A stretch of DNA of 64,000 nucleotides from Clostridiales bacterium (lineage in GTDB: Bacteria; Bacillota; Clostridia; Saccharofermentanales; Saccharofermentanaceae): positions 1-64,000 of the forward strand of contig JAFWQC010000019.1 of the NCBI GenBank assembly GCA_017509245.1, in the 5' to 3' direction. Positions 1-64,000 of the stretch are shown here, in pieces (within the stretch, counting starts at the first letter, position 1; every line of letters starts with the position of its first letter). The position numbers and the translations under genes are program-made. The notes beneath the pieces were generated by a model. That model was not told the DNA's origin and did no database searches. It saw nothing but the letters and a program-made list of their open reading frames with translations.

Positions 1-210
1 AGCCTTGATCTTTCTGAGTCTCTCCCACGGATCCTCGTCCAGATATCTGAGGCATGAGTCGAATGTTGCGCCGCCCCAGCACTCGAGTGAGTAGTAGCCG
101 GCGTTGTCCAAAGTCTCAAGGATGCCCTCGAAATCGGAGAACGGCATACGTGTTGCGATGAGCGACTGCTGGGAGTCACGCAGCACGGTTTCTGTGATTT
201 TTACTTTCAT
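1..210 (-). CDS. Carboxyltransferase, OadA / pyruvate carboxylase subunit B type (N-terminal part)
   Basis: The first 70 residues are present; the gene runs off the left edge. The product begins MKVKITETVLRDSQQSLIAT and later reads WGGATFDSCLRYLDEDPWER, the signature of the HMGL-like TIM barrel found in oxaloacetate decarboxylase alpha and pyruvate carboxylase carboxyltransferase domains. The Asp of TVLRD is the family's metal ligand. The ATG at 210 is preceded by AAGGAG at good spacing. The family moves a carboxyl group between biotin and pyruvate/oxaloacetate. Whether this is a Na+-pump subunit or an anaplerotic enzyme depends on neighbours outside the window. It is divergent from the ribosomal-protein operon. 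Confidence 0.85.
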   Translation of the reverse strand, partial: MKVKITETVLRDSQQSLIATRMPFSDFEGILETLDNAGYYSLECWGGATFDSCLRYLDEDPWERLRKIKA

Positions 211-249
211 TGAAGTCACACTCCTTGTAATTAAAAAATAACCTTAGTA

Positions 250-278
250 AGTATAATGGGTTTGCCCTGATATGTGAA
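250..278 (-). promoter_or_regulatory. Sigma-A promoter of the divergent carboxyltransferase gene
   Basis: On the minus strand TTCACA (278-273), a 17-nt spacer and TATACT (255-250) sit about 40 nt before the start codon at 210. Inferred from match to consensus only. Confidence 0.5.
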
Positions 279-388
279 TAAGAAATTTAGGGTTTGACAG
301 TCAATTTTTCATGCTTTTTTTGTATAATTTTGAAACCCCTCGAAAAGAGGGCGGCGCAGACATCCGAAGAACCCCTTGAAATTTGCAG

Positions 389-417
389 TTTACATTCAAA
401 ATATGCGGGTGTATACT
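389..417 (+). promoter_or_regulatory. Sigma-A promoter of the rpsL operon
   Basis: TTTACA (389-394), exactly 17 nt, TATACT (412-417); transcription would start near 424 and give a leader of about 60 nt before rpsL. A second possible element upstream has TTGACA at 294-299 and TATAAT at 323-328, but their 23-nt spacing makes it doubtful as one promoter. Confidence 0.55.
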
Positions 418-483
418 TAATTGCTCGCAAAGGGGACTTTGTGCTCATATTTGCGCGTAAAAATTAAGAAAGGAGATGTATTG

Positions 484-912
484 ATGCCAACGTTCAATCA
501 ATTGGTTAAGTCCGGCAGACAGTCCAAGACATATAAGTCTGCCAGCCCGGCTCTGCAGTTCTCTATGAACACTATCAGAAACAAGCAGACGGATCTCGAC
601 TCACCTCAAAAGCGTGGTGTTTGCACAGTTGTTAAGACGACAACACCTAAGAAGCCTAACTCAGCGCTTCGTAAGGTTGCCCGTGTAAGACTTACAAACG
701 GCTACGAGGTTACAGCCTACATTCCGGGTATAGGACACAACCTTCAGGAGCACTCTGTTGTTCTCATCAGAGGCGGACGTGTTAAGGACCTCCCTGGTGT
801 TCGTTACCACATCGTAAGAGGAACCCTTGATACAGCAGGTGTCGCAGATCGCCAGCAGGGCAGATCTAAGTACGGCGCTAAGAAGCCGAAGGCTGCTAAG
901 GTTAAGAAGTGA
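484..912 (+). CDS. rpsL: 30S ribosomal protein S12
   Basis: S12 of the small subunit decoding centre, 142 aa. The ATG at 484 follows AAGGAGATG at ideal distance and gives the family N-terminus [13 protein letters not shown]; an in-frame TTG at 421 would add 21 unrelated residues and is rejected. The conserved segments [21 protein letters not shown] and [13 protein letters not shown] are intact. The lysines at the positions linked to streptomycin resistance in other bacteria (in TPKKPNS and GRVKDLPG) are wild type. A short insertion before PQKRG is usual in clostridial S12. It is first gene of the str operon, followed by rpsG, fusA and tuf. Confidence 0.97.
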
Positions 913-1091
913 TCCCGCGTGAGATATTTTCGCGCAGGGGTTGGACATAAGTGATCAGTACATTGTTCATATATGGACATTGCCTGACTGAGACGCTTAA
1001 CACGGTCCACAAGAACAACTGAAACGTGAGTACCTATGGTTTCAAGTTTTAGACAGTAAAATTTTGATAATCATGTTAGGAGGGAAGAAAA

Positions 1092-1562
1092 GTGCCAAGA
1101 AAAGGCAATACCCCAAAGAGAACGGTTCTTCCGGATCCTGTCTACAATGACGTTGTAGTAAGTAAGCTTATCAACAACATCATGTTAGACGGCAAGAAGG
1201 GCGTAGCTCAAAAAATTACATACGGCGCCTTTGACATCATCAAAGAGCGTACAAATGAAGAGCCTCTTGAAGTATTCAGAAAGGCTCTTGCTAACGTAAT
1301 GCCCACCCTCGAATGTAAGGCTCGCCGTGTAGGCGGTGCTAACTACCAGATCCCTATGGATGTTAAGCCTGAAAGAAGGCAGACACTGGGTCTCCGCTGG
1401 ATAGTTCAGTATTCGAGAAACAGATCTGAGCGCACCATGAAGGAGCGCCTTGCTGCTGAGCTTATGGATGCAGCAAACGAGACCGGCGGCGCATTCAAGA
1501 GAAAAGAAGAAATGCATAGAATGGCTGAGGCTAACAAGGCGTTCGCGCATTTCAATCGTTAA
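1092..1562 (+). CDS. rpsG: 30S ribosomal protein S7
   Basis: S7, a primary 16S rRNA binding protein of the 30S head, 156 aa, the normal bacterial length. It starts at GTG 1092, eight bases after AGGAGGG, with the family N-terminus [10 protein letters not shown]. The conserved [11 protein letters not shown] and [11 protein letters not shown] segments are visible. It lies 179 nt after rpsL; the gap holds no gene. By analogy with other bacteria it is probably co-transcribed with rpsL and fusA. Confidence 0.97.
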
Positions 1563-1591
1563 TTTCCGGTTAAGAAAGGACAATAATACTA

Positions 1592-3664
1592 ATGGCTACA
1601 ACAAGAGCATATCCGCTTGAGAAGACCAGAAACATCGGTATTATGGCTCACATCGACGCCGGTAAGACAACAACTACCGAGAGAATTCTTTATTACTCCG
1701 GCGTAAACCGTAAGATGGGTGAGGTTCACGAAGGTGCTGCTACCATGGACTGGATGGTTCAGGAGCAGGAAAGAGGTATCACGATTACCTCCGCAGCTAC
1801 AACAGCTCCCTGGAAGGGCCACAGAATCAACATCATCGACACTCCCGGCCACGTTGACTTCACAGTAGAAGTTGAGCGTTCACTCCGTGTACTCGATGGT
1901 GCAGTTACGGTTATGTCTGCAAGAGGCGGCGTTGAGCCGCAGACGGAAACAGTCTGGAGACAGGCTGAGCACTACGGTGTTCCGAGAATGGTTTTCGTCA
2001 ACAAGATGGATATCATCGGTGCAAACTTTGAACATGTTTGCGAGATGATCCGTGACAGACTTAAGAATACCCCTGTTGCTATTCAGTATCCTATCGGTAA
2101 GGAAGACAGCTTCCAGGGTATTATCGACCTTATTACACTCCGTGCTGAGGTTTACACTTCAGAGGACGGTATGCAGTATGAGGACCGCGAGGTTCCTGCT
2201 GATATGGTCGATTTCATTAAGGCTAAGAGAGACGAGATGGTCGAGCTTATCTGCGAGACCGATGACGAGCTCACAGAGAAGTACCTCGAAGGCGAGGAGA
2301 TCTCCAATGAAGAGCTCAAGGCTGCTCTCCGTAAGGCTTGCTGCACATGCAAGCTCATCCCGGTTACCTGCGGTACATCTTTGAGAAACAAGGGCGTACA
2401 GATGCTGCTCGACGCTATCGTTGACTACATGCCCTCACCTCTCGACGTTCCCGCTATCAAGGGTGTTAACCCTGAGACCGAGGAAGAGGAGGAGAGACCT
2501 TCATCTGATGAAGAGCCTTTCTCTGCTCTCGCATTCAAGATCGCTACTGACCCGTTCGTCGGTAAGCTCTGCTTCTTCAGAGTTTATTCCGGCATTATGG
2601 AAGCAGGATCTTACGTTCTTAACTCATCTAAGAACAAGAAGGAGCGTATCGGACGTATCGTTCAGATGCACGCTAACGAGCGTAAAGAGATCACTGAAGT
2701 ATTCTCAGGCGACATTGCTGCTGCAATCGGTCTTAAGGATACGACAACAGGTAATACTCTCTGCGACGAGGATCATCCTATCATTCTCGAGTCCATGGAG
2801 TTCCCTGAACCGGTTATCGAGGTTGCTATCGAACCTAAGAGCCGTGCTTCACAGGAAAAGATGCTCATCGCTCTGCAGAAGCTCGCAGAAGAAGACCCGA
2901 CGTTCCGCACATACACCAACCAGGAAACAGGACAAACGATCATCGCAGGAATGGGTGAGCTTCACCTCGATATCATTGTTGACCGTCTTTTCCGTGAGTT
3001 CAAGGTTGAGGCTAACGTAGGCGCACCTCAGGTATCCTACAAAGAGACGATCAGAAGAACTGTTGAGGCTCAGGGTAAGTTCGTACGTCAGTCCGGTGGT
3101 CACGGTCAGTACGGTGACTGCTGGCTCAGACTTGAACCTCAGGAGCCCGGTAAGGGTTACGAGTTCGTTGACGCTACTGTCGGCGGATGCATCCCGAAGC
3201 AGTTCATCGCTCCTATCGATGCAGGTATCCAGGAAGCTATGCAGGCCGGCATCCTTGGCGGCTATCCGGTTGTTGACGTTAAGGTTACCGTTTATGACGG
3301 TTCTTACCACGATGTCGACTCCTCAGAAATGGCCTTCAAGATCGCAGGATCCATGGGATTCAAGGCTGGTATGCAGAAGGGCGATCCTTGTCTCCTCGAG
3401 CCTATCATGAAGGTAGACGTTGAGGTTCCTGATGAGTACCTGGGCGACGTTATCGGCGGACTTAATGCACGCCGTGGCGCAATCAAGGAAATCGAACCTA
3501 TGAACGGTTCACAGCAGGTTCATGCTGAGGTTCCGCTCGCAAACATGTTTGGTTACGCAACAGATCTCCGTTCCTCAACACAGGGACGTGGTACGTTCGT
3601 AATGCAGATAAGCCACTTCGCGGAGACGCCGAAGAGCATCATGGAGTCCATCTTAAAGAAGTAA
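1592..3664 (+). CDS. fusA: Translation elongation factor G
   Basis: EF-G, the GTPase that drives ribosomal translocation, 690 aa (full length). G-domain motifs are all present: AHIDAGKT at 19-26, DTPGH at 83-87, NKMD at 137-140. The C-terminal half has the domain IV/V sequence [15 protein letters not shown] and a normal end. The ATG at 1592 follows AAGAAAGGA and lies 29 nt after the rpsG stop, consistent with one transcript. It is the canonical form adjacent to tuf, not the shorter paralogue or a tetracycline-protection type. Confidence 0.97.
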
Positions 3665-3720
3665 GGCTCCAAACCGCCTGATATAAACGGCGGAAACATC
3701 AATAAATAATGCTTTTTTAC

Positions 3721-3749
3721 TTGAAATAAAGAGCGAAACTTTATAAAAT
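3721..3749 (+). promoter_or_regulatory. Possible separate promoter for tuf
   Basis: TTGAAA (3721-3726), 17 nt and TAAAAT (3744-3749) lie in the 158-nt fusA-tuf gap. A small inverted repeat, CCGCC/GGCGG (3674-3693), precedes it but lacks a T tract, so read-through from fusA is also likely. Confidence 0.4.
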
Positions 3750-3822
3750 GATGTTTACCGCTGTGTTGAATCAAGGCGAGAAAATATTAAGTTTAATAAT
3801 AATTTCTTAGGAGGAAATTAAA

Positions 3823-5025
3823 ATGGCTAGAGAAAAGTTCGTACGTAGCAAGCCGCACGTAAACATCGGTACCATTGGTCACGTTGACCACGGTAAGACA
3901 ACTCTTACAGCTGCTATCACAAAGGTGCTCGCTATGAAGGGTGGAGCTGAGTTCAAGGATTACAGCAACATCGACTCTGCACCTGAGGAAAGAGCTCGTG
4001 GTATCACGATCAACACAGCACACGTTGAGTACGAGACAGAGACACGTCACTATGCACACGTTGACTGCCCCGGCCACGCTGACTACATCAAGAACATGAT
4101 CACAGGTGCAGCTCAGATGGATGGTGCTATCCTCGTTGTTGCTGCTTCTGACGGCCCTATGGCTCAGACACGTGAGCACATCCTGCTCGCTCGTCAGGTA
4201 GGCGTTCCTTATATCGTTGTATACATGAACAAGTGCGATCAGGTTGATGACGAAGAGCTTCTTGAGCTCGTAGACATGGACATCCGTGATCTCCTTAACC
4301 AGTATGACTTCCCTGGTGATGATACACCTATCATCCGTGGTTCCGCTCTCCAGGCTCTTGAGTCTACATCTACAGATCCTAACGCTCCTGAGTATGCTTC
4401 CATCGTTGAGCTTATGAAGGCTGTTGACGAGTACATCGCAACACCTGAGCGTCCCGTAGACAAGCCTTTCCTTATGCCTGTTGAGGACGTATTCACAATC
4501 TCCGGCCGTGGAACAGTTGCTACAGGCCGTCTTGAGAGAGGTACAGTTAAGGTTGGTGATCCTGCAGAGATCGTTGGTCTCCAGGACGAGCCTAGGTCTA
4601 CAACAATCACTGGTGTAGAAATGTTCCGTAAGTCCATGGATCAGGCTGAAGCAGGCGACAACATCGGCTGCCTCCTCCGTGGTATCGACCGTAAGGAAGT
4701 TGAGAGAGGTCAGGTTATCGCTAAGCCCGGCACAACAACTCCTCACACAAAGTTCACAGGCCAAGTTTACGTTCTTACAAAGGAAGAGGGTGGACGTCAT
4801 AAGGCTTTCTTCACAGGCTACCGTCCTCAGTTCTACTTCAGAACAACAGACGTTACAGGCGTTATCAAGCTTCCTGATGGAACAGACATGTGCATGCCTG
4901 GTGACCACGTAACAATCGAAGCAGACCTCATCACTCCTATCGCTATGGAGCAGGGTCTTAAGTTCGCTATCCGTGAGGGTGGTCACACAGTAGGCGCTGG
5001 TACAGTTTCTACAATCATCGAGTAA
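3823..5025 (+). CDS. tuf: Translation elongation factor Tu
   Basis: EF-Tu delivers aminoacyl-tRNA to the ribosome; 400 aa, full length. GTPase motifs GHVDHGKT (19-26), DCPGH (81-85) and NKCD (136-139) are present, followed by domains II and III ending [11 protein letters not shown]. The ATG at 3823 follows TTAGGAGG at good spacing. Codon use is strongly biased to a few synonymous codons, as expected for one of the most expressed genes. It is last in the str operon and is followed by a strong terminator. Confidence 0.98.
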
Positions 5026-5060
5026 TTCGGTAAGAACTGAACAATCTACTTGTTTAATCA

Positions 5061-5100
5061 GAGGGTGTCCCATGAGGGGCACCCTCTATTCTTTTGTTTT
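5061..5100 (+). terminator. Rho-independent terminator after tuf
   Basis: GAGGGTGTCCC and GGGGCACCCTC pair around an ATGA loop (5061-5087), followed by TATTCTTTTGTTTT. Strong stem and T-rich tail 36 nt after the tuf stop. Confidence 0.9.
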
Positions 5101-5118
5101 GGCGTGCTCGAAAATATG

Positions 5119-5147
5119 TCTACCCAGGTTTTGCCTAACTTTTGATG
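5119..5147 (+). promoter_or_regulatory. Shared upstream motif, copy 1 (lipoprotein 1)
   Basis: TACCCAGGTTTTGCCTA (5121-5137), 2 nt, TTTTGATG (5140-5147), ending 67 nt before the start codon. The same two blocks with the same 2-nt gap precede the next two paralogues. TTGCCT inside it could be a -35 box; in this copy GATAAT follows 18 nt later, but the other copies lack a convincing -10, so its role is open. Confidence 0.6.
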
Positions 5148-5214
5148 AAGTATTGATAATACGGGAATCTACAATCATTATGGTAAAGACTATAGGGTTC
5201 ATCTTGGGGGAAAC

Positions 5215-7593
5215 ATGAAGAATTCACATATAAGGATCATTTCTGCGGTTCTTGTTTTCGCGATGGCAATATCATTTGCATCATGCACGAAGAATAAGGG
5301 AACAGACAGCGCAAAAGGCGGACTTAAGAGCGGAGATAAGATACCGGAGGATGCAGTCTGGTATGACAGCACTGTAATAGATGTCGACCTGAAAATAGAA
5401 AGTGAGAGACCTGTAAGTTCCAGATGGTCCGAGCTCATAGGCGCTGATGATAAATGGATAGTGGTCTTTACCCAGGGGGGCTTTGCCACGGACAGCGACT
5501 TATATGAAACGACGGATCAGTTCGCCGTGATATCGGTTATAGACAGAGCCACAAAAGAAAATGCCGGCACGTTCGATCTGACAGATTATTTTGCATCGGA
5601 CACATATATTGATGCCGCCGTTTATGAAGACGGTAAGGCAAAAGTGTATATCAACAAATATTTTCCGGCGAACTTTACGACCAAGGTAAATATACTCGAA
5701 ATAGACCTTTCCACAGGGGAGACAAAGGAAACTCCCAGTGAGATCAACGACGAAACGGAAAGTGCAAAACAGACATACAGACTTGGACAATATAAGTTAA
5801 GCGCGATCGCGGAATGGAATACAAATTCAACGATCAAGCTTTTCATCGATTATCCGGACGGCGGAACACAGAAGATAGTCATTCAGGAACAGGGCAATGA
5901 TCTTTACTATGTCCAGGGTGCCGCGTTGTTAGATGAGACAACGGCAATGGTCTTTGTATATTCGGACAACGGTTTTAAGAATTACAAACTGGATCTTGCG
6001 ACAGGACATTTTAACGAAGAGGATCCGGAAGAATATTCGTGGATCGATCATTATGCGCTGGAAAGGTCAGTGACCTGCAATGACGGAAACCTGTATTATT
6101 CCACCCCGACGGGTATCTCGAAGCTGGATTTCATGAACAAGACTGCAAACGAGGTGTTCAATTTCAGCTGGTGCGGCATAAACAGGAGCCAGCTCGAGGG
6201 TCTTCAGATCGCCGAATGCACGGAAGATTCAATAATCCTTTGCGGGGACAAATCCCGCGAGAGTGAATACATAGCATGCGACGGGGGATATATTGTTGCC
6301 GAATTTTCGAGAGCGGAAAAGAACCCTAACGCAGGGAAGACCGTGCTGGAACTTTATGCTCCGAACGGACAGACTCACAACAAGGTAAGCGATGCCATCC
6401 TGAAGTATAACGGCATGGACAACGGTTACTTTATCGTCGTTTCAGACCGCTACAATATGAGCAATGTCATCGACCTTTCGGATGATATCTATGAAGATGA
6501 ATACGATCTAAGGCTGGCCAGGTCCGATATGGAGCTCAGCAATCAGCTGGCGATAGACATCATGAACGGGGATGGTCCTGATATCCTGATGGATGTAAGC
6601 TGCTACGATGCCCTCAATAATCCGAACTATCTTGCTGACCTCTCGTCTTATGTTGACGGGCTTGATCCGGACAAAAATTTCACCAATCTTTTCGAGGCTT
6701 CGAAAAAAGACGGAAAGCTCTACCAGATCCCGATCTGTTTTACGGTTGACGGCATACATACGTCAGCTAAGAATGCAGGCAGTTCCGGAGCCGGGTTTAC
6801 CACGGAAGAGTACAAGGATTTCCTCATGAATGAGCTTAACGGCAGGGATGTCTTTACCTCAGGACAGACAATATATTTTGCCGGGCTTTTTAACGCCATG
6901 AGCGACGTATTTATTAAGGACGGTAAGGCGGATCTCTCGGGTCCTGAATTTAAGGAGCTTGCCGGATTTGTTAAGGATTACGTTCCGGAGAACGGCGTCA
7001 CGCTGGATTGGCAGACAGATACCGGAAACAATGAAGATGTGGCCGTATATACCACTTGTTACGGCTGGAGCGGATATTTCTATAACGTGTCAAAGCTTAA
7101 GGAAGATTCCACCATACTGGGCATTCCGTCTACTGACGGACGCGGTCCCATGTTCGGGGCGTATATATCGGTTGCTGTATCGAAGCAGTCCAGGAACGCC
7201 GATGCATGCGGGGAATTCGTAAAGCTCCTCTTATCTGATGAGATCCAGGAAGGTCTTGCGATGCAGGAGAATTTCGTTGTCAGCAGGGAGGCTTTCCGCA
7301 AGGGCGGAATGGCCGCCGTCGAATACTTCAGCGGACCTGATGGCGACATGCTGTTCGGATATGATTATGACCTTGGAAGGGTCAGAAAGGATCATTTCAA
7401 ACCGTCGGTCAAGGATATTGACTGCCTTGAAGACATCATTATGAACTGCAAACGGATAAACTCACAGGACAGCGCGATAACAGTGATCCTGATAGAGGAG
7501 ATGCAGCCGTATTTTATGGGCCAGAAGGACCTTGATGCCGTAGTCGCGATCGCAGGCGACAGAATACAGAAAGTACTGGACGAGCGCGGCTGA
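5215..7593 (+). CDS. Large extracellular solute-binding lipoprotein, paralogue 1
   Basis: 792 aa. A signal peptide ends in the lipobox FASC with Cys24 as the lipid anchor, so the protein should sit on the outer face of the membrane. Residues about 45-375 form a beta-rich region resembling a propeller (repeated short strand patterns, then FNFSWCGINRSQL and ILCGDKS). From GKTVLELYAPNGQ onward it resembles a family 1 ABC solute-binding domain, with NGDGPDILMDV and DGKLYQIPICF segments. It ends QKVLDERG like its neighbours. No permease or ATPase is adjacent, so ligand and transporter are unknown. The start follows GGGGGA. It is the most diverged in length of the first three copies. Confidence 0.75.
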   Translation: MKNSHIRIISAVLVFAMAISFASCTKNKGTDSAKGGLKSGDKIPEDAVWYDSTVIDVDLKIESERPVSSRWSELIGADDKWIVVFTQGGFATDSDLYETTDQFAVISVIDRATKENAGTFDLTDYFASDTYIDAAVYEDGKAKVYINKYFPANFTTKVNILEIDLSTGETKETPSEINDETESAKQTYRLGQYKLSAIAEWNTNSTIKLFIDYPDGGTQKIVIQEQGNDLYYVQGAALLDETTAMVFVYSDNGFKNYKLDLATGHFNEEDPEEYSWIDHYALERSVTCNDGNLYYSTPTGISKLDFMNKTANEVFNFSWCGINRSQLEGLQIAECTEDSIILCGDKSRESEYIACDGGYIVAEFSRAEKNPNAGKTVLELYAPNGQTHNKVSDAILKYNGMDNGYFIVVSDRYNMSNVIDLSDDIYEDEYDLRLARSDMELSNQLAIDIMNGDGPDILMDVSCYDALNNPNYLADLSSYVDGLDPDKNFTNLFEASKKDGKLYQIPICFTVDGIHTSAKNAGSSGAGFTTEEYKDFLMNELNGRDVFTSGQTIYFAGLFNAMSDVFIKDGKADLSGPEFKELAGFVKDYVPENGVTLDWQTDTGNNEDVAVYTTCYGWSGYFYNVSKLKEDSTILGIPSTDGRGPMFGAYISVAVSKQSRNADACGEFVKLLLSDEIQEGLAMQENFVVSREAFRKGGMAAVEYFSGPDGDMLFGYDYDLGRVRKDHFKPSVKDIDCLEDIIMNCKRINSQDSAITVILIEEMQPYFMGQKDLDAVVAIAGDRIQKVLDERG

Positions 7594-7641
7594 ACGCACC
7601 CTTTTCGTTAATTGTAATTACCGTAATCTGCCCTTAACCTG

Positions 7642-7670
7642 TTTACCCAGGTTTTGCCTATTTTTTGATG
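7642..7670 (+). promoter_or_regulatory. Shared upstream motif, copy 2 (lipoprotein 2)
   Basis: TACCCAGGTTTTGCCTA (7644-7660) is identical to copy 1, then 2 nt and TTTTGATG (7663-7670), ending 72 nt before the start codon. The flanking intergenic bases are otherwise different, so conservation is focused on the motif. Confidence 0.6.
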
Positions 7671-7742
7671 CTGATTGTTTTTTTCGCGGTCATAGAATCT
7701 CAATTACTTTAAATCCCTTAAGTGGAAAAAGGAGAATTCTAA

Positions 7743-10169
7743 ATGAAAAATCTACCAGTAAAGATAGCTTCTGTTGCAGTGATCGCATCTATGGCGTTAT
7801 CTTTTGCAGCATGCAGCAAGAAGGGTGGAACGGACTCCAGAACGGAGTCTCACAGTGGTGATAAGATCGCTGCAGACTCACCGTGGTTTGACAGCAAGAC
7901 GATCGATGTAGACGTCAATGTTGATTCAAGCAGAAAGGTTGATTATGCGTCCACAAGCCTTGTCGGCGCAGATGAGAAATACCTTGTCGTTATGACAACC
8001 GGCAGTTACACACTGCCTGATGATTTCGACTGGGAGAGCATGAACTACAATGATTACATGATCAATAACCTGTCTGTTATTGACAAAGCTTCGAACCAGA
8101 CCGTAAGCAGGATCGAGCTGGCCAAGAACCTCGGATCCGATGAATTCATTGACCGTGCTTTCTACAGAGACGGAAGGCTCACCGTAAAATACGGAGCATT
8201 TGATGCGGTTACATTTGATCCCGTATACACATTAAAGGAATATGATCCCGCTACAGGAAACGAGATCGGATCAAAAGAAACATCCATGGTCGATGAAGGC
8301 GTGGAAAAGGCCTTCTATATCGGCGATTATGAGCTTGATACATCTTATTCCTGGGATGAAGAGCATGGTTACTACAAGATCTTCATGATCTCACCTGACG
8401 GCAATGTTGATTCAGTGGAGCTCAAAGCTTCTGATGATATCTGGGATATTCCTGTTATTATCCCGATCGAAGACGGAAAGGTCCTTGTTCCCGCATCCGT
8501 AAGTGACGGAACGGTTTATTATGAATTAAATTACAAGGACGCATCCCTGACCGAGCTGGATCCCAAGGATTACGAATGGCTTGATCTCAGCGGAGTCAAC
8601 TCCTACTACTGCAGTTCTGACAGCATGTACCTGAAGACTGCAGTCGGTGTCTCCAAGGTAGACCTTAAGAAGAAGTCTGTTGAGGAGATCTTCAACTTCA
8701 GCTGGTGTGATATTAACAGAAGCACACTTTCTTTCCTTGATGTTGCAGAGTGTTCTGATGATTCGATCATTCTCTGCGGTTCGATCTACAAATATAAGGC
8801 ATATTCAAATTCAAGCGAAACTGATTTTGCATTTCTTGAATTTGACAGGGCAGCGAAAAACCCTCACGCAGGAAAGACGATACTTGAGCTTTATGCGGCA
8901 TACGGACAGACAGATGAGAAGATCTCTGAGGCTATCCTGAATTTTAACAGCACCAACAGCGATTACTTCATTGAGGTAACAGACAGATACTCAAGTGTTG
9001 ATACAAGCGATTATTCCGATGTAAACAGTGACGATGAGGTAGAGGCAGTTACCTATAAGGCAGCAGCTGAAATGAGCAACGCCCTTGCAATGGACATCTT
9101 AAACGGTGAGGGTCCTGACATTCTCGTCAATGTAAGCAGTTACGGCCAGCTTAACAGCACAAACTATCTTGCTGACCTTACACCTTATGTGGGTGACCTT
9201 GATCCTAACAAGTATTTTACCAACGTTATCGACTGCTCTAAGGTTGACGGAAAGCTCTTTAACCTTCCTATCACCTTCGGTATCAGCGGCATCCATACTG
9301 ACAGTAAGTATGCCGGTGCGTCCGGTGTAGGTTTTACTCCTGCCGAGTACGAGAATTTCTTAAAGGATACTCTCAACGGCAAGGACGTCATCACTTCCGG
9401 TCAGGCAATGTATTTTGCAAAGCTCTTCAACAATATGAGCGATAAATTCATCGCAAACGGAAAGGCTGATTTCTCATGTCCTGAATTTGCAGAGCTTGCG
9501 GATTATGTTAAGAACAACGTAAAAGAGAGCAGTACTGCATGGGATGCAGTGGATCCCGAGACGGGTTTTGTAATGGGAGTAGGAGCTTCCTTATTCAAGG
9601 GTGACTATTATTACGATGAGAATACTGAAGCCATATTCACCAGCCTGTACGGAATCGGCGGCTACTTCTACGAGGTTGCTCAGTTAAAGGGCTATAAGGC
9701 AATTCTCGGAATTCCTTCATCTGACGGCAGAGGACCGACTCTTGAGCCTTATTTCTCCGTTGCAGTTTCTTCCCAGGCCCAGAATATCGATGCCTGCGGC
9801 GAGTTCGTAAAGTCTCTCCTTGCAGAAGACATCCAGAAGCAGTTCGCAGAATACGACAGCTTTGTCATAAGCCGTGACGCTTTCAGATATGGTGCAGGTC
9901 TTGCGGTTAACTATTACAACAGTGATGCAGCCGGAATGTATGATGAGATCGATGGTTCAGCAAGAAAGAAGATCACATTCTCCGACGAAAACATCAAGGA
10001 TATGGAGAACGTCATCTTGAGCTGTTCACAGATGAATTCCGCGGATGCCGCGATCAACATCATCCTCGTTGAGGAGATGCCGGCTTACTTCTCCGGTCAG
10101 AAGGACCTCGCATCCGTTGTTGCGGTTGCCCAGGACAGAGTACAGAAAGTTCTGGATGAGAGAGGATGA
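7743..10169 (+). CDS. Large extracellular solute-binding lipoprotein, paralogue 2
   Basis: 808 aa, same architecture as its neighbours: signal peptide with lipobox FAAC and lipid Cys24, a beta-rich N-terminal domain to about residue 375 (FNFSWCDINRSTL, ILCGSIY), then a solute-binding-like domain starting GKTILELYAAYGQ with NGEGPDILVNV and a GIPSSDGRGP loop. It ends KVLDERG. The ATG at 7743 follows AAAAGGAGA. Codon use is more biased to frequent codons than copies 1 and 4, suggesting higher expression. It lies 149 nt from copy 1, with its own upstream motif and its own terminator, so it is probably a separate transcription unit. Ligand unknown. Confidence 0.75.
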   Translation: MKNLPVKIASVAVIASMALSFAACSKKGGTDSRTESHSGDKIAADSPWFDSKTIDVDVNVDSSRKVDYASTSLVGADEKYLVVMTTGSYTLPDDFDWESMNYNDYMINNLSVIDKASNQTVSRIELAKNLGSDEFIDRAFYRDGRLTVKYGAFDAVTFDPVYTLKEYDPATGNEIGSKETSMVDEGVEKAFYIGDYELDTSYSWDEEHGYYKIFMISPDGNVDSVELKASDDIWDIPVIIPIEDGKVLVPASVSDGTVYYELNYKDASLTELDPKDYEWLDLSGVNSYYCSSDSMYLKTAVGVSKVDLKKKSVEEIFNFSWCDINRSTLSFLDVAECSDDSIILCGSIYKYKAYSNSSETDFAFLEFDRAAKNPHAGKTILELYAAYGQTDEKISEAILNFNSTNSDYFIEVTDRYSSVDTSDYSDVNSDDEVEAVTYKAAAEMSNALAMDILNGEGPDILVNVSSYGQLNSTNYLADLTPYVGDLDPNKYFTNVIDCSKVDGKLFNLPITFGISGIHTDSKYAGASGVGFTPAEYENFLKDTLNGKDVITSGQAMYFAKLFNNMSDKFIANGKADFSCPEFAELADYVKNNVKESSTAWDAVDPETGFVMGVGASLFKGDYYYDENTEAIFTSLYGIGGYFYEVAQLKGYKAILGIPSSDGRGPTLEPYFSVAVSSQAQNIDACGEFVKSLLAEDIQKQFAEYDSFVISRDAFRYGAGLAVNYYNSDAAGMYDEIDGSARKKITFSDENIKDMENVILSCSQMNSADAAINIILVEEMPAYFSGQKDLASVVAVAQDRVQKVLDERG

Positions 10170-10196
10170 TTTCCTTATAACATCGCGAAAATATGA

Positions 10197-10227
10197 CGGG
10201 GGCTGCAGCAATGCGGCCCCCGTTTTT
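10197..10227 (+). terminator. Rho-independent terminator after lipoprotein 2
   Basis: CGGGGGCTGC pairs with GCGGCCCCCG around AGCAAT, followed by TTTTT. Confidence 0.9.
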
Positions 10228-10278
10228 CGCGTTTTCTGACAAACAATAAAAAAGGACTTGTAATTTTTCTTTAATTTG

Positions 10279-10307
10279 TTTACCTTATTTTTGCCTTATT
10301 TTTGATG
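10279..10307 (+). promoter_or_regulatory. Shared upstream motif, copy 3 (lipoprotein 3)
   Basis: TACCTTATTTTTGCCTT (10281-10297), 2 nt, TTTTGATG (10300-10307), ending 71 nt before the start codon. Preceded by TGTT as in copy 2. Downstream, TACAATCAT (also 5170-5178 in copy 1) is a second shared block. Confidence 0.6.
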
Positions 10308-10378
10308 CAGATTAGATTTATCCGCATTTTACAATCATAATGATATATTCCCTAGAGGGGATAAAAGGAGAGTATAGA

Positions 10379-12850
10379 ATGAATAAAACAGTAATTAAGG
10401 TTGTATCTGCCGCGCTTGCCATGTCCATGGTCCTTTCGATCAGTGCATGTAAGAAAAAGAATAGCAGCGGCGGAAAGGAAAAGAGCAGGAGCGGTGAGAA
10501 GATCGACGCAAATGAACCCTGGTTTGACGGGAAAGAGATCAAGATCGAGAATGCTTATGATACGAGCAGAGCGGTGGACTACGTAAGTCAAAGACTCGCA
10601 GGCGTTGATGATGATTACATAGTCATTAACGAAGAAGGATATTATAAGATGCCCGATGACGACACCATCGAATGGGATAAGATCAATTATAACGACTATA
10701 TGATCGAATCCATCTTGGTAATCGACAAGAAATCATTCGAGACCATTAACACGATCGATATTGCAAAAGATCTGCCCCGGAACTCTTATATCGAGAATAT
10801 TTCATATGCTAATGGTGTTGTATCGTATATAACAGATATTTATGACGATACGACATATGAGATAAAAGCATACGAGACAGATATCGATATCGCTACGGGC
10901 AAGGAGCTCGCTAAGCGTGATATCGACAGGGATTTTGATAACGGCGGATACATAGAGAACACGTTCGTAATCAACGGTTACAAGATCGATGCTTGCATGA
11001 TATGGGATGAAAATGATAATGGTTACTATCAGTTCAATGTCACGGATCCTGATGGAAACATAGACACTGCCGTACTTAAGGAAAACAATCTCAACATATG
11101 GGATGTTTCCACAATGCTTCCGATCGATTCAAACACAGTACTGATCCCTGCAAGCACAGAAGAGGATATGAAGTACTATACTATGGATCTGAGCACCCTT
11201 GAGATCAAGGAAGCGGACATGAAGGAATATGACTGGCTTGATCTTGAATCAGTCGGCTCATGCAACATAGGTGCTGACGGTCTTGTTTATTACGCATCTG
11301 CCACCGGCATCAACAAGCTGGATATGAAGAAGAAGTCGAACGAAGAAATCTTCAATTACAGCTGGTGCGGAGTTAACAGAAGTCAGTTATCTGATCTTGA
11401 TATCATCGAGGCTTCGGAGGACAGATTCCTTCTTTGCGGTGAGAACTGGTCATACAGCCCCTTTAATAACGATTACAGTACCGATTTCAAGATCTACGAA
11501 TTATCAAGAGCTGCCAAGAATCCTCATGCCGGCAAGACGATCCTTGAGCTCTATACATCCTACGGATATACAAACAATCAGGTGGCAGATGCCATCCTGA
11601 AGTTCAACGATTCAAATCCGGATTACTTCATCGAGGTTACAGACCGTTACAGCGAATCGGTTGAGTATGAATATACCGACAGCGACAATCCGGACGATTA
11701 CGAGAAGACAGAACTGAATTATAATGCCGAGATGAGCAATGTTCTTGCCATGGATATCATGAACGGCGAGGGCCCTGACATCCTGATGGACGTAAGCAGG
11801 TTAGGCCAGCTCAATAATTCAAATTACCTGGCAGACCTTACACCTTATGTTAGTGATCTCGGTTCAGATAAGTATTATACAAACATTCTCGATGCTTCAA
11901 AGGTCGACGGAGTCCTTTACCAGCTTCCGATCTCATTCTACATAAGCGGAATACAGACAAGTGACAAGTACGCAGGCAAGTCAGGCGTCGGATTCACAAC
12001 GGGAGAGTATGAGAAATTCTTAAATGAAGATCTTAACGGCAATGATGTTATCAATTGCGGCCAGGCTATTTACTTCGCAAGACTCTTTACTGCAATGAGC
12101 GACAAATTCATTGTTAACGGCAAGGCTGATTTCAAGAGTGATGAATTCAAAGATCTCGCTGAATTCGTTAAGGCAAATGTTCCGGAGAAGGCTAAGACAT
12201 GGGATGAGATGTATTCTGACGATTATGGATCAGGGGCTTATATAGTCGGAGCTTCCACCTTCAAGGGTGACAGATACGGTATGGAACCCAGCATTGCCAT
12301 GGACGTAAACTGCTACGGAATCGGTTCCTTCCTTATGAACCAGTCAGAGCTCGTTGAAGGTAATACGATCCTCGGCATTCCTTCTTCTGACGGAAGAGGA
12401 CCTTGTGTATGTCCTTCTGATTCAGTGGCAATTTCCGCACAGGCCGAGAATATAGATGCCTGCGGAGAGTTCATCAAGCTCCTCCTTTCCGAGGATATGC
12501 AGATGGAATATGCTATGCAGGATTACTTTGTATTAAGCCGCGATGCATTCAGGAAAGTCGGCAAGATCGCCATCGATTACTATAATGGCGACGGCAGCTA
12601 TTACTTTGATACTTACGATCCGATGACAGGTGAACCTTTGAACAACAAGAAGAAAACGTTCACGGAAAAGGATATCGATCAGGTGGAAAACATACTCCTG
12701 TCCTGTACAAGAACAAGCTCGGCTGATGCAACGATCAATCTTATTCTTGTTGAAGAGATGCCGGCTTATTTCTCCGGTCAGAAGGACCTTGATGCTGTCA
12801 TAACGATCGCTCAGGACAGAGTTCAGAAAGTCCTGGATGAGAGAGGATAA
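10379..12850 (+). CDS. Large extracellular solute-binding lipoprotein, paralogue 3
   Basis: 823 aa from the ATG at 10379, which follows AAAAGGAGAG; an upstream in-frame ATG at 10340 would put 13 extra residues before the signal peptide and has no ribosome binding site. Lipobox ISAC places lipid Cys at 24, as in the other three copies. The N-terminal beta-rich domain (FNYSWCGVNRSQL, LLCGENW) is followed by the binding domain from GKTILELYTSYGY, with NGEGPDILMDV and GIPSSDGRGP. It ends ILVEEMPAYFSGQKDL and KVLDERG, nearly the same as copy 2, its closest relative. It is rich in Asp/Glu and Tyr. Ligand unknown. Confidence 0.75.
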   Translation: MNKTVIKVVSAALAMSMVLSISACKKKNSSGGKEKSRSGEKIDANEPWFDGKEIKIENAYDTSRAVDYVSQRLAGVDDDYIVINEEGYYKMPDDDTIEWDKINYNDYMIESILVIDKKSFETINTIDIAKDLPRNSYIENISYANGVVSYITDIYDDTTYEIKAYETDIDIATGKELAKRDIDRDFDNGGYIENTFVINGYKIDACMIWDENDNGYYQFNVTDPDGNIDTAVLKENNLNIWDVSTMLPIDSNTVLIPASTEEDMKYYTMDLSTLEIKEADMKEYDWLDLESVGSCNIGADGLVYYASATGINKLDMKKKSNEEIFNYSWCGVNRSQLSDLDIIEASEDRFLLCGENWSYSPFNNDYSTDFKIYELSRAAKNPHAGKTILELYTSYGYTNNQVADAILKFNDSNPDYFIEVTDRYSESVEYEYTDSDNPDDYEKTELNYNAEMSNVLAMDIMNGEGPDILMDVSRLGQLNNSNYLADLTPYVSDLGSDKYYTNILDASKVDGVLYQLPISFYISGIQTSDKYAGKSGVGFTTGEYEKFLNEDLNGNDVINCGQAIYFARLFTAMSDKFIVNGKADFKSDEFKDLAEFVKANVPEKAKTWDEMYSDDYGSGAYIVGASTFKGDRYGMEPSIAMDVNCYGIGSFLMNQSELVEGNTILGIPSSDGRGPCVCPSDSVAISAQAENIDACGEFIKLLLSEDMQMEYAMQDYFVLSRDAFRKVGKIAIDYYNGDGSYYFDTYDPMTGEPLNNKKKTFTEKDIDQVENILLSCTRTSSADATINLILVEEMPAYFSGQKDLDAVITIAQDRVQKVLDERG

Positions 12851-12871
12851 AGATCTTTAACATCAAATACG

Positions 12872-12905
12872 GAAGAGGGCTGCATAAAGTGCAGCCTTCT
12901 TTTTC
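12872..12905 (+). terminator. Rho-independent terminator after lipoprotein 3
   Basis: GGCTGCA and TGCAGCC pair around TAAAG, with outer GAAG/CTTC pairs and a following TTTTT. Confidence 0.85.
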
Positions 12906-12947
12906 GATATAACAGCATATGAATATTACGGGATAACAGGAGTTTTT

Positions 12948-15314
12948 ATGAGGAGTTGCGCGAAAAGGATACTTGGTGTTTTGCTAGCGTCTTCATTCAT
13001 CTTGCCGGCAGCATCGTGCGGCAAAAGGACTGAAGGCAAATCTAAAAAGGTCGCAGAAGACAGCCCGTGGTTTGACATCACGGTAACTGACATAGAGCCG
13101 GGCATCAATGACAGTAAAAATATAAGTTACATAGACCGCCAGATGCTTGGAGCGGATGACAGACTCATTATCGTAAGATCCACCGGTGCTTATCAGACGG
13201 ATCCCGGGAAATCAATTTTCGAGGCGTTCGACCAGATCAACATAATCGACAGAACGGATGCTAATACTGTAAGGTTCATCGACCTGGCAAATGACACGCC
13301 ATATGACCACGTTTATAACCCCAGGTATTCAGACGGCAAGCTCATTCTGGAGACCGTTACGTATGACGAAGATCATATCAATGCCGAATTCCTTGAAGTT
13401 GAAATAGATCCCGTGACCGGCAGGAAGCTGGATGAAAGACAGCCCACGTCAGGTGAAGAAAGCTTTTACTACCGTTCGTTTAAGACTGTGACGGCCGGAA
13501 GTTTTAAGATCAATGTATTCGACATGGGCGATGAGCTTGACTTGGAAGATGAATATGTCCTTCTGGACATCAGTCAGGAGGGCGGAAACAGCACGAAGGC
13601 TGAGATCAGGCTGGACGGCGTGAGCAGCATGTATTTTCAGGCGCTGCTTCCTGCAGAAGGCTCCAAAGCGGTTGCGGTCGTAAGGTCTTACGGGGAATAC
13701 CTTTTCTTCGACGTTAATCTTGGATCGGGTTCTGTCATGCCTCTTGACGGCAAGGATTTTGAATGGCTCGATCAGGATGCACTTTATTCTGCCGTATCAG
13801 ACTCTGAAGGCAACTCTTATTACAAACGATCTGACGGTATCTACAGGATCGACATGAAGAGCCGGACGACTGAAGCCGTTTTTTACTACAGCTGGTGCGG
13901 GGCGAACATAAATATCTTTAATTATCTTGAGATGATATCATGTTCGGACAGTTCCATCGTTCTCTGCGGACATAAATACAGTGACGGTCCGGTATCTGAT
14001 TATGTGCTTGCTGTGTTAAAGAGGGCACCACAAAATCCTCATGCGGGCAAGACCATCCTTGAACTCAATGTACCGGACGGGGATGTCGAGGAAGCATTGG
14101 GTGAGGCGATACTGAATTTCAATGCGAATAACGGCAAGTATTTTATTGAGATTACTGACCGTTACGGATCAGTGGATTACTTTCAGAATATCTCAGACAG
14201 CAGTGATGATACATCCGACAACCTTCTTTATTCTTATTCGGAAAAGGGCAGGGAATATGCGGAGGACATCCAAAGCGGCAACGGCCCGGATATGTTCCTT
14301 AATGCAGGCAGCCTAGGTCAGCTTAACAATCCCGGTTGTTTTGCGGATCTGCTGCCTTATGTGAGCGGGCTTGATTCCGGCAAGTATTATACGAACATCA
14401 TTGATGCCTGCAGAGTCGACGGAAAGCTGTATCAGTTTCCGGTAAGCTACAAGATAGCGGGGATCCGCACGGATCCCGCATACGCAGTCAGCACGGGAAC
14501 AGGCTTTACTTACAATGAATATGTTGATTTTCTTAACGGAACACTTCACGGCAAGGATCTCAATGGTTCAGGACAGGCCTTTTACTTTGCCTGGCTCTTC
14601 GACAATTCCAGAGAGATCTTTATCCGCGACGGCAAGGTTGATCTCTCAGGTCCGGAGTTTGAGGCGATGGCGGATTACGTCAAGGACTATGTTCAGGAGG
14701 AGAGTCCGGACTATTCCGAAAAGCTTGACCCGCTGCTCTTGGTCGGATCTGAAGCCGATATGTGGAAGATTGCCCAATACACATACTGTTCGGGTGCCAG
14801 GGAGTATCTTATCAATACCGGTTCGATGACAAACGCGCCGTTAATACTCGGATTCCCGTCTTTTGACGGAGAGGGACCTTCGGTAATTCCGGATATCTCG
14901 ATCGCAATCTCGGCAAGATCACGGAATAAAGACGGCTGCGGCGAGTTTATTAAGTCGCTCCTGGCTGAACCTTTCCAGGCGGAACTTGCAATGCATGAGC
15001 ATTTCGTTCTGAACCGCGAAGCGTGCCGCCAGGCCGGAAAGGCTGCTGCCGATTACTTTAACGGTGACGGCGGAAGGGGCTTAGCCTTTTATGATGAAGA
15101 GACGGGAAACAGATCTTATGTCTTTACCGATACAGACATCCTGGACATGGAGAACACGATATCAAGCTGCACCAGAATGAACAACGAGGATATGGAGATC
15201 AACCTTATCCTCGTGGAAGAGATGCAGTCGTATTTCGGAGGCTGGAAGGACCTTCCCGAAGTTGCATCATCTGCACAGGACCGTATCCAGAAGGTAATAG
15301 ACGGCCGTAAATAA
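12948..15314 (+). CDS. Large extracellular solute-binding lipoprotein, paralogue 4
   Basis: 788 aa. Signal peptide with lipobox AASC and lipid Cys24. The layout matches copies 1-3 (FYYSWCGANINIF, VLCGHKY, GKTILELNVPDGD, NGNGPDMFLNA, ILVEEMQSYFGGWKDL), but identity is visibly lower and the end is KVIDGRK. The ATG follows ACAGGAG. Unlike the others, the 97-nt gap before it contains the copy 3 terminator but no copy of the shared upstream motif, so it may depend on read-through or a weak promoter of its own. It uses more GC-rich and rarer codons than copies 2 and 3. Likely the most relaxed or most specialised member of the array. Confidence 0.72.
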   Translation: MRSCAKRILGVLLASSFILPAASCGKRTEGKSKKVAEDSPWFDITVTDIEPGINDSKNISYIDRQMLGADDRLIIVRSTGAYQTDPGKSIFEAFDQINIIDRTDANTVRFIDLANDTPYDHVYNPRYSDGKLILETVTYDEDHINAEFLEVEIDPVTGRKLDERQPTSGEESFYYRSFKTVTAGSFKINVFDMGDELDLEDEYVLLDISQEGGNSTKAEIRLDGVSSMYFQALLPAEGSKAVAVVRSYGEYLFFDVNLGSGSVMPLDGKDFEWLDQDALYSAVSDSEGNSYYKRSDGIYRIDMKSRTTEAVFYYSWCGANINIFNYLEMISCSDSSIVLCGHKYSDGPVSDYVLAVLKRAPQNPHAGKTILELNVPDGDVEEALGEAILNFNANNGKYFIEITDRYGSVDYFQNISDSSDDTSDNLLYSYSEKGREYAEDIQSGNGPDMFLNAGSLGQLNNPGCFADLLPYVSGLDSGKYYTNIIDACRVDGKLYQFPVSYKIAGIRTDPAYAVSTGTGFTYNEYVDFLNGTLHGKDLNGSGQAFYFAWLFDNSREIFIRDGKVDLSGPEFEAMADYVKDYVQEESPDYSEKLDPLLLVGSEADMWKIAQYTYCSGAREYLINTGSMTNAPLILGFPSFDGEGPSVIPDISIAISARSRNKDGCGEFIKSLLAEPFQAELAMHEHFVLNREACRQAGKAAADYFNGDGGRGLAFYDEETGNRSYVFTDTDILDMENTISSCTRMNNEDMEINLILVEEMQSYFGGWKDLPEVASSAQDRIQKVIDGRK

Positions 15315-15335
15315 GCTTTTTGCAGTACAACAAAT

Positions 15336-15363
15336 AAGGCGATGCCTTTTTAGACATCGCCTT
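15336..15363. terminator. Bidirectional terminator between convergent genes
   Basis: AAGGCGATG (15336-15344) and CATCGCCTT (15355-15363) form a 9-bp stem between lipoprotein 4 (plus) and the coiled-coil gene (minus). Both flanks are moderately T-rich in the outgoing direction. Confidence 0.7.
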
Positions 15364-15386
15364 GATCATCTTTATGTTTCTCTATC

Positions 15387-16763
15387 TCAGACTACGTCTG
15401 ACTTCTGAGCCTCAGCTGCGGCTCTTGCAGGTCTCATGGGAACTGTCTCTGCAACGGGAGCAGGAGCGGGTGCTTCCTCCTGAGATTCCTGTTCAACTGC
15501 CTCAACTGCTTCTTCAACTTCTGCTTCCTGTACGGGTGCGGGAGCTGATACAGGCTTATACTTAGCGATCTCAGCTGCCTTTGCAGCAGCGATGCGGGCT
15601 TCTTCCTCAGCCTTTGCAGCTGCAGCTCTTGCCTTCTCTTCTGCGAGAAGTGCAGCCTGTCTTGCTTCTTCAGCCTTCTGTGCTGCGATGCGTGCTTCTT
15701 CGATAGCCTTTTCTGCAGCAAGGCGGGCTTCCTTCTCAGCCTTCTCAGCTGCGATGCGTGCATCTTCTTCAGCCTTCATCTGGTTAGCGGCATCAAGCTC
15801 GTTCTGAGCCTTAACGAGTGCCTGCTTTGCAGCCTCGAGCTCCTGGGATGCAGCTTCCTCTTCCTGGGTAGCTGTGATAACTGCAGCCTTAGCCTCTTCC
15901 TCGACCTTCTCTGCTGCGATACGTGCTTTCTCATCAGCCTTTCTGCGCTCTGTGAGCTTGGCTTCCTCAGCTGTGAGGGAAGCAGCGATCTTCTCTTCCT
16001 CTTCAGCCTTCATGACTGCAGCCTTTGCAAGTTCTTCTGCCTTTGTAGCTGCGGCACGTGCTTCTTCGGCACGGGCAACTGCTGCAAGTGTAGCTTCCTT
16101 TGCTGCAGATTCCTTAGCGATCGTGGATTCCTCAGTCTTGCGTGCTGCGATAAGGGCTTCCTCTGCTGCGGTTACGGCACTTCTTGCCTCTACGACCTTT
16201 GCAGCTGCGCCCTTTGCCTTCTGATTGGCACGGCGCTCTTCGTTCTGGGCTCTCAATGCGACAGACTGTGCGAGAGCCAGTGCGGACTGGGCTGCCGTTC
16301 TGCCGGGTTGAGCTACTGCGCGCTCACGCTCTGCGGATTTGCTCTCAGCCTGTGCCTCGCCGTTCTGGTTCTGCTGCTGCTCTGCAATATACTGAGCGTG
16401 GTTAACGGAAGCGGATTTCGGACGCTTGATCGGCGGTTTTAATCCGACGGGAGTAATGTCATTCTTATCAGAGAAAAGCTCGGAATTCTTATCCCTGAGC
16501 TTCTCTTCCTTACGTGCAGCCTCAGCGGCCTTACGCATCTCGATCTGTGCCTTAGCAGCTTCAGCACGCTCTCTTGCAAGCTGTGCAGCTGTTGAATTAG
16601 ATGTTGTGTGAGCTGTGTGCCCGCCGGGACGTCCGGCAGGTTGAATGTTAACGATGCCGGGATTTGCAGGTCTAACCTCACGGACCTGTCCCGCACCTTG
16701 CGTAGCAAGGCCTCCACTCATTCCATCTTTACCTTTAAATACATTGCCCAAAATGTTTGCCAT
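15387..16763 (-). CDS. Ala/Glu-rich coiled-coil protein, function unknown
   Basis: 458 aa, not recognised. There is no signal peptide or membrane segment, so it is probably cytoplasmic. Residues 1-60 are Gly-rich and low in structure. From about residue 60 to 385 it is a long heptad-like helix of repeated EEARIAAEKAE, KAEEEAR and AARK units, resembling the stalk of TolA or eukaryotic-type coiled-coil proteins; this resemblance is compositional. The last 60 residues are Pro/Glu/Val-rich (APAPVQEAEVEEAVEAV). Composition makes function prediction by similarity unreliable. It is single-gene, convergent with lipoprotein 4 and divergent from the polyamine operon. A scaffold or filament role is a guess. 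Confidence 0.65.
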   Translation of the reverse strand: MANILGNVFKGKDGMSGGLATQGAGQVREVRPANPGIVNIQPAGRPGGHTAHTTSNSTAAQLARERAEAAKAQIEMRKAAEAARKEEKLRDKNSELFSDKNDITPVGLKPPIKRPKSASVNHAQYIAEQQQNQNGEAQAESKSAERERAVAQPGRTAAQSALALAQSVALRAQNEERRANQKAKGAAAKVVEARSAVTAAEEALIAARKTEESTIAKESAAKEATLAAVARAEEARAAATKAEELAKAAVMKAEEEEKIAASLTAEEAKLTERRKADEKARIAAEKVEEEAKAAVITATQEEEAASQELEAAKQALVKAQNELDAANQMKAEEDARIAAEKAEKEARLAAEKAIEEARIAAQKAEEARQAALLAEEKARAAAAKAEEEARIAAAKAAEIAKYKPVSAPAPVQEAEVEEAVEAVEQESQEEAPAPAPVAETVPMRPARAAAEAQKSDVV

Positions 16764-16966
16764 CCCGATGCCCCCTGAATGTCAAGATTTTGTAAAGTTT
16801 ATGTGAATTATCGTCGATATTTTTATTATACTTGGCGCTCTGTTTTTTTCAATATATTTTAGGATACCAAATTTCCCGGAAGAGGACATTTTTGTGCGCA
16901 CTGCTCAAGACGGAAAGCCCTTATACGTCTACATCGGCGAAAGTTCTTGTTTTTGTTTAGTAATAC

Positions 16967-17036
16967 TTTACAACAGGTTTAGCACAGTGTATAATCACGC
17001 ACGTTGAAGTTTAATCCCAGTAAACTTTGAGTTTAG
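16967..17036 (+). promoter_or_regulatory. Promoter and probable operator of the XRE-cupin/pot operon
   Basis: TTTACA (16967-16972), 17 nt, TATAAT (16990-16995): a near-consensus promoter. Just past the predicted start site, AAGTTTA (17007-17013) and TAAACTT (17021-17027) form a perfect inverted repeat with a third AGTTTA at 17030-17035. The position suggests a repressor site, probably for the regulator encoded next. Confidence 0.65.
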
Positions 17037-17049
17037 GACGGGCAAGAAT

Positions 17050-17589
17050 ATGGAGATCGGTTCAAAGATCAGAAATCTCAGACTCAAGAAGGGTCTTACA
17101 CAGGAAGAGTTAGGCGACAGATGCGAACTCTCCAAGGGATTCATATCTCTTCTCGAGAGCGACAAGACATCGCCTTCAATGGCCACTCTCGAGGATATCC
17201 TGAATGCGCTGGGCACTGATTTTGCTCATTTCTTCAAGGAGGAATCAGGCTCGAGAGTCGTATTCGGCAAGGACGATTATTCAGTAAAGCTGGATCAGGA
17301 TCTCAGGAACGGTATCTGCTGGCTCATACCTAATGCGCAGAAGAATGAGATGGAGCCCATCATCGTCACGATCGAACCCGGCGGATCCACATATCCGGAC
17401 AATCCGCACGAGGGTGAGGAATTCGGATACGTATTAGAGGGCGTGATCACGGTAGTTATCGATAATGAGAGATATCAGGCTAAGAAGGGTGAGAGTTTCC
17501 ACATCACCTGCGACAAGCCGCATTTTCTCGAGAACAACACCGGCCGTCAGGCGAAGGCTATATGGATATCTTCGCCGCCGAGTTTTTGA
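17050..17589 (+). CDS. XRE-family regulator with C-terminal cupin (PuuR-like)
   Basis: 179 aa. Residues 1-65 are a helix-turn-helix of the XRE type (LRLKKGLTQEELGDRCELSKGFISLLE). Residues about 95-175 are a small cupin with the NPHEGEEFGYVLEG motif that binds a metal or small ligand. This two-domain type includes PuuR and other regulators of polyamine and amino-acid uptake. It lies 38 nt upstream of potA in the same direction, so it probably controls the transporter and itself in response to polyamines (inference). The ATG at 17050 follows AGGACGGGCAAGA, a modest ribosome binding site. Confidence 0.85.
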   Translation: MEIGSKIRNLRLKKGLTQEELGDRCELSKGFISLLESDKTSPSMATLEDILNALGTDFAHFFKEESGSRVVFGKDDYSVKLDQDLRNGICWLIPNAQKNEMEPIIVTIEPGGSTYPDNPHEGEEFGYVLEGVITVVIDNERYQAKKGESFHITCDKPHFLENNTGRQAKAIWISSPPSF

Positions 17590-17627
17590 CCGGGCAGAAG
17601 CTTATTTTTCGGGAGAGGTAATCATAA

Positions 17628-18881
17628 ATGCAATATAATCAGATACTTGAAGACAGCACGGGCAGCGAGCACATCATTGAGATCAAGGATCTTTGCAAGA
17701 GCTTTGACGGCACCAAAGTACTTAAGAACATTACTTTCTACATCAGAAACAACGAGTTCATCACGCTTCTGGGCCCTTCGGGATGCGGTAAGTCAACGAC
17801 ATTAAGGATCATTGCCGGATTTGAGACTGCTGATTCAGGAATCGTTAACTTTGAAGGCAAGGACTTAAAGAGCGTTACTGCCAATAAGCGCAACATCAAC
17901 ACTGTTTTCCAGAGATATGCGCTTTTCCCTCACCTCGATGTTTTCGATAACGTGGCATTCGGACTCAAGATAAAGAAGGTCAACAAAAAGGAGATCGAGC
18001 AGAGGGTCAAGAAAGCTCTTGAGACTGTAGGTCTTGCCGATTACGGCGACAGATATATCGACCAGCTCTCAGGCGGTCAGATGCAGAGAGTCGCTATCGC
18101 CAGAGCCATCGTTAACCGCCCGAGGATCCTCCTTCTGGACGAGCCTTTGGGAGCTCTGGACCTCAAGATGCGCAAGGAGATGCAGATCGAGCTCAAAGAG
18201 ATGCAAAGAGAGCTCGGCATCACATTCGTCTACGTTACGCACGACCAGGAAGAAGCTCTTACGATGTCTGACACGATCATCGTAATGAAGGATGGTGTCA
18301 TCCAGCAGATCGGCACCCCGATCGATATTTATAACGAACCCAAGAACGCTTATGTTGCCGACTTTATCGGCGAATCCAACATCGTGGCGGGCACGATGAA
18401 GAAGGACAGGGAAGTCGTTCTTTCGAGCGGCATCACGTTCGAGTGCGTAGACCCGATGTTCCCTGAGTTCACCGAGGGCATTGCAAATCTTGTTGATGTC
18501 GTCATAAGACCCGAGGATTTCTACGTAGCTGAGGAAGCTGAGGGCAGGATCAACGGAACGGTTGAATCACTTATTTTCAAGGGCGTTCACTACGAGATGA
18601 TCGTAAAGTCAGATGACGGGATCGAGTGGCTCGTTCAGAACGTTGACCCGTTCAAAGTCGGAAGCCGTGTCGGTCTTTATGTCGATCCCGACGATATTCA
18701 GATAATGAGAAGATCGGAGCTTTCGCCTGAATTCGGAAGCTTCGGCATCAAGCATCCTTCAGCTGAGGGAAGCATCGAAGCCAAAGAGATAGAAGAGAAC
18801 AGCATCGGCGATAATGTCGTTGAGGAATCGGACATCAAGCCTGAAGAAGACGATGCGGAGGTTGAGACAGGAGATTCATGA
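17628..18881 (+). CDS. potA: Spermidine/putrescine ABC transporter, ATP-binding protein
   Basis: 417 aa ATPase of a polyamine importer. Walker A GPSGCGKST at 49-57, signature LSGGQMQR, Walker B ILLLDEPLGALD, and a C-terminal TOBE-type regulatory region. The last 45 residues are an acidic tail (Glu/Asp-rich) beyond the usual PotA end. The start follows GAGAGG. Its stop overlaps the potB start (ATGA), so the two are translationally coupled. It is distinguished from other CUT-type ATPases by its place in a full potABCD set. Confidence 0.93.
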   Translation: MQYNQILEDSTGSEHIIEIKDLCKSFDGTKVLKNITFYIRNNEFITLLGPSGCGKSTTLRIIAGFETADSGIVNFEGKDLKSVTANKRNINTVFQRYALFPHLDVFDNVAFGLKIKKVNKKEIEQRVKKALETVGLADYGDRYIDQLSGGQMQRVAIARAIVNRPRILLLDEPLGALDLKMRKEMQIELKEMQRELGITFVYVTHDQEEALTMSDTIIVMKDGVIQQIGTPIDIYNEPKNAYVADFIGESNIVAGTMKKDREVVLSSGITFECVDPMFPEFTEGIANLVDVVIRPEDFYVAEEAEGRINGTVESLIFKGVHYEMIVKSDDGIEWLVQNVDPFKVGSRVGLYVDPDDIQIMRRSELSPEFGSFGIKHPSAEGSIEAKEIEENSIGDNVVEESDIKPEEDDAEVETGDS

Positions 18882-20314
18882 CTGAACTCAAAGCCAGAAT
18901 AAAGGTTATGCCGCTCCATGCCTTTGTCATGATCTTCGCGGCGGTATACTCGTTCATCAGCATCTTCATTCCGATGTTTGAGTTATTCATACAGTATGTG
19001 CCTTTCCGCACATATTCGCTTTTCACGCTGCTCTTGAATCCGGGCGTGTCCACGAGGATCAGGAGCGGTTCGGTCAACCTTAATTTCCAGAGCTTTGCGG
19101 CATTGGCATTCGTTGTAACGATAGTCCTTGCAGTTGCTGCGCTCACGTTAGCTCTTTCGTATCCGTTCTTCTATAAATCGAGCAATAAGAGAAAGATCGG
19201 ATATTTAAGTGTCATGGTGTTCTTCATCGGACGCGGTATCTGCCATGTCGTCACATTGTCCAAGATGATCTCAGGAGACATGATCACGGAAAACGGACTT
19301 ACCCCTCAAAGACTTTATGTCGCGCAGTCTTTTGCCGGCAACCTCTTGATAATCGTGCTCTTCATCGGTGTGGCTGCATGCCTTTACGGAGCACTGAATC
19401 TCAAGATGAACTACAAGATCCTCGCATATCCTTATCTTGCGTGGATCGTTATATTTACGATACTGCCTCTGATCCTCATAGTTTTCCGCGCATTCTTCAA
19501 GAAAGCGGCGGGCGGCGGATATGAGTTTACGACGGCCGGCTTTAACGTTCTGTTCCAGAACAAGAATGTCACGACCAGATTCTACGGCCTTGACGTAACT
19601 TTGCAGGAGTACTTCTCGATCTTCTTAAGGAGCTTTGACTATGCGCTCTGGACGACATTCGGCTGTCTGGTATTAGGCTATCCGGCAAGCTATTTCCTTG
19701 CACAGAGATCCAAGCTTAAGCGCCAGAACGGTTCAAGACTCCTCATGCTCTTCGTTCTCCCCATGTGGATGAACACGATGCTCAGAACTTATGCATGGCG
19801 TGCTTTCTTCAGCGAGACAGGCGTCCTCAATACCGTACTCCAGCAGTGGGGTGCGATCGATGCACCGATCCTCTTCCTCAAGAATGAGGTTCTTGCGGAT
19901 TTCATCACGAAGCTCGTCATGACGAATGACTTTCTGCCGTTCATGATCCTGCCTCTCTATTCCGTTCTCGTTAAGCTCGACGGATCACTGTCGGAGGCTG
20001 CATATGACCTTGGCGCCACCAGATTCCAGACCTTCAACAAAGTAATCTTCCCGCTGTCTCTGCCGGGCGTTATCTCAGGCATCCAGATGGTATTCATGCC
20101 GTCCCTGACGTTCTACATGATCCCCGATATCCTTAACGAGGGCTCGAAAACAACGATCGGCAACACAGTGCAGAACTTCATCTTGAATGAGAGCACCACC
20201 TACAATCAGGCCGGCAACGTTCTTTCGCTGCTCCTGCTCATATTCGTTCTCATTACCATGGGCATCCTGCGCGGCCAGGATAAGGAAGCCGGAAGCGGAG
20301 GTATGGCATTATGA
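18878..20314 (+). CDS. potB: Spermidine/putrescine ABC transporter permease with N-terminal extension
   Basis: 478 aa, about 190 longer than usual PotB. Residues 1-180 are an extra block with four or so predicted membrane spans (for example HAFVMIFAAVYSFISIFI and AFVVTIVLAVAALTLAL). The PotB core follows from about residue 185 (YLAWIVIFTILPLILIVFRAF), with the EAA loop SEAAYDLGATRFQTFNKVIFP that contacts the ATPase. The extension is in frame, with normal codon use, and begins with an ATG overlapping the potA stop. Its role is unknown; a regulatory or assembly function is possible. The start of potC overlaps its stop by 4 nt. Confidence 0.9.
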   Translation: MTELKARIKVMPLHAFVMIFAAVYSFISIFIPMFELFIQYVPFRTYSLFTLLLNPGVSTRIRSGSVNLNFQSFAALAFVVTIVLAVAALTLALSYPFFYKSSNKRKIGYLSVMVFFIGRGICHVVTLSKMISGDMITENGLTPQRLYVAQSFAGNLLIIVLFIGVAACLYGALNLKMNYKILAYPYLAWIVIFTILPLILIVFRAFFKKAAGGGYEFTTAGFNVLFQNKNVTTRFYGLDVTLQEYFSIFLRSFDYALWTTFGCLVLGYPASYFLAQRSKLKRQNGSRLLMLFVLPMWMNTMLRTYAWRAFFSETGVLNTVLQQWGAIDAPILFLKNEVLADFITKLVMTNDFLPFMILPLYSVLVKLDGSLSEAAYDLGATRFQTFNKVIFPLSLPGVISGIQMVFMPSLTFYMIPDILNEGSKTTIGNTVQNFILNESTTYNQAGNVLSLLLLIFVLITMGILRGQDKEAGSGGMAL

Positions 20315-21117
20315 GATTTGCAAAAAAGCTCGTACCAAACATATATCTCGCTCTGCTCCTGGTATTTATTTATCTGCCCATTGCGGTGCTCATTGTTTAT
20401 TCATTCAATAAGCTCCCGAAGTCCTTCATCTGGGGCGGATTCACTTTTGATAACTATAAGAGCCTGTTCAAAGGTTCCGATGGAAGCGGGATCCTTGAAT
20501 CCCTTCTTGAGACCCTTAAGGTTGCTTCGATCGCTGCTGTTGCATCGACGGTTATAGGAGTCTTAAGCTCATTAGGTCTTGCATACCTTAATAAGAAGCT
20601 TCAGGGCTTTGCGATGACGATGACATATGTGCCGAACGTCATGCCGGACCTCGTTACCGGTATCTCGTTCATGCTCCTGTTCTCTTTCCTGGGTGTCCAG
20701 AAGAGCGAGTTTACACTCATTATGTCGCACATCGCACTCTGCGTGCCTTTTGCGATCCTTTCGATAAGCCCGAAAATAAGGCAGCTCGACAAGAGTCTCA
20801 CGGAAGCGGCGATGGACCTTGGTGCGACCAGATTTCAGACATTGAGGCTGGTCATCATACCCGAGATCATGCCGGGCATCCTGTCCTCGCTCCTTCTCAC
20901 ATTCACGCTTTCAATAGATGACTATCTCATCAGTAACTTTAACGTTGACAGTTCCATCCAGACACTGCCCATGATGATCTACTCAATGGCAAAGCTCGGC
21001 GTAAATCCGAAGATGAACGCGCTTACGACATTGATGTTCGGCGCAGTCCTGATCCTTATGGTATTATCCAACCTGTCGTCGTTTAAGAAAGCCAAGCCGG
21101 TCTCGGGCAGGAGATAG
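20311..21117 (+). CDS. potC: Spermidine/putrescine ABC transporter permease
   Basis: 268 aa, normal PotC length, with six predicted membrane spans and the EAA motif TEAAMDLGATRFQTLRLVIIP near residues 165-185. The segment SIDDYLISNF is typical of PotC. Coupled to potB by an ATGA overlap. An 88-nt gap separates it from potD. Confidence 0.93.
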   Translation: MRFAKKLVPNIYLALLLVFIYLPIAVLIVYSFNKLPKSFIWGGFTFDNYKSLFKGSDGSGILESLLETLKVASIAAVASTVIGVLSSLGLAYLNKKLQGFAMTMTYVPNVMPDLVTGISFMLLFSFLGVQKSEFTLIMSHIALCVPFAILSISPKIRQLDKSLTEAAMDLGATRFQTLRLVIIPEIMPGILSSLLLTFTLSIDDYLISNFNVDSSIQTLPMMIYSMAKLGVNPKMNALTTLMFGAVLILMVLSNLSSFKKAKPVSGRR

Positions 21118-21205
21118 ATCATAGCAGGTTGCCGCGGCGGGGATTTTTCGCGCACGGGGAAAAAAGAAAAGAAATATTAAAAAGTGCATAAAGGAGAGTA
21201 AAGAA

Positions 21206-22315
21206 ATGAAAAGGAACGTAAGGAAAGTAATCGCTTCTTTAACAGCGCTCGTCATGGCAGGTTCGGTCATATTGTCATGCGGATGCGCAAAGAAGCAGCA
21301 GCTCGTCATCTACAACTGGGGCGAGTACATCGCTGAGGATACGATCGCGAAGTTTGAAGCAAAGTTTCCCCAGTACGATGTAGTCTACAGAACTTTCGAG
21401 ACGAACGAGACGATGTATCCCAACCTTTCGAACGGTTACGATGTCATCATCCCTTCCGAATACATGGTCTGCCGTCTTATCGAGGAAGACTGGATACAGC
21501 CCATTGAATGGAGCAAGCTTCCCAATGTCGAGAAGTACATGGATCCCATGTTCCGTGAAGTTACATACACAGATGATGCAACGATCTCCGGCGAAGTTCT
21601 TGATTACGCAGTTCCTTATATGTACTGCACGGTAGGTCTTGTCTACGATGCTAACAAGATCGAGATCCCTGAAGGAACAACTGACCCCGCAGTCATCTGG
21701 GATATCCTCTTTGATACCGAAAGCAACTACAGCATCGGCATGTACGATTCCATGCGTGAATCCATCGGCACTGCTTTGAACTATCTGGGCTATTCCATCA
21801 ACTCCATGGATGAAGCAGAGCTCCAGCAGGCTCTTGATCTCCTTATTGCACAGAAGAGCGCACTCCATCCCGCATACGGCGTAGATAACCTCAAGGACAA
21901 GATGGCAGCAGGCGAGCTCGATGCATCGATCGCATGGTCCGGTGACCACATCGTCATGCTCGACAGAGTTGAAGAACTCGGCAACGACAGCATCGATCTG
22001 CAGTTCGTTCTCCCTGAAGGCTCCAACTGGTCAGTCGACATGATGTGTGTTCCCACAAACTGCAAGAACTACGATGGCGCAATGGAATTCATTAACTTTA
22101 TGTACGATCCTGAGATCGCACTCGAAAACTGCGAATACGTAGGTTACTCAACACCTAACACGGCAGCAAAGGATATGCTTGATCCTGAGGTCTCAGGCAA
22201 CAAGTATTACTACCCTGATGAAGACGTTTTCAGCTCTCTGGAAGTTTACTATACCTCTGATTCTTTGGAGGAAAGGTACACAGAGATTTGGAATACAGTA
22301 AAGGCGAGCGCATAA
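21206..22315 (+). CDS. potD: Spermidine/putrescine-binding lipoprotein
   Basis: 369 aa, the substrate receptor of the PotABCD importer. The signal peptide ends VILSCGCAKK with a lipobox Cys at 25, so it is membrane-tethered outside the cell. The mature part starts LVIYNWGEYIAEDTIAKFE, the usual PotD beginning, and keeps the PSEYMVCRLIEEDW segment. The ATG follows AAAGGAGAG. Compared with potA-C its codons are more biased, consistent with the binding protein being made in excess. It is the last gene, before a strong terminator. Confidence 0.93.
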   Translation: MKRNVRKVIASLTALVMAGSVILSCGCAKKQQLVIYNWGEYIAEDTIAKFEAKFPQYDVVYRTFETNETMYPNLSNGYDVIIPSEYMVCRLIEEDWIQPIEWSKLPNVEKYMDPMFREVTYTDDATISGEVLDYAVPYMYCTVGLVYDANKIEIPEGTTDPAVIWDILFDTESNYSIGMYDSMRESIGTALNYLGYSINSMDEAELQQALDLLIAQKSALHPAYGVDNLKDKMAAGELDASIAWSGDHIVMLDRVEELGNDSIDLQFVLPEGSNWSVDMMCVPTNCKNYDGAMEFINFMYDPEIALENCEYVGYSTPNTAAKDMLDPEVSGNKYYYPDEDVFSSLEVYYTSDSLEERYTEIWNTVKASA

Positions 22316-22341
22316 AGCTCAAATTAATTCCTTATCAGTCG

Positions 22342-22377
22342 GACCGCACTCCCAGCCAGAGTGCGGTCTATTGTTTT
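22342..22377 (+). terminator. Rho-independent terminator after potD
   Basis: GACCGCACTC and GAGTGCGGTC (10 bp) around CCAGCCA, followed by TATTGTTTT. Confidence 0.9.
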
Positions 22378-22548
22378 GGGGCGGAGGTTAACTTTTCCTC
22401 CCGGGGCCGGGATCCGCGGCAGATCAGGGTGAAAACAGGTGTGGTGACGAAAATGCTGAAGAGCATTTTGCGGTACCGGCCAAACAAAAGCGGCTATCAG
22501 TTCCCTGATATACCCTTTTAACATTGTTAAATCAGTTGTTTTACCGGA

Positions 22549-23367
22549 TTACTGTGCTGCGAAGAAGGTTCCGACGTCATCCTGGTCGATGATCTTTTCG
22601 AGGACCTGAACGCCTGCACCGTCAGCAATAACGCCCATGATACCGCTCTCGGTGACTTTGCTCATGGCCGTGATCTTGGTGGACATGCCGCCGGTTCCGA
22701 GCCATGAACCCTTGCCTGCCGTGAAGTCGAGCATCTCGGGTGTGACTTTATCAACATAGGAGATACGCTCAGCGTCAGGATTCTCACGGGGGTTGGCATC
22801 GTAGAGACCGTCAACGTCGGAGAGAATGACAAGGAGGTCTGCGTTTGCAAGGCATGCAACGTCAGCGGACAGCGTGTCGTTGTCGCCGAAGGTGCCGTTG
22901 TGCATGATCTCCGTTGTGGAAACCGAGTCGTTCTCGTTAATTACAGGGATTATACGCATCTCGAGCAGTGTCTCGATGGTGTTGGTTACGTTTGCACGTG
23001 TGAGTTTGTCTGTGATGCCGTCCTTTGTGAGGAGGATCTGGCCGCAGCGGTATGAATACTCGGAAAAGCTTCTTGCATAAGCATTCATGAGCTCACACTG
23101 GCCGACGGAAGCGATCGCCTGCTTCTCACGCGTTGTGGTGGGGCGCTCCTTGAGGTCAAGGTAGCCGATGCCGACACCGATCGCACCGGAGCTTACAAGG
23201 AGGACTTCCTTGCCGCGGTTCATGAGGTCAGAGATCGAACGGCAGAGCCTGTCGATGTTGCCGAGGTTCATTTTGCCGTTGTCGTATGTGAGGGTCGAAG
23301 TGCCGACCTTGACTACGATTCTTTTCGCAAAATTTACGGGAGTACGTGATCCGCTGTATTTGCTCAA
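22549..23367 (-). CDS. proB: Glutamate 5-kinase
   Basis: 272 aa. It phosphorylates glutamate at the gamma carboxyl, the first step of proline synthesis. Amino-acid-kinase motifs are present: KVGTSTL near the start, VSSGAIGVG, INENDSVST and GTGGMSTKI. It lacks the C-terminal PUA domain of the E. coli enzyme, as do many clostridial ProB proteins. The start is TTG at 23367 after AAGGAGATC, giving MSKYSGSRTP; no better ATG exists. proA is not next to it in this window, so proline genes are probably split. Confidence 0.93.
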   Translation of the reverse strand: MSKYSGSRTPVNFAKRIVVKVGTSTLTYDNGKMNLGNIDRLCRSISDLMNRGKEVLLVSSGAIGVGIGYLDLKERPTTTREKQAIASVGQCELMNAYARSFSEYSYRCGQILLTKDGITDKLTRANVTNTIETLLEMRIIPVINENDSVSTTEIMHNGTFGDNDTLSADVACLANADLLVILSDVDGLYDANPRENPDAERISYVDKVTPEMLDFTAGKGSWLGTGGMSTKITAMSKVTESGIMGVIADGAGVQVLEKIIDQDDVGTFFAAQ

Positions 23368-23462
23368 AATAGATCTCCTTAAAGCATATTAATAATCAGA
23401 CCAAACAAGAATAAACTCTTGTGCGCCAAATTGCAAGGAATGTCTTTATTTTCGCGCGAAAA

Positions 23463-25826
23463 TCAGTGCGGCTGGTTCGGATCCTGCCCCGGACCCTGGC
23501 CCTGTCCCTGGCCCTGACCTTGGCCCTGTCCCTGCTGATTAGGGTCATCGGGTCCCGGAGGCAGAGTAGGTTCAGGCGTTGGCGTAGCTACGTGTACCGG
23601 ACATGGATTGCTGTCCTTCGGGCAGAGGTCACTTCCGGAGACGAAGTAATCAGTGTAGATCTTGGCTTTCGCTTCGCGGCAGGCATCTGTGGGATAGTAT
23701 CCGGAAGAGCATACCGAAGCGGTGATGACGGTATCCGGTTTGGTAAACGATGCACCCGGAAGGTCCTCATGGATCCTGTTCATGCAGTACATCCAGATCC
23801 TTACGGCTCCTGAGAAGTCGCATGACGGGACATTGGTCTGCTTAAGCCTGTTATCGTATCCGTACCAGACCGCAGCCGTATAGTATGGAGTAAAACCGCA
23901 GAACCACTTATCGATATTATCGGATGTGGTACCGGTCTTGCCTGCCGTATCGATGTGGTCGCCGTCAGCATTTTCGATCTGGCCGCCGAAATTCATAGGA
24001 GTACCGTTGGTTACGACGCCTTTGAGGATATCGCCGATAAAGAAGCATGTTTCAGCAGAATAAACGCGGTAACTCATAGGATCAGACTTGCATATGACCT
24101 TACCCTCCGAATCGAGGACCTGCGTATAGGCATAAGGTTCTGTATATGTGCCGCCTGAAGCAAATGTGTGATATGCGGCAGCCATTTCAAGCGAGGTCAT
24201 GCCTTTTGTAAAGCCGCCGACCGACTGGGACGGATATGAACCCTCATCAGTCCTGTCTATTCCGACCTGTTTGAGATACCAGAGCGCAGTGTCTCCGCCG
24301 ACATCGGTCCAGAGTTCTGCCGCTATGGTATTGAGTGAGTTAACGAGAGCTGTCCTGATCGTAACTGCACCCGAATAGGAACGGCTGTAGTTAACAGGCC
24401 AGTCGGAATTGGGGTGGGAAGGATCAAGATGCTTCGGTTCATCGATATAGATGGTTGCGGGAGCGATTATACCCATCTCGAAGGCCGGAGCATATTCAAG
24501 AAGCGGCTTTATCGAAGATCCCGGGTTACGGCGCGTTGAGACTGCGCGGTTCCAGGAACTGTTCATGGTCTTCTCTCCGTAGCCGCCCTGCATCGCAGCG
24601 ATGGCGCCGGTATTGTTGTTGATAACGACCATCGAGGCATTCGGCTTCTCCGGGTAATCGGCTATCAGGTCAGGATCGCTTTGGAACAGATCCTGCTGTT
24701 TGAAAGCCTCATCGAGTATTGCCTGCGTGTCAGGCTCCAATGTCGTATAGATATGGTAACCCCTGTTATATACAAGGGAAGATGCAAGTTCACGCGAGAT
24801 GCCTCTGGCCTGGGAAATATCGCCGATGACCTCGGAAATCGCATACTCGGTGAAGTAGGAATTGACAGTTGTGTTGCGGTCAGTATTTCTCTGACGGAAT
24901 TCGAGTTCGGTGTTAAGAGCGTCTTCGTACTCTTCATCGGTGATCATGCCGAGCTCGTGCATCTTGCCCAGGATGATCCTCATTCTTCTCTGCGCATTTC
25001 TTCTGCCTGTCTCTCTCAACGGATTGTAGTAAGAGGGGCTCTTGGGAAGTCCTGCAATAAGTGCGCACTCGGGCAGTGTGAGTTCGGAAGCGTTTTTGCC
25101 GAAATAGTTCATTGCGGCGGACTGTACGCCTACGAAATTATTGCCCATCGGGGCGAGGTTGATGTATAGCTCAAGGATCTCGTCCTTGGTAAGGCTCTGC
25201 TCGAGAGTCATAGCGGAGAACCACTCCTGTACTTTACGTGATGTCGAGTGTTCGTCCTGACCGCTTATGAGTTTTACTGTCTGCTGTGTGATGGTGGAAC
25301 CGCCGTGTGTTGCGGAACCGCCGTTAGCGAGCGCCGAAAGGAGCGCGCTGCCGATACGCTTGATATCGATACCGGAATGTTCACGGAAACGCTCATCCTC
25401 GATGGCGATGATCGCATCATCAAGATAAGTGTCCTTGATCGCACTATAGGATACGTAGATCCTGTCGACGTTCTCGGAACCGGTAAGTTTTGCTATCTGG
25501 TTATTCTCGCTGTCATAAACGAAAGAAGTCTGTGATTCCTCGGCTGAAGTCAGGTCACCGATCGACAAAGGCTTTGTTGTTGAAGCATAGCCGAGGAGCA
25601 TGCCCGCGCCGAATCCGCCGAAAGCGAAGCATAAACAAAGGAGAGCGACAATAACGACTCTAAGGATGTCACCGACAAAGCCTGCTGTTTCATGCATCCA
25701 ACTGCGGTTGAAACCTGTCCTTGTGGGTTTACCTTTAAGCTGGCTTCTGAGTTCGTCAGCCAGAGCGCTGTTCTCGGGCGCTACAGGTCTTGTTGTCCGT
25801 TGTTTTCTGTCACTGCTCTGAGGCAA
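23463..25826 (-). CDS. Penicillin-binding protein 1A, bifunctional transglycosylase/transpeptidase
   Basis: Class A PBP that polymerises and cross-links peptidoglycan outside the membrane; 787 aa from TTG 25826, which lies 9 nt after AAAGGAG. Longer starts at 25868 or 25835 are in frame but would place the ribosome binding site inside the gene. A cytoplasmic N-terminus of about 55 residues precedes one membrane anchor. The GT51 domain has AIEDERFREHSGID and the TP domain has SSIKP (active Ser), SLN and KTGTTSDN. The C-terminus is a Pro-rich stretch with a (GlnGly)n run. It is divergent from the rRNA methyltransferase gene. Confidence 0.92.
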   Translation of the reverse strand: MPQSSDRKQRTTRPVAPENSALADELRSQLKGKPTRTGFNRSWMHETAGFVGDILRVVIVALLCLCFAFGGFGAGMLLGYASTTKPLSIGDLTSAEESQTSFVYDSENNQIAKLTGSENVDRIYVSYSAIKDTYLDDAIIAIEDERFREHSGIDIKRIGSALLSALANGGSATHGGSTITQQTVKLISGQDEHSTSRKVQEWFSAMTLEQSLTKDEILELYINLAPMGNNFVGVQSAAMNYFGKNASELTLPECALIAGLPKSPSYYNPLRETGRRNAQRRMRIILGKMHELGMITDEEYEDALNTELEFRQRNTDRNTTVNSYFTEYAISEVIGDISQARGISRELASSLVYNRGYHIYTTLEPDTQAILDEAFKQQDLFQSDPDLIADYPEKPNASMVVINNNTGAIAAMQGGYGEKTMNSSWNRAVSTRRNPGSSIKPLLEYAPAFEMGIIAPATIYIDEPKHLDPSHPNSDWPVNYSRSYSGAVTIRTALVNSLNTIAAELWTDVGGDTALWYLKQVGIDRTDEGSYPSQSVGGFTKGMTSLEMAAAYHTFASGGTYTEPYAYTQVLDSEGKVICKSDPMSYRVYSAETCFFIGDILKGVVTNGTPMNFGGQIENADGDHIDTAGKTGTTSDNIDKWFCGFTPYYTAAVWYGYDNRLKQTNVPSCDFSGAVRIWMYCMNRIHEDLPGASFTKPDTVITASVCSSGYYPTDACREAKAKIYTDYFVSGSDLCPKDSNPCPVHVATPTPEPTLPPGPDDPNQQGQGQGQGQGQGQGPGQDPNQPH

Positions 25827-25926
25827 GTACAACATCTCCTTTATTAAAAATTCTCTTAATTTTACCACGACTTTGCTATTATTAGATTACTATTATGAGG
25901 CAAAGCTAAAGAGCGGGGATGTGCTG

Positions 25927-27321
25927 TTGGAACGCATAGAAGTATCTATCACTGCATTGGGAAGCGAGGGACAGGGCATAGGCTGCCTTCCTTCCGGCAA
26001 GACATGTTTTGCGTCCGGAGTCTTTCCGGGCGAGAGATGCGTTTGCGAGATCTCAAGCGAGACCTCAAAGTATGCTCTCTGTGACGTTCTGGAGGTCCTG
26101 GAGGAATCTCCCGACAGAACGGCTCCGTATAGACCCGCAAATGAAGTAAGCGGCGGACTTCCTTTTGCATGCCTGTCTTACGAAGCACAGCTCAGGTTCA
26201 AGCAGAACAGGGTAAGAGAATGCCTTACAAGGATCGGAGGCTTTGACGACAGTCTGCTGGACAGGGTCTTTAAGCCGGTTTTGGGCGCTGAAGATCCCGC
26301 AAGATACAGAAATCACATGCAGTATGCAATAAAGCAGGGAAAGATCGGCCTTCTCTGCGCCAGATCGGACGATCTGGGTTATTACGACGGCGGACTTATC
26401 GAGTATGAGATATTCGGGAAGATGAAAGATGCCGCGGAAGAGATTTTCGGGCGCGCGCCGACAAGGCTTTTCGGAGGTCTGGTGTTAAGAGGTTCCGAAA
26501 GGACCAAAGAGATCCTGGCGGAATTCGTCAGTTCTTCCGCGCAGCCTCACGAAGTTGTTATCAGGGACGCGAAAATATATACCGGTTCGACAGGGCTCTG
26601 CGATACGTTAAAACGTGTCTGCGAGGAAAACGGATTTAAGCTTAACGGGCTTCTTTTAAGGATCAGTCCTGACAAGGCCTCGAAAAGGACCCGGACCGGC
26701 ACGAGAGCAATAATCGAAGGCGTCGACTATTACGACGAGATATTCTGCGGCAGAAAGCTCAGGATAAAGGCCGGCTCATTCTTCCAGGTCAACACCGTTC
26801 AGGCCGAAAAGCTTGCGGAGAAAGCCTCCGCATCGTGCAGCAGCGCCAAAGTAATATACGACCTTTACTGCGGATGCGGCACGCTTGGCCTTGCGGTAAA
26901 GCAAAAAGGTCAGAGACTGTTCGGCATCGAAGTGGTCCCTGAAGCAATACAGTCAGCCAAGATCAACCGTTCGCTGGCTCTGTCAGGCGATGAGGCGGAC
27001 GAGTGCGATTTCATTTGCAAGGATGTGCTCAAAGCGGATTTCAGTTCGCTCATAAAGAACGGCACAGTGCTTCCGCCTGACTGCATAATCGTGGATCCGC
27101 CAAGAAAAGGGCTTGATATCGGAGTGGTAAAGAAACTGCTCGAACTTAAGGCACCGTCAGTCTGTTATGTTAGCTGCGATCCCGCGACGCTCGCAAGGGA
27201 CCTCAAGATGCTTAAAGCAGAGTACGAGATCGTGGAGATAACCCCGGTCGATCTGTTCCCGAACGCGAGCCATGTGGAGACGGTGGTAAGTCTTATCCAA
27301 ATCCACAAATGCTCCAAATAG
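25927..27321 (+). CDS. 23S rRNA (uracil-5-)-methyltransferase, RlmD/RumA family
   Basis: About 464 aa. The N-terminus has a TRAM-like RNA-binding region (ITALGSEGQGIG), followed by CLSYEAQLRFKQNRVRECL and the SAM-binding domain with YDLYCGCGTLGLAV. The C-terminus carries the catalytic Cys in YVSCDPATLARDL and DPPRKG. The family methylates U747 or U1939 of 23S rRNA, or tRNA U54; which one cannot be told here. The start is uncertain: no ATG fits, and TTG 25927 (eight bases after GGGG), GTG 25921 and TTG 25873 are all in frame. The upstream region is shared with the divergent PBP1A gene. Confidence 0.88.
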   Translation: MERIEVSITALGSEGQGIGCLPSGKTCFASGVFPGERCVCEISSETSKYALCDVLEVLEESPDRTAPYRPANEVSGGLPFACLSYEAQLRFKQNRVRECLTRIGGFDDSLLDRVFKPVLGAEDPARYRNHMQYAIKQGKIGLLCARSDDLGYYDGGLIEYEIFGKMKDAAEEIFGRAPTRLFGGLVLRGSERTKEILAEFVSSSAQPHEVVIRDAKIYTGSTGLCDTLKRVCEENGFKLNGLLLRISPDKASKRTRTGTRAIIEGVDYYDEIFCGRKLRIKAGSFFQVNTVQAEKLAEKASASCSSAKVIYDLYCGCGTLGLAVKQKGQRLFGIEVVPEAIQSAKINRSLALSGDEADECDFICKDVLKADFSSLIKNGTVLPPDCIIVDPPRKGLDIGVVKKLLELKAPSVCYVSCDPATLARDLKMLKAEYEIVEITPVDLFPNASHVETVVSLIQIHKCSK

Positions 27322-27372
27322 TTCAGGATAATACCAAAATACACGAGTTTGATTAATGTGATGCTTTTAGTC

Positions 27373-27675
27373 TTAAATCGAAGATAAAAATTTTAGCAAA
27401 GCGTCTTGTTGATCAATATCCAATTTACTAAAGTGTTCTATTAGTAAAGTTTGCTTTTCTGTTAAACATACGCTTTCATCCGAATCGTTGAAAAACTGTG
27501 ACATAGTAATATTGCAGGCTTTACATATCTTTTCAAGTGATGGAATAGTTGGGCAGATTCTTTTTCGATACCAAGAAGAAATGGTTGTTTGTGGTATATC
27601 AGATTCTATGGACAGTCGATATTCACTCCATCCACGTTCTGTTCTTAAATCAAGAATTTTGTCCAATACATCCAT
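27373..27675 (-). CDS. Small XRE-family transcriptional regulator
   Basis: 100 aa from ATG 27675 (an upstream ATG at 27687 is possible; neither has a clear ribosome binding site). Residues 5-60 form an XRE helix-turn-helix (LRTERGWSEYRLSIESDIPQ then TTISSWYRK). The C-terminal 40 residues are a short helical dimerisation region (EKQTLLIEHFSKLD). The gene is distinctly AT-rich compared with both sides. It is divergent from the zinc-ribbon gene at 27860, which it may control (inference). It is followed on its 3' side by the convergent end of the rRNA methyltransferase gene. Confidence 0.75.
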   Translation of the reverse strand: MDVLDKILDLRTERGWSEYRLSIESDIPQTTISSWYRKRICPTIPSLEKICKACNITMSQFFNDSDESVCLTEKQTLLIEHFSKLDIDQQDALLKFLSSI

Positions 27676-27859
27676 TATCAGTACCAATCAATAATTATCA
27701 TTTTAGTAAATTTAATACGACATTCATTCCTAAGTAATAATTATTGTAGTAAAATATTTACGACAAATAGTTATATCCGTGTTTTCCAGGATTGACATAA
27801 GTTACATTAATACTTCTTACACTTCAGTGACGCTAGTTCTTTGACGAAAGGTGGTATAT

Positions 27860-28966
27860 ATGGAAGAAAATACCGTTAATAGTGATTTAGCTGAAAATAT
27901 TACAGCAAACGAAGAGGTTACTGAACAGAGGGATTTAAACACTATTTGTGTTAAATGCGGAGCAGTATTGGATTCAGATAGTGATTTTTGTTCTAAATGC
28001 GGAACCCCTATAATAAAGTCAAAATTGTTCTGTGAAAAATGCGGTGCGGAAGTAAAAGAAGATCAAGCTTTTTGCCCGAAATGTGGGCATAAAGTTGGAA
28101 CACCTGTAAATAATAATTCTAAGGCTAAAAGATCTTCTGGAATAAAGAGCTATATAAAAATACTAATTCCAGTTGCACTTATTGTAATAGCTGTAATCAC
28201 AACTATTGTCATAATTAATGATTCAAAAATAGATAGCATTGCTTTTGAAACCAAAACGATGGAATTGCTTATCGGTGAAAGTACGACAAATCCATACTCT
28301 ATTTTGCCTGCAAAGAAGCAAGACAAAAAGGTGAATTGGTATAGTTCAGACCCTTCTGTTGCATCTGTAAGTGTCGATGGTACCATTTTAGCCGTTGGGG
28401 AAGGAGACTGTACAATTACAGTATCAAGAGGTGATAAGCATGACGAGTTCAATGTTCATGTGTTAAGTGTTTTCGAAGGAAACTTGTTAAAAGGAAATTA
28501 CTTGGAGGCATATGAAGCGGCTGAAAACGATGAACAAAAAGAATTAGTATTTGCAGAAAATTTAGCAGCTGTTAAATGCGCAAGTGTAATAAACAGTTTA
28601 AAAGATCCATCATCATTCGTATTAAAAGAAGTCTATTACGATTCGGACAATACGCGTATTGTCTTGCGTATTTCTGGGAATAATAGTTTTGGAGGTAGAG
28701 CAAGTAGTTATTGGTTATATAGGGTGAATGAATACACCGGCGAATGGTCTTTGTTCGTATGTGTACCGGATTTAGAAAAAGAGGAATATTATACGTGGGA
28801 TGATGCTGATGATATTCTTGATAAAGCTTTCAATAATCTTGGAAGAGATTATATATCGGAAAGTATGAAAAATGGAATTCAATTGGATAAATCTGCAATA
28901 ACGCGTATTAACACATTGTTTGAAGAAGATAAATTAGATGATGTGAAACTGATAGAAAACGGATAG
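27860..28966 (+). CDS. Zinc-ribbon membrane protein with bacterial Ig-like (BIG2) domain
   Basis: 368 aa from ATG 27860 after GAAAGGTGG. Residues 30-80 hold two zinc ribbons (CVKCGAVLDSDSDFCSKCG and CEKCGAEVKEDQAFCPKCG). One membrane span follows (ILIPVALIVIAVITTIVII). Residues about 120-205 match a BIG2 Ig-like fold (SILPAKKQDKKVNWYSSDPS, VASVSVDGTILAVGEGDCTI). The last 160 residues are an unassigned domain. The predicted layout has cytoplasmic zinc ribbons and an exported Ig-like part. The gene is AT-rich and uses codons unlike its neighbours, a sign of recent transfer together with the XRE gene. Function unknown. Confidence 0.75.
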   Translation: MEENTVNSDLAENITANEEVTEQRDLNTICVKCGAVLDSDSDFCSKCGTPIIKSKLFCEKCGAEVKEDQAFCPKCGHKVGTPVNNNSKAKRSSGIKSYIKILIPVALIVIAVITTIVIINDSKIDSIAFETKTMELLIGESTTNPYSILPAKKQDKKVNWYSSDPSVASVSVDGTILAVGEGDCTITVSRGDKHDEFNVHVLSVFEGNLLKGNYLEAYEAAENDEQKELVFAENLAAVKCASVINSLKDPSSFVLKEVYYDSDNTRIVLRISGNNSFGGRASSYWLYRVNEYTGEWSLFVCVPDLEKEEYYTWDDADDILDKAFNNLGRDYISESMKNGIQLDKSAITRINTLFEEDKLDDVKLIENG

Positions 28967-28995
28967 TAATTTGAGGCGCATAACTTAAAATATTG

Positions 28996-29025
28996 AAAAA
29001 CTCCGGACAAAAATCCGGAGTTTTT
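28996..29025 (+). terminator. Rho-independent terminator after the zinc-ribbon/BIG2 gene
   Basis: AAAAACTCCGGA and TCCGGAGTTTTT form a 12-bp stem around CAAAAA; the T run is part of the stem, so it could act in both directions. Confidence 0.88.
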
Positions 29026-29153
29026 GTTATATCGAGTAAAGGTTGCCGAAATCAAAACCTGAAATAAATGATAAGTCGGGCAGTGATGATGAGCTTGTGT
29101 ATAATATTCTAACTTGGGTGATGTATCAGTATCACGGAATATGGGGAGGCTAA

Positions 29154-29948
29154 ATGCAGAGCATGATAATAGGAAGTTCAAATGATGCTGAAGCCGTAAA
29201 GGCTCAGTATTCTACATCAAGCGGGTTAAATACAAGGATCGCTTTCCATGACAAGTATTCAACTAACAAAACCGGATACGGCAACTGGATCCTTTCAAAC
29301 TATGAGATTCCTGAAGGTGCCAAAGTCCTGGAACTGGGATGCGGAACTGCCGGCGTGTGGGCAGGGCATGATAATCTGATCGCCGGATGCGGATTACTGT
29401 TGCTTACAGATCTTTCGGAAGGAATGTTGTCAGAAGCAAGAGCAAACGTCGGGGAAAGGGATAATGTGGAGTATGCTTTGGCGGATATTCAGGATCTTCC
29501 TTTTGAGGACGGTTCTTTCGATGTGGTAATTGCAAATGCCATGCTCTACCATGTTCCCGATATCGAAAAAGGTATACGCGAAGTTAGGAGAGTCCTTAAG
29601 AGTAACGGAACATTCTATTGCGCAACTTATGGTGAACTCAACTTCAGCGATGTTCTTGCGGAATGGTTTGAGCTTGACGGCGAATCTTTCACTCCCAACC
29701 ACAATTTCACATTGCAAAACGGGGAACATATGCTTAAGGTGGCTTTTACGGATGTAAAGGCCGGATTATACGAAGATTCCCTGCGCATAACCGACATAGA
29801 TGATCTGGTTGGTTATCTGCAAACTCTTGTGTCTCTCAAGGCAATTGCTGATCTACCTTTTGACAGGATCCGTGAGATCCTGATGCGGCATTCATGCAAC
29901 GGGACGATAGAACTGCCAAAAGAATACGGTATGTTCATCTGCAGATAA
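29154..29948 (+). CDS. SAM-dependent methyltransferase (class I, UbiE/Methyltransf_11 type)
   Basis: 264 aa. Motif I VLELGCGTAGVW (58-69), the acidic loop LLTDLSEGMLSEAR, and the post-motif DIQDLPFEDGSFDVVIANAMLYHV are all typical of small-molecule methyltransferases. The substrate is not predictable. ATG 29154 lies 4 nt after GGGGAGG, slightly tight; the ATG at 29163 is an alternative. It stands alone, with no coupled partner. A hairpin (ACACCG/CGGTGT, 30037-30057) follows but lacks a T tract. Confidence 0.85.
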   Translation: MQSMIIGSSNDAEAVKAQYSTSSGLNTRIAFHDKYSTNKTGYGNWILSNYEIPEGAKVLELGCGTAGVWAGHDNLIAGCGLLLLTDLSEGMLSEARANVGERDNVEYALADIQDLPFEDGSFDVVIANAMLYHVPDIEKGIREVRRVLKSNGTFYCATYGELNFSDVLAEWFELDGESFTPNHNFTLQNGEHMLKVAFTDVKAGLYEDSLRITDIDDLVGYLQTLVSLKAIADLPFDRIREILMRHSCNGTIELPKEYGMFICR

Positions 29949-30108
29949 GAGATTAAGTTTTACATGTCTGCCGGATTTAAGACATTATCAGAATTTTTGC
30001 TGCTGCGGATTTATGCAGTGCTGCTGAAGCCTGTTTACACCGTCTACCTGGCGGTGTTTCCTGAATATTGATATAATCTTTTACGGAATCGAAAAGGGGG
30101 TATTTCGC

Positions 30109-30921
30109 ATGTCACAATTCTATTTATATAACTTCTTTGCCAGAGTAAATATTTATTTGCCTTTGATTGTCGCAGTTGCACTCATTGTGATCGGCATCAT
30201 TATAATTGCGTGCAGGGTAAAACAGACCCAATTCCTTGGTCTGTACGTACTGATTCCTGCAGTTGCATCATTGTTGTATGACATATCCTATATCGGGATG
30301 CGTTATTTCGGCGACTCTGAAAAATACGCCAAGCTCATAACTCCGTCGTCAGCCGTGAGTTTCATCGGCATGCTTGCCGGTACGTTTTTCCTGTGTTTAT
30401 TCATACACAAGAAATACGGAAACAAATTCATCTACATTCCGTTGATGCTGACACCTGTTATAGTAATAGCTGCAACCAATATTACGATTGCGGTTCTCAA
30501 CAGAACCTTAAGTCAGAGTATTACTTCGGGAATGAGAATTATTTATTGGCAATCGATGTCATCTGTAATATTGAGTTTTGTTGGGGGAATTGTCTCAACG
30601 GTTTTTGTCGTCCTGGCATTTTATAGGAATAAGGACAAAGAGACTGTAATTCCCAAAGCGTGGCTTGTCAGTTTGATCGAGACCATCTGTGGTGCATTTT
30701 ATACGTTCTTTCAGATTTTTAACTATGGCGTAGAAGTAGCTTCGGGTGGAGCCTATGAGTACGGTATTCACGGCGGGAGCGCTTTTTTCGGAGACTGGTA
30801 TCAGATATCGGGAAAGCTCTCCTTATTCTTTGGCATAACCAACACGCTTGTCGCACTTATTTTCCCTGTCTATGTGCTTATAATGGTCTGCAAGGCAAGG
30901 CGCAGGCCGGAACTTGAGTAA
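30109..30921 (+). CDS. Seven-span membrane protein, function unknown
   Basis: 270 aa, not recognised. About seven hydrophobic segments (for example LPLIVAVALIVIGIIIIA near 17-34 and AVSFIGMLAGTFFLCLFI near 82-99) and a short basic C-terminus (CKARRRPELE). No catalytic motif is visible. The ATG follows AAAAGGGGG; TATAAT lies at 30072-30077. It is 35 nt ahead of the patatin gene in the same direction and may share its transcript. A transport or sensory role cannot be distinguished. Confidence 0.65.
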   Translation: MSQFYLYNFFARVNIYLPLIVAVALIVIGIIIIACRVKQTQFLGLYVLIPAVASLLYDISYIGMRYFGDSEKYAKLITPSSAVSFIGMLAGTFFLCLFIHKKYGNKFIYIPLMLTPVIVIAATNITIAVLNRTLSQSITSGMRIIYWQSMSSVILSFVGGIVSTVFVVLAFYRNKDKETVIPKAWLVSLIETICGAFYTFFQIFNYGVEVASGGAYEYGIHGGSAFFGDWYQISGKLSLFFGITNTLVALIFPVYVLIMVCKARRRPELE

Positions 30922-30956
30922 CAAGAGAGGCTATTTAGAGATATAAGGGGATAACA

Positions 30957-31808
30957 GTGAGTAATAAAACAGGTTTGGTGCTTGAAGGCGGCGCTATGCG
31001 GGGGCTTTTCACATGCGGCGTCATAGATGTCTTCATGGAGAACGATATCAGGTTCGAAGGTGCGGCAGGAATATCTGCCGGAGCGGTTTTCGGGTGCAAT
31101 TACAAATCAAGGCAGATCGGAAGGCCTTTAAGGTACAACAAGAAGTACTGCAAAGATCCGAGATACTGCAGTTACAGGTCACTCATAAAGACAGGCGATC
31201 TTTACGGTGCGGATTTCTGTTACCGTGAACTGCCTGACGTTTTGGATCCGTTCGACAGAAAGACTTTCAAAGAAGATCCGATGGAATTCTACATCGGCGC
31301 GACGGATGTGAAGACCGGCAAATGCGTTTTCCACAAATGCTCTGATGGCGGCGAAAAGGACATCCGGTGGATGCAGGCATCTGCTTCGATGCCAATCGTA
31401 TCAAGGCCTGTCGAGATCGACGGCAATTACTATCTTGACGGCGGTATCGCCGATTCCATACCTTACGCCTACATGGAGAGCATCGGTTACAGCCGTAACG
31501 TGATAATACTGACGCAGCCAAAGGGCTATCTTAAGCACAAGAGAAAGGCTTCGTGGTTAATGGATCTCGCACTTCGAAAATATCCCGCGGTGGCTGAAGG
31601 CATGGCCAACCGTCACGAGATGTACAACAGGCAGGTAAAAGAGATCGAAGAGAGGGAAGAAAAAGGCACTGCCTTTGTTATAAGACCTCCCGAACCGATC
31701 GGCATCGGAAGGACCGAGAGTGATCCTGACGAGCTCGAGAGAGCTTATCAGATGGGCCGCAGCGAAGCATTAAGAGTATTGCCCGGACTAAAAGTATTTC
31801 TGTCCTGA
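30957..31808 (+). CDS. Patatin-like phospholipase (YjjU type)
   Basis: 283 aa. Patatin fold with the oxyanion motif GGAMRG (11-16), nucleophile Ser40 in GISAG, and catalytic Asp161 in DGGIADS. The catalytic Ser-Asp dyad is therefore intact. The layout resembles E. coli YjjU. Such enzymes cleave acyl esters of lipids; no signal peptide, so it acts inside the cell or at the inner membrane face. It starts at GTG 30957 after AAGGGG; no upstream ATG fits. Confidence 0.88.
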   Translation: MSNKTGLVLEGGAMRGLFTCGVIDVFMENDIRFEGAAGISAGAVFGCNYKSRQIGRPLRYNKKYCKDPRYCSYRSLIKTGDLYGADFCYRELPDVLDPFDRKTFKEDPMEFYIGATDVKTGKCVFHKCSDGGEKDIRWMQASASMPIVSRPVEIDGNYYLDGGIADSIPYAYMESIGYSRNVIILTQPKGYLKHKRKASWLMDLALRKYPAVAEGMANRHEMYNRQVKEIEEREEKGTAFVIRPPEPIGIGRTESDPDELERAYQMGRSEALRVLPGLKVFLS

Positions 31809-31900
31809 AAAAGGATTATTGCAAATGCGTCAAACCGTCTTCAGGGACGGGGATAATGGTGTATATTACAATCTATGATTACAAAAGGGATGTATGACTT

Positions 31901-32335
31901 ATGGTACGTGAGATAAGGAAAGATGAACTGGATGCACTGCTGGAACTTTATACGTTCCTTCATGAAGATGGAATTCCGGAGCACGATGACCACCTGGCAG
32001 AAACATGGGATCTGATAACAAATGATCCCAATCACCACATCATAGTAAACGAAGAAGACGGAAAGATCGTTTCTTCATGCGTATGCGTCATCATTCCGAA
32101 TCTGACAAGAGGCATAAGACCATATGCTTTCGTCGAGAATGTGGTGACCCACAAGGATTACCGCAAGAGAGGTCTTGCGCGTGAGTGCCTTAATTATGCA
32201 AGGGATATCGCACAGAAGGAGAACTGCTATAAGATGATGCTCCTTACGGGATCCAAGAGACCTGAGACGCTCCGCTTTTATGAGAATTCCGGTTATAACA
32301 GCAACGACAAGACAGCTTTTATCCAGTGGTTATGA
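31901..32335 (+). CDS. GNAT-family N-acetyltransferase
   Basis: 144 aa. The GNAT core is visible: VENVVTHKDYRKRGLARECL carries the acetyl-CoA pyrophosphate loop (motif A), and RFYENSGY is motif B. The acceptor is unknown. ATG 31901 is preceded by GGGATG rather than a textbook ribosome binding site. Its stop overlaps the ATG of the Nudix gene by 4 nt, so it opens a coupled operon of four genes. Confidence 0.85.
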   Translation: MVREIRKDELDALLELYTFLHEDGIPEHDDHLAETWDLITNDPNHHIIVNEEDGKIVSSCVCVIIPNLTRGIRPYAFVENVVTHKDYRKRGLARECLNYARDIAQKENCYKMMLLTGSKRPETLRFYENSGYNSNDKTAFIQWL

Positions 32336-32829
32336 AGAAGATACAGCTGATAAATGATGACTTTCAGGGTCATGTTGATATTATCCGCCACGCGTGCAGG
32401 GGGATCGTCATAAAAGACGGCAAAGTCCTTCTGAGTTATGAGACAAAAAACGATAAATACATGATCCCCGGCGGCGGTGTTGAAGACGGTGAGACATACG
32501 CCGATTGCTGTGAAAGAGAACTTCTCGAAGAGACCGGAGTTGCAGTTAAGGCCAATGATTGCTATCTCGAGATCGAAGAGTTGTTTGAGAACTGGCAGCA
32601 CATACAGCACTATTTTGTGTGTGATTATGTGGAGGATACAGGCAGACAGAACCTGACTGAAGCCGAGATCAAATGCGGTGACGAGCCGAGATGGATGCCC
32701 CTGGATGAGGCGCTTGAAATGTTCGGGGATTATGAGAGATTTCATAACACTGCCATCGAGGATTACGGATTGTACAGAAGAGAATATAATGCACTTAAGA
32801 TAATGAAAGAAATGGTGATACGGAAATGA
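32332..32829 (+). CDS. Nudix hydrolase
   Basis: 165 aa. A complete Nudix box at residues 48-70 (GGVEDGE, then REUxEExGU as RELLEETGV) binds Mg2+ and hydrolyses nucleoside-diphosphate-linked substrates. Which substrate is not evident. The start at ATG 32332 overlaps the GNAT stop; a GTG at 32326 is also in frame. The stop overlaps the start of the broken GNAT gene by 4 nt. Confidence 0.87.
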   Translation: MKKIQLINDDFQGHVDIIRHACRGIVIKDGKVLLSYETKNDKYMIPGGGVEDGETYADCCERELLEETGVAVKANDCYLEIEELFENWQHIQHYFVCDYVEDTGRQNLTEAEIKCGDEPRWMPLDEALEMFGDYERFHNTAIEDYGLYRREYNALKIMKEMVIRK

Positions 32830-33380
32830 ACAAAGTCGGAACAGGAATAATAGAAACAGACAGAATGATCCTGCGCAGGTTTAAGACCGAAGATGCGCAG
32901 GAGATGTTTGACGGCTGGTGCAACGATCCCGAGGTCACTAAATTTCTTACATGGGCTCCGCACGGAAATGTTGAAGTCACGAAGATGCTTTTAAATGACT
33001 GGGTTCCAAGGTATGAGAACGGAGATTATTTCAACTGGGGAATGGAGCTTAAGGAGACCGGCAAGCTCATCGGAAACATCTCCGTCGTACAGGTAAGAGA
33101 GGACATCGGCGAAGCTCTCATCGGCTACTGCATGAGCAGGGCATACTGGGGTAACGGTTAAATGCCGGAAGCGTTGAAGGCAGTCATGGACTATCTTTTC
33201 GATGTTGCCGGAATGAACCGTGTAGTGGCAACGCACGATGTTAACAATCCGAAGTCCGGACGCGTTATGGACAAAGCCGGAATGAAGTATGAGGGAACGC
33301 TCCGACAGGCAGGTCTTAACATGCAGGGAATATGCGATTCCGTATACCACTCCATGATCAGGAGTGACAGGGAAAAATGA
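32826..33380 (+). pseudogene. GNAT (RimJ/RimL-type) acetyltransferase split by an in-frame stop
   Basis: 185 codons read as one RimJ/RimL-like GNAT except for TAA at 33159-33161 (codon 112). The residues around it, RAYWGNG and MPEALKAVMDYLFD, normally join as WGNGYMPEAL, so TAC or TAT (Tyr) has become TAA by one base. Motif A is thus cut in half. Both sides keep the frame, good codon use and ATGA coupling to the neighbours, so the lesion is recent or a sequencing error. An ATG follows the stop directly, so the C-terminal half could restart, but it would lack the full acetyl-CoA site. Confidence 0.8.
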
Positions 33381-34135
33381 AGAAAAATCTCAGAGACAAA
33401 GTCTTCGCTTATATCGGCGAGAAATATCTTGTAAAGCCCGAGTATCCGTGGGAAAGGGACAACACCAGTGCCGTGTTCAGGCATAAGGACAACAGGAAAT
33501 GGTTTGCGCTCGTCATGAATGTGAGCGGGAGCAAGGCCGGACTTGAAAGCGATGAGGTTATCCCCGTGCTCAACCTCAAGATAGAAGATCCGGTCTTCCA
33601 CGATCTTCTTATTAAGCAGAAGGGCATTATTCCCGCTTATCACATGAACAAGCGCAGCTGGATCACTGTGCGCCTCAACGGCGATGTTCCTGAGAAGAAT
33701 GTTTTCGATCTCATCGACGAGAGTTATCTTGCCACGGCATCGAAAAAGAGAAAGCCCCGCAAAGAACGTGAGTCAAAAGAATGGATCATTCCTTCTAATC
33801 CTAAATACTATGACGTCATCAAGGCATTCAAAGAAGCTGACGAGATCGACTGGAAACAGGGCAGAGGCATAATGACAGGCGATATCGTTTTCCTTTATGT
33901 CGGCGCACCCGTATCCGCGATCCTTTATAAATGCAAAGTCACAGAGACAGACATTCCGTACGATTATCAGGATAAGAACCTTACGATCACGGCTTTGATG
34001 AAGATAAAACTCTTAAAGCGTTATAAGCCTGATGAATTCACATTCGCAAGGCTAAATGACGAATTCAAGATCTTTGCCATCAGAGGACCGAGAGGGACCA
34101 CTCCGAGCTTAAGCAACGCACTTAACGGTCAATAA
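33377..34135 (+). CDS. MmcQ/YjbR domain fused to an EVE/PUA-like domain
   Basis: 252 aa. Residues 1-115 match the MmcQ/YjbR fold (WFALVMNV near 42-49, HMNKRSWITVRL near 89-100), thought to bind DNA or another ligand. After a basic linker (KKRKPRKERESKE), residues 130-245 look like an EVE/PUA-like module (WKQGRGIMTGDIVFLYVGAP), a fold that reads modified bases. The start overlaps the preceding GNAT stop (ATGA). With GNAT and Nudix partners it may form a small nucleotide-damage or modification module; this is inference from context only. Confidence 0.7.
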   Translation: MKKNLRDKVFAYIGEKYLVKPEYPWERDNTSAVFRHKDNRKWFALVMNVSGSKAGLESDEVIPVLNLKIEDPVFHDLLIKQKGIIPAYHMNKRSWITVRLNGDVPEKNVFDLIDESYLATASKKRKPRKERESKEWIIPSNPKYYDVIKAFKEADEIDWKQGRGIMTGDIVFLYVGAPVSAILYKCKVTETDIPYDYQDKNLTITALMKIKLLKRYKPDEFTFARLNDEFKIFAIRGPRGTTPSLSNALNGQ

Positions 34136-34206
34136 ATCCGTTGATGCGCAAACAGTCTCCAGTGTGTAATAATGATATTGTTATTTCATAGGGGGAGGCT
34201 TGAAAA

Positions 34207-35715
34207 ATGCGAAGGAAGATCAAAAAACAATTAGCTGTGCTGCTCATCCTTGTGATGGCAGTTTTCTGTTTCACTGGCTGTATCAGATACCGTACGACAA
34301 TGACCGTTAAGGGCAATGGTACGACCGACGTCTCATTCCTGTTTGCGTTCGAGGCGGACAGCTTTAGTGAGATCGCGGACAATCTCAACGAGATTACTTC
34401 TGAGTTCGAGAAAGACGGCTGGGTAATTGAACCATACAGCGAAGATAATTACATCGGATATATAGTCACATTAAGAGACGTCAAGCTCACAGATCTTGAA
34501 GAAAAACTCAATAATTCCAACCCGATGAGCGAGCTTGGTCTCGGAGGCTTCCACCTGACGATAGACGGAACTTATTATACGATCTACTGGGACTCAAATG
34601 TTGATACCGAGATCGAGGACCTTGGCGGTCTGGACACGCTCGCCGAACATGACGGCTTCGTGGAATTTGTTCTGGTGCTTCCAGTTGAGCCTTCCTATTA
34701 CAGTCTGCCTTCAGACGTATCGGAGGACGGCAAGACGATTACCTGGGACATGCTCCACCACCCTGACATAGATGTAGGATTCCGCCTTGTAAACACACCT
34801 TCATTCCGCACCACAATTGACGTCAAGAGCAACGGAACTGCCGACTTATCGATAGTATATGCATGCGGTGAGGACGAATATGAAGATCTTCATGCTCAAT
34901 ACGAGTTTATGAAAGAAGACTTTGATGATGATGACTGGTCAGTCAGTGATTACGACGAGGACGGCTTCATCGGTTGCGAATTCACGATCGAGGATGTGGA
35001 ACTCGACAAGGTCGAGAAGAAAATGAACGATGATTTCTTGGAGTATTTTGGATTTGAGTCTTTTGAACTGAACAAGAAGGGATTGAACTATACGATCGAC
35101 TGGGATACCTCAGACGTAAAGGATGATGTCCTGAACGGCCGTGAATATGAAGATGATGAATACGAAGGATTCATGGAAGTCGTAGTCAATCTTCCCGGCA
35201 AGGCAAAGAACAACAACGCTACTGATGTTTCCAAGGACGGCAAGACACTTACATGGGATCTCATGGAAGAAGATACTGTCGAACTGTCATTTGCTGCTTC
35301 AAATACCATATTGATCGTTGCCATTATCGGCGGTGTATGTCTTGCGCTTATCGCAGCAGGCGTGGTCATACTCATAATAGTCCTCAGCAAAAAGAAAAAG
35401 AGCAAGAAAGCAGCAGCTCCTGCAGAAGCACAGCCCGCTGCACCCGTAAACGCACAGCCTTCACCGGCTGAACCCGCACCTGTTAATGATTATTCGAAAT
35501 ACATGCCGCCGGCAGATGAAGCTCCTGTGGCAGCTCCTGCTGTGGTATCTGCTGCAGAACCGGCTGCGGCTCCGGTCTCAGCGCCTGTGGAAGCGCCCGC
35601 AGCACCTGCCCCCGAAGCTCCGAAAGCAGCTTTGGTCTGTCCCAACTGCGGCTATAAACCGGCCGACGGGGAGGTTTTCAAGTTCTGCCCTGAGTGTGGC
35701 TCGAAGGTAGAATAA
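34207..35715 (+). CDS. Two-repeat LppM-like lipoprotein with membrane span and C-terminal zinc ribbon
   Basis: 502 aa. Signal peptide and lipobox FTGC (lipid Cys about 24). Two homologous repeats follow: about 28-200 (TMTVKGNGTTDVSFLF, VSEDGKTITWDM) and 200-350 (TIDVKSNGTADLSIVY, VSKDGKTLTWDL), which resemble LppM/DUF3153 folds. A membrane span comes next (ILIVAIIGGVCLALIAAGVV) with a KKKKSKK stop-transfer, then an Ala/Pro linker, then a zinc ribbon (CPNCGYKPADGEVFKFCPEC). So both ends are anchored: repeats outside, ribbon inside. A signalling or stress-sensing role is possible but unsupported. ATG 34207 follows AGGGGGAGG. Confidence 0.78.
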   Translation: MRRKIKKQLAVLLILVMAVFCFTGCIRYRTTMTVKGNGTTDVSFLFAFEADSFSEIADNLNEITSEFEKDGWVIEPYSEDNYIGYIVTLRDVKLTDLEEKLNNSNPMSELGLGGFHLTIDGTYYTIYWDSNVDTEIEDLGGLDTLAEHDGFVEFVLVLPVEPSYYSLPSDVSEDGKTITWDMLHHPDIDVGFRLVNTPSFRTTIDVKSNGTADLSIVYACGEDEYEDLHAQYEFMKEDFDDDDWSVSDYDEDGFIGCEFTIEDVELDKVEKKMNDDFLEYFGFESFELNKKGLNYTIDWDTSDVKDDVLNGREYEDDEYEGFMEVVVNLPGKAKNNNATDVSKDGKTLTWDLMEEDTVELSFAASNTILIVAIIGGVCLALIAAGVVILIIVLSKKKKSKKAAAPAEAQPAAPVNAQPSPAEPAPVNDYSKYMPPADEAPVAAPAVVSAAEPAAAPVSAPVEAPAAPAPEAPKAALVCPNCGYKPADGEVFKFCPECGSKVE

Positions 35716-35732
35716 GATACACACAAAAGCTC

Positions 35733-35770
35733 AAGGTGTCCCGCTTTACGCGGGGCACTTTTTATTTTGG
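35733..35770 (+). terminator. Rho-independent terminator after the zinc-ribbon lipoprotein
   Basis: AAGGTGTCCCGC pairs with GCGGGGCACTTT (two wobbles) around TTTAC, followed by TTATTTT. The DNA just after it (TTTTGGTGCCCGAAAATA) resembles that after the tuf terminator (TTTTGGCGTGCTCGAAAATA). Confidence 0.85.
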
Positions 35771-35815
35771 TGCCCGAAAATAGTGTTCTCAAAATGTATA
35801 GTTTCTTGTCGGTTG

Positions 35816-35908
35816 TTTGCAGGGTTTTGTATGCTCTCTTGTTGGTTATCAAACATAACTGATGACAATTTGCAGGTTTGATGCAGGTTTTGTCTGTATA
35901 TTTGCAGG
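35816..35908. repeat. Phased TGCAGG repeats in a non-coding region
   Basis: TTTGCAGG occurs at 35816-35823, 35869-35876 and 35901-35908, with GATGCAGG at 35880-35887. Start-to-start distances are 53, 11 and 21 bp, close to multiples of a helical turn. TTGTCGG also occurs twice nearby. Part of a 468-bp stretch (35716-36183) with no gene. Confidence 0.5.
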
Positions 35909-35942
35909 CTATTAAAGTCAATTTTGTCGGTATCTTATTTCA

Positions 35943-35960
35943 TATGTTTCCGGAAACATA
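35943..35960. promoter_or_regulatory. Perfect 18-bp palindrome
   Basis: TATGTTTCCGGAAACATA is fully self-complementary with no loop, so it looks more like a dimeric protein site than a hairpin. It lies 45 bp before the candidate RNA. A small hairpin, GCATC-TGAC-GATGC (35969-35982), separates the two. Confidence 0.5.
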
Positions 35961-36005
35961 CGGAATCAGCATCTGACGATGCCTACTTCTACATGAACCG
36001 CCAAT

Positions 36006-36141
36006 GACCCGCAACCTGCTTAAACACCAAACACAGATCAGGCAAAGCAGTCAAGGACTTAAAGCATTCGTGAGAATGTGCCGCAAGGCATCCTTGACGG
36101 CGTGAGACCGATCTGTAAAACAAGCCTGGCAGGTTGCGGTC
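36006..36141 (+). ncRNA. Candidate structured RNA, unknown family
   Basis: Nested helices on the plus strand: P1 GACC(C)GCAACCTGC (36006-36019) with GCAGGTTGCGGTC (36129-36141), 13 bp with one bulged C; P2 ACAGATC (36033-36039) with GATCTGT (36110-36116); P3 GTCAAGGA (36050-36057) with TCCTTGAC (36091-36098). P3 encloses two hairpins, GCATTC-GTGA-GAATGT (36064-36079) and GCC-GCAA-GGC (36080-36089), both with GNRA tetraloops; on the minus strand they would not be GNRA, which fixes the strand. AGGC (36040-36043) could pair with GCCT (36124-36127) across P2 as a pseudoknot. I do not recognise the family; raiA-type, 6S-like and other large bacterial RNAs should be tested. No clear promoter or terminator was seen. 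Confidence 0.6.
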
Positions 36142-36183
36142 CCTTGTATCCCGCATTAAATACATAGAGCTATTTCGGTAAAA

Positions 36184-37074
36184 TCACTGTTCTTTTTTGC
36201 GCAGGCTCAGCACAACTATTGCCGCAAAAACAAGAAGTATGCCCGCTATTGCAACAGGGCCTACAGTCTCTCCCATTACGAAGAAACCGAAAAGTGTTGC
36301 AGCAGCAGGTTCGACCGTTGCAAGTACGGCTGCTTTGCCCGCTGTAGTCCTGTTAAGTCCCAAGGTGTAGAGAAGGAAAGGTATTACCGCAGTCACTACT
36401 GAGGTTAAGAGTACGAATCCGAACAGCGAGAGTTTGTTCTCGGCAGAAGAGATCTTATTTACGAGATCGGCAGGATTGGCAACAAAAATAGAACCGAAGC
36501 CCGCGATCAGGAATGTGTAACAGGTAACTGTAAATGTCGAATATTTCTTAAGTGCGAATGTTCCGAAAATGCTGTAAAGACCATAACCCAAACCTGAACC
36601 GAGTCCAACGAGAACACCGAAGACAGTAACCTTGCCGCCGAATCCCGACACAAGGACACAGCCTGCGAAAGCCAGAACGAGAGCTATTATTTTCTGCAAA
36701 GTTATCTTTTCCTTAAGGAAGATTATTGCGAGCACCATGACCCAGATAGGTGATGTATAAAGAAGGATGGCTGCTGTGGACATGGTCATTAAGCGAATCG
36801 CAGTAAAGTAGCAGCAGGTGAAAAAAAGGATGCTGACAAGGCCTAATGCAAGGAATAACGGTATGTCTTTTAAGCTGATCTTAAAGCCTTTGGGATCCTT
36901 TATGAGGAGTATTACGGCAAAGAGAATTCCTGCCATTGTAAGTCTTAAGCAGGCGACCTGGATCGATGTAAATCCGAGGTCGTTTAAGTGGCGCACGAAA
37001 ATCCCCATGCTGCCCCAGAATAATCCCGCAATGATTATCAGTATGTTTCCTGTTATGCTTTTCGAGCTCTCCAT
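36184..37074 (-). CDS. EamA/DMT-family transporter
   Basis: 296 aa with ten predicted membrane spans in two EamA repeats (IIAGLFWGSMGIFVRHL at the start; VLVGLGSGLGYGLYSIFG for the second). The C-terminus is basic (SLRKKEQ). The family exports amino acids, nucleobases or other metabolites; substrate unknown. No ribosome binding site precedes ATG 37074; TATAAT (37088-37083) lies only 8 nt upstream, which would give a leaderless or nearly leaderless mRNA. Its 3' end abuts the candidate structured RNA on the other strand. Confidence 0.88.
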   Translation of the reverse strand: MESSKSITGNILIIIAGLFWGSMGIFVRHLNDLGFTSIQVACLRLTMAGILFAVILLIKDPKGFKISLKDIPLFLALGLVSILFFTCCYFTAIRLMTMSTAAILLYTSPIWVMVLAIIFLKEKITLQKIIALVLAFAGCVLVSGFGGKVTVFGVLVGLGSGLGYGLYSIFGTFALKKYSTFTVTCYTFLIAGFGSIFVANPADLVNKISSAENKLSLFGFVLLTSVVTAVIPFLLYTLGLNRTTAGKAAVLATVEPAAATLFGFFVMGETVGPVAIAGILLVFAAIVVLSLRKKEQ

Positions 37075-37170
37075 AGAAAAGGATTATAACACGGAATTAA
37101 ACTCTACGATGCGTGGGTAACAAGCAGAAGACTGCTGTGATATCTTGATAGCGTAAGGAGGCGGAAAGCT

Positions 37171-37755
37171 ATGGATAAATACGTTACCGGAGCTGTGATA
37201 AGAAAGCTCCGTGAAGATAAGAAGATGACACAGGAAGAACTTGCGGAAAAAGTTTTCGTAAGCGGCAAGGCAGTAAGCAAATGGGAGACTGGTCAGGGCT
37301 TTCCGGATGTAAGTCTTATTGAGCCTCTCGCGAAGGCACTGGATATATCTGTGATCGAGCTTTTGTCGGGCGAAGACATTAAGAACTGCAACCGTTCTTC
37401 AAATATGTTAAGAGGCAAGTTCTATGTGTGTCCTGTTTGCGGAAATATTATACAGTCAGCAGGCGAGGCGGTCGTGAGCTGCTGCGGGATAACGCTGCCG
37501 CCTATAGAAGCGGACGCCTGGGATGAGGAGCATCAGATAAAAGTTGAGACAGTGGAAGACGAGTATTATGTTACAGTTGATCACCCTATGACAAAGGATC
37601 ACTATATATCTTTTCTTGCGGCGGTTTCCGATCAGGGAGTTCAGTTTGTAAAGCTCTATCCGGAGGGCCCGTGCGAGACAAGGTTCCGGAAGTATTGCGT
37701 AAGGAAGATGTACGCATACTGCAACCGTCATGGCTTGTTCATGCTGAAAAATTAA
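37171..37755 (+). CDS. XRE helix-turn-helix fused to a desulfoferrodoxin-like domain
   Basis: 194 aa. Residues 6-66 are an XRE DNA-binding domain (IRKLREDKKMTQEELAEKV). Residues 85-110 match the desulforedoxin site with four Cys (C87, C90, C104, C105: CPVCG and SCCG). Residues 118-192 match the superoxide-reductase iron site, with ligands H121, H138 (HPM), H144 (HY), C184 and H187 (CNRHGLF). All nine metal ligands are present. The catalytic Lys of the usual EKH motif is Glu here (EEH), which argues for sensing over fast superoxide reduction. Probably a redox, superoxide or iron-responsive regulator (inference). The ATG follows AAGGAGGCGG. Confidence 0.85.
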   Translation: MDKYVTGAVIRKLREDKKMTQEELAEKVFVSGKAVSKWETGQGFPDVSLIEPLAKALDISVIELLSGEDIKNCNRSSNMLRGKFYVCPVCGNIIQSAGEAVVSCCGITLPPIEADAWDEEHQIKVETVEDEYYVTVDHPMTKDHYISFLAAVSDQGVQFVKLYPEGPCETRFRKYCVRKMYAYCNRHGLFMLKN

Positions 37756-37811
37756 GCAAAACTTAAGGTGATTACCCTATTTCTGCGCGAGATTCTTTAA
37801 TGTCTGCCTAA

Positions 37812-37849
37812 TATAATTAACGTAAGCCGGCTTATGGGGATAGGCCGGC
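37812..37849 (+). promoter_or_regulatory. VanZ -10 element and 5'-terminal hairpin
   Basis: TATAAT (37812-37817) with no clear -35. Two bases after the predicted start site (about 37824), GCCGGCTTAT and ATAGGCCGGC form a 10-bp stem (one wobble) with a GGGG loop. A stem at the extreme 5' end usually stabilises an mRNA; there is no T tract, so it is not a terminator. Confidence 0.5.
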
Positions 37850-37875
37850 AGAAAAAATATTAGGAGATGATAGGA

Positions 37876-38415
37876 ATGTTATCTATACCGTTTATTTATG
37901 TAGCGGCAGTTTATACATTTATTTATCTGCTTGTAAGAGCAATTGTAAGCATCCGCAGTAAAAAGCTCGACTGGAAGCGCGAGAAGCTTCATATGCTGAT
38001 GTATATAAATCTTCTGGTGATATTCAGTTTTACGTTCTCACCGCTGGTATTGGATACCGGCAGGATATTTGATTTCAGGGTAAACTTCATCCCGTTTTTG
38101 TATCTGACGGATTATGACAACAGTACTCACATGTATCTGAATGTTGCAGGAAATATCCTGATGTTTATTCCTACAGGAATACTGTTGCCGGTTCTTTATA
38201 AGCGTCTGGACAAAGCCTATAAAGTGGTGGGCACAGGCTTTCTGATCTCTTTAGCGATAGAGATCTTACAGCTTCCGTTCGCTGACAGGGCTTCTGATGT
38301 CGATGATCTTTTAATGAACACTTTCGGCGTGATAATAGGATACGTGTTATTTAGATTTGTACGCTCATTCCTCCGTGCGAAAAAGCAACCCACAAATGAA
38401 ATATGTAAGATATAG
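37876..38415 (+). CDS. VanZ-family membrane protein
   Basis: 179 aa from ATG 37876, nine bases after AGGAG; ATG 37867 lies too close to that site. The VanZ core is visible: FSFTFSPL, NVAGNILMFIPTGILLPVL and SLAIEILQLPFADRASDVDDLLMN, with four or five membrane spans. VanZ proteins are linked to teicoplanin resistance in enterococci, but most homologues have no known role; this one has no van genes nearby. Confidence 0.85.
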   Translation: MLSIPFIYVAAVYTFIYLLVRAIVSIRSKKLDWKREKLHMLMYINLLVIFSFTFSPLVLDTGRIFDFRVNFIPFLYLTDYDNSTHMYLNVAGNILMFIPTGILLPVLYKRLDKAYKVVGTGFLISLAIEILQLPFADRASDVDDLLMNTFGVIIGYVLFRFVRSFLRAKKQPTNEICKI

Positions 38416-38444
38416 TTGACATTGCGAAAAGAATAGTATACACT
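38416..38444 (+). promoter_or_regulatory. Promoter of the membrane protein/XRE pair
   Basis: TTGACA (38416-38421) directly after the VanZ stop, 17 nt, TACACT (38439-38444). Confidence 0.5.
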
Positions 38445-38490
38445 TCATGATAACAATACCCATGGAATGGGGATTCATGGAGGTGTACTT

Positions 38491-39057
38491 ATGGATTATT
38501 TTAGAACGATCGGTCTTCCGATAGCTTTAGTGTTATTCGGAGCGGCAATTATTGTTGTGACGGTAATATCCTGCACAAATAAGAAATTCAAGGATACTAA
38601 GAAAGGTTCAGAGCAGGTTTACGATGAACGTCAGAAGGTCCTCAAGGGAACTGCATATAAGATAGCCTTTATCGTAACAGCTGCAACACTGGGCGTATGC
38701 GCATTATTCGACGGCATAATAGGTTCGTATTATCAGGATTTCCCTTCTGCGGTCCTGATGATATTCGCTGTTTTTTCCGGGATTACGTCCTTCAGCATTT
38801 ACTGCATTTTCAAGGAGGCTTTCTTTAAGCTCGGACAGAACAGAAAAGGTTACATGCTCAGCAGCTTCATTATTATGGTGGCAAACATTCTTGGCATTAT
38901 CAGCCGTTCCGGCATGGACCGCACATACATTGAACAAAAAATATTATTAGCTGACGCGCTTAACTTTTTTGCGGCACTGTTAATGGGAATTATTCTCGTA
39001 AGCCTTATAATTAAAGAGGCGATGAGCAAGAAGGAGACCGTCAATGAAGAATCTTAA
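38491..39057 (+). CDS. Four-to-five-span membrane protein paired with an XRE regulator
   Basis: 188 aa from ATG 38491 after TGGAGGTG. Membrane spans near residues 8-28, 58-80, 84-106, 120-140 and 155-177. A short loop reads KGSEQVYDERQKVLKGTAYK, with the YDERQ motif common in this type of small clostridial membrane protein. No enzymatic motif. Its end overlaps the XRE gene by 14 nt, a common arrangement in which the XRE protein represses the pair; the physiological role is not known. Confidence 0.7.
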   Translation: MDYFRTIGLPIALVLFGAAIIVVTVISCTNKKFKDTKKGSEQVYDERQKVLKGTAYKIAFIVTAATLGVCALFDGIIGSYYQDFPSAVLMIFAVFSGITSFSIYCIFKEAFFKLGQNRKGYMLSSFIIMVANILGIISRSGMDRTYIEQKILLADALNFFAALLMGIILVSLIIKEAMSKKETVNEES

Positions 39058-39244
39058 GATGAAGGCTGCCCGCGCCGGCAAGGATCTGTCCCAGGAACAG
39101 CTTGCGGCAATGTGCAATGTCACGAGGCAGACGATAAGCGCGATCGAGAAAGGTGACTATAACCCGACGATCAATCTCTGCATTGCGATATGCAAGGCGC
39201 TCGATAAGACTTTAGATGAACTTTTCTGGGATCCGGAGTCGTGA
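39044..39244 (+). CDS. Minimal XRE-family regulator
   Basis: 66 aa consisting only of a helix-turn-helix (KDLSQEQLAAMCNVTRQTIS, AIEKGDYNPTINLCIAICKA). It is the common short YgzD-type form ending DELFWDP. It overlaps the membrane-protein gene by 14 nt, so the pair is co-translated; the AAGGAG that serves it lies inside the upstream gene. Confidence 0.85.
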   Translation: MKNLKMKAARAGKDLSQEQLAAMCNVTRQTISAIEKGDYNPTINLCIAICKALDKTLDELFWDPES

Positions 39245-39287
39245 TAAACGTGAATAAGAGGATGTAAGCAGGGAATCCCGCTTTATA

Positions 39288-39316
39288 TTGTTACGCTCCC
39301 GAATATTTAATATAAT
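39288..39316 (+). promoter_or_regulatory. Sigma-A promoter of mgtA
   Basis: TTGTTA (39288-39293), 17 nt, TATAAT (39311-39316). Only 38 nt separate it from the start codon, so there is no room for a riboswitch. Confidence 0.65.
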
Positions 39317-39354
39317 TTTTCAATGCAAAGTTGTAATTTTCAGGGAGTGATGAC

Positions 39355-41979
39355 ATGAAGAGAAAAGAGAATCCAGAACGCCGCGGTGAAGTCGAGAAGA
39401 CACTTCTTGAATTAAGCGGTCTTGATCAGAAGGACCTTTTCGCGAAGTATGAGACTGACGAATATGGCCTTGATCCTGTGCAGGCGGCAGACAGACTTGA
39501 AGAGTATGGCAGGAACATCATTGATTTCGGCAAAGAGAAGAACCTTGCCGTACGTATTAAGGACGCAATAATCAATCCTTTCAACATCGTGCTCCTCGTA
39601 GTTGCGATGATCACATTTGTTACTGACGTCGTGCTTGCTGATGAACCGTCATTTGCAACGTTCATCATGCTCGTTGCCGTAATCATAATATCCGCGACGA
39701 TCTCTTTTATTCAGGAAGAAAAGTCCAACAGTGCGGCCAAAAAGCTGCAGGGCATGATCACCACCAAGCTCGATGTCATCCGTAACGATGTCGAGATCGA
39801 GGTGGATATAGAAGAACTGGTTCCCGGCGACATCGTTAAGCTCGCATCAGGCGACATGATCCCCGGTGACGTCCGCTTCATTGAGACAAAGGACCTCTTC
39901 ATTGACCAGTCCCAGCTCACAGGTGAGAGCAATCCCGTCGAGAAGTTCACGACAAGCGAGAAGGATGTCGGCGTCACAGACCTCGCAAACATCGGATTCA
40001 TGGGATCCAATATCGTATCGGGAAGCGCGAAGGCGATCATCCTTACGACTGGCGGAGACACTTATTTCGGAAGCATGGCCAAGAGCCTTAACTCTTATGA
40101 GGAGAAGAGTGCTTTCGAGAAAAACCTTGATTCCGTAAGCAAACTCCTGATCCGCTTCATGCTGGTCACGGTTCCTGTAATCTTCATTGCAAACTTCATT
40201 ACCAAGGGCAGGGGAGGCTGGCTCGAGTCCCTTATGTTCGGCATTACTATCGCAGTAGGTATCATGCCGGAGATGCTGCCTGTAATCATGAACTCTTCGC
40301 TTGCAAGGGGCGCTATCAACATGTCCCGCAAGAAGACGATCGTTAAGCGTCTTGGTGCTATCCAGACATTCGGTGAGATGGATGTTTTCTGTACAGATAA
40401 GACCGGTACGCTTACCCAGGACGAGATCATCCTCGAGAAATACATGGACGTTTTGGGAAGGGAAGACAAGCGTATCTTAAGGCACGCTTTCCTTAACAGC
40501 TATTTCCAGACAGGCCTTAAGAACCTCATGGATGTAGCGATCATTAACCGTGCAGACAAGGAAGATCTAGGTTACCTTAAGGAAGCTTATGTAAGAGAAG
40601 ACGAGATACCGTTCGACTTTTCGCGCCGCCGCATGAGCGTCGTGTTAAAGGACAAGAACGGCAAGCGCCAGCTCATCACGAAGGGTGCGGTCGAAGAGAT
40701 CTTATCCATCTGCTCATATATCGAGATCGACGGCGAAGTTAAGGATATTACGGATGATCTTATTGCGAACGCGAAAAAGATAGCCGAGGAGAACAACCTC
40801 GAAGGTATCCGCGTTATAGCGGTAGCGCAGAAGAATAACGTTCACGGCGTCGATGTTTTCGGTGTTGAGGACGAGAGCGACATGGTGCTCATCGGTTTCG
40901 TCGGATTCTTGGATCCGCCGAAGGAATCTGCAGGCGAAGCTATCAATGCTTTAAGAAAGAACGGCGTCCGTACGATTGTACTTACAGGTGACTCTGAAGG
41001 CGTTGCGATCAACATCTGCGGCAGACTCGGTTTCTCAACGGAGATGTCGCTTACAGGTGCCAAGATCGAAGCAATGACTGATGACGAGTTAAAAGAGGCA
41101 TGCGAGAAGTGCGATATCTTCTCCAAGCTCTCACCTTATCAGAAGCAGCGTGTAGTTAAGATGTTCCAGGCAAACGGCCACATCGTAGGCTACATGGGTG
41201 ACGGCATCAACGACAGCTTGCCGCTAAAGCAGGCAGACATCGGAATTTCCGTTGATAACGCTGTTGATATCGCGAAGGAAGTTGCTGACATCATCCTGCT
41301 CGAGAAGGATCTCATGGTCCTTGATGAGGGCGTTGTTGAGGGAAGAAGCACATTTGCGAATATGTCCAAGTACCTGAAGATGTCCGTAAGCGGCAACTTC
41401 GGAAACATGTTCTCGGTTCTCATCGCGAGTATCTTCTTACTGTTCCTTCCTATGCTTCCCGTGCATATCCTTGTGCAGAACCTCTTAAATGACTTCGCAC
41501 AGCTCGGTATGCCTTTCGACCATGTGGAATCGAAGTATATCGAGAAGCCCAAGAAGTGGGATCTTGGCGGCATCAAGGGCTTCATGGTATCGTTCGGACT
41601 TTTAAGTACCGTTCTTGACGTTCTGTGCTTCCTCGTGCTGTGGTTCGTATTCGGGTACAACAAACCCGAGCTGGCCGGCTACTTCCAGTGCGGCTGGTTC
41701 ATGTTCGGCGTCATATCGCAGACGATGGTAATCCACACGATAAGGACTCCGAAGATCCCGTTCATAGGCGACAGGGCATCTATCCAGCTCACGCTGTCAA
41801 CGCTTGCCGTCATTGCGGTTACGCTGATAATCGGATTTACGGGAATATCAACACTCTTTGACCTTCCTGCTATGCCTTTGAGCTACATGCTCTGGCTTGC
41901 TATCCTCATGATCGTTTACATGATCTTCGCGCAGCTCATGAAGGTCATATACATTAAGAGACATAAGGACTGGTACTGA
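39355..41979 (+). CDS. mgtA: P-type ATPase, MgtA type (Mg2+ import)
   Basis: 874 aa, full-length P3B-type ATPase. Phosphorylation site DKTGTLT (Asp348), TGES in the actuator domain, GDGIND hinge, and PEMLPVI in the M4 ion path, the MgtA/MgtB hallmark. The N-terminal KYETDEYGLDPVQAADRLEEYG is the usual cation-ATPase domain. The ATG follows CAGGGAG. It imports Mg2+ using ATP when Mg2+ is low. A second Mg2+ transporter, mgtE, is 21 kb away. Three nucleotides separate it from the next gene, so they are co-transcribed. Confidence 0.93.
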   Translation: MKRKENPERRGEVEKTLLELSGLDQKDLFAKYETDEYGLDPVQAADRLEEYGRNIIDFGKEKNLAVRIKDAIINPFNIVLLVVAMITFVTDVVLADEPSFATFIMLVAVIIISATISFIQEEKSNSAAKKLQGMITTKLDVIRNDVEIEVDIEELVPGDIVKLASGDMIPGDVRFIETKDLFIDQSQLTGESNPVEKFTTSEKDVGVTDLANIGFMGSNIVSGSAKAIILTTGGDTYFGSMAKSLNSYEEKSAFEKNLDSVSKLLIRFMLVTVPVIFIANFITKGRGGWLESLMFGITIAVGIMPEMLPVIMNSSLARGAINMSRKKTIVKRLGAIQTFGEMDVFCTDKTGTLTQDEIILEKYMDVLGREDKRILRHAFLNSYFQTGLKNLMDVAIINRADKEDLGYLKEAYVREDEIPFDFSRRRMSVVLKDKNGKRQLITKGAVEEILSICSYIEIDGEVKDITDDLIANAKKIAEENNLEGIRVIAVAQKNNVHGVDVFGVEDESDMVLIGFVGFLDPPKESAGEAINALRKNGVRTIVLTGDSEGVAINICGRLGFSTEMSLTGAKIEAMTDDELKEACEKCDIFSKLSPYQKQRVVKMFQANGHIVGYMGDGINDSLPLKQADIGISVDNAVDIAKEVADIILLEKDLMVLDEGVVEGRSTFANMSKYLKMSVSGNFGNMFSVLIASIFLLFLPMLPVHILVQNLLNDFAQLGMPFDHVESKYIEKPKKWDLGGIKGFMVSFGLLSTVLDVLCFLVLWFVFGYNKPELAGYFQCGWFMFGVISQTMVIHTIRTPKIPFIGDRASIQLTLSTLAVIAVTLIIGFTGISTLFDLPAMPLSYMLWLAILMIVYMIFAQLMKVIYIKRHKDWY

Positions 41980-41982
41980 TAT

Positions 41983-43017
41983 ATGAGCAAAAAGACCGGA
42001 TCAAAAGCAAAGAAAGCTCTTATCACCATTCTGGTGGTTCTTTTGGCACTCGTTGCCATTGTCTTCATCGGGGCAAGGATCTACTTCAGAGCACCCGTGA
42101 GTGCTTACTACAAGGCTTCCGAAAAGGCTTTTGTCATACCGGGTCTGTGGGACAACATGGTTCCGCAGGGTCTTGATTATGTTGCATCCACAGATACTTA
42201 TCTTATCTGCGGGTACCAGAAGGACGGCTCATCTTCGCGCATCTACAGAGTTGACGGCAAGAGCGGTAAAGATTCCGGTTATGTTGTCATGGGAGATGAG
42301 ACCGGCAACGGGATCAAGCCCCATGCAGGCGGTCTTGCTTCGTACGGTGAATATCTGTTTGTCGCAGGAGATGAGGATGCGAGCATCAATGTATATGCTC
42401 TGAATGATGTTCTTTCCGCAAACAGCGGAGATGTCGTTAAGAAGATCGGTGCATTCTCCACGAAGTTCGGAGGCGACAAGATCAACGTTGCATGGATCTG
42501 TTTTACCAATGACCGCATGATCGTTGGCGAATTCTACAGGGTTCCCAACTATCTGACACCTGAATCCCATTACTATACAGGCCCTTCCGGCGAAGAGAAT
42601 CATGCGATAGCCGTTGCATACCGCTTAAGCGATGCCGAAGGCACTAACTGCGGTGTTGAGACACAGCCTTTTGAGGCATATTCACTTCCCGGTCTTGTCC
42701 AGGGCATGGCAGCGGAAGACGGAAAGATCTGGGTTTCAGAGTCTTACGGAACTGCGGTCTCAAACATCTGCTGCTACGATGTTTTCGGGAGCGCGGCAAT
42801 AGGGACACTTAATACGGATAACGGTGAGATACCCGTATACACGCTCGACAAGAGCACGCTCATTAATACATACGACTTCCCGCCCATGGCAGAGGAGATA
42901 ATCTTCGTCGACGGAAAGATCCTTACGATGTGTGAATCCGCTTCAATGAAGTACTTCTTCGGCAATCTCACGGGCGGCAGATGGTGCTACGCGACGGACG
43001 TCACCAAGCTCTCATAA
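41983..43017 (+). CDS. Membrane-anchored extracellular protein, possibly beta-propeller
   Basis: 344 aa, not recognised. One N-terminal membrane span (ALITILVVLLALVAIVFIGA), then an exported domain with repeated short strands and loops (DTYLICGYQKDGSSSRIYRV, GEYLFVAGDEDASINVYAL, DGKIWVSESYG), in the pattern of a six- or seven-blade propeller. It starts 3 nt after mgtA, so the two are linked; the link to Mg2+ is unexplained. No catalytic motif seen. Confidence 0.65.
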   Translation: MSKKTGSKAKKALITILVVLLALVAIVFIGARIYFRAPVSAYYKASEKAFVIPGLWDNMVPQGLDYVASTDTYLICGYQKDGSSSRIYRVDGKSGKDSGYVVMGDETGNGIKPHAGGLASYGEYLFVAGDEDASINVYALNDVLSANSGDVVKKIGAFSTKFGGDKINVAWICFTNDRMIVGEFYRVPNYLTPESHYYTGPSGEENHAIAVAYRLSDAEGTNCGVETQPFEAYSLPGLVQGMAAEDGKIWVSESYGTAVSNICCYDVFGSAAIGTLNTDNGEIPVYTLDKSTLINTYDFPPMAEEIIFVDGKILTMCESASMKYFFGNLTGGRWCYATDVTKLS

Positions 43018-43081
43018 AAGGGCATTTTCCCAAAGGTGATATAATATTATTTTAAAGCAATATTAAGGGAGATCTGAGATC

Positions 43082-44650
43082 TTGCGGAGCAAAGTATTTA
43101 AGAATATAAAGCTTTATCTGGTCTGTCTGCTTGTCGCTACGGCCTTTGCAGCTATTTATTCGACGTCCACAACACCCCTCATGAAGGACAACTGGGGGTG
43201 TGATTCCGCATTCTTCATCCTTGTCGGTCAGGGCATGACAAAGGGCCTTCTGCCTTACAGGGATTTCTTCGACATGAAGGGACCGTTCCTTTTCTTCCTG
43301 GAATTCATCGGACAGATGATCAGTTACGGCAGGACAGGTGCATTCATCATTCAATGCATTAACCTCTCAGTATGCCTTTATATCATCGGCAAGACGTCAG
43401 ACATGTTCTCGTACAGGCTTATCTGGCTGCACAGGCTAGTTGCATTCCTGCCGGCACTTACGGTTGCCGTAATGACATTTGAGGGCGGTAATCTCACTGA
43501 GGAATTCTGCCTTCCGGTCATACTCCTGAGTCTTTATTTCTGTCTCAGGTATTTTAAGGAAACCGAGATAACGCACGAATATAAGCATCCTGTTATGTAT
43601 TCGCTTTTCTACGGAGCTGCCGTCGGTTATATCTGTTTTATCAGGATAACCAATGCCGCGACGATAGGCGCTGTTCTTGTAACCGTTTTTCTGCTCCTTC
43701 TGAAAAAGAGGGAGTTCAAGAACGCTGCCCTCAATATCGTCATGACCGTTTTGGGGTTTTGCGCAACAGGTCTTATACCATGCCTTTTCTTCAACTCGAA
43801 AAAAATGCTTGCTGCGATGTTCAACCAGGTATTTGTCTTCGGAGTTAAGTATTCGTCAGAGACAGGCTTTGCGGTTAAACTTCTTAATGTCTTCATGACA
43901 TACAAGTTCCTCCTCGTATTGCTTCTTTTGCCGCTCGCGGCAAGCATCATCTACCGCGAGAAATGGCACATGAAGTGTCTGAGCCTTTTCTCGGGCCTGC
44001 TTCTTCTTGTTGCGGTCACGATGGGAAATGCTTATACACATTATTTCATGCTCTTTATCCCTCACGTTGTTCTTGGCGTTTATATCGCATACAAGAACGG
44101 CGGCAAGGTCCTTAAAGTCAGGAAGAACATCATCTGTATTATCTGCTTTGCCGTCATGTTCTCATTGTCAGCCGTAAGGATAGTAAAGAGTACTGCAAAA
44201 GGCGCTTTCACGATATATGCTTATGCAACTGAGAATTCTGAAAGCCCCGCGCTCGAAAAGATCACGGACAAGCTCCGCACGATCCCTGCTGCAGCCGATT
44301 ATCTGCCTGAAGCGAACAAGAATCCCTATGCACTCGATATCGCGTCACATATTCCTGAAAGGGAGAGAGGCAGTGTCTTCGGCTTTGGTGATGTTTACTG
44401 GTCAAGGTGGTACGGCGTAACAGGCACAATGCCTGCTTACAAATACATGGACTGGCAGCCGCATTACATCGAGCTGATGCCCGAGGTCGAGAAAGAGACA
44501 GCTTCCTGGGTCAGAAATGACGGCTCTTTGTGGATAGTTGTTCCGGCAAAGGATGAACCTATTTCGGATATGGTCTATGAGGCCATTGAATCCAATTACT
44601 ATGTGGAATATACAAATGAGGAATACAAGCTCTACCGCAGAGCAGGCTGA
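43082..44650 (+). CDS. GT-C family glycosyltransferase-like membrane protein
   Basis: 522 aa with about ten membrane spans and a C-terminal soluble tail. The first loop has NWGCDSAFFILVGQGM, and then LLPYRDFFDMKGPFLFFLEF, the acidic loop seen in ArnT/PMT-type GT-C enzymes, which use lipid-linked sugars. The acceptor is unknown; cell-wall or membrane glycan is likely. It starts at TTG 43082 after AAGGGAG; an ATG-started form would lose the first membrane span. TATAAT at 43040-43045 hints at a separate promoter. Its stop touches the end of the convergent ABC gene. Confidence 0.7.
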   Translation: MRSKVFKNIKLYLVCLLVATAFAAIYSTSTTPLMKDNWGCDSAFFILVGQGMTKGLLPYRDFFDMKGPFLFFLEFIGQMISYGRTGAFIIQCINLSVCLYIIGKTSDMFSYRLIWLHRLVAFLPALTVAVMTFEGGNLTEEFCLPVILLSLYFCLRYFKETEITHEYKHPVMYSLFYGAAVGYICFIRITNAATIGAVLVTVFLLLLKKREFKNAALNIVMTVLGFCATGLIPCLFFNSKKMLAAMFNQVFVFGVKYSSETGFAVKLLNVFMTYKFLLVLLLLPLAASIIYREKWHMKCLSLFSGLLLLVAVTMGNAYTHYFMLFIPHVVLGVYIAYKNGGKVLKVRKNIICIICFAVMFSLSAVRIVKSTAKGAFTIYAYATENSESPALEKITDKLRTIPAAADYLPEANKNPYALDIASHIPERERGSVFGFGDVYWSRWYGVTGTMPAYKYMDWQPHYIELMPEVEKETASWVRNDGSLWIVVPAKDEPISDMVYEAIESNYYVEYTNEEYKLYRRAG

Positions 44651-45223
44651 TCAGTTTTCCGGCGAATCGATATTTACTGCCTGAAGGTCTGAAAGACCTC
44701 TTTCGTCGTGGCTTGTGACGATGAGCAGACGGCCGTTTAACCGCCCGTTTATGAAGGAAATAGTTTTCGAGCGCGATGCATCATCAAGACCCGTAAAAGG
44801 CTCGTCCAGGATAACGCAGTCCGAATCGTGGAGCATGGCTCTTATTACCGCAAGCCTGCGCTTCATGCCGCCCGACAGTTCACCGGCCTTTTTGCTCAGT
44901 GAATCGGGAGGGAGGAGCTCTAAGACAGCCGAAGTTGCCTCGGTTATGGATATGTTCTCATTGACCGCCGTGACGTTGGTCAGTACAGTTTCCTTCTCAA
45001 ACAGCCTGTTCTCCTGGAAGCATACCGCAAAGCGCGTATTATCAGGTACTCTGACTTCGCCCTCATCAGGATCTATAAGCCCTAATATAAGGCGTATGCA
45101 TGTGGTCTTGCCGATTCCCGAAGGACCTTTGAGAAGATATTTTCCCTCATCGAAAACAGCGCTGAACGAATCCAGGACTTTATTCTCATCGAATGATTTG
45201 GTGACGTTTACGAGTTCTATCAT
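44651..45223 (-). CDS. ABC transporter ATP-binding protein, SsuB/TauB-like
   Basis: 190 aa, short for the family (about 250) because it lacks the C-terminal region. Walker A GPSGIGKTT, signature LSGGMKRR and Walker B CVILDEPFTGLD are intact, as is the switch His (TSHDERG). ATG 45223 overlaps the permease stop by 4 nt and follows GAAGGTG; a start further upstream would run into the permease gene. Energises the importer encoded with it. Confidence 0.87.
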   Translation of the reverse strand: MIELVNVTKSFDENKVLDSFSAVFDEGKYLLKGPSGIGKTTCIRLILGLIDPDEGEVRVPDNTRFAVCFQENRLFEKETVLTNVTAVNENISITEATSAVLELLPPDSLSKKAGELSGGMKRRLAVIRAMLHDSDCVILDEPFTGLDDASRSKTISFINGRLNGRLLIVTSHDERGLSDLQAVNIDSPEN

Positions 45224-45957
45224 TTGAGCACCTTCTTTACGATGAACGAGATGAGCTTCTCGACGAGGAAAGCGGAAAGCACGGCAACTAATGTCCACGC
45301 GAGCATCTCGGATGTCGCTAGATTGATCTTGGCCCTGTAAAGGCCGTTGCCGATGGATTTTAACGGCTGGCCTACCACCTCGGCCGTGATGCCGCCCCTG
45401 AATGCCATGCCTATTGCAAGAGATATTGCGCTTTTGATGTGCGGGGTAAGGGAAGGCAGGTAGATATATCTGATCTTCTTGGAAGTCTTCATCTGATAGA
45501 CCTTCGCAAGCTCGAGCATCTTGGGATCTGTTACGAGAAGCCCTTCGAGAAGATTCTTATAGAAGATCGGGAAAGAGATTACTGCCGAAACTATTATCGT
45601 GACGTTTGAGCTTCCGGCCCAGATAAGGGCGATTATGATGAAGCTTACGACTGGTATCGACTTAATGACGGATACGAACGGCGAGAGGAATTCCTTTACG
45701 ATGTTGATCCTGTAGCTGAGGAGTGCAAGGACAGAGCCGAGCAGTCCTCCCAAAAAGAATCCGAGCAGGATCTTGCCTGTGGTGATCCCGACTGACAGAT
45801 AAAAAGATGGAGTTGCGCCAAAAGTAATCAGGGCTTCGACCGTCTCGACCGGACCTGACAGAAGAATGCTGTTATTGACGGCAAGTGCGAGCACCTGCCA
45901 GATAACGAGCCAGATCAAAACGATCAAAGTTGTCCTGATGTACTTCTTAGCTTTCAT
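45220..45957 (-). CDS. ABC transporter permease, SsuC/TauC-like
   Basis: 245 aa with six membrane spans and the EAA-like cytoplasmic loop KVYQMKTSKKIRYIYLPSLT. The family imports sulfonates, taurine, nitrate or thiamine precursors. ATG 45957 lies 3 nt after the binding-protein stop; the 3' end overlaps the ATPase start. Confidence 0.87.
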   Translation of the reverse strand: MKAKKYIRTTLIVLIWLVIWQVLALAVNNSILLSGPVETVEALITFGATPSFYLSVGITTGKILLGFFLGGLLGSVLALLSYRINIVKEFLSPFVSVIKSIPVVSFIIIALIWAGSSNVTIIVSAVISFPIFYKNLLEGLLVTDPKMLELAKVYQMKTSKKIRYIYLPSLTPHIKSAISLAIGMAFRGGITAEVVGQPLKSIGNGLYRAKINLATSEMLAWTLVAVLSAFLVEKLISFIVKKVLK

Positions 45958-45960
45958 TTA

Positions 45961-46926
45961 TCAACCTTTGAAATAGAAATCCTCGCCGGGGAGATTTCCG
46001 CCAACAGACTTGGGATCGTAGCCGTAGAGGACGTTAAGATATGCTTCAAGATTGCTCTTCAAGCTGTCGCCTGTAATGCATACGATATTGCAGTTGGGGA
46101 TAGCCTTCTTTGCGAGAGGCTCCTTGCCGATGATCTCTTTCTCGACAACAAGAGCTGCCGTGGTATCAAGATCTGAGTTAGCGGAATTAACGCTTGCTTC
46201 ATGCTCTGTGATAAATGTCTTAACAGCTTCCTTGTGATCTTTGAGGAAGTCATTTCTTACGATTGTAACGCCTGTTACCATGCCAAGGCCGTTTGTTAAT
46301 GACTGCCATTCATTCTCGAGCGAGAATGCAACTGCTATAGCTTCGTTCTGTGCACATGCAACGGTAACGAAAGGCTGGGGCAGGACTGCAATCTGTGAAG
46401 GGTCTTCAGCAAGAAGTGCTGCCACTTCCGTTGATTCGGACTTGAACTCGATCTCGCAGTCTGTGATGCCGTTCTGATCAAGGAGATATCTCAATGAATA
46501 CTCAGGTGTGGCACCCTGGCCTGTTGTGATGACTTTCTTGCCTGCAAGATCCTTGACGGAAGTAATGGAGCTGTCGCCCGTTACGCAGTAAAGAACGCCT
46601 AATGTGTTGATGTCTATTGCCGTGACGCCGCCTTCTGTCTTGTTGTAAAGAACGGAAGCGAGGTTGGCGGGAACAAGCGCGATATCTATGTCGCCTGATA
46701 CGACTTTTGCGGTGATCTCATCAGGAGCTGATGACATTGTGAATTCATACTTGCCCTGTGATTCTCCCTTGGACGCTTTGTCCATAAGGTTAACGATACC
46801 GATTGTTGTGGGGCCCTTAAGAGAACCTACTCTGACGACTGTGTCGTCCTTCTTTGCTCCGCATCCTGCGAGCATGCCTAATGCGACTGCTGCTGAAAGG
46901 ATTGCTGCGGTGATCTTATTTTTCAT
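45961..46926 (-). CDS. ABC transporter substrate-binding lipoprotein, NMT1/SsuA-like
   Basis: 321 aa. Signal peptide with lipobox LAGC (lipid Cys22). The mature part has the NMT1/OpuAC-type pattern (VRVGSLKGPTTIGIVNLMDK, KKVITTGQGATPEYSLRYLL, GYDPKSVGGNLPGEDFYF). The ligand is probably a small organic anion or thiamine precursor; no TPP riboswitch is seen upstream, which speaks weakly against the latter. First gene of a three-gene operon on the minus strand; GAAGGA precedes the ATG. Confidence 0.87.
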   Translation of the reverse strand: MKNKITAAILSAAVALGMLAGCGAKKDDTVVRVGSLKGPTTIGIVNLMDKASKGESQGKYEFTMSSAPDEITAKVVSGDIDIALVPANLASVLYNKTEGGVTAIDINTLGVLYCVTGDSSITSVKDLAGKKVITTGQGATPEYSLRYLLDQNGITDCEIEFKSESTEVAALLAEDPSQIAVLPQPFVTVACAQNEAIAVAFSLENEWQSLTNGLGMVTGVTIVRNDFLKDHKEAVKTFITEHEASVNSANSDLDTTAALVVEKEIIGKEPLAKKAIPNCNIVCITGDSLKSNLEAYLNVLYGYDPKSVGGNLPGEDFYFKG

Positions 46927-47041
46927 AAGATTTCCTTCTTTCTAATATAAAATCGCCATGATTATACACCCTTATCCCGATAATGAAATTCTGTTATATT
47001 ATCTATACTGATGAAGTAACTTGATTTGGCAGAGGTTTATT

Positions 47042-47890
47042 ATGTTCGATAAAATACCTGACATCTTATCTTTACTGGACAAAACGACCACATTGGGTCA
47101 GATCCTTGAACTCCTGATCTATGCGGTTATAGCGGCAATCGCCACAACGATAATCCTGCATATATACGGCAAGTTCGTAAAGAGCAAGCTCAAGGATAAG
47201 AAGAACCTCACCATCCGTTTCACCCAGAACATCATCAGAACTGCGATAATCCTTGTTGCGGTAATCTGGGTTCTCGTAAGCTCTACGGCAACCACGGATA
47301 TCGGCAAGGTCCTCTTCCAGGGAACCGCGATAATCGGTGCGGTTGCAGGTCTTGCGGCACAGCCTGTATTAGGTGACTTCTTCAGCGGTATTGCGATCAC
47401 GCTTAACAAGCCTTTTGAGATCGGAGACTGGATCGAACTTGAGAACGGTACTGCCGGTGTTGTAGCAGACATCACACCGAGGCATGTAGTTCTCAGAAGT
47501 CTGGGCACCGTGGATATCATTGTTCCCAACAGCAAGATCAATTCCCTTATGATCAGGGATACAAGCTTCAAAAAGTTAAGATCGGTCAGGATGGATTTTA
47601 ATGTCGCATACGGAACTGACATTGAGAAAGCTTCCGAAGTTATAAAGAATGAAGTGATCAATTCGGAATTGACGGTTCCATCCGGAAAAGACAATGAGTA
47701 CGGCCCTGTATTCTTCGATTCATTTGCAGACAGCAGCCTTGTGCTCTCAATGATCATCTACTTCAAGCAGAGCTCATCCGCCCTGCTCGTTAAGAGCGAC
47801 ATCAACAAGCGCGTCAACGACGCATTCATCAGAGAAGGCATCGAGATACCGTTCAACTACGTTAATGTTGTGATGAAGAACGAAGATTAA
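47042..47890 (+). CDS. mscS: Small-conductance mechanosensitive channel, MscS family
   Basis: 282 aa from ATG 47042 after AGAGG. Three N-terminal membrane spans (YAVIAAIATTIILHIY; TAIILVAVIWVLVS; GTAIIGAVAGLAAQPVLGDF, the pore helix), then the beta domain (FEIGDWIELENGTAGVVADI, VPNSKINSLMIRD) and the C-terminal alpha/beta cage. It relieves turgor during osmotic downshock. The stop TAA overlaps the stop of the convergent DUF3737 gene within TTAA. Confidence 0.92.
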   Translation: MFDKIPDILSLLDKTTTLGQILELLIYAVIAAIATTIILHIYGKFVKSKLKDKKNLTIRFTQNIIRTAIILVAVIWVLVSSTATTDIGKVLFQGTAIIGAVAGLAAQPVLGDFFSGIAITLNKPFEIGDWIELENGTAGVVADITPRHVVLRSLGTVDIIVPNSKINSLMIRDTSFKKLRSVRMDFNVAYGTDIEKASEVIKNEVINSELTVPSGKDNEYGPVFFDSFADSSLVLSMIIYFKQSSSALLVKSDINKRVNDAFIREGIEIPFNYVNVVMKNED

Positions 47891-48717
47891 AGTATAACAA
47901 TTTCTCCGTTAGCACCCGGAATATCTTTTATGATCTCACCGACAGAAGGAACTGTGATCTTCCCTGAAAGGGGGTTCTTGATGCTGAGTACGGGAGTTGT
48001 GATCTCCGCGTTGACATGGGATCTCTCGAATGCCAGGTCACATTCCTCCATGCGGCAGTTTATGAGATTTAAGTTCTTGCAGTAGCAGAATGGCTGGGTG
48101 CCCTTTATAGTGCAGTCTGTGAGCGTCATATTCTCTGAGTACCAGCCCATGTATTCGCCGTTTATTACCGTGTTTTTGATATTAACGTTTTTCGCGTGCC
48201 AGAAAGCATCTTTGGTGCTAAGGACGGAATTGCTCATCTCACAGTTCTCGACATACTGGAACGAGTATTTTCCCTTTAAAGTCAGGTTCTTGATGATGAT
48301 GTCGGAAGACCTCATGAGGAAGTATTCGGATTCGACCGTTGTATCGCTCATTCCGAAGTATTTTATTGACCAGCCGAATTCGGGCGAGATGATCGAGGAT
48401 GTTGTTATCAGGACATGTTTGCACTCGCGCAGGGCCTTGATGCCGTGAAGCTTGGAATCACGGATATTGATCAGGTCCGAATACCACATGGCGGCACGGC
48501 AGTTGCCTGTCATCTCGGATGATGAGATGTTGAGACCGCGGACGTGCCAGAGCGGGTATCTCAGGTTGAAATAAGAATTCAGGATCGTGACATTCGAGCT
48601 TTCCTTAAGAGCGCTCTCGCCGTCGGCAGGACCGTCAAAGCGGCAGTTTTTTACAGTTATGTCAGAGCTCCCGTAAAGAGCACGTTCCTCGTCCATCGTC
48701 TTGTTTTCGATAAGCAT
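47887..48717 (-). CDS. DUF3737 family protein, right-handed beta-helix
   Basis: 276 aa from ATG 48717 after GAGGTAAAC; an upstream ATG at 48789 has no ribosome binding site. Short repeated units such as SSDITVKNCRF, SNVTILNSYF and CKNLNLINCRM, each about 20 residues, mark a pectate-lyase-like beta-helix. No signal peptide, no catalytic residues recognised. Found widely in gut bacteria, function unknown. Convergent with mscS; both stops share 3 nt. Confidence 0.82.
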   Translation of the reverse strand: MLIENKTMDEERALYGSSDITVKNCRFDGPADGESALKESSNVTILNSYFNLRYPLWHVRGLNISSSEMTGNCRAAMWYSDLINIRDSKLHGIKALRECKHVLITTSSIISPEFGWSIKYFGMSDTTVESEYFLMRSSDIIIKNLTLKGKYSFQYVENCEMSNSVLSTKDAFWHAKNVNIKNTVINGEYMGWYSENMTLTDCTIKGTQPFCYCKNLNLINCRMEECDLAFERSHVNAEITTPVLSIKNPLSGKITVPSVGEIIKDIPGANGEIVIL

Positions 48718-48769
48718 CTTGTTTACCTCGAACGGATCCTGCCCGCAAAATGTCTGTAGAAATGGGAAA

Positions 48770-48786
48770 ATGTGTAACTGACACAT
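48770..48786. promoter_or_regulatory. 17-bp inverted repeat before the DtxR/MntR-type gene
   Basis: ATGTGT-AACTG-ACACAT (6-bp arms) in the shared upstream region of the DUF3737 and DtxR-type genes. A candidate operator by position only. Confidence 0.35.
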
Positions 48787-48878
48787 CATTTATATCAGAA
48801 TATCTAAACAAGTGGTAGTAAAATTATTGTAAAATTATCCATGACTAACCGGCAGGTCAGATTTTAAGGTGCAGATTT

Positions 48879-49283
48879 ATGAAAAACAGAAGTGATATAG
48901 GCAAATCAGCAGAAGATTATCTTGAGGCTATGGTGATCCTCAAGGAAAAGAACGGCTATATCCGTTCGATCGACATTGCCGGTTTCCTTGGCGTTACCAA
49001 GCCGAGCGTAAGCAATGCAATGAAGCGCCTGCGTGAGGACGGATATATAGAGATGGAAAGCTCAGGGCGTATTACCGTGACTGATAAAGGCATGAAGATC
49101 GCCGACAAGATCTATACCCGTCACAAGAAGCTCACCGGTTTCTTTGTGGATCTGGGCGTTGACCCTGAGATTGCCGAAGCGGATGCATGCAAGATCGAAC
49201 ACGACCTTAGCGATGAGACATTTGAGGCGCTTTGCCGCTGCATAGACAGTTACGGTGGTGCCAATAAGTCAAAAAAGAAGTAG
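48879..49283 (+). CDS. DtxR/MntR-family metal-dependent regulator
   Basis: 134 aa. Helix-turn-helix at about 25-70 (RSIDIAGFLGVTKPSVSNAM) and the metal-binding dimerisation domain at 71-125. Ligand positions by comparison with B. subtilis MntR: D13 and E16 (AEDYLEA) match the MntR pair; H82, E107 and H108 (KIEHDLS) match; but the MntR Glu99 position is C104, as in DtxR. The metal is therefore uncertain: Mn2+, Fe2+ or, from context, Ni2+. No SH3-like third domain. It precedes the two small membrane genes and larEBC in the same direction. Confidence 0.85.
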   Translation: MKNRSDIGKSAEDYLEAMVILKEKNGYIRSIDIAGFLGVTKPSVSNAMKRLREDGYIEMESSGRITVTDKGMKIADKIYTRHKKLTGFFVDLGVDPEIAEADACKIEHDLSDETFEALCRCIDSYGGANKSKKK

Positions 49284-49367
49284 TTTTGTGTCACCAACTG
49301 ATATATACCTATCAAGATACTGTGTTAGAATTATCACATAAATTTGTTATAAAAGGAGAGCACCCCT

Positions 49368-49727
49368 ATGGCATGTTTTCTTGTACCTACGACTGAAGCA
49401 ATCGTAACAACAGTAATCAAGCACACAGCTGACAAGAAAGGTTCTGACAATATCTTCATCAAGAAGATGAACTGGCTTAATACTATGCTCTGGGGCGGTT
49501 CCGCTCTCTTAGCTTTTGAGCACGTCTGGCACGGCGAAGTTACACCGTGGTTCCCTTTCCTCACAGCAGCAGCTAATGCGGAGGACGCAGCTGAGATGCT
49601 CCACGAGATGATGACGAGCGGCGTTGCAATGGCAATACTTGTCACGTTAGCGTGGGTCGTAATGGTCCTGGTATCACAGGCAGTCTCCAAGAAGAAGGCT
49701 CCCGCAGAAGCTAAGGCGAAGGCATAA
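49368..49727 (+). CDS. Small membrane protein of the lar cluster, A
   Basis: 119 aa, not recognised. Two or three membrane spans (MLWGGSALLAF, then GVAMAILVTLAWVVMVLVSQ), with an amphipathic region KKMNWLNTML and the segment FEHVWHGEVTPWFPF between them. A basic Lys/Ala tail (KKKAPAEAKAKA) faces the cytoplasm. His and Glu in EHVWHGE and AEMLHEMM could bind metal but match no known site. ATG 49368 is nine bases after AAAGGAGAG. It lies 14 nt before protein B and just upstream of larE, so a role in nickel or substrate transport for the Lar system is an inference. Confidence 0.65.
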   Translation: MACFLVPTTEAIVTTVIKHTADKKGSDNIFIKKMNWLNTMLWGGSALLAFEHVWHGEVTPWFPFLTAAANAEDAAEMLHEMMTSGVAMAILVTLAWVVMVLVSQAVSKKKAPAEAKAKA

Positions 49728-49741
49728 GGGGGTATTCGGAA

Positions 49742-50044
49742 ATGACATTACTTATCACGGTTTTCGCTGCAGTTATCACATCCATCCTCTGGTACAACTC
49801 CAAGGTTGACAGAAAGCTCGGCGTACTCGCCCTTATGTACTGGGGCGCTAGCCTCATGTGGCTTGTTGACGCAGTAGTTGAATACATCGAACTTGGCGCA
49901 GAGTTCTTTGAGCAGGCTCCCAAGGACATGATCAACGACGCATATCTCGGATTATCCGTAGTAGCTTTAGGCCTCGTTATCTGGTTCGTTATCCTTCTCG
50001 TTAAGGATCCCGAGGGCAAGGTCAAGGCAATGCTCGCAAAGTAA
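49742..50044 (+). CDS. Small membrane protein of the lar cluster, B
   Basis: 100 aa with three predicted membrane spans (LLITVFAAVITSILWY; LGVLALMYWGASLMWLVDAV; LGLSVVALGLVIWFVILLV). Acidic stretch EYIELGAEFFEQAPKD between spans two and three. The ATG follows AGGGGG, 14 nt after protein A. Only 3 nt separate its stop from the larE start, and larE has no ribosome binding site of its own, so translation is coupled. Unrecognised; probably works with protein A. Confidence 0.65.
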   Translation: MTLLITVFAAVITSILWYNSKVDRKLGVLALMYWGASLMWLVDAVVEYIELGAEFFEQAPKDMINDAYLGLSVVALGLVIWFVILLVKDPEGKVKAMLAK

Positions 50045-50047
50045 CAA

Positions 50048-50884
50048 ATGGAAATAACATCAGACATCAGAAACAAAGAAAACGCTCTGGTTGAGCGGAT
50101 CAAGGCCGCCGGGAAACTGGCGGTCGCTTTTTCAGGCGGCGTAGATTCCACATATCTTCTGTATAAGGCACACCAGGTGCTTGGCGATGACTGCATTGCG
50201 GTTACGGTAAGATCCCAGGTTCTTGCAGAAGATGATTTCAACAGGACAGTGGAATTCTGCAAAGAGATCGGCGCGAAGCAGGAGATCATCGATTTTGATG
50301 TATTCTCAGTCGACAAGTTTGCAGAAAATCCCCCTGACAGATGCTACTACTGCAAGAATTATGATTTCGAAGGCATTAAGAGGGTGGCATCAGAGCATGG
50401 CATTACGGCAGTTGCAGACGGCAGCAATGTCGACGACACCGGCGATTACAGACCCGGCATGCGTGCCATGAAAGAATTAGGGATCATCAGCCTGTTAAAA
50501 GAATCGGGTCTTACGAAGAAAGATATCCGCGCCCTCTCGAAAGAAGCAGGCCTTGCCACCTGGGACATGCCCGCGGCAGCGTGCCTAGCGTCAAGATTTG
50601 TTTACGGCGAGAGGATAACAGCGGAGGGCCTTAAGAGGGTTGAGTTATCGGAGAAGTTCATCAGAGATCTCGGCTTTTCCGGAATCCGCGTAAGAGTTCA
50701 CGGCGATCTGGCAAGGATCGAAGCATCACCTGATGATATCGCTTTATTGTCTTACAGCCGAACCAGAAAAGAGATCACCGATGAACTTAAAAAGCTTGGT
50801 TTCAGATACGTCACGCTGGATATGCAGGGCTACCGTATGGGCAGCATGAATGAAGCATTGGAAATTAAAAAGGCTGATCAGTAA
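50048..50884 (+). CDS. larE: LarE, pyridinium-3,5-bisthiocarboxylate mononucleotide synthase (sulfur transferase)
   Basis: 278 aa. ATP-dependent sulfur insertion into the nickel-pincer cofactor precursor. The PP-loop SGGVDS is at 29-34. Cys99 and Cys102 (RCYYCKN) plus Cys179 (AACLASR) give the three-Cys pattern of [4Fe-4S]-type LarE enzymes, rather than the single sacrificial Cys of the L. plantarum type (inference from motif). The ATG at 50048 lacks its own ribosome binding site. larB starts at its stop (ATGA-like overlap of 1 nt). Confidence 0.92.
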
Positions 50885-51624
50885 TGAGCGATACAAAAGA
50901 CATCTTGGATAAGGTCGCAAGCGGCGAGATGACTCCCGAAGAAGCAGAGCTTCAGCTTAAGATGAAGCCCTTTGTCGACCTGGGCTTTGCAAAGCCTGAT
51001 CTCCACAGAGGAATGCGTCAGGGCGTTCCCGAGGTCATCTTCGGCCAAGGCAAGACACCTGAGCAGATTGATGCCATTACGAAGAGCCTCCTTGAGGCAG
51101 GGCAGAAGACAGTCCTTATCACGAGATTATCAGCAGAGAAGGTGTCAGCTCTTACGACTCCCATTAAGTATTACGATGTCGCCAGGATAGGCGTCGCAGG
51201 GGTTATCCCTGAGCCATCCGCCAAGGGCACGATAGTAATTGCCACAGCCGGTACTTCAGATCTTCCTGTGGCAGAAGAAGCCGCGGTTACGGCAGAGCTT
51301 CTCGGCAATAAAGTAGAGCGCGTTTACGATGTTGGAGTATCAGGCCTTCACCGTCTTCTTGCACAGAAGGAAAAGCTCATGAGCGCAAGCGTCATCATCG
51401 CCGTTGCAGGCATGGAAGGTGCTCTTGCGAGCGTTATCGGAGGTCTTGTGGACTGCCCTGTTATAGCGGTTCCCACGAGCGTCGGATATGGTGCATCTTT
51501 TGAGGGAATTACGGCACTCCTTGCCATGCTCAATTCATGCGCAAGCGGTGTCACAGTAGTTAATATCGATAACGGCTTTGGTGCAGGATATTCCGCAAGC
51601 ATGATCAACCATATCGGAGGTTAA
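50884..51624 (+). CDS. larB: LarB, pyridinium-3,5-biscarboxylic acid mononucleotide synthase
   Basis: 246 aa. LarB carboxylates nicotinic acid adenine dinucleotide, the first step of nickel-pincer cofactor synthesis. It resembles the AIR carboxylase PurE in its C-terminal half ([28 protein letters not shown]). N-terminal helical region [20 protein letters not shown] is typical. It starts 1 nt inside larE and ends 2 nt before larC. Confidence 0.93.
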
Positions 51625-51626
51625 AC

Positions 51627-52823
51627 ATGAAGACTCTTTATATCGAATGCAATATGGGTGCGGCAGGTGACATGCTCCTTGCATCTCTTGCCGAGCTCAC
51701 GGGCGACGTTAAAGCCTGTGAGGAAAAGCTTAATTCGCTTGGTATTCCTGACGTTACATATGAATTCGAAAAGAGCGTCAAATGCGGAATCGAAGGCACG
51801 CACGCGCATGTTATTGTTCACGGTGTGGAAGAAGATGAACACATGCATGAGCATGGTGAGCACCATCATGAACATGAGCACGAACACGCGGAGCACGATC
51901 ATCATCACGAACATGAACACCACCATCACCATACTCACATGAGTGATATAGAGAACATCATTAACGGCCTTAACGTGTCTGATAAGGTCAAGGCAGACGC
52001 TCTCGCTGTATACGGCCTGATAGCTGAAGCTGAGAGCAGGGCACACGGAAAGCCCGTAACGGATATCCATTTCCATGAAGTAGGTACCATGGATGCAGTG
52101 GCAGATATCACCGGCGTCTGCGTTCTTCTGGAGCAGCTCGCTCCCGAAAAGATCATCGTATCTCCGCTTGCAACGGGATATGGCCAGGTCAGGTGTGCGC
52201 ACGGAATCCTTCCGGTTCCCGCTCCTGCAACCGCAGGCATAATCGAAGGAATTCCGACCTACAGCGGTGATGTCGAAGGAGAGCTTCTTACGCCTACAGG
52301 CGCGGCACTGCTCAAACACTTTGCCGGAAGCTTCGGTCCAAGACCTGTAATGACAATTGAGAAGATCGGTTACGGCATGGGCAGAAAAGATTTTGCAAAG
52401 GCAAATATGCTGAGGACCTTCATCGGAAGCGAGGAAGGTGAAGGCGATAAGGTCATAGAACTCAAGTTCAATGTCGATGACATGACGGGCGAAGAGACCG
52501 GATATGCAACAGGTGTGTTGATGGAAAACGGCGCCCTCGATGTTTTCACGACGCCGGTCTTCATGAAGAAGAACCGTCCGGGGATCCTTTTCACGGTGCT
52601 CGTAAAGCCTGAGGACAAGGAGAAATTCGCAAGACTTATTTTCGAGAACACCACAACGATCGGAATCAGATATAACGCCATGGACAGGTTCAAGCTCGCC
52701 AGGCGTGAAGAGAAGGTAATGACAAAGTACGGCGAAATCAGGGTCAAGGTATCGGAAGGTTTCGGAGTTACGAAGGCCAAGCCTGAATACGATAACGTAT
52801 CTGAGGCCGCAGATAAGGAATAA
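51627..52823 (+). CDS. larC: LarC, nickel-inserting enzyme with His-rich insertion
   Basis: 398 aa. CTP-dependent Ni insertion into the pincer cofactor, the last step. N-terminal CNMGAAGDMLLASL and DIHFHEVGTMDAVADITG are family motifs. The gene is a single frame: no programmed frameshift between the two halves as in L. plantarum larC1/larC2. Residues 72-104 hold 20 His with Glu spacers, a likely nickel store. The ATG follows GGAGG. No larA (lactate racemase) is in the window, so the target enzyme is elsewhere or is another LarA-like protein. Confidence 0.93.
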   Translation: MKTLYIECNMGAAGDMLLASLAELTGDVKACEEKLNSLGIPDVTYEFEKSVKCGIEGTHAHVIVHGVEEDEHMHEHGEHHHEHEHEHAEHDHHHEHEHHHHHTHMSDIENIINGLNVSDKVKADALAVYGLIAEAESRAHGKPVTDIHFHEVGTMDAVADITGVCVLLEQLAPEKIIVSPLATGYGQVRCAHGILPVPAPATAGIIEGIPTYSGDVEGELLTPTGAALLKHFAGSFGPRPVMTIEKIGYGMGRKDFAKANMLRTFIGSEEGEGDKVIELKFNVDDMTGEETGYATGVLMENGALDVFTTPVFMKKNRPGILFTVLVKPEDKEKFARLIFENTTTIGIRYNAMDRFKLARREEKVMTKYGEIRVKVSEGFGVTKAKPEYDNVSEAADKE

Positions 52824-52834
52824 GGAGAGAGAAA

Positions 52835-53866
52835 ATGCCACATTCATCAGGAGGCGGATCACACAGCGGCGGAAGCCACAGCAGCAGTTCAAGCAGTTCT
52901 TCAGGCGGCAGAAGCGGCGGTTCCGGAAGCTCAAGACGCACCTCAAACCAGCCGTTTAAAGGTGCTTCGAGATATCTTTACTACAAGGATCAGAAGCCGT
53001 ATTTCATCTATTCCAATTACGATATCCGCAAGAGGAATATGTCGTCATTTGTTGTAACGCTTGCCGCTTGCATTGGTTTTTTCCTGCCCTTCCTGATCGG
53101 AATGATATTTGGAATGGCATTGTCGTTCCATAAGCCGGAGAAGATCAATTATGGACCTAAAAATCCGGAGTTTGTGATCGAGGACAATCTCGGTATTTTC
53201 GAGAACCCGGAAAAACTTGAAGGATCCATGAAGGATTTTTATAAGACGACGGGCATTGTTCCCGCTGTTATTACAGTGACCAACGAGACCTGGAATGTGA
53301 ATTACACCAGTCTCGAAAATTATGCCTACGACGTATACGTAAACCGTTTCCCCGACGAGAACCACTGGCTCATCGTTTACTCCGAAGAGATCAGGGAGGA
53401 CGGTTTTAACGACTGGTACTGGGAGGGCATGCAGGGCGACAACACTGATCCTGTGCTGACACAAAAGCATGCCGATGATTTTACCGAAGCACTTCATAAG
53501 CGTCTTTCACAGCGCGAAAAGTATTCCGTTGACGATGCGATCGCCATCACATTCGATGAATACGGTCCCAGGATGATGGAGATGAGCTTTGAAACGGCAC
53601 AATTCGTCATCTGCCTCATAGCATTTATTGTCCTGTCACTTATCGCAGCCGGCCTTATCGTGTCATCGATCAAGCAAAGCAAAGTGCCTGAGGAGTACAA
53701 GGACGCGAAGCTCTGCGATCTTACGGAGGTCTACCAGGAGGCGTGCAGCTTCTGCGGCGGCATCTACATTATCGGCATGCACACCGAATGCCCGCACTGC
53801 GGCGCAGCCGTCCCGCCTCATCACTACATCAAGGATGACCAGGGCAATATTGTTCAGCTGATGTAG
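52835..53866 (+). CDS. Membrane protein with TPM-like loop and C-terminal zinc ribbon
   Basis: 343 aa. A Ser/Gly-rich low-complexity N-terminus (residues 4-33), then a membrane span (SFVVTLAACIGFFLPFLIGM), an exported domain of about 130 residues that resembles a degenerate TPM fold (FYKTTGIVPAVITVTNETW, NHWLIVYSEE), a second span (AQFVICLIAFIVLSLIAAGL), and a cytoplasmic zinc ribbon (CSFCGGIYIIGMHTECPHCG). Twelve nt after larC, so it may ride on the lar transcript; a functional link is not evident. ATG follows AAGGAGAG. Confidence 0.72.
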   Translation: MPHSSGGGSHSGGSHSSSSSSSSGGRSGGSGSSRRTSNQPFKGASRYLYYKDQKPYFIYSNYDIRKRNMSSFVVTLAACIGFFLPFLIGMIFGMALSFHKPEKINYGPKNPEFVIEDNLGIFENPEKLEGSMKDFYKTTGIVPAVITVTNETWNVNYTSLENYAYDVYVNRFPDENHWLIVYSEEIREDGFNDWYWEGMQGDNTDPVLTQKHADDFTEALHKRLSQREKYSVDDAIAITFDEYGPRMMEMSFETAQFVICLIAFIVLSLIAAGLIVSSIKQSKVPEEYKDAKLCDLTEVYQEACSFCGGIYIIGMHTECPHCGAAVPPHHYIKDDQGNIVQLM

Positions 53867-53983
53867 AGCGTGCTTTGTGTGGGAGTTTCCGTCCGCGGGA
53901 GGGAAGTGTTTTCCGTCCGGCAAGGCTTTGGCGATCAGATTTCAGTGCTTTGTGTGGGTTTGATGTCCTTCTGCCAGAGGCTT

Positions 53984-54292
53984 GTATCTTAAAATCGGGA
54001 AAATCTTGATTTTAAGATACTTTGGAGCCTTCCCCGTATCTTAAAATGGCGAAAATTCTGAATTTAAGATATTTTCGCGCCTTGCTGGCCCCGCCCGATA
54101 TCATAAAATGCGAAAAAACAAGCAATTTGTTGCATTGAAGAGCCTCGCCTGTATCATAAAATCGCGAAAATTCGGCTTTTATGATATTTTCGAGCTCGCG
54201 CGTATCACAAAATGGCAAAAAACAAGCAATTTGTTGCATTGAAGCCCCCTTCCGGTATCACAAAACCTCGAAAATTAAGGATTTTATGACAC
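53984..54292. repeat. Palindromic repeat array, cluster 1 (six units)
   Basis: Units at 53984-54020 (GTATCTTAAAATC with GATTTTAAGATAC, 13 bp, perfect), 54036-54072, 54097-54140, 54151-54187 (TATCATAAAA with TTTTATGATA), 54202-54244 and 54255-54292. Loops are often CGCGAAAATTC-like. Stem sequences differ between units (TATCTTAAAA, TATCATAAAA, TATCACAAAA) and are mostly matched by their partner arm. Units 3 and 5 lack that partner arm and instead share a 28-bp tail (54113-54140, 54217-54244). The region 53867-54481 has no gene. Confidence 0.75.
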
Positions 54293-54364
54293 CGCCCCCT
54301 GATTTGCCCCCGCATCACCTCAAATACCCCCAATACCCCAAATACACAAAATATCCCCAATAAA

Positions 54365-54453
54365 CCAAACAAAATTAAGACGGTGCCGCAATAAATGCAT
54401 TGAACACCCAAAGTTTGTTCAACTTTTGGGGTTCGCCGCAATAAACGGCACCG
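54365..54453 (-). terminator. Large hairpin and T-rich tail after the anti-sigma gene
   Basis: On the minus strand CGGTGCCG (54453-54446) pairs with CGGCACCG (54388-54381); inside, an 11-bp bulged stem joins GAACCCCAAAAG to CTTTGGGTGTTC. The tail TCTTAATTTTGTTTGG follows. The direct repeat GCCGCAATAAA (54385-54395 and 54435-54445) lies within. A terminator, but larger than usual. Confidence 0.6.
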
Positions 54454-54481
54454 CCTTTACCATATAACCCAAAAACCGGTT

Positions 54482-55702
54482 TTATGCCGGAGTGAACTCT
54501 ATTCCGTATACAGTGATCTTTGCGATGTTGTCAATATCCACGAGGCGGTTGAACAACGCGGTATAGCCGTGGCCTTCGCTGTTTCCGCAGATATAAGCGC
54601 GGTTATCTATAGTGCCGTTGTACACAAGATACTCCGAACCGTCTTTGTAAGTGATAGTTACCCAACGGTTGCCATCGTAGCAGTCAGGTGCACCAAGCGC
54701 CTCAAGATCCGTTGTTAATACGCTGCTCGTCGGATTGAACGTCATGGAGATCGGTGAGACTACGATCTGATCACCTGAAGAATTTACGAATGATTTTGTA
54801 TCAAGCTCGGCTGCGACAGGAATCTTTAATTCTTTTTCATCCTTGACCAAAGTATCCCAGTCACTTCCGTCGGGAGCCAGGTTATCTCTGTTTTCCTCGA
54901 GGTACTTCTCAAGATCTCTTCTGGACATGATGGCCTGTTCGGCATACATTGTCAGCTGGTCTTCGAGAGACGGGCCGTAAGTACCGTCTTCTTCGATCAT
55001 ATAATCGATGCAGTAAACTTTGGTGTTTGTGGAACGCTCAATATCGACCCATGTCTTGCCGTGCGCTTCAAGGAAGCCGAATAGTGTGTCTGAATCCGGG
55101 TTGTCCGTGGCGCCCTTTGCCTCATTGTCTAAAGAACTGAAGCTGAGGCAGTCAACGCCGTTCGGATTTTCGATCGAGTAAGATACGATAACTGACATGC
55201 CGTCATGTACGACGGATTCGATCGTAAAAGTGTTGTCGCCGACCGTGAAGGAGACAGGCTCTGTCGTCATTCTGTTTCCTATGAGGCGCTCAGCCAGTTC
55301 AGGATCTGCTTCAACATATTCGACTGCCGGATAAGTTATTTCGTAATGGGTTTCGTAGGTTTCGCCGTCTCTTCCGGACTTGACCTCATTGACAAATATC
55401 ACGTGGCTTTCTATGTTTTCTTTACCTTCGTTGCCCCAGATCCTGTTAAATAATTCTCCGCCGGTTGCCGCGTTGACCGCGAATGGCGCTGCCACAACGA
55501 GAGCAGCTGCTGCCACTGCGATCTTAACCCCTAATTTGCTGACTTTTGCTTTATGTGATGCGTTATTCATTATCGTTTCCTTTCCCGCCAAGTATCTTGA
55601 GGAGAAAACGTGATCTTCGACTCCATCAGTGATGTGGTCGAATTCCTCAATACTTATATCTTTTATATGGCGGTCGAATTTATCGTTAGTATTTGTGTTC
55701 AT
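54482..55702 (-). CDS. DUF4179 anti-sigma-like membrane protein
   Basis: 406 aa from ATG 55702, seven bases after AGGGAG (an ATG at 55708 is too close). A cytoplasmic N-terminus of about 55 residues (DRHIKDISIEEFDHITDGV), one membrane span (LGVKIAVAAAALVVAAPFAV), and an exported region with DUF4179-type segments (TFTIESVVHDGMSVIVSYSI, KITVYGIEF). Such proteins sit next to an ECF sigma factor and hold it at the membrane until an external signal appears. The gene starts 15 nt after the sigma-factor stop, in one operon. Signal unknown. Confidence 0.85.
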   Translation of the reverse strand: MNTNTNDKFDRHIKDISIEEFDHITDGVEDHVFSSRYLAGKETIMNNASHKAKVSKLGVKIAVAAAALVVAAPFAVNAATGGELFNRIWGNEGKENIESHVIFVNEVKSGRDGETYETHYEITYPAVEYVEADPELAERLIGNRMTTEPVSFTVGDNTFTIESVVHDGMSVIVSYSIENPNGVDCLSFSSLDNEAKGATDNPDSDTLFGFLEAHGKTWVDIERSTNTKVYCIDYMIEEDGTYGPSLEDQLTMYAEQAIMSRRDLEKYLEENRDNLAPDGSDWDTLVKDEKELKIPVAAELDTKSFVNSSGDQIVVSPISMTFNPTSSVLTTDLEALGAPDCYDGNRWVTITYKDGSEYLVYNGTIDNRAYICGNSEGHGYTALFNRLVDIDNIAKITVYGIEFTPA

Positions 55703-55717
55703 AAGCATTCTCCCTTG

Positions 55718-56269
55718 TTAAGATTTCCCCTCTGCGAAATGGTTCCCGCTGCCTTCTCTGCCCATAGCCTCACGCATCATCTTCCTGGCCCTTTCATAGC
55801 GTTTCCTTACATTTGCCTCTGTGATGTTAAGAAGTCCTGCAGTCTCGGCAACCGTGTAATCTTTAACAACAAGGCAGTACACGACGTCACTGTATTTCTT
55901 GGGCAGGGAACTCATAAGCGGTGTGCAGTAAGTCTCCCGGTCCTCTGTTCTGTCTTCTTCAATGATCCTGTTGTCACATATTGATTCGAGGTCGTCGGAA
56001 AAGCTTAAGATCTTATTCTCGCTGTTTCTTTTGTTATAGATGTTGATCGAAGCATTTCTTATGACTGTTATGATGTATCTCTTGCAGTCATCCGAACCGG
56101 CATCCTTGAAGAACACCTTATGCCTTATGAGCTGCAGGAATGCATCCTGCACCGCATCTTCGGCGAGTGTTTCATCATGAAGTACCGACAGTGCCACACG
56201 GTACATTTTCTGCTCGTAAAGCTCATAGCATTTCTCAATGAATCTGATCTGTTGTGACGGCAGCGCCAT
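55718..56269 (-). CDS. ECF-family sigma-70 factor
   Basis: 183 aa from ATG 56269, eight bases after AAGGAG. Region 2 is at about 14-90 (VALSVLHDETLAEDAVQDAF, YIITVIRNASINIYNKR) and region 4 at about 115-170 (LPKKYSDVVYCLVVKDYTVA, ETAGLLNITEANVRKRYERA). No region 3, as in all ECF factors. It is paired with the DUF4179 gene, its presumed anti-sigma. It probably controls its own promoter. Confidence 0.92.
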   Translation of the reverse strand: MALPSQQIRFIEKCYELYEQKMYRVALSVLHDETLAEDAVQDAFLQLIRHKVFFKDAGSDDCKRYIITVIRNASINIYNKRNSENKILSFSDDLESICDNRIIEEDRTEDRETYCTPLMSSLPKKYSDVVYCLVVKDYTVAETAGLLNITEANVRKRYERARKMMREAMGREGSGNHFAEGKS

Positions 56270-56292
56270 TAACATGTCTCCTTGTTGTTCCT

Positions 56293-56362
56293 GTAAGGCC
56301 GTCGGGATCCCTTATCAGGCCTTACACCCTATATAACAAATCGAAAATGCGATCTGTGACAA
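56293..56362 (-). promoter_or_regulatory. Promoter and leader hairpin of the sigma/anti-sigma operon
   Basis: On the minus strand TTGTCA (56362-56357), 18 nt, TGTTAT (56338-56333). The leader has an 8-bp inverted repeat (GTAAGGCC, 56293-56300; GGCCTTAC, 56318-56325) around GGGATCCC. The -35/-10 pair looks housekeeping; an ECF-type AAC motif was not seen. Confidence 0.45.
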
Positions 56363-56414
56363 AATTTTTCTAAATGATTTATATACTACATCTTCGGTGT
56401 TTTTGGGGGAAAAT

Positions 56415-56607
56415 GTATCCCAAATTAGGTTTTTTATGGATTTGGGATGTTTTTCCCCGCGTTCATATCATAAAACGCGAACATTCAAGGCATTTATGAT
56501 ATTTTTTCCCGCGTTCGTATCATAAAACGCGAATATTCGAGGCATTCGCGATATTTTAGAACCCCGTTCGTATCATAAAAGTCCGATTTTTTAGGAATTT
56601 GTGATAC
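56415..56607. repeat. Palindromic repeat array, cluster 2 (four units)
   Basis: Units: ATCCCAAAT/ATTTGGGAT (56417-56448); ATATCATAAA/TTTATGATAT (56465-56502); 56518-56552, where the outer arms are mismatched but GCGAAT/ATTCGC pair instead; and GTATCATAAA/TTTGTGATAC (56570-56607, one wobble). Same family as cluster 1 on the other side of the sigma operon. The half-unit TTTATGATAT recurs at 56699-56708, overlapping the -10 box of the metY promoter. Confidence 0.75.
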
Positions 56608-56677
56608 CCCTCAAAACAGGCCTCATTCCCGCCCGTCTCATTTTCGGGCGCGCGAAAAAAAATTTTCCATAAACCTA

Positions 56678-56706
56678 TTGACATAGTGGGTAATAGCGTT
56701 TATGAT
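56678..56706 (+). promoter_or_regulatory. Sigma-A promoter of the metY-cysK operon
   Basis: TTGACA (56678-56683), 17 nt, TATGAT (56701-56706): the best promoter in the window. Transcription would begin near 56713, leaving a leader of 170 nt. Confidence 0.8.
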
Positions 56707-56742
56707 ATGCGAAAATTCTTATGAGAGAGGAGGACGGAAGTT

Positions 56743-56859
56743 ATGTACGACCGTAAGTTCTATTTCCAGTCATTAGTTCGCAGTAACTTCCGTTGTGGAC
56801 GAATGTGTTGTTCTTGTTCAAACAGCCGCTGTTCCGACAGCACAACTATAACTATTTGA
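56743..56859 (+). CDS. Cys-rich leader peptide upstream of metY-cysK
   Basis: A 38-codon frame in the metY leader, ATG 56743, nine bases after AGGAGG, stop TGA at 56857. The product includes RCGRMCCSCSNSRC: five Cys between residues 18 and 30 (18, 22, 23, 25, 30), far above chance. Such a peptide would stall or slow ribosomes when charged tRNA-Cys is scarce, as in cysteine attenuation in other bacteria. ACGGAAGTTA (56734-56743) and TAACTTCCGT (56784-56793) are a perfect 10-bp inverted repeat covering the start codon; GCTGT-TCCG-ACAGC is a second hairpin near the Cys codons. No T-rich terminator was found, so control may be on translation. Confidence 0.7.
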   Translation: MYDRKFYFQSLVRSNFRCGRMCCSCSNSRCSDSTTITI

Positions 56860-56882
56860 ATTAAGAAAGGAATAACACAATT

Positions 56883-58163
56883 ATGTCTAACTATAAATTT
56901 GAAACTCTCCAGCTCCACGTAGGCCAGGAACAACCCGATCCCGCATCCGATGCACGCGCAGTGCCGATCTACGCAACAACTTCATATGTTTTCCATAACT
57001 CAGCTCACGCAGAAGCACGCTTTGGTCTTGCTGATGCAGGCAACATCTACGGAAGACTTACAAACTCCACACAGGGCGTTTTCGAAGATCGTATCGCAGC
57101 ACTTGAAGGCGGCGTTGCAGGACTCGCAGTAGCATCCGGCGCAGCAGCAATCACTTATGTTATCGAAGCTCTCGCAGTAAAGGGCGAGCACATCGTAGCC
57201 CAGAAGACGATCTACGGTGGTTCAGAGAACCTTCTTGCTCACACACTCCCTCTTTATGGTATTGAAACAACATTCGTTAATATCCATGATCTGGACGAGG
57301 TAAAGGCTGCCATCAGACCTAACACAAAGGCTCTCTACATTGAGACACTGGGCAATCCTTCATCTGATATCCCGGATATCGCAGAGCTTGCAAAGATCGC
57401 TCACGCAGCAGGCATCCCGCTCGTCATCGATAACACATTCGGTACACCTTACCTTATCAGACCTATCGAATACGGCGCAGATATCGTAGTTCATTCAGCA
57501 ACAAAGTTCATCGGCGGCCACGGCACGACATTGGGCGGCGTTATCGTTGATTCAGGCAACTTCGACTGGGCAGCTTCCGGCAAGTATCCCTGGATCTCAG
57601 AACCCAACCCGAGCTATCACGGCGTTAAGTTTACAGAAGCTGCAGGCAAGGCTGCATTCGCCGTATACATCAGAGCAATCCTTCTGAGAGATACAGGTTC
57701 ATCTATCTCACCTTTCGCAGCATTCCTTCTCCTTCAGGGCACAGAGACACTCTCATTAAGAGTAGAGCGTCACATTGAGAACACAAATAAAGTGTTAGAA
57801 TATCTCAAGAACCACCCGAAGGTAGCAAAGGTAAATCACCCTGCTCTCGTTGATCACCCTGATCACGAAGTATACAAGAAGTACTTCCCGAACGGCGGCG
57901 GATCCATCTTCACATTCGACATCAAGGGCGGCAAGGAAGAAGCATTTAAGTTCATCGACAACCTGGAGATCTTCTCACTTCTCGCAAACGTTGCAGACGT
58001 TAAGAGCCTTGTTATTCACCCGGCAAGCACGACACACTCACAGCTTTCCGAGGAAGAGCTTAACAGCGTAGGCATCTACCAGAGCACGATCCGTCTGTCC
58101 ATCGGTACAGAGCACATTGATGACATCATTGCAGACCTCGAGAAGGGCTTTGCTGCAATCTGA
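56883..58163 (+). CDS. metY: O-acetylhomoserine sulfhydrylase (MetY)
   Basis: 426 aa, PLP-dependent Cys/Met metabolism family. It makes homocysteine from O-acetylhomoserine and sulfide (or cysteine from O-acetylserine in some members). The PLP lysine lies in VVHSATKFIGGHGTTLGG (about residue 208); the N-terminus FETLQLHVGQEQPDPASDAR and segment YGRLTNSTQGVFEDRIAAL are typical of MetY rather than MetB. The ATG follows AAGAAAGGA. cysK is 57 nt downstream, so the two form one sulfur-assimilation operon. Confidence 0.93.
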   Translation: MSNYKFETLQLHVGQEQPDPASDARAVPIYATTSYVFHNSAHAEARFGLADAGNIYGRLTNSTQGVFEDRIAALEGGVAGLAVASGAAAITYVIEALAVKGEHIVAQKTIYGGSENLLAHTLPLYGIETTFVNIHDLDEVKAAIRPNTKALYIETLGNPSSDIPDIAELAKIAHAAGIPLVIDNTFGTPYLIRPIEYGADIVVHSATKFIGGHGTTLGGVIVDSGNFDWAASGKYPWISEPNPSYHGVKFTEAAGKAAFAVYIRAILLRDTGSSISPFAAFLLLQGTETLSLRVERHIENTNKVLEYLKNHPKVAKVNHPALVDHPDHEVYKKYFPNGGGSIFTFDIKGGKEEAFKFIDNLEIFSLLANVADVKSLVIHPASTTHSQLSEEELNSVGIYQSTIRLSIGTEHIDDIIADLEKGFAAI

Positions 58164-58220
58164 TCTCATATTCAGCAACAAAAACAATAACCACTTAGCA
58201 GTCATACGGGAGGATTAATT

Positions 58221-59153
58221 ATGACTAAGATCTATACATCAGCAGACCAACTTATCGGCAAGACACCGCTTCTTGAACTTACACACCTCGAAAAGGCTTT
58301 GGGCCTTGAAGCAAAGCTCGTTGCAAAGCTTGAATACTTCAACCCCGCAGGAAGCGTTAAGGACAGAATCGCAAAGGCGATCATCGAAGACGCGGAAGCT
58401 TCCGGCAGACTTAAGGAAGGCAGCGTAATCATCGAGCCTACCAGCGGAAACACCGGTATCGGTCTTGCATCCGTAGCAGCTGCTAAGGGTTACCGCTTGA
58501 TCATCACAATGCCTGAGACCATGAGCGTCGAGAGAAGACAGCTTATCAAGGCTTACGGCGCAGAGCTGGTTCTCACAGAGGGCGCAAAGGGAATGAAGGG
58601 TGCGATCGCCAAGGCAGAGGAACTCCAGGCTGAGATCCCGGGCAGCATCATCGCAGGCCAGTTCATTAACCCCGCAAATCCGAAGGCTCATAAAGAGACT
58701 ACAGGTCCTGAAATCTGGGAAGACACAGACGGCGAAGTTGATATCTTCGTTGCAGGCGTAGGCACAGGCGGAACAGTTACAGGTGTCGGCGAATATCTTA
58801 AGGAGCAGAAGGCTTCCGTTAAGGTCGTAGCTGTTGAGCCTGCTGATTCTCCCGTTTTGAGTAAGGGCACTGCCGGCAGCCACAAGATCCAGGGTATCGG
58901 CGCAGGCTTCGTACCCGAGGTCCTCAACACAGGCATTTACGATGAGATCATCCCCGTTGCAAATGAAGATGCATTCGCAACAGGCAAGCTCTTAGGCAAG
59001 AGCGAAGGCGTACTCGTAGGTATCTCTTCCGGTGCAGCTCTCTGGGCAGCTATCGAGCTCGCAAAGCGTCCCGAGAACAAGGGCAAGACGATCGTCGCAT
59101 TGCTCCCTGACACAGGTGACAGATATCTCTCAACACCATTATTCCAGGATTAA
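58221..59153 (+). CDS. cysK: Cysteine synthase (O-acetylserine sulfhydrylase)
   Basis: 310 aa, PLP-dependent fold type II. PLP lysine in [15 protein letters not shown] (about residue 44), substrate loop [10 protein letters not shown], and phosphate-binding [13 protein letters not shown]. It makes cysteine from O-acetylserine and sulfide. The ATG follows GGGAGGA. The normal CysK length and no extra regulatory domain argue against cystathionine beta-synthase. Confidence 0.95.
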
Positions 59154-59185
59154 TTTAAATAGAAATATGCCATAAAAAACCAAAG

Positions 59186-59213
59186 CGTCCGTCCCCTTAA
59201 GGGCGGACGTTTT
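59186..59213 (+). terminator. Rho-independent terminator after cysK
   Basis: CGTCCGTCC and GGGCGGACG (one wobble) around a CCTTAA-type loop, followed by TTTT. Confidence 0.85.
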
Positions 59214-59347
59214 GCATGGGATGATGACTGTTTTGCCGGAAGTCATATTTTCGCGCGCTCGAAAATAAAATTTCCACCACTTTAAAACAGAAATGCTCAA
59301 AATCGTTTGCTATAATGCAAGCATAAATCCACCCGGGAGGTGCTGCT

Positions 59348-60481
59348 ATGAGTATTGACGTGAGCAAGATGCCCAAGATCGGTTTTGGTCTTATGAGACT
59401 GCCTGAAACAGATGGTGTCATTGATCTTGATAAGGTATGCAGGATGGTCGACAGTTATCTCGATGCCGGGTTTAACTATTTTGATACTGCCTACGTATAT
59501 CACGGCGGCAACTCCGAGAAGACTGTTAAGGAAGCTATCGTGAAGCGCCATCCGAGAGAATCTTTTACCATTGCGACAAAGCTTCCCGCGTGGAGCATCC
59601 ATTCCTTTGAAGACAGGGATAAGATCTTCGAAGAGCAGATGGAAAGATGCGGAGTCGATTACTTTGATTTCTATCTCCTCCATAGCATTGAGGACGGCAA
59701 CAACTACGATACATATGTAAAGTACGACTGCTTCAACTGGGGTGTCCAGAAGAGGGCTGAGGGCAAGATAAAGCACTTCGGTTTCTCATTCCACGGCACA
59801 CCGGAGCTCCTCGTTGAGATCCTCGACAATCATCCCGAGATCGAGTTCGTACAGATCCAGCTCAACTATGCGGACTGGGACAATCCGCTCGTTCATTCCG
59901 GCGAGCTTTATAAGATCCTTTCAGAGAGGAACATTCCGATCATCGTCATGGAACCATGCAAGGGCGGCAAGCTCGCAAACCACGATGACGAGTGCACTGA
60001 GATCTTAAAGAGTGTGCGTCCTGATAAGTCCGTTGCTTCGTGGGCTTTCCGTTTTGTCGGAAGCCTTCCCGGAGTAACAACAATCCTGAGCGGCATGACC
60101 ACTCAGGCGCAGATGGAAGACAACATGAATACTTTCCAGAATTTCGAGCCGCTGTCTGATGAAGAGCGCGCGGCGATCGACAAGGTCACCGAAGTCATGT
60201 TCCGCGTCGAGCAGGTCGGCTGCACAGCCTGCAGATACTGCGTTGACGGGTGCCCCATGAGCATCAGTATCCCCGACATCATCAGTGCGATCAACACAAA
60301 GCGTAAGTTCCCGGGTGACATGAGACCGCAGTTTTTCTACAACGGTCTGGTCGCAAGAGACGGCAACGGCAAAGCTTCCGACTGCATTGAGTGCGGTCAG
60401 TGCGAAGGCGTCTGCCCCCAGCACCTGCCCATCATCACGATCCTCAAGGAAGGCGTGGAGAAATTCGAAGCGCAGGGGTGA
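59348..60481 (+). CDS. Aldo/keto reductase with C-terminal ferredoxin domain
   Basis: 377 aa. The first 285 residues form an AKR barrel (IGFGLMRLP, catalytic Asp-Tyr in NYFDTAYVYHGG, HFGFSFHG). From about 290 onward a four-Cys ferredoxin-like region follows, with CTACRYCVDGCP and CIECGQCEGVCPQHLP: two [4Fe-4S] sites. Such fusions are common in anaerobes and are thought to link NAD(P)H and ferredoxin; the substrate is unknown. ATG 59348 follows GGGAGG. Convergent with the hydrolase gene. Confidence 0.9.
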   Translation: MSIDVSKMPKIGFGLMRLPETDGVIDLDKVCRMVDSYLDAGFNYFDTAYVYHGGNSEKTVKEAIVKRHPRESFTIATKLPAWSIHSFEDRDKIFEEQMERCGVDYFDFYLLHSIEDGNNYDTYVKYDCFNWGVQKRAEGKIKHFGFSFHGTPELLVEILDNHPEIEFVQIQLNYADWDNPLVHSGELYKILSERNIPIIVMEPCKGGKLANHDDECTEILKSVRPDKSVASWAFRFVGSLPGVTTILSGMTTQAQMEDNMNTFQNFEPLSDEERAAIDKVTEVMFRVEQVGCTACRYCVDGCPMSISIPDIISAINTKRKFPGDMRPQFFYNGLVARDGNGKASDCIECGQCEGVCPQHLPIITILKEGVEKFEAQG

Positions 60482-60504
60482 TCAGATACATAAATTCATA
60501 GAAA

Positions 60505-60577
60505 AGGCCGGCAACACCAACGACGGCCTGGTTACGAAATGGTGACGAGATTGGCCGTTTTTCATCACCATTTTCGT
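60505..60577. terminator. Inverted repeats between convergent genes, possible bidirectional terminator
   Basis: AGGCCG/CGGCCT (60505-60529), then ACGAAATGGTGA (60534-60545) with TCACCATTTTCGT (60565-60577, one bulge). Both lie in the 97-nt gap between converging genes. T content after the second is moderate. Confidence 0.5.
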
Positions 60578-60578
60578 C

Positions 60579-62132
60579 TTATAAAGTCTTAAGAAACTCT
60601 TTTACCGCGCGCGAAAACTCGTGCGGCTTGTCAGTCTGCACCGCATGCCCCGCGCCGTCGATCAGGAGATGATCCGCGCCGATCTTATCGGCATATTCGG
60701 CCATGAGCACATAAGAGCAGGTCCAGTCGTTCGCGCCGGAGATAAAGTACACGGGCACTTTGTAGTCAGTCTGCGATGACAGGTCAATGATATTGCTCGT
60801 AAAGACGAGCTCGATGCCGACCTCCTGAACGACTTCCGGGAAAGCCATCTTAAAGTGCCATCTGACATCATCTGTTGCAAGATACGGCGAAGTGGCCGCA
60901 GCGAGATAAATATCTGACGAATCCTGCTCAGGATGGTATGTCCTGCAGTAAGACATGATCTGGTCGTGGTTGTAGACCGAAGGGTCTTCGAGATAATCCT
61001 TGTAGGCGAGCTCCATGTATGTCGTGTCGTCGCCTGCAGCTTTTGCCAGAGCGAGCGCGTCTTCATATTCGGTATCAAGTGACTTCTTCGCGTTTACGAA
61101 CTGCCCGACGCCTATGTAGGCGGCGACTTTCCGGGGGTGCTCATAAACATATCTTGCACCGAGTATCGTTCCGTAAGAATGTCCCATGATTATGATCTTA
61201 TCCTGACCGAACCTGTCGCAGAGATAGTCGACCATTTCCTCGACATCCATCAATGCCTGATCGAAGGAGATGGTGTCCTTGGCGATGTCCGGATTGGCAA
61301 AATACGTTCTTCCGCAGCCTCTCTGATCCCAGCACACGAAGGTGTAGTCGTCTAAAAGATCGTTAGCGTATGTATAGGAGAGGAACCCGTCGGGAGTCAT
61401 CGGTCCGCCGTGAAGGAATAAGATCACGGGATTTGTCTTATCCTTTCCGCGGATGGAGATGAACTGCTGCGTTCCGTGGATGTCTACATAAGTCTGCTCG
61501 TCAATTCCCGTGGAAGGGTTGATGAAGCATGACAGATAGTTGATGTTCCTTTTAGCGACAAGGAATACGGATATCCCGACGATAATGAACACGGGGATGG
61601 CAACCATTACCTGGATCACTGCAAGAACGATCTTTAAGGTTTTGCTCTTTTGGGAGGTAATGCCTGCCATCTTTTTATGCTGCATGTGGATGCCGATGTG
61701 GCCGATGCCCATTATGACGGAAGCAATGATAAGGAAGATGTTTGATGCGTAGATTCCGAGAAAGAAGAATGCGATGACGGGCATGGATGCGCCTGCCACG
61801 GGGAAGCCTGCGATAGACGAATACATGTCGGAGAGAGTTTTCGCGCTCCTGAAATATCTTATCCAGTAGATCTCATAGAGGACCATCGCGGCGAACGATA
61901 AGATGAGCCAGCCGAGCCACCAGGAGCCCGGGCGGATGTTGGTGTCCTTGAAGATCAGTGCGAGACATGTGAGAAGCACTTCGCCCGCGCGCTCAAAAGC
62001 AAGAAGGACCTTACTCTCTTTTTTCGCGTCCTCCTCATAACCCTTAGGCTGGTTTTTGGCCCAGATACCGTTGGGCACGAACAGCATTATGAGGTAGATG
62101 AGTCCGACGTATGAGAAACCGAAATGGATCAT
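60579..62132 (-). CDS. Alpha/beta hydrolase with N-terminal membrane domain
   Basis: 517 aa from ATG 62132 after AAGGGAG; frames further upstream lack a ribosome binding site. The first 200 residues form about six membrane spans (YVGLIYLIMLFVPNGIW; LGWLILSFAAMVLYEIYWI). Residues 230-517 are an alpha/beta hydrolase of the prolyl-iminopeptidase type: HGGPM oxyanion loop, nucleophile Ser in GHSYGT, DQRGCGRT, and His in DGAGHAVQTDKP. The catalytic part should lie outside or at the membrane. Substrate unknown; peptide or ester. Confidence 0.83.
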   Translation of the reverse strand: MIHFGFSYVGLIYLIMLFVPNGIWAKNQPKGYEEDAKKESKVLLAFERAGEVLLTCLALIFKDTNIRPGSWWLGWLILSFAAMVLYEIYWIRYFRSAKTLSDMYSSIAGFPVAGASMPVIAFFFLGIYASNIFLIIASVIMGIGHIGIHMQHKKMAGITSQKSKTLKIVLAVIQVMVAIPVFIIVGISVFLVAKRNINYLSCFINPSTGIDEQTYVDIHGTQQFISIRGKDKTNPVILFLHGGPMTPDGFLSYTYANDLLDDYTFVCWDQRGCGRTYFANPDIAKDTISFDQALMDVEEMVDYLCDRFGQDKIIIMGHSYGTILGARYVYEHPRKVAAYIGVGQFVNAKKSLDTEYEDALALAKAAGDDTTYMELAYKDYLEDPSVYNHDQIMSYCRTYHPEQDSSDIYLAAATSPYLATDDVRWHFKMAFPEVVQEVGIELVFTSNIIDLSSQTDYKVPVYFISGANDWTCSYVLMAEYADKIGADHLLIDGAGHAVQTDKPHEFSRAVKEFLKTL

Positions 62133-62289
62133 ATCTAAATCTCCCTTGATTATTCCGTTGCCTATTATAACAGTTTTTCGGAAGTGCCCGAAAAAATATA
62201 GCAAAACGGGCATTTTCGGGGTTAACAAACACACTTTAGCGTGATAGAATTTCGGACGGGGAGAATCTCCCCAATCCCATTTATAAAGT

Positions 62290-62416
62290 GAGGTGAATAC
62301 GGTGGACGCTGGTGACAGTTGCGACAAACGGGGGAAACGTGGCCGAAATATCCTTTGTTCCTTAAAGCGCCAGGCGATGACCGTATCGGACCTTAAGGAT
62401 TAAATGATGTATCGAC
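62290..62416 (+). promoter_or_regulatory. Candidate riboswitch aptamer in the mgtE leader
   Basis: P1 ATACGGT (62297-62303) pairs with ACCGTAT (62380-62386). P2 CGCTGGTG (62307-62314) pairs with CGCCAGGCG (62368-62376, one bulge, one wobble). Inside, ACAAA (62324-62328) pairs with TTTGT, and CGG with CCG. GAGGTG (62290-62295) is exactly complementary to CACCTC (62416-62421), the left arm of the terminator, so it can act as antiterminator. The usual M-box sequence was not recognised, so the ligand is unassigned; Mg2+ is likely given mgtE. Confidence 0.5.
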
Positions 62417-62452
62417 ACCTCTGTTTGCCAAAGCAAAAGCAGAGGTTTTTTG
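62417..62452 (+). terminator. Attenuator terminator before mgtE
   Basis: CCTCTG, TTTGC, CAAA, GCAAA, CAGAGG with a following TTTTTTG. It lies 36 nt before the mgtE start, after the possible aptamer, so it must be conditional. Confidence 0.85.
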
Positions 62453-62488
62453 TTCCCGTCGTTTGTTTATCTTTTAGGAGGGAAACAA

Positions 62489-63883
62489 ATGGCAGAGAAA
62501 GAGATAAGAAGAGATTATCAGGACGAGATAATCTCGATCATAAGGGGTAACGATTCCCCGAGGGTAATTCATTACAAACTGGAAGATTATCACGCAAGTG
62601 ATATTGCTCAGATCCTTGAAGAGCTTGACGATAAAGAGCGCAAGAAATTCTTCAGAGTCTGCGGCAAGACTTTGCTTGCGGAAGCATTCGAGTGCCTGGA
62701 GGAAGACCAGGTAAGTGCTTACATCGGCGAGATGGATATAAGACGTGCTGCGGCAGTCATCTCGGAACTTGAGACCGACACGGCAGCTAACGTTTTGAGA
62801 GAGCTCGAGAAGGAGAGAAGAGGTCTCATCATCGAAGCACTCGATACCGAGGTCAGGCAGGAGATCAGCATCATCGCATCCTATGATGAGGATGAGATCG
62901 GTTCAAGGATGACCGCCAACTTCATCAAGATCGGTCTGGATCTCACTGTAAAGCAGGCCATGACTGAGCTTGTCACCCAGGCGGAAGAGAACGACAACAT
63001 CTCGACGCTCTTTGTCGAAGATGATGAGGGGTTGTTCTACGGCGCGCTTACATTAAAGGATCTTATCACAGCAAGGAGCACGACTGACTTAAACACTTTG
63101 ATAGTCACGTCGTTCCCTTATGTTTATGCTAACGAGCAGATCGATGACTGTATCGAGAAGCTCAAGGATTATTCGGAGGACTTGATCCCTGTCCTTAACG
63201 AGGACAACAAGATACTCGGAGTTATCACATCACAAAGCATCGTCGAAGTAGTCGATGATGAGCTCGGTGAAGACTACGTTAAGTTCGCCGGCCTCATTGC
63301 AGAGGAAGATATCAAGGAACCTCTGGGCGAGAGCATCAAGAAGAGAATGCCGTGGCTCCTTATCCTGTTATGTCTCGGCATGCTCGTATCAAGCTTTGTA
63401 GGTATTTTCGAGGGGATCATCGCTCACCTGACGATAATCATGGCATTCCAGACATTGATCCTGGACATGGCAGGTAACGTGGGCACACAGTCGCTCGCTG
63501 TCACGATCAGGGTTCTGACTGATGAGAATCTGACTGCCGGGCAGAAGTTCAAGCTCGTATTCAAGGAAGCAAGAGTCGGTCTTTCAGTCGGTCTCATTCT
63601 GGGAATTGCTTCGATAATCCTGATCGGCGTATATCTGATGGTCATAAAGCAAAGAGAGCCCGTATTTGCTTTTGCAGTAAGCGGATGCATCGGCGTAGCG
63701 CTCCTCGTATCCATGATCTGTTCGAGCATCATCGGCACCCTGATCCCGTTGTTCTTCAAGCGGATCAAGATCGACCCCGCCGTTGCGTCAGGCCCCCTGA
63801 TCACAACACTCAACGACCTTGTCGCTGTAGCGTGCTATTACGGAATCAGCTGGATATTGCTGATCAATGTGCTGAACTTCTGA
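62489..63883 (+). CDS. mgtE: Magnesium transporter MgtE
   Basis: 464 aa, normal length. An N-terminal helical domain (about 20-130) is followed by two CBS domains (about 135-255), which close the channel when Mg2+ is high, then five membrane spans. The last segment ASGPLITTLNDLVAVACYYG has the family selectivity motif. ATG 62489 follows TTAGGAGGG. Expression is probably controlled by the leader and terminator just upstream. Together with mgtA it makes two Mg2+ systems in the window. Confidence 0.95.
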   Translation: MAEKEIRRDYQDEIISIIRGNDSPRVIHYKLEDYHASDIAQILEELDDKERKKFFRVCGKTLLAEAFECLEEDQVSAYIGEMDIRRAAAVISELETDTAANVLRELEKERRGLIIEALDTEVRQEISIIASYDEDEIGSRMTANFIKIGLDLTVKQAMTELVTQAEENDNISTLFVEDDEGLFYGALTLKDLITARSTTDLNTLIVTSFPYVYANEQIDDCIEKLKDYSEDLIPVLNEDNKILGVITSQSIVEVVDDELGEDYVKFAGLIAEEDIKEPLGESIKKRMPWLLILLCLGMLVSSFVGIFEGIIAHLTIIMAFQTLILDMAGNVGTQSLAVTIRVLTDENLTAGQKFKLVFKEARVGLSVGLILGIASIILIGVYLMVIKQREPVFAFAVSGCIGVALLVSMICSSIIGTLIPLFFKRIKIDPAVASGPLITTLNDLVAVACYYGISWILLINVLNF

Positions 63884-63915
63884 AGAATACGGCTATGTAA
63901 CAGTGTTAAATGCGC

Positions 63916-64000
63916 TCAGAATTCCAGCGCATATACATAATCGTCCATGTAAAAGCCGTTGCCGATGTCGTTCTTCTCAAGCCACGCCACCGTGAAGCCA
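63916..64000 (-). CDS. GNAT acetyltransferase, C-terminal end (partial)
   Basis: 27 codons running in from the right edge, ending at TGA (63918-63916). The end GFTVAWLEKNDIGNGFYMDD resembles the last strand of GNAT acetyltransferases (NDIGNGF.MDDY). No more can be said without the rest of the gene. Confidence 0.5.
   Translation of the reverse strand, partial: GFTVAWLEKNDIGNGFYMDDYVYALEF

What the first reader, a model, noticed from the sequence alone, without database searches (positions are those of the whole stretch)
36006..36141. Unassigned structured RNA with two GNRA tetraloops and a possible pseudoknot
A 468-bp gene-free stretch contains a 136-nt segment with three nested helices (13, 7 and 8 bp), the innermost enclosing two GNRA-capped hairpins (GTGA and GCAA). 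AGGC at 36040-36043 can pair with GCCT at 36124-36127 across P2. The GNRA loops exist only on the plus strand. I do not recognise the family, and no adjacent gene explains it as a simple leader, as the next gene (EamA) is on the opposite strand. It may be a free-standing regulatory RNA.
Basis: partly seen in the sequence, partly recalled or inferred. Interest (0 to 1): 0.8.

Follow-up and report, generated by a model that had tools for sequence, protein, structure and literature searches.

The report
Palindromic mobile-DNA end beside nuclease family
The folded stretch is real, but it is the hairpin-shaped end of a small repeated DNA element scattered through rumen bacteria, whose relatives sit beside an uncharacterised DNA-cutting enzyme gene; it is probably not a lone regulatory RNA.

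Summary
The fold at 36006-36141 is real (RNA z -6.5, DNA z -6.2). It has no Rfam match and covaries strongly (18 copies, 95.8% of cells paired, 0/500 shuffles). The segment is the right end of a ~370-bp repeat (about 35772-36141) with about 10 copies in its own genome. Relatives occur in 24 of 85 genomes of the genus (Saccharofermentans, by contig matching). In genomes G076 and G085 all 11 copies scored sit next to a gene of an unnamed ~250-aa PD-(D/E)XK-type endonuclease; three times two inverted copies bracket the gene (15 of 55 copies within 500 bp, P ~1e-20; own genome 0 of 10). A second nuclease, in G028, is bracketed by an unrelated nested palindrome with ~13 further copies in G028 and none in three other genomes. 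Helix deviations show no G-U excess over A-C (26:21, against 62:5 in RNase P of the same genus), so selection looks DNA-level. Best reading: a REP/BIME-like palindrome system paired with a PD-(D/E)XK nuclease instead of a Y1 transposase. Nuclease-driven movement is inferred; no exact empty site or target duplication was found, and a guide-like RNA role is not excluded.

The parts
35772..36141 (+). whole dispersed element (about 370 bp); left end TGCCCGAAAATAG..., right end ...GGTTGCGG
   Evidence: eight copies in the own genome align over this stretch and diverge outside both edges
35803..35935 (+). array of TTTG[CT][ACT]GG-like motifs (TTGTCGG / TTTGCAGG); the left-end motif CGGA..TAATTTCTTG[TC][ACT]GG recurs in other species
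   Evidence: sequence alignment; left-end motif found near further copies in other genomes
35934..35969 (.). palindrome centred on TATGTTTCCGGAAACATA inside the element
   Evidence: the repeat finder I6, conserved in own-genome copies
36006..36141 (+). T-shaped nested hairpin (the finding): right end of the element, matches covariance model R1 at 143 bits
36009..36139 (+). P1 arms 36009-36019 / 36129-36139
   Evidence: 4 pairs with compensatory change
36033..36116 (+). P2 arms 36033-36041 / 36108-36116
36047..36101 (+). P3 arms 36047-36057 / 36091-36101 (two blocks)
   Evidence: inner pairs GC/CG and CG/AU/GC exchanged
36064..36079 (+). P4 hairpin, loop GNNA, invariant G.U (G.T) at its base
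36080..36089 (+). P5 hairpin, 3-4 nt loop
35733..35761 (+). terminator-like hairpin of the upstream gene; the element lies just after it (context, not part of the element)

Best explanation
The segment is the right-hand terminal structure of a ~370-bp non-autonomous, dispersed palindromic element (REP/BIME- or MITE-like) of Saccharofermentans-type rumen bacteria. Its T-shaped hairpin (outer stem, two small arms at the tip) is kept at the DNA level. In related genomes the same hairpin, in inverted pairs or singly, flanks genes of an undescribed PD-(D/E)XK endonuclease family. I infer that the enzyme recognises and cuts at or near the extruded hairpin and so lets repair or replication copy the element elsewhere, and that solo copies such as this one spread in trans or are relics. 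Shown here: repetition, sharp edges, covariation, adjacency to nuclease genes, a PD-(D/E)XK-like predicted fold, no G-U preference, and a second nuclease/palindrome pair with its own dispersed copies. Inferred: cutting by this enzyme, cruciform or single-strand recognition, and the copying step.
For: About 10 copies in the own genome, sharp edges, and 24 of 85 genus genomes with hits. Inverted pairs, 3' ends outward, bracket a ~245-aa ORF in L181, L182 and L183. Copies within 500 bp of a nuclease domain: 15 of 55, P ~7e-21; 9 of 9 in G076 and 2 of 2 in G085. Nuclease: AlphaFold pLDDT 94. VIA-align Z: Bax1 8.8 (98 residues, 2.9 A), homing endonuclease I-Bth0305I 8.1 (95 of 98 residues, 3.0 A), TnsA 7.5, Vsr 6.7. 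Invariant S131, E134, D164, G182 and near-invariant E179. Palindrome scores flanking 41 nuclease genes against ~190-200 control genes: P ~9e-12. The G028 nuclease is flanked by an unrelated palindrome with ~13 solo copies in G028 and none in G000, G076 or G061. GU:AC 26:21 against 62:5 in RNase P; 10:8 in the G028 palindrome. An outer helix P0 covaries with copy-specific sequences (60% Watson-Crick against a permutation maximum of 49%). Y1 transposase is absent from G076, G061, G107, G085 and G005, which carry copies.
Against: No own-genome copy lies next to a nuclease gene by the 500-bp test (0 of 10), and three of the five own nuclease genes carry an in-frame stop. The same hairpin sits beside at least three nuclease subfamilies with under 20% identity to L183, so it is not strictly cognate with one enzyme. 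No exact empty site or target duplication was found. One G.U pair (base of P4) is invariant in 54 of 54 copies and conservation is strand-specific, which an RNA or a single-strand-specific reading would also give. The nuclease lacks the usual lysine just after its second acidic residue.
Confidence: 0.6

Rival explanations
1. Palindromes moved by some other enzyme: the hairpins are spread by a transposase or recombinase in trans, and the nuclease genes are passengers or homing parasites that settle in or beside such palindromes.
For: One hairpin type goes with several distant nuclease subfamilies. Many copies form mosaics with a second palindrome type without a nuclease. An IS110-type transposase lies next to one copy in L181.
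Against: Y1/RAYT transposases are absent from several copy-rich genomes. The nuclease is the one gene inside the inverted pairs. The G028 palindrome is confined to the genome that holds its nuclease, among four tested.
Confidence: 0.2
2. Guide- or scaffold-RNA model: the hairpin is transcribed outward from the element end and serves the nuclease as an RNA partner, comparable in layout to OMEGA systems (TnpB/IscB with RNA at the element end).
For: Hairpins lie 7-170 bp after nuclease stop codons on the same strand in L196, L188, L185 and L154, 3' end outward. Unpaired stretches and the P4-base G.U are strongly conserved. The N-terminal domain has an alpha-beta-beta-beta-alpha order and weak, non-significant Foldseek matches to dsRNA-binding domains.
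Against: No G-U tolerance. Most copies are far from any nuclease. Other nuclease families carry unrelated palindromes. No promoter-like site on the + strand in 35650-36250.
Confidence: 0.12
3. Free-standing regulatory RNA gene family, multi-copy.
For: Stable covarying fold, strand-specific conservation, conserved upstream region.
Against: GU:AC ratio 1.2:1 against 12:1 in RNase P RNA. Scattered positions and mosaic junctions with other palindromes. Copy number from 0 to about 10 per genome within one genus.
Confidence: 0.08

Closest known systems
REP/BIME palindromes with RAYT (TnpA-REP) genes (PMC2817692, PMC8266576)
   Same: Dispersed intergenic palindromes, mosaic arrangements, an enzyme gene flanked by two palindromes in inverted orientation, genome-specific palindrome families
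   Different: The enzyme is a PD-(D/E)XK-type nuclease, not a Y1 (HUH) transposase; the palindromes are 105-145 nt, nested or T-shaped, not 20-40 bp REPs
EDxHD homing endonucleases such as I-Bth0305I (PMC3943268)
   Same: Nuclease domain fold: Z 8.1 over 95 of the 98 residues; small free-standing gene with an extra domain
   Different: Here the gene is bracketed by palindromes with many gene-less copies; no intron, intein or phage gene context was seen
Prokaryotic MITEs (PMC10969869)
   Same: Short, non-coding, multi-copy, intergenic, related to longer coding elements
   Different: Ends are asymmetric in the window element (motif array left, T-hairpin right); no target duplication found
OMEGA (TnpB/IscB) and HEARO element-end RNAs
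   Same: Structured segment at the element end next to a nuclease gene, 3' end outward (comparison from general knowledge)
   Different: No Rfam match to any family; nuclease fold is PD-(D/E)XK-like; pair statistics look like DNA

Membership tests
REP/RAYT system | palindromes dispersed in many intergenic copies | tested here: met
   about 10 copies in own genome, ~15 of the G028 type
REP/RAYT system | enzyme gene flanked by two such palindromes in inverted orientation | tested here: met
   L181, L182, L183
REP/RAYT system | enzyme is a Y1 tyrosine transposase | tested here: not met
   flanked gene is PD-(D/E)XK-like; Y1_Tnp absent from G076, G061, G107, G085, G005
PD-(D/E)XK nuclease superfamily | core fold | tested here: met
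   pLDDT 94 model, Z 8.8-6.7 to Bax1, I-Bth0305I, TnsA, Vsr; these Z values are close to what unrelated models can reach, but the top rows are one superfamily
PD-(D/E)XK nuclease superfamily | acidic residues plus lysine of the motif | tested here: inconclusive
   E134, D164, E179 conserved; canonical lysine position is not lysine
EDxHD homing endonuclease | sequence membership or homing activity | tested here: inconclusive
   structural similarity only; no Pfam or NCBIfam match above cut-off
Structured regulatory RNA (Rfam-type) | match to a known family | tested here: not met
   no hit at gathering threshold, only chance hits at E up to 10
Structured regulatory RNA (Rfam-type) | covarying helices | tested here: met
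Structured regulatory RNA (Rfam-type) | G-U pairs tolerated in helices over A-C | tested here: not met
   26:21 against 62:5 in RNase P
Structured regulatory RNA (Rfam-type) | transcription | not testable with these tools
   no RNA data
MITE | target site duplication | tested here: inconclusive
   none obvious in flanks of the G028 loci and 32 R1 copies
OMEGA/HEARO | TnpB/IscB-type nuclease and matching RNA family | tested here: not met
   nuclease fold differs, no Rfam match

The most novel reading that the evidence does not exclude
A class of bacterial mobile DNA in which a small PD-(D/E)XK nuclease, with no transposase, spreads T-shaped DNA palindromes by acting on the extruded hairpin or on its transcript, producing REP-like repeat families independently of Y1 transposases.
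Probability: 0.4. Interest if true: 0.85.

Novelty: new variant of a known kind. Interest (0 to 1): 0.62.

Why it matters
The mobiliser known for dispersed bacterial palindromes of the REP kind is the Y1 RAYT transposase. A palindrome/nuclease pairing, with the nuclease family in 84 of 85 sampled genomes of one genus, would be a second, independent route to such repeats. It would also show that a fold-and-covary signal in intergenic DNA can be a mobile-DNA hairpin rather than an RNA, and gives a cheap test (G-U against A-C deviations) to tell the two apart.

Tried and rejected
Known RNA family: no Rfam match. Pseudoknot and GNRA conservation: rejected. Phage or plasmid origin: no DNA match and no protein match beyond one weak plasmid fragment. 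RAYT as mobiliser: not required. Empty site: EamA synteny gave one short intergenic region without the element (L300), too diverged for exact junctions, and in L299/L303 other palindromes at the same place; in G027 against G092/G107 synteny breaks within 30 bp of two copies. Raw folding energy of nuclease flanks was a poor measure (P 0.02 to 0.15) and was replaced by an inverted-repeat score, so that P value is from a second choice of measure. N-terminal domain identity: dsRBD-like strand order, but no significant match (best VIA Z 6.1 to A100 of SSV1, 46 residues). Profile search in viral contigs could not be run. Literature: no paper linking PD-(D/E)XK nucleases to dispersed palindromes in the searches made.

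Full report
What is in the window. The intergenic stretch 35716-36183 holds a strongly folding segment at 36006-36141 (MFE -58 kcal/mol, z -6.47; DNA parameters z -6.15). It has no Rfam match. Its three nested helices and two tip hairpins are as described. The proposed pseudoknot pairs in only 14, 4, 6 and 6 of 18 homologues, and neither loop is consistently GNRA.

It is a repeat. blastn in the own genome finds about ten copies on different contigs. Eight align from ~35772 to ~36141 and diverge sharply at both edges, giving a ~370-bp unit: left end, an array of TTTG[CT][ACT]GG-like motifs, a TTTCCGGAAA palindrome, and the T-shaped hairpin. The element follows the terminator-like hairpin of the upstream gene. 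A covariance model from 18 copies shows 95.8% of cells paired, 33 double changes, and 0 of 500 shuffles as good. It finds hits in 24 of 85 genomes of the genus, up to about ten per genome, and weak hits in six genomes of a sister genus. Contig lengths shared between (79,961 = JAIKVV010000002.1; 123,858 = JAGCSR010000043.1; 73,624 = SVIZ01000012.1) point to Saccharofermentans and unnamed rumen Clostridia MAGs; this is an inference.

The nuclease. In G076 and G085, inverted pairs of the hairpin about 0.9 kb apart, 3' ends outward, bracket a single ORF of 241-249 aa. The ORF has no Pfam or NCBIfam family and weak PHROG matches to Holliday junction resolvases and endonucleases. Homologues occur in 84 of 85 genus genomes and in four genera of the family, rarely beyond. 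Forty members share S131, E134, D164, G182 and near-invariant E179. The model (pLDDT 94) has a PD-(D/E)XK-like core whose best VIA matches are Bax1, I-Bth0305I, TnsA and Vsr, plus an N-terminal alpha-beta-beta-beta-alpha domain without a significant match. Of 55 non-redundant hairpins, 15 lie within 500 bp of this nuclease domain (chance 0.6% each, P ~7e-21): 9 of 9 in G076, 2 of 2 in G085, 0 of 10 in the own genome. The chance rate assumes eight nuclease genes per 2.5 Mb and independent copies.

It generalises. Nuclease genes not linked to this hairpin often have other nested palindromes beside them. The inverted-repeat score of their 350-nt flanks exceeds that of ~190-200 control genes, P ~9e-12. 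In G028 the nuclease is flanked on both sides by a 105-nt palindrome unrelated in sequence, with ~13 further copies dispersed in that genome and none in G000, G076 or G061. Own-genome nuclease genes on C113 and C34 are flanked by a second palindrome type (TAGCACCTGC...GCAGGTGCTA), which also joins the window type in mosaics in other species.

RNA or DNA. In RNA helices, G-U replaces Watson-Crick pairs far more often than A-C does. RNase P RNA of the same genus shows 62 G-U to 5 A-C; the hairpin shows 26 to 21 (also 19 to 20 on the model alignment apart from one fixed pair), and the G028 palindrome 10 to 8. This fits a DNA palindrome. Two observations pull the other way: the G.U at the base of P4 is invariant (54 of 54), and conservation is strand-specific; both would also fit recognition of one DNA strand. 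Beyond P1, many copies have a further outer helix across a ~10-nt one-sided bulge, with copy-specific sequences that still pair (60% Watson-Crick, permutation maximum 49%); the window copy has largely lost it.

How it probably works. The layout matches REP/RAYT systems, in which a RAYT gene flanked by two inverted REPs is proposed to mobilise solo REPs (PMC2817692), but Y1 transposases are absent from several copy-rich genomes and the flanked enzyme is a PD-(D/E)XK-like nuclease. I infer that the nuclease acts on the hairpin ends and that gene-less copies such as the window's move in trans or are relics. Cutting, recognition of the folded strand and the copying step are not shown. No empty site with exact junctions and no target duplication was found. 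A guide-RNA role for the hairpin remains possible.

Limits. Genomes are draft MAGs (own genome 79% complete). Copies are not independent, and the G-U test uses alignments partly fitted to the structure. VIA Z values of 7-9 are near the background for unmatched models.

Noticed in passing
window 53985-54292: Cluster of nested palindromes built from TATCTTAAAAT and TATCATAAAAT ... CGCGAA motifs, the same design as the nuclease-linked palindromes, between two genes.
   Followed up: no
window 56407-56560: GGGAAAATGTATCCCAAAT / ATTTGGGATGTTTTTCCCC palindrome followed by TATCATAAAACGCGAA repeats; its motif resembles the TTTGGGATACATTTTT repeats beside the own-genome nuclease on C34 (L234).
   Followed up: partly
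G000:C52 (L018:2864-3008): Hybrid hairpin: 5' half of the GCACCTGC palindrome type, 3' half of the window type, about 220 bp from the 3' end of an intact nuclease gene.
   Followed up: partly
L181:1-466: IS110-type transposase (DEDD_Tnp_IS110) fragment at a contig end next to a hairpin-flanked nuclease element; some IS110 elements are known to target palindromes.
   Followed up: no
L190:2064-2206 and L190:11712-11856 (G027): Synteny with G092 and G107 breaks within 30 bp of both element copies, with several extra genes on the other side of the first.
   Followed up: partly
G000:C72:55969-56298: A single Y1 (RAYT-like) transposase in the own genome, shared with G064, which has no copies of the hairpin.
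   Followed up: no
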